Assembly (NCBI GenBank): GCA_031270525.1
Contig: JAISXN010000206.1
Span: 1-10,987 of the forward strand
Length of the DNA: 10,987 nt
From: Candidatus Symbiothrix sp.
GTDB taxonomy: Bacteria > Bacteroidota > Bacteroidia > Bacteroidales > Azobacteroidaceae
Reading direction: 5' to 3'
Shown: positions 1 through 10,987 of the stretch, piece by piece
Position numbering within the stretch: position 1 is the stretch's first letter
Layout: each line of letters opens with the position of its first letter
Position numbers and translations under genes: made by a program
Notes under the pieces: generated by a model
Told to the model about the DNA's origin: nothing
The model's database searches: none
The model's input: only the letters and a program-made list of their open reading frames with translations

Positions 1-410
1 GCGCGGGCGTCTCGTTTGATACCCAATGCGGTCACAACCACCTCATCCAATGTTTGCGTGTCTTCTTTCAACACTACATCTACGGACGCCTGGCCCGAAT
101 AAACAATGTCTTGTGAAACATAACCGAGATACGAAATCCGGATTACATCACCAGTTACAAGATTGGAAAGCGTAAAACCGCCGTTTTCATCGGTAACGGT
201 TCCTGTGGTTTTCCCTACAATAGCAATAGTTGCCCCGATAACAGGGCCTGCTTCATCCGAAACATTGCCTTTCAACGTCTTTTGTTGCTGAAAAGCATCC
301 ATCTTTTGCTCAGCATAAACTTTGGTCGGAATTGCAATTCCGCCAATACACACACATATTATACATATATGAGCGAGCAAACAAAGCAATTTTTTTTGAA
401 ATTTTACCAT
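1..410 (-). CDS. SusC/RagA-family TonB-linked outer membrane receptor (N-terminal part)
   Basis: This is the start of an outer-membrane receptor that imports glycans or peptides with TonB energy, normally paired with a SusD-like surface lipoprotein. The first 136 codons are present and the rest lies beyond the left edge. Residues 1-33 form a signal peptide (basic MVKFQKK, a long hydrophobic core, then KVYAEQ). Residues about 46-116 are a carboxypeptidase-regulatory-like beta-sandwich (LKGNVSDE, GATIAIVGKTTGTVTDENG, ISYLGYVSQ). Residues 121-134 read LDEVVVTALGIKRD, the family hallmark preceding the plug domain. No STN domain precedes it, so nothing here suggests an anti-sigma partner. The ATG at 408-410 is the only start that keeps the signal peptide. 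The substrate cannot be read from this end. The family call is very secure. Confidence 0.95.
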   Translation of the reverse strand, partial: MVKFQKKLLCLLAHICIICVCIGGIAIPTKVYAEQKMDAFQQQKTLKGNVSDEAGPVIGATIAIVGKTTGTVTDENGGFTLSNLVTGDVIRISYLGYVSQDIVYSGQASVDVVLKEDTQTLDEVVVTALGIKRDAR

Positions 411-443
411 ACTGATTTATTATTAGGTTTAACATAATATGCC

Positions 444-456
444 CCTCTTTAAGAGG
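444..456 (-). repeat. Small inverted repeat in the SusC-gene leader
   Basis: CCTCTT-T-AAGAGG is a perfect dyad with a 1-nt centre. As minus-strand RNA it gives CCUCU-UAA-AGAGG, a 5-bp hairpin 33 nt upstream of the receptor ATG. It could be a short leader hairpin or a protein-binding site. It is the only GC-rich structure near the start codon. Confidence 0.35.
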
Positions 457-537
457 TTTTGTTCATACACAAGTTTTATGTAGTCATTTTTCATCCACAA
501 TTTGATTTTCTGTAAATTCTCTCTCTAAAATAATTCC

Positions 538-564
538 TTTAACATCCGGATTTTCGACGTTAAA
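538..564 (-). promoter_or_regulatory. Predicted stem-loop in the SusC-gene leader
   Basis: The 9-nt arms TTTAACATC (538-546) and GACGTTAAA (556-564) flank a 9-nt loop. Read as plus-strand RNA there is one A-C mismatch. Read as minus-strand RNA the same position becomes a G-U wobble, so all nine pairs form. This fits a structure belonging to the minus-strand leader. It is followed by no T tract, so it is not an obvious terminator. Confidence 0.4.
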
Positions 565-624
565 CTTTACTAAATTTTTGATGTTTTGAAAAAAATGTTG
601 TCATTTTTTATTTATATTAATTCA

Positions 625-656
625 CAAAATTAGAAAATATTTTTAAATTACACAAT
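625..656 (-). promoter_or_regulatory. Predicted Bacteroidota promoter for the SusC-like gene
   Basis: On the minus strand TAATTTTG (625-632) matches the Bacteroidota -7 consensus TAnnTTTG. ATTG (653-656), a 3/4 match to the -33 TTTG, lies 20 nt upstream, the usual spacing. Transcription would start near 618 and give a leader of about 210 nt before the ATG. The start point is predicted, not seen. Confidence 0.5.
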
Positions 657-709
657 TTAACCCAAAAAAAACTAAAAAAAAATTCACTTATTTTTTGAGG
701 CTGTGTTAT

Positions 710-1408
710 CTACCCTAATTTACTTATTTTTCGAAGTTTTTCTTCGTCAAGCACTTTAACTTTCCGTCCGTCCAGAGCGATTACCTTCTCAGAAACGAAA
801 GTAGATAAAGTGCGGATAGCGTTGGAAGTAGTCATGTTGGAAAGATTGGCGAGGTCTTCACGCGCGAGGTAAATGTTGATCGTATTATCGTCTTCGAGTC
901 CGTAACTATCGATCAGAAAAATCAAAGATTCGGCTAAGCGTCCGCGAATGTGTTTCTGGGTAAGGTTCACCGTACGTTCTTCCGCAATACCCAAATCGAC
1001 AGACAGTTGACGAATAAAAAATTTGCATAGTTTAAAATTTTCCTTGAGAATGTTGCTCACCAATGTCATGGGAACCATGCAAACGATTGAAGGCTCAAAA
1101 GCGGCAGCGTCAGTTAAGTAGTTTTCTTTGGCAAAATAAGCGCGGTAAGCAAAATACTGGATTGGTTTGATGATGCGGATTATCTGGCTGCGCCCGCCGA
1201 TTCCTTCTTTATAAATTTTTACTTTTCCTTTGAGTAAGCACATCAAATCTTTGGGTTCATCACCCTCGGAATAGATTTTTTGATTTTTTTTAAAATGTTG
1301 GATATACGCATTTTGTCGCAACAACTCACGTTCTTGCTCACTCAACAAGCGCCAAACATCCGACAGGCTGCTTGAAAAATTCAAAAAATCATCATCTCCC
1401 TTATGCAT
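710..1408 (-). CDS. Crp/Fnr-family transcriptional regulator
   Basis: A 232-residue one-component transcription factor of normal family length. Residues about 25-120 form a cyclic-nucleotide-binding-type beta-roll (YSEGDEPKDLMCLLKGKVKIYKEG, then QYFAYRAYFAKENY, which resembles the effector-pocket segment of Bacteroidota homologues). A long dimerisation helix follows at about 121-155. Residues 180-222 make a winged helix-turn-helix (LAREDLANLSNMTTSNAIRTL). The N-terminal cysteine cluster of oxygen-sensing FNR is absent. The effector pocket has no clear cAMP signature, so the ligand is unknown. The gene is divergent from the DUF5686 gene (105-bp gap) and lies 299 bp upstream of the SusC-like gene on the same strand, so it may control that receptor locus; this is inference from position only. 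The ATG at 1406-1408 precedes the first predicted helix by a sensible distance. Confidence 0.9.
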   Translation of the reverse strand: MHKGDDDFLNFSSSLSDVWRLLSEQERELLRQNAYIQHFKKNQKIYSEGDEPKDLMCLLKGKVKIYKEGIGGRSQIIRIIKPIQYFAYRAYFAKENYLTDAAAFEPSIVCMVPMTLVSNILKENFKLCKFFIRQLSVDLGIAEERTVNLTQKHIRGRLAESLIFLIDSYGLEDDNTINIYLAREDLANLSNMTTSNAIRTLSTFVSEKVIALDGRKVKVLDEEKLRKISKLG

Positions 1409-1436
1409 TTGTGTTTTAGAACATTGTTTTGCAGCA

Positions 1437-1444
1437 CAAAAATA
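1437..1444 (-). promoter_or_regulatory. Possible -7 element for the Crp/Fnr gene
   Basis: TATTTTTG on the minus strand fits TAnnTTTG and would start transcription about 20 nt before the ATG. No convincing -33 TTTG lies 19-21 nt upstream. The surrounding 105 bp are so AT-rich that a chance match is possible. The divergent DUF5686 gene has only a weak plus-strand candidate, TAATTTTC at 1487-1494. Confidence 0.3.
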
Positions 1445-1513
1445 AAAAATTATTTTTAACTTTAATATAAATTCTCATTATTTTCTTAATTTTCGGCGTT
1501 AAATCAGCAAAAA

Positions 1514-3733
1514 ATGACTATTTTTAGGCAGTATTTTTTTTTCAATGGTTTGATAGAGACTGATTCGCATAAAAGTTTGTATAAGAGTTATTTTTTATAT
1601 CTCTGTATTTGTATTTTCCCCATTTTTTGTGTGGAAGCGCAAGAACCATACGGCAAAGCCGACGATATATTGTCGAAAATGTTTGAATATCAGGAGTATT
1701 ACGGAAAATATATTGATGAATTTGACGCCGACATATATATCAAAGGAAATAGTTATGTAAAGAAAAAAAATATTCTTTACCGCTATGCCCCCGATTTTTT
1801 GTACTTAGATAAAAAAGGCAAAAACACCTTTGTCGAAACAATCCTCAAGGTTCATTTCAAACAGCCGGATTTGTTTTCGCACCGGATTGTTGCAGTTAAT
1901 GGAGCGAAAATTAATATGATTGATATTCAGGAACGGGTTATTCAATTTTTGAAAAACAATACTTACAATCCTAAAATCGTTGACGAACAAATACTTCTCC
2001 CTTGGACGAAAGGCGCTGCCAAATATTATCGTTACGAATATCTCTCGCAAACCGATACCTTGAATCATGTTATACATCAAATAAAGGTAACGCCTAAAGT
2101 AAAAAGTTTGCAATTGGTTTCCGGCATTTTTTCCGTTGTGGACGGACAATGGACGATTTATCGCTACAATATTAAAGGAAAATGGGAATTTTCAAAATTT
2201 GAAATTTCAACGGAATTTGGGCTGGGTGGCAAGGCTTTCCTGATGCCTTTGAAAACAGATATTTATTTCAAAACTCAATTGTTGGGAAATGACGCTGAAA
2301 GTTATTATTTTGCAACATTTGATTATATTTCCCTCAAAAGAAAACATTTAGAACAAGAACCGGAAACGGTTAATTACGATTTAAGCGATTATTTCTCAAC
2401 ACCTGTCGATTCATTGCCTTTTGTCGAAGATGAAATATTTTGGACCGAAAGCCGGAAAGTTTCACTTACTCCTGAAGAAAAAGCGCATCTGATAAGTTCA
2501 GATTCCATAAATGCGGATTTTCAAAAAAATGCAAGGTCCGATTTCTGGATAAAACTATTGGATATCCCCAAGGGAATCATCACTTCCCGCCGCTTTGATT
2601 ATAACGACTCAAAAATGAGCTATTCCGGTTTGTTGAATCCGTTCAAGCTGGCATATTCGAAATGGGACGGAGTGGTTTACTGGCAGCAATTCCGTTTCTT
2701 CAAACGCTATGAAACGGGACAGGAAATACAGTTCAAACCCGATTTGGGTTTCTTGTTTCAACGCAAGCAACTTTATTTCAATACGCCGGTATATTGGCTG
2801 TTTCAGCCGCGTAAATTCGGGGAAATCAATTTTAATTTTGGAAACCGGAACCAAACCTATAATTCCAAATTCATTGATTTGATTACGAACGAGATTCCGG
2901 ATTCCATCCGGTTCGAAGATTTGAACCTGGATTATTTCCACCATTTCAAAATGAATTTAGAAGGGAAATATGAAATCTATAACGGGTTGATTCTCAGAGG
3001 CGGGGTTAACTATGACTGGTATATTCCTATCAAGAAAGAAAATGATGGGAAAAGCGCATTGCGGTCAAGCCTCGACATAACCGAAGATATCAAAGGTTTA
3101 ATTGATGAAAATTACAAGGCTTTTTCTCCTATGATCGGCTTGATGTGGACGCCTCGTCAATATTACCGGTTCAATGGAAAACGAAAGGAGTATCTTGGCT
3201 CGCGGCTTCCCATCTTTTCGGTAGAGTATGTATGGGGGCTGGATAAATTCCTTGGAAGCAACAGCAACTATTCCAAAATAGAAACAGATATTCAACAAAA
3301 AATTCCGATAGGTTTAATGAATTCTTTTCAATATTACATTGGAATGGGGAAATTTCTTAATACACGGTCGGTTTATTTTGCCAATTTCAATTATTTTCAA
3401 CGGCACAATTTTCCACAATCGTGGGAAGACCCTATCGGAGGCGTTTTTCATTTGTTGGAGGGCGAATGGTACGATGCGTCTGATTCTTACATACAAGCGC
3501 ATTTTATGTATGAATTTCCGTCCACTGTTCTGCGCTGGTTCCGTGGCATAAGTAAAGATATTTTGAAAGAACGTATCTATATCAGCCAGTTATATACACC
3601 GGTTCGCCCATTTTATACCGAATTGGGATACGGTGTAGGTAATTTCATTGGCAATGCCGGAGTGTTTGTTTCGCTCCGGCATTTGAGATATGAAGCGGTT
3701 GGAGTTAAGTTTGCGTTTGAATTGGGGAGATAG
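1514..3733 (+). CDS. DUF5686-family outer membrane protein
   Basis: A 739-codon protein with the look of the Bacteroidota DUF5686 family, whose function is not established. The N-terminal ~45 residues hold a signal peptide (YKSYFLYLCICIFPIFC, cleavage likely after VEA at about residue 42). The mature N-terminus (ADDILSKMFEYQEYYGKY) is followed by a soluble region with repeated strand patterns. The C-terminal half is rich in alternating aromatic and polar strands (YRFNGKRKEYLGSRLPIFSVEY, ELGYGVGNF) and ends in AFELGR, as expected of a beta-barrel. The carboxypeptidase-regulatory-like domain often found at the front of these proteins is missing. From the ATG the signal peptide sits unusually deep; a TTG at 1577 (codon 22) would give a standard signal peptide starting LYKSYFLYL. 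The gene stands alone and converges on the ATPase gene. Confidence 0.75.
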   Translation: MTIFRQYFFFNGLIETDSHKSLYKSYFLYLCICIFPIFCVEAQEPYGKADDILSKMFEYQEYYGKYIDEFDADIYIKGNSYVKKKNILYRYAPDFLYLDKKGKNTFVETILKVHFKQPDLFSHRIVAVNGAKINMIDIQERVIQFLKNNTYNPKIVDEQILLPWTKGAAKYYRYEYLSQTDTLNHVIHQIKVTPKVKSLQLVSGIFSVVDGQWTIYRYNIKGKWEFSKFEISTEFGLGGKAFLMPLKTDIYFKTQLLGNDAESYYFATFDYISLKRKHLEQEPETVNYDLSDYFSTPVDSLPFVEDEIFWTESRKVSLTPEEKAHLISSDSINADFQKNARSDFWIKLLDIPKGIITSRRFDYNDSKMSYSGLLNPFKLAYSKWDGVVYWQQFRFFKRYETGQEIQFKPDLGFLFQRKQLYFNTPVYWLFQPRKFGEINFNFGNRNQTYNSKFIDLITNEIPDSIRFEDLNLDYFHHFKMNLEGKYEIYNGLILRGGVNYDWYIPIKKENDGKSALRSSLDITEDIKGLIDENYKAFSPMIGLMWTPRQYYRFNGKRKEYLGSRLPIFSVEYVWGLDKFLGSNSNYSKIETDIQQKIPIGLMNSFQYYIGMGKFLNTRSVYFANFNYFQRHNFPQSWEDPIGGVFHLLEGEWYDASDSYIQAHFMYEFPSTVLRWFRGISKDILKERIYISQLYTPVRPFYTELGYGVGNFIGNAGVFVSLRHLRYEAVGVKFAFELGR

Positions 3734-3736
3734 GAA

Positions 3737-4927
3737 TTAGACATCAAACAATTTTTCCGGGTCCGAGCTTAAAAATTCTTCCGGCGGAATGCCGTCTGTT
3801 CCAACGATAAACAGCCGTTTGGGGTGAAAAGTTTCATTGAAAACCGACATTCCGTTGTTGCGACTGTCCTTGCCGCTTTTCACTTCAATAGCAATAGATA
3901 CACCGTCCTTTTCAATCACAAAATCTACCTCGCAATTGCTCTCGTTCCAATAATAGAGATTGAATTTTTTAGCGGCAACAGAATTCATTAAATGCTGACC
4001 CACAGCCGATTCCACCAGCCGTCCCCACAGTGAGCGATCGGTTTTCGCTTTGGCAAAAGTTTGGCTCAACTGCGAACTGAACAGCGCATTGTTGAATACC
4101 TGAAATTTTGGTTTGGCTGCCCGCTGTCGAATATTTCTACCGGTATATTTTTCCAGACCCGCCAATAAACCGGCATTTTCCAGTAATTTCAAATAATTCG
4201 ACAGCGTAGTTAAATTTCCTTTTTCCTGCAAGTCGCCCTGTACTTTATTCATCGCGACAATCTGGGCAGAATACACGCTGCCGATTTCAAACAAACGTCG
4301 CAGTAATGCAGGTTTTTCCACTTTTGTCAGCATCAGAATATCTTTGGAAATACTCGTTTCTACCAGAGAACTTTTGATATAATTTTTCCAACGGTACTCA
4401 TCTTTAATCAACTTAGCAGAACCGGGATAACCGCCATACCAAATATATTGCTCCAAATTCCAACCGAAAGCATCATGCATTTCGGGATATGTCCAATGCG
4501 GAATGTATAGGGATTCAAAACGTCCTGCCAACGATTCGGTCAGCCCTTGTTGTATCTGCAAACTTGAAGATCCCATCAAAACAATCTTCAGGTTGATATT
4601 CGTCCGCCCGTCTTCATCCCATTCTTTTTTGACGGTTTCGCTCCAGTTATCCACCTTTTGCACTTCGTCGATAATCAAAAGAAAACACTCATCGGACGAG
4701 GCGGCCAAGCGGCGGCGAGCTTCGTCCCAAGTCGCTTTGATCCACGTGCGGTCTGCGGCCGGCACATCGTCGGCTGTAACATACATTGTTTCATACGATA
4801 GTTGCTCACATAGTTGCAAAATCATTGTGGTTTTTCCAACCTGCCGCGGACCGTAAAGAATCTGAATGAAATTCCGTTCTTCATTCATCCGTTTTACAAG
4901 CTCCTGAATATAACTCCGAACAATCAT
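3737..4927 (-). CDS. AAA ATPase with DUF4143 / nuclease-fold C-terminus
   Basis: A 396-residue ATPase of the AAA_14 plus DUF4143 architecture, common in bacteria and archaea but with no settled role. Walker A is GPRQVGKTT (26-34), Walker B is LLIIDEVQ (83-90), a sensor-1-like GSSS lies at 119-122 and a putative arginine finger in LAGRFE at R136. A helical, winged-helix-like middle part (YLKLLENAGLL) follows. The C-terminus carries a PD-(D/E)xK-like signature, D335 in EVDFV and E348-x-K350 in IEVKSG, so the restriction-endonuclease-fold residues look intact; nuclease activity is not shown for the family. The ATG at 4925-4927 lies just before MIVRSYIQELVKR, the usual start. It is a single-gene unit whose upstream region carries the phased dyad array, suggesting tight or autogenous control. 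Its coding DNA is patchily more GC-rich than the neighbouring DUF5686 gene, which is compatible with, but no proof of, transfer. Confidence 0.9.
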   Translation of the reverse strand: MIVRSYIQELVKRMNEERNFIQILYGPRQVGKTTMILQLCEQLSYETMYVTADDVPAADRTWIKATWDEARRRLAASSDECFLLIIDEVQKVDNWSETVKKEWDEDGRTNINLKIVLMGSSSLQIQQGLTESLAGRFESLYIPHWTYPEMHDAFGWNLEQYIWYGGYPGSAKLIKDEYRWKNYIKSSLVETSISKDILMLTKVEKPALLRRLFEIGSVYSAQIVAMNKVQGDLQEKGNLTTLSNYLKLLENAGLLAGLEKYTGRNIRQRAAKPKFQVFNNALFSSQLSQTFAKAKTDRSLWGRLVESAVGQHLMNSVAAKKFNLYYWNESNCEVDFVIEKDGVSIAIEVKSGKDSRNNGMSVFNETFHPKRLFIVGTDGIPPEEFLSSDPEKLFDV

Positions 4928-4939
4928 AAATGAATAATT

Positions 4940-5113
4940 TTATTAGTTTAATTGAATAATTTATTTAGGTTGACCTAATAAATTTTTTATGCAAAGGTAA
5001 ATAAATTATTTCATTCATGAAAATATTTTATTCATTATTTTTGAATATTTATTTAGTTTGAACTAAATATTTATTTAGGCTTATCTAAATATTTTATCAG
5101 ATAATTCTAAATA
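4940..5113. repeat. Array of about eight 22-bp-phased dyad elements
   Basis: Dyad centres fall at 4949.5, 4971.5, 4993.5, 5015.5, 5038, 5059.5, 5081.5 and 5103.5, a step of 22 bp (21.5-22.5). The strongest are TTAGGT-TG-ACCTAA (4965-4978), TTTCAT-TC-ATGAAA (5009-5022), TATTCA-N7-TGAATA (5029-5047), TATTTAGTT-TG-AACTAAATA (5050-5069) and TATTTAG-N6-CTAAATA (5072-5091). The units 5050-5071 and 5072-5093 are direct repeats matching at 18 of 22 positions. The copies at 4949.5, 4993.5 and 5103.5 are degenerate. A 22-bp step is about two helical turns, so bound dimers would lie on one face of the DNA. The array covers the predicted promoter and leader of the ATPase gene and ends 12 bp before its ATG. 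Confidence 0.7.
4992..5022 (-). promoter_or_regulatory. Predicted promoter of the AAA/DUF4143 ATPase gene
   Basis: TACCTTTG (4992-4999, minus strand, followed by CA) is an exact match to the Bacteroidota -7 element TAnnTTTG. TTTC (5019-5022) lies 19 nt upstream as a 3/4 match to the -33 TTTG. Transcription would start near 4985, giving a leader of about 57 nt. The -7 box lies inside the dyad at 4993.5 and the -33 box inside the dyad at 5015.5, so a protein filling the array would block RNA polymerase. Confidence 0.55.
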
Positions 5114-5130
5114 AACAATTTCATCAAGCA

Positions 5131-5187
5131 TTCTCAACCGACTTTGCATTTAAAAAAGTTATCAACCAAAACCCCAACTTATCAACA
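5131..5187 (+). other. DnaA-box-like 9-mers; possible origin element
   Basis: TTATCAACC (5159-5167) and TTATCAACA (5179-5187) are spaced exactly 20 bp apart. The second differs from the classical DnaA box TTATCCACA at one position. A third relative, TTCTCAACC, lies at 5131-5139. They sit between a very AT-rich dyad array and parAB, and gene orientation changes from mostly minus to all plus here. These traits are shared with many chromosomal origins, but no dnaA gene is in the window and two or three near-matches are weak evidence. Confidence 0.3.
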
Positions 5188-5237
5188 ACTCTACCCGGTT
5201 TTCACAAAAAACAAACCAATCCTTCCAACAAAAATAC

Positions 5238-5245
5238 TACTTTTG
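5238..5245 (+). promoter_or_regulatory. Predicted -7 promoter element of the parAB operon
   Basis: TACTTTTG followed by CACC is an exact match to TAnnTTTG with the commonly seen C after the G. It would start transcription near 5252 and give a ~35-nt leader to parA. No clear TTTG -33 box is found 19-21 nt upstream, where the sequence is A/C-rich. No Shine-Dalgarno precedes the parA ATG, as is normal in this phylum. Confidence 0.5.
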
Positions 5246-5286
5246 CACCGGAGAAATAATTTCATAATGTTTAAGAATAACATCCT

Positions 5287-6051
5287 ATGGGAAAAATAAT
5301 TGCTTTGGCAAATCAAAAGGGAGGCGTGGGTAAAACCACCACTACTATTAATTTAGGCGCTTCCTTAGCGGCGATGGACAAAAAAGTGTTGATAGTAGAT
5401 GCCGACCCCCAGGCAAATGCCTCTTCAGGGTTGGGAATCAATATCAGGGAATTAAAAAAATCAATTTATGAATGTATTATCGAAAATATAGACCCCAGCC
5501 AAGCTATACTTCCGACCGAAGTGCCTAATTTGCATATCATTCCTTCTCATATTGATTTGGTGGGCGCCGAAATCGAAATGTTGAACTTCAAGGATCGAGA
5601 GAAAGTGTTGAAAGAATTATTAAATAAGATAAAAGATAAATACGATTATATCCTGATTGATTGTTCGCCTTCATTGGGTTTGATTACCGTAAATGCATTG
5701 ACGGCAGCCGATTCGGTAATAATTCCGGTACAGTGTGAATATTTTGCTCTGGAAGGAATTTCCAAATTGTTGAACACGATTAAAATCATCAAATCGAAAT
5801 TGAATCCAGAACTGGAAATCGAAGGTTTCCTGCTGACGATGTATGATTCCCGCCTGCGTCTGGCCAATCAGATTTACGAAGAAGTGAAAAAACATTTCGG
5901 AGAGATGGTCTTCAATACGGTTATTCAACGGAATATCAAACTGAGCGAAGCGCCGAGTTACGGACAACCGGTATTGCTCTACGACGCCGATTCGAAAGGC
6001 TCGCACAACCATATCCAATTAGCGAAAGAATTGATTGCAAAAAATAAATAA
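5287..6051 (+). CDS. parA: ParA/Soj chromosome-partitioning ATPase
   Basis: A 254-residue Soj-type ParA, full length for chromosomal members. It dimerises on ATP, binds DNA non-specifically and is driven off by ParB, which moves or positions the origin region. The deviant Walker A is KGGVGKTT (11-18) with signature lysine K11 and P-loop lysine K16. Walker A' is VDADPQ (37-42), Walker B is YILIDCSPS (121-129, D125), and the conserved LSEAPSYGQP lies at 219-228. There is no N-terminal helix-turn-helix, so it is not a plasmid type Ia ParA that represses its own operon. It is the first gene of the plus-strand operon, with parB 6 nt downstream. The ATG at 5287 begins exactly at MGKIIALANQKGG, the usual start. 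Confidence 0.97.
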   Translation: MGKIIALANQKGGVGKTTTTINLGASLAAMDKKVLIVDADPQANASSGLGINIRELKKSIYECIIENIDPSQAILPTEVPNLHIIPSHIDLVGAEIEMLNFKDREKVLKELLNKIKDKYDYILIDCSPSLGLITVNALTAADSVIIPVQCEYFALEGISKLLNTIKIIKSKLNPELEIEGFLLTMYDSRLRLANQIYEEVKKHFGEMVFNTVIQRNIKLSEAPSYGQPVLLYDADSKGSHNHIQLAKELIAKNK

Positions 6052-6057
6052 TTCAAT

Positions 6058-6963
6058 ATGTCGAAACAAACGAAATCTGCTCTGGGAAGAGGTTTGAACG
6101 CATTGATTACCATGGACGACCTGAACACAAACGGTTCTTCGTCCATCAATGAAGTGGAATTATCCAAAATAGAAGCCAACCCCGATCAACCGCGTTCCGT
6201 CTTTGACGAAGAAGCTTTGGAAGAACTGGCAACTTCCATCAAAGCCTTGGGATTGGTGCAACCGATTACCTTGCGCGAAATCAGACCCGACCGTTACCAG
6301 ATTATTTCGGGCGAACGGCGGTATCGGGCTTCCCTCATGGCCGGTCTTACTTCCGTTCCCGCGTACGTCAAAAAAGCAAGCGACGAGAATATTATGGAAA
6401 TGGCGCTTATCGAAAATATTCAGCGCGAAGACTTGAATCCCATCGAAATTGCACTGGCTTTTCAAACCTTAATCGACACGCACAACCTGACGCAGGAAAA
6501 ACTGAGCGAACGAATCGGGAAAAAACGAGGCACAATCGCTAATTTCTTACGGCTGCTGAAACTTCCTGCCGAAATCCAGATAGGTCTGAAAGACAAAAAG
6601 ATAGATATGGGACATGCCAAATCTTTGCTTTCGCTCGAAAATGCTTCCGACCAACTGATGATTTACGAGGAAATCAAAGAATACGGATATTCGGTTCGCC
6701 ACACGGAAGAAATTGTAAAAAGCATTAACAATCCGCAAGAGCAAGAAACGGACGAAGCGCCCTCTCCTACCCCAAGTTCACCCAGGAAAAAATCGTCCGG
6801 GAAATACGATTCATATAAAAAACAATTGTCGGATATTTTCGACGCCAGAGTTTCTGTCTCAAGCAACGAAAAAGGTACCGGAAAAATCAGTATTCCTTTC
6901 ACAAATGAAAATGAATTAACAAGAATTATGCAAGTATTTGATTCTATAAAAAATAATTCGTAA
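6058..6963 (+). CDS. parB: ParB/Spo0J centromere-binding CTPase
   Basis: A 301-residue chromosomal ParB. It loads at parS sites, slides as a CTP-dependent clamp and stimulates ParA. The N-terminal ALGRGLNALI (8-17) is the ParA-stimulating peptide. The nucleotide-binding domain has NPDQPR (41-46), GERRYRA (85-91) and ENIQRE followed by DLNPIE (119-130), all intact. The parS-recognising helix-turn-helix is at about 143-169 (LTQEKLSERIGKKRGTIANFL). A low-complexity linker (about 230-250, rich in P, S, E, K) leads to a C-terminal dimerisation domain (about 252-301). Translation starts 6 nt after parA. No full parS palindrome was seen in the window. A DUF5683 gene follows after 33 nt. Confidence 0.97.
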   Translation: MSKQTKSALGRGLNALITMDDLNTNGSSSINEVELSKIEANPDQPRSVFDEEALEELATSIKALGLVQPITLREIRPDRYQIISGERRYRASLMAGLTSVPAYVKKASDENIMEMALIENIQREDLNPIEIALAFQTLIDTHNLTQEKLSERIGKKRGTIANFLRLLKLPAEIQIGLKDKKIDMGHAKSLLSLENASDQLMIYEEIKEYGYSVRHTEEIVKSINNPQEQETDEAPSPTPSSPRKKSSGKYDSYKKQLSDIFDARVSVSSNEKGTGKISIPFTNENELTRIMQVFDSIKNNS

Positions 6964-6996
6964 TTTAGAGGTCCGAAATTGGTAATTTTATAGAAT

Positions 6997-7701
6997 TTGA
7001 AGATATATAACAGTCTGATAATAATAGGGTTCTGTCTTTTTTCCATGGGGATGAAAGCACAGGATATACAGTCTATTGAAATCGACAGCGCTCGAAATGC
7101 GGATGCATTCATAATTTTGTCGGATTCTTCCAAGGACGTTTCACACAACGCCCCCGGGGATACGATATACAATATCATTGTGGATACGATGGCCTTTAAA
7201 CCCAATCCGACGCGAGCTGTCATATATTCAGCCATTTTCCCCGGTTTAGGACAGATTTACAACCGGAAATACTGGAAATTACCCTTGGTATACGGAAGTT
7301 TTATCGGATGCTATTATGCCATTAATTGGAATAATAGTCAATATACCGGATATAAAAAGGCTTTTATTGAGTTTAATGATAATGACGAGGCTACAACATC
7401 CTGGAAAGATTATGTTCCCTTTTCTTATCCAAAAAATATTAACGAATGGACTGCCGACCAAAAAAGCAAGTTCAGTTCGAGGTTGCAATCCAGTAAGGAT
7501 TATTACCGGTATTACCGGGATATGAGCTGGATTATTACAATCGGAGTGTATGCAATCTGGATTATTGATGCATACGTGGACGCTCAACTATTTGATTTTG
7601 ATGTAAGTCCTGATTTGAGCATGAGGGTGTCGCCTGTTTTTTTCGACAAAACGCCCGTCAATTCCCGCTCTTTCGGACTACAATTAGGTTTCACCTTTTA
7701 A
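6997..7701 (+). CDS. DUF5683 membrane protein, TTG start
   Basis: A 234-residue protein of the Bacteroidota family DUF5683; the molecular function is unknown. Residues 1-21 form a signal peptide (KIYNSLIIIGFCLFSMGMKAQ). Residues 72-110 hold the family core, AVIYSAIFPGLGQIYNRKYW followed by a hydrophobic stretch. Another membrane segment is at about 174-193 (SWIITIGVYAIWIIDAYVDA). The start is TTG at 6997: an in-frame TAG lies at 6991-6993, just two codons upstream, and the next in-frame ATG (codon 17) would destroy the signal peptide. A mis-sequenced ATG cannot be excluded. It lies between parB and the lytic transglycosylase gene, an arrangement I recall from other Bacteroidota genomes, so a role in the envelope coordinated with segregation or division is plausible but inferred. 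Confidence 0.88.
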   Translation: MKIYNSLIIIGFCLFSMGMKAQDIQSIEIDSARNADAFIILSDSSKDVSHNAPGDTIYNIIVDTMAFKPNPTRAVIYSAIFPGLGQIYNRKYWKLPLVYGSFIGCYYAINWNNSQYTGYKKAFIEFNDNDEATTSWKDYVPFSYPKNINEWTADQKSKFSSRLQSSKDYYRYYRDMSWIITIGVYAIWIIDAYVDAQLFDFDVSPDLSMRVSPVFFDKTPVNSRSFGLQLGFTF

Positions 7702-7715
7702 AAATTTAGAAAAAC

Positions 7716-8987
7716 ATGAAAAAAACAATTGTGTTATTAGGACTTATTTTCATTTATACTTCTGCGCAGGCACAAGACACAACCGGACAAGGATTGGAAA
7801 CGGCAGACACAACTTTTTCCATTCCCGAAGATTGGGACGCCAATTTAGACAAATTAGTAAACTCCTGGTATGTAAAACATTATACTACTAAAATCAACCA
7901 TGAAGGCTATCAGGATAATACGCCGGCCGACGACACTACCTATATCGAACGGCTGTCGAAACTTCCGAACATCATCGAACTTCCTTATAACAATACAGTC
8001 CGGCAATGCATTGAACTATATGTAAACCGTCGCCGGGATCTCGTAGAATACATGTTGGGCATTGAATCTTTCTATTTTCCAATGATAGAAGAAACTTTGG
8101 ACAAATACGATTTACCTTTGGAACTGAAATACATGACCATTGTGGAATCGGCTTTGAATCCTACCGCTCTTTCCCGGAAAGGCGCTTCGGGACTTTGGCA
8201 GTTTATATTAAGTACCGGCAAATTTTACGGATTGGAAATTAACAGTTTAATTGATGAAAGGCGGGACCCGGTAAAATCTACCGATGCCGCCTGCCGTCAT
8301 TTAAAGGACCTGTTTGATATTTACGGAGATTGGAATTTAGTGATTGCAGCCTACAACTGCGGCGCAGGAAACGTGAACAAAGCCATCCGGCGGGCGAACG
8401 GAAAAACGGATTTCTGGAAGATTTATCAGTTTCTTCCGAAAGAAACCCGGACCTACGTTCCGCTTTTTATCGCAGCCAATTACACAATGAATTATTATGC
8501 TTATCACCAGCTTTATCCGGCGCAAACAAAAGCTCCTGCCGCTGTTGATACCGTAATGATTACTCAGCCGATGCACTTCGACCAGATTTCCAACATTCTG
8601 AATATCGACAAGGAAGAGCTCAAGGCCTTGAATCCGCAATACAAAAAGGACATTATCCCCGGAAACCGGAAACCTTATGCTTTGGTATTGCCTGCAAGCC
8701 ATGCCTACGCGTTCGCGGAAAAAGAAAACGACATCGCAAATTACAATATAGAAAATTTATTCACAAACCGATCGATTGTGGATGATGCCTCTAAACAAAC
8801 TATGCGAGGCAAAACTCAGGCTAAAAGCATAAACCGGACTTCTCAATATAAGGTTAAAGCCGGAGAATCTTACTATACCATCGCCAGAAGATTCCCGGGT
8901 TACGACACAACCGATTTGATGCGGTTAAACAACACAAGAAGTTCGGCTTTGAAAAAAGGGCAGTACATTAAAGTACCTAAGATATAA
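7716..8987 (+). CDS. mltD: MltD-like lytic murein transglycosylase with LysM
   Basis: A 423-residue periplasmic enzyme predicted to cleave the MurNAc-GlcNAc bond of peptidoglycan, forming 1,6-anhydro-MurNAc ends. The signal peptide is residues 1-20 (MKKTIVLLGLIFIYTSAQAQ). It lacks a lipobox cysteine, so it is probably soluble in the periplasm rather than lipid-anchored like E. coli MltD. The GH23/SLT domain spans about 125-255, with catalytic E144 in VESALNP, KGASGLWQF (155-163) and AAYNCGAGNV (211-220). A degenerate LysM-like stretch lies at about 283-325 (FDQISNILNIDKEELKALNP). A clear C-terminal LysM at about 378-422 (YKVKAGESYYTIARRF ... LKKGQYIKVP) would bind peptidoglycan. The gene follows DUF5683 by 14 nt and precedes relA by 2 nt, so co-transcription is very likely. 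Confidence 0.94.
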   Translation: MKKTIVLLGLIFIYTSAQAQDTTGQGLETADTTFSIPEDWDANLDKLVNSWYVKHYTTKINHEGYQDNTPADDTTYIERLSKLPNIIELPYNNTVRQCIELYVNRRRDLVEYMLGIESFYFPMIEETLDKYDLPLELKYMTIVESALNPTALSRKGASGLWQFILSTGKFYGLEINSLIDERRDPVKSTDAACRHLKDLFDIYGDWNLVIAAYNCGAGNVNKAIRRANGKTDFWKIYQFLPKETRTYVPLFIAANYTMNYYAYHQLYPAQTKAPAAVDTVMITQPMHFDQISNILNIDKEELKALNPQYKKDIIPGNRKPYALVLPASHAYAFAEKENDIANYNIENLFTNRSIVDDASKQTMRGKTQAKSINRTSQYKVKAGESYYTIARRFPGYDTTDLMRLNNTRSSALKKGQYIKVPKI

Positions 8988-8989
8988 AA

Positions 8990-10987
8990 ATGGACGAAAT
9001 CACTGACATAATAGACGAAGAAAAGATGGTTCAGGAGGCTTTTGAGTTGCTGCTCGAAAGTTATTCCCAATCAAACCACAGGCAAAAATTTGAAATCATC
9101 AATAAGGCTTTCCTGTTTGCCAATCAGGCGCATAAAGGCGTTAAAAGGCGTTCGGGAGAACCCTACATCATGCATCCTTTGGCTGTAGCCTTGATTGTCA
9201 GTGAAGAAATGGGACTCGGTTCGACCTCCATTTGTTCGGCTCTGTTGCACGACGTCGTTGAAGATACCGATTATACGGTTGAAGATATCCGCAATCTTTT
9301 CGGAGATAAAATCGCGCAAATCGTTGAAGGACTGACAAAAATCTCCGGAGGTATTTTTGCCGAAGCGGCTTCCGCCCAAGCCGAAAACATGCGGAAATTA
9401 TTGCTCACCATGTCAAACGATATCCGGGTAATTCTGATAAAAATAGCCGACCGCCTGCATAACATGCGAACATTGGGCGCTCTTCTCCCTGCTAAACAAT
9501 ACAAAATCACCGGCGAAACGATGTATCTTTATGCGCCAATGGCGCACCGGCTCGGACTTTTTGCCATAAAAACCGAATTGGAGGACTTGAGCTTCCGGTA
9601 CGAGCACCCCGATGAATACCGGCAAATCAACCTGAAATTAGAGGCGACGGCAAAAAACCGTGAAAAGATTTATGAACACTTTGCAGCTCCGCTTTACCCG
9701 AAATTAGATGAGTTGAATATTCAATATAAAATGCAGAAAAGAGTCAAATCCATTTATTCCATCTGGAACAAAATGAATACAAAAAAAGTGGATTTTGATG
9801 ATATCTACGACATTTTTGCCGTCCGGATTGTTTTCGAACCCAAGCCGAATATCGACGTAAAGAAGCAATGCTGGGATATTTATTCGGCGATAACCGACCT
9901 CTATAAATTGCGTCCCGACCGCATCCGCGACTGGGTAAGCCGCCCGAAGGCCAATGGTTATCAAGCGCTTCACCTCACCGTCATGGGTCCCGACGGGCAA
10001 TGGATTGAGATACAGATCCGAAGCGCCAGAATGGACGAAATTGCAGAAAAAGGATTTGCCGCCCATTGGAAGTACAAGGAACACGGCGATTCGGATAAAG
10101 TCGAAGAAGAAACCGAATTAGACCGCTGGCTCGAACGGATACAAGACGTTCTCGAAGCGCCCAGTCCCAACGCCATGGATTTCCTCGACACGATTAAAAT
10201 GAATCTTTACGCCTCCGAAATATTCGTTTTTACGCCCAAAGGAGAAATCAAAACTTTGCCGCAAGGCGCTACCGCACTGGACTTTGCATACGAAATTCAC
10301 ACCAATGTCGGCGACCGGTGTATCGGCGCCAAAGTAAATCACCAATTAGTTCCTTTAAGCCATAAGCTGAACTCGGGAGACCAAATCGAAATCCTGACTT
10401 CCCGTTCACAATCTCCACAACAAGAATGGCTTAATTTTGTGACAACCGCCAAAGCCAAAACCAAAATCGAATCTTCCTTGAAAAAACGGAAAAAAGTGAA
10501 AGTGAAAGATGGCGAACAAATACTTGAGGAAACTTTCAAGAAAATCGGAATAGACTGTTCTATTCAAATGCTGGACAAAATGCTTTCCTATTACGGTTAC
10601 CCCAAGAAAGAAGATTTATATTTTGCCGTTGCCGAAAAACAAGTGGAATTATCACCCGAAAATCTTAAAAAGGTACTCAAAGAGAAGTCAAGCAATTACT
10701 TCATGAAATTTGTGAAACATGCCTTTAATGTCGGTTCAAGTTCCAAGGAAAATGCGGAAAATAAAAACACAGAAATTTCCACAACAGAAACCGGCAAAAT
10801 CGACCGTAAAAAAACGTATATCCTCGAAGAAGAAGGATTCCAGAAAAATTACATTGCAGCTACCTGTTGCAATCCGATTCCCGGCGACGATGTATTGGGC
10901 TTTATCCGCGAAGACGAACGTTTGGAAATTCACAAACGCGCTTGTCCGGTGGCGCTTACGCTGAAAACACGTTTCGGAGACCGGATT
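8990..10987 (+). CDS. relA: Bifunctional RelA/SpoT (p)ppGpp synthetase/hydrolase (3' end missing)
   Basis: A long Rel enzyme making and degrading the alarmone (p)ppGpp. 666 codons are present and the frame is open to the right edge. The hydrolase HD domain is intact: H48, H62, HD at 87-88, and D154 and N158 in ADRLHNMRT. The synthetase domain has RVKSIYSIWNKM (251-262), FDDIYDIFAVRI (269-280) and RPKANGYQALHLTV (318-331), with QALHL where many relatives have QSLHT. The TGS domain is about 411-470 (FVFTPKGEIKTLP onward). The zinc-finger/RIS region contains CC (626-627) in CCNPIPGDD, then H648 and C652. The C-terminal ACT domain lies beyond the window. Both active sites look functional, so a bifunctional Rel is expected. 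The ATG comes 2 nt after the mltD stop, which suggests translational coupling. Confidence 0.96.
   Translation, partial: MDEITDIIDEEKMVQEAFELLLESYSQSNHRQKFEIINKAFLFANQAHKGVKRRSGEPYIMHPLAVALIVSEEMGLGSTSICSALLHDVVEDTDYTVEDIRNLFGDKIAQIVEGLTKISGGIFAEAASAQAENMRKLLLTMSNDIRVILIKIADRLHNMRTLGALLPAKQYKITGETMYLYAPMAHRLGLFAIKTELEDLSFRYEHPDEYRQINLKLEATAKNREKIYEHFAAPLYPKLDELNIQYKMQKRVKSIYSIWNKMNTKKVDFDDIYDIFAVRIVFEPKPNIDVKKQCWDIYSAITDLYKLRPDRIRDWVSRPKANGYQALHLTVMGPDGQWIEIQIRSARMDEIAEKGFAAHWKYKEHGDSDKVEEETELDRWLERIQDVLEAPSPNAMDFLDTIKMNLYASEIFVFTPKGEIKTLPQGATALDFAYEIHTNVGDRCIGAKVNHQLVPLSHKLNSGDQIEILTSRSQSPQQEWLNFVTTAKAKTKIESSLKKRKKVKVKDGEQILEETFKKIGIDCSIQMLDKMLSYYGYPKKEDLYFAVAEKQVELSPENLKKVLKEKSSNYFMKFVKHAFNVGSSSKENAENKNTEISTTETGKIDRKKTYILEEEGFQKNYIAATCCNPIPGDDVLGFIREDERLEIHKRACPVALTLKTRFGDRI

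What the first reader, a model, noticed from the sequence alone, without database searches (positions are those of the whole stretch)
4940..5113. Array of dyads at 22-bp pitch covering an ATPase promoter
About eight dyad centres keep a 22-bp step over 174 bp. Several keep their symmetry while changing sequence on both sides (TTAGGT/ACCTAA, TTTCAT/ATGAAA, TATTCA/TGAATA, TATTTAGTT/AACTAAATA). Paired changes of that kind argue for selection on the symmetry rather than a recently copied microsatellite. The -7 and -33 boxes of the AAA/DUF4143 gene lie inside two of the units. The simplest reading is a cooperative multi-dimer operator on one DNA face. The binding protein is not identified; the ATPase itself or an unlinked repressor are both possible. 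The AT-rich background makes short arms easy to get by chance, so the phase is the real evidence.
Basis: partly seen in the sequence, partly recalled or inferred. Interest (0 to 1): 0.75.

Follow-up and report, generated by a model that had tools for sequence, protein, structure and literature searches.

The report
Defence-gene control repeats, copied by phages
The 22-base repeats in front of this bacterial ATPase gene are real and recur, with lineage-specific sequences, in front of related candidate phage-defence genes; many bacterial viruses carry copies of such repeats without the gene, in patchworks with the control sites of other defence genes, which suggests that they act as decoys.

Summary
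Confirmed and extended. The window array (4921-5118, nine 22-bp rows) beats all 5000 shuffles and belongs to the minus-strand AAA_14/DUF4143 ATPase, a PDC-S01 candidate defence gene. Of the 79 best relatives with upstream DNA, 70 show a 22-bp array before the start codon, against 6 of 129 control upstreams. Pitch stays fixed while the motif changes with the protein tree; motif-associated columns cluster in a predicted winged helix. Distant paralogues often have other motifs at 32-33 bp. Best reading: an operator bound by the ATPase itself. Unexpectedly, all 120 held viral loci with the commonest motif carry it at exactly 22 bp, without the ATPase in the DNA held, mostly within mosaics of other motifs. 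Other mosaic modules match sites before other DUF4143 ATPases, AbiEi antitoxins and a DUF6088 gene, though not every match does. Six viral contigs (two near-identical groups) carry the window's motif class at 22 bp. I propose phage-borne banks of defence-operator decoys. DNA binding, repression and a decoy effect are inferred, not shown.

The parts
4921..5118 (.). 22-bp array (nine rows of 22 bases) from the start codon of the ATPase gene across its leader and promoter region
   Evidence: rows; lag-22 identity 0.602, 0 of 5000 shuffles reach it
5053..5096 (.). the two clearest units of the array, TTTAG-N6-CTAAAT twice at 22-bp pitch (centres after 5059 and 5081)
4992..4999 (-). -7-like promoter box TACCTTTG inside the array; consensus recalled
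   Evidence: read from the sequence
3737..4927 (-). ATPase gene, AAA_14 + DUF4143, 396 aa; PADLOC candidate defence family PDC-S01
4094..4315 (-). codons 205-278 of the ATPase: predicted winged helix, proposed reader of the array
   Evidence: AlphaFold2 model; motif-associated columns
3878..3931 (-). codons 333-350: conserved E333, D335, E348 and near-invariant K350, PD-(D/E)XK-like
   Evidence: conservation in 59 sequences; the motif name is recalled, and the family is described as ATPase fused to PD-(D/E)-X-K in PMC12988326 (passage)

Best explanation
The array is the operator of the ATPase gene, most likely bound by the ATPase itself through the winged helix of its DUF4143 region. Sites two helical turns apart put subunits on one face of the DNA over the promoter and leader, so the protein limits its own synthesis. 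Each lineage of this candidate defence family has its own motif, which would keep paralogues from regulating one another. Tailed phages carry copies of such arrays joined to operators of other autoregulated defence genes (other DUF4143 ATPases, AbiE-type antitoxins); I read these as decoys that hold the host proteins while the phage genome multiplies. Shown: the array, its phase, its recurrence, its lineage specificity, the viral copies, and which genes lie next to matching bacterial sites. Inferred: that the ATPase binds, that it represses, and that the viral copies are decoys.
Against: No binding or expression data. Close pairs of proteins with different motifs show no overall excess of changes in the winged helix (five pairs, p 0.81 to 0.997). 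33 of 74 paralogues show no significant repeat. Motif classes were defined after reading the sequences. Six of 20 TTGAG hits, 3 of 6 ATCAAAACTTG hits and 1 of 4 AbiE-type hits are not before such a gene, and at least three further mosaic motifs have no bacterial match assigned. PADLOC lists neither AbiEi_2 protein tested (0 families); the toxin-like neighbour of one is below Pfam's cut-off and of the other unmatched. Titrating an autorepressor should raise its synthesis, so the benefit to the phage is not obvious.
Confidence: 0.62

Rival explanations
1. An unlinked host regulator, not the ATPase, binds the arrays; motif and ATPase lineage go together because each lineage is under its own outside regulator.
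For: Similar AbiE-type operators stand before different proteins (AbiEi_2 in L416, L422 and L466, AbiEi_3 in L446, an unassigned protein in L445), as a shared regulator would give. Close motif-switch pairs show no excess of winged-helix changes.
Against: The array stays with the ATPase across phyla and paralogues in one genome have different motifs, so many separate regulators would be needed. Motif-associated columns fall in the ATPase's winged helix. Conserved neighbours were not tested systematically.
Confidence: 0.2
2. The viral sites are not decoys: the phage uses them so that a host or phage protein controls phage genes, or they are sites by which the host protein recognises the phage.
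For: In L507 the two-unit array lies directly before the start of a phage gene, like an operator of that gene.
Against: The mosaics hold motifs of several unrelated host genes side by side, in shuffled order (25 sequences before, 26 after, 50 combinations in 80 loci), at different places in the phages (8 groups by flanking genes). That does not look like the control of one gene.
Confidence: 0.22
3. The repeats are ends or insertion sites of a mobile cassette that carries the ATPase; viral copies are empty sites or recombination seeds.
For: In G293, G330 and G564 matching sites lie about one gene length apart, and in L423 and L474 a site follows an ATPase stop codon.
Against: Only 4 of 75 loci have two or more motif words within 150 bp after the stop codon.
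Confidence: 0.1
4. The units work in the RNA leader as hairpins (attenuation).
For: In several relatives the units lie between a -7-like box and the start codon.
Against: In the window, units also lie upstream of the -7-like box; a fixed 22-bp pitch is expected of DNA and not of hairpins; some classes are direct repeats. RNA folding was not run.
Confidence: 0.05
5. The stretch belongs to parA/parB or to an origin of replication rather than to the ATPase.
For: parA begins at 5287, and AAGTTATCAAC/AACTTATCAAC repeat at 5156-5166 and 5176-5186, resembling DnaA boxes (resemblance recalled).
Against: The array abuts the ATPase start and ends about 170 bp before parA; relatives carry the array before the ATPase.
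Confidence: 0.03
6. A recently copied microsatellite without function.
For: AT-rich tandem repeat.
Against: Units are diverged but in phase, and the pitch is kept across relatives while the motif changes.
Confidence: 0.02

Closest known systems
AbiE type IV toxin-antitoxin autoregulation (AbiEi)
   Same: A phage-defence gene whose product is reported to bind inverted repeats in its own promoter cooperatively (PMC7319586, start of abstract in a listing). Sites resembling those before AbiEi genes sit in the same phage mosaics.
   Different: Different protein family; here a single ATPase gene, and the binder is not shown.
SSO1545 / PABY2304 archaeal AAA+ ATPases
   Different: No operator array is known to me for them (recalled); 17 and 13 percent identity; sequence search found no PDB relative.
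Iterons of plasmid replication initiators (recalled)
   Same: Direct repeats of about 22 bp read by winged helices.
   Different: No replicon or initiator gene here; a resemblance only, not tested.
Decoy binding sites that titrate an autoregulator
   Same: The principle that extra sites disturb an autoregulatory loop (PMC4374843, PMC7826281, starts of abstracts in a listing).
   Different: Those concern genomic or engineered sites; phage-borne collections of defence operators were not found in the searches.
Regulators of defence islands (BrxR-type WYL regulators, RptR)
   Same: Transcriptional control of phage-defence genes (PMC9122601, PMC12255303, starts of abstracts).
   Different: Separate regulator proteins; here the candidate defence protein is proposed as its own regulator.

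Membership tests
PDC-S01 candidate defence family (PADLOC) | match to the family profile over the full length | tested here: met
   PDLC04791, E 4e-174, residues 1-394 of 396
PDC-S01 candidate defence family (PADLOC) | protects against phages | not testable with these tools
   validation described as pending for most PDCs in PMC12988326 (passage)
AAA_14/DUF4143 ATPases | both Pfam domains above their cut-offs | tested here: met
   DUF4143 89 bits, AAA_14 82 bits
PD-(D/E)XK nuclease-like proteins | conserved acidic residues and ExK | tested here: met
   E333, D335, E348 invariant, K350 nearly so, in 59 sequences; the fold of this part was not searched alone
Autoregulatory operator | phased sites over the gene's own promoter, kept in relatives | tested here: met
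Autoregulatory operator | bound by the gene's own product, which represses the gene | not testable with these tools
   indirect only:
AbiE type IV toxin-antitoxin | AbiEi antitoxin plus AbiEii toxin genes | tested here: not met
   the window gene is a single ATPase with no AbiE domain; AbiE is a comparison only
Mobile cassette with terminal repeats | repeat at both ends of the gene | tested here: not met
   two or more motif words within 150 bp after the stop codon in 4 of 75 loci
Phage-borne decoy array | operator copies in phages without the gene | tested here: met
   120 of 120 held loci with the GAGTA-class array, no ATPase homologue in the DNA held
Phage-borne decoy array | titration of the host protein with benefit to the phage | not testable with these tools
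   needs experiment

The most novel reading that the evidence does not exclude
Tailed phages carry non-coding operator banks: recombining patchworks of DNA sites matching the control regions of host defence genes (several DUF4143 ATPase lineages, AbiE-type antitoxins, a DUF6088 gene). They act as decoys that multiply with the phage genome and pull DNA-binding defence proteins off their own control circuits, a counter-defence made of DNA sites rather than of proteins.
Probability: 0.5. Interest if true: 0.95.

Novelty: new variant of a known kind. Interest (0 to 1): 0.86.

Why it matters
PDC-S01 is described as the fourth most common defence across prokaryotes, with validation pending for most such candidates (PMC12988326, passages). 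A lineage-specific, helically phased array with a matching winged helix gives a direct binding test for its members and a way to predict each member's site. If the viral mosaics are decoys, their modules are a readable list of the defence regulators that phages meet, and could reveal unrecognised defence genes by their operators.

Tried and rejected
Regulon: the window motif in its own genome (53 percent complete) gave 3 forward and 3 reverse matches (four sites, two of them in the array) against 4 and 2 for the control, so no regulon is visible. TGAGTAANNNTACTCA in 20 genomes: 7 had matches; sites in G038 (two), G035 (one) and G034 (two) away from the known orthologue contigs were not examined.

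Mobile cassette: downstream arrays in only 4 of 75 loci.

Long mosaic module GAGCCG...CGGCTC: no match within 3 mismatches in 247 genomes. Shared words between 158 bacterial upstreams and the mosaics: a weak excess only, for example 15-mers 12 against 5.5 shuffled and 2 reversed. Paralogue motifs TTTGCGRTTGTAAYCGCAAA and AGGGATTRYRATCCCTNAA in viruses: 1 and 9 stretches, none with an ATPase homologue, contexts that look like chance matches in coding DNA by eye. One mosaic against 50,697 named phage records: no match at E 1e-5. PDB by sequence: nothing better than E 0.61. Papers: DUF4143 is named in one paper, on Argonaute; one search added nothing.

Rows dropped: L107 (too little upstream DNA); L072 (116-aa frame) from the tree; five rows of uncertain class (L052, L081, L100, L122, L027) from class counts and column tests; near-duplicate rows L108, L117, L103, L109, L121 and the uncertain L122 from the clade-only column test. 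In one search, of 83 loci, 6 had no recognisable ATPase frame and 3 too little upstream DNA. Motif classes were drawn up after reading the sequences. Of the hits, 30 that came with loci and 19 weaker ones were examined, all 29 listed. One stretch fetched (L460) was no hit and was not used.

Full report
What is there. Between the minus-strand ATPase gene (3737-4927) and parA (from 5287) lies an AT-rich stretch that falls into rows of 22 bases from 4921 to about 5118. Identity at lag 22 is 0.602 against 0.371 (sd 0.034) in 5000 dinucleotide-preserving shuffles; none reached it at any lag from 8 to 66. In-phase dyads exceed all 2000 shuffles, although three of the eight centres are no better than background.

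The array goes with the gene. In 59.7 of 79 (ties split) the best self-match lag between 12 and 55 is 22, against 1.84 expected from shuffles and 3.3 of 129 upstreams of other genes in the same loci. Lag 22 is significant at 0.05 in 70 of 79 against 6 of 129, and at 0.01 in 65 against 0. The controls have a higher GC content (0.38 against 0.28), for which the shuffles correct. The commonest form is close to TTTACTCAATATATTGAGTAAATTTACTCAGTATATTGAGTAAAAT before the start codon. By record titles it occurs in Bacteroidota and also in records named Chlorobiaceae, Deltaproteobacteria, Nitrospirae, Chlamydiae, Acidobacteria, Verrucomicrobia, Anaerolineae and others; those others are metagenome bins, so misbinning is possible.

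The motif changes, the pitch does not. I sorted the loci by eye, then by pattern, into classes GAGTA, CTAAT (the window), GAGAAT, GAACAT, GAAGAT and GGAGAT. On a tree of 88 proteins the seven CTAAT loci form one clade (SH-aLRT 99), and the classes need at least 8 changes. Six of the ten columns most associated with class lie in residues 205-278 (p = 0.004, relatedness not corrected). Residue 269 is R or K in all 68 GAGTA and CTAAT rows and Y in all 15 others, and it is R again in a GAGTA group nested among the Y rows. N227 to T goes with GAGAAT against GAACAT in two separate places. Against this, five close pairs with different motifs show no overall excess of changes in the winged helix (p 0.81 to 0.997). 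In more distant pairs the excess in the recognition parts is modest: 0.86-0.98 of mean divergence with a motif change, 0.72-0.83 without, at divergence 0.3-0.6.

Paralogues. The window's genome has 8 DUF4143 matches, two of them below the family cut-off, and several carry private repeats up to the start codon. Of 74 paralogues taken from the matches have significant direct repeats against 9 of 56 control upstreams, and 17 inverted repeats against 3 of 56. Of the 33, 22 repeat at 32 or 33 bp, about three helical turns. 33 of the 74 show neither at 0.05. In 84 further upstreams from a phylum-wide search, palindromes near the start codon are frequent by eye; these were not scored.

Viral copies. 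In all 120 held loci, 121 of 121 matches have a pitch of exactly 22, and no DUF4143 ATPase homologue is found in these loci or in 12 further ones (tblastn, E 1e-5; only the DNA held, often part of a contig). The reversed pattern matches nothing. Phage proteins were recognised in five of six contigs tested (terminase L246, portal L207, single-strand-binding protein and primase L500, primase/helicase L264, endolysin L217), none among two proteins of L507. In the 80 loci first listed, no site lies inside an ORF over 150 aa, and the loci fall into 8 groups linked by flanking gene families. The neighbours of the module are reshuffled: 25 sequences before, 26 after, 50 combinations in 80.

The mosaic. 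Around the module other motifs recur: ATCAAAACTTG in 76 of 120, a TCAATCATT pair in 43, an AbiE-type operator in 35, four others in 7 to 22. Their patterns together match once in 555,355 bases more than 2 kb away in the same loci. 21 of 120 loci show none of the seven other patterns. The ATCAAAACTTG pattern by itself matched 47 viral stretches, 35 of them in loci already held.

What the modules match in bacteria. BLAST of one mosaic against 395 genomes of the phylum found hits in 101 at E 0.05; another against 395 of the class found hits in 22 at E 0.003. I examined 59 loci. TTGAG module: 14 of 20 lie within 160 bp before an ATPase start, some being the same site or array. Of the other six, one is further upstream in the same array as two counted hits (L468) and one follows an ATPase stop codon (L423). 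AbiE-type module: 3 of 4 before AbiEi_2 genes (L416, L422, L466), and at a weaker hit 121 bp before an AbiEi_3 gene (L446); another weak hit overlaps the start of an unassigned gene (L445). PADLOC does not list L416 or L422; the second gene is below Pfam's AbiEii cut-off in L416 and unmatched in L422. ATCAAAACTTG module: 3 of 6 lie 20-23 bp before AAA_14/DUF4143 ATPases (L486, L490, L491), one follows the stop codon of the L490 ATPase (L474), two have no such neighbour. One site each lies before an AAA_14/DUF4143 gene (L482, 94 bp from a TTG start) and a DUF6088 gene (L483). As an internal control, 14 hits on the AT-rich tail of the first mosaic and 13 other hits have no ATPase neighbour by blastp; they were not scanned for AbiEi. 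Of 19 weaker hits, most were inside ORFs or without a defence neighbour that I could name.

The window's own class in viruses. TTTAG-N6-CTAAATA-N(2-6)-TTTAG-N6-CTAAAT matched 8 contigs. Six have pitch 22: four near-identical (L498-L501) and two near-identical (L496, L497). ORF maps were made for L496, L499 and L500; there the site lies between genes, or overlaps the last codons of a single-strand-binding-protein gene. L494 and L495 have pitch 21 and look like coding repeats (not ORF-checked). For GAGAATTTT, 7 contigs matched: L502, L506 and L507 at pitch 22 without the ATPase (L506's site is covered by a frame open at the contig end), L504 with the ATPase itself, and L503, L505 and L508 at 24, 21 and 21, which look like coding repeats (not ORF-checked). 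An AbiE-type operator pattern matched one further contig, in a mosaic (L509).

How it most likely works. The ATPase reads its array with its winged helix and limits its own expression; helically phased sites let subunits stack on one face. AbiEi is reported to autoregulate through promoter repeats (PMC7319586, start of abstract). Phages whose genomes carry many such sites and multiply them by replication would soak up these proteins. A difficulty: removing an autorepressor should raise its synthesis, so a decoy helps only if the bound protein is kept from acting, or if disturbed dosage or timing is what harms the host response. That step is open.

Known or new. Operators, AbiE autoregulation and decoy titration are known principles. 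I found no report of repeats before PDC-S01 genes, or of phage-borne collections of defence operators, in the searches, which cover only openly licensed PubMed Central papers. I read passages of two papers; the others I saw only in listings with the starts of abstracts.

Noticed in passing
window 5156-5186: AAGTTATCAAC and AACTTATCAAC repeated 20 bp apart upstream of parA, resembling DnaA boxes (resemblance recalled).
   Followed up: no
window 5287-6963: ParA-like and ParB genes directly beyond the array; no parS search was made.
   Followed up: no
loci L316-L402, last 60 bases before the start codon: Long palindromes such as TTATACAATTTGCG...CGCAATTTGTATAA before many DUF4143 genes of other lineages.
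   Followed up: partly
L423, L474; G330:C1:257102-258417: Matching sites on both sides of one ATPase gene in a few genomes.
   Followed up: partly
L504:247-1517: A contig in the viral collection that itself encodes a GAGAAT-class ATPase (79 percent identical to L092) with its own 22-bp array.
   Followed up: partly
L208, L229, L241 around the TTGAG site: The viral array sits in GC-richer sequence unlike the AT-rich mosaics.
   Followed up: no
L507:5846-5881: Two-unit GAGAATTTT array directly before a phage gene in a 116-kb viral contig, just after a terminator-like hairpin.
   Followed up: no
L445:2061-2097: AbiE-type operator overlapping the start of a 178-aa protein without a Pfam match; a possible unrecognised defence gene.
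   Followed up: no
window 710-1408 and 1514-3733: CRP-like regulator and DUF5686 genes near the ATPase.
   Followed up: no
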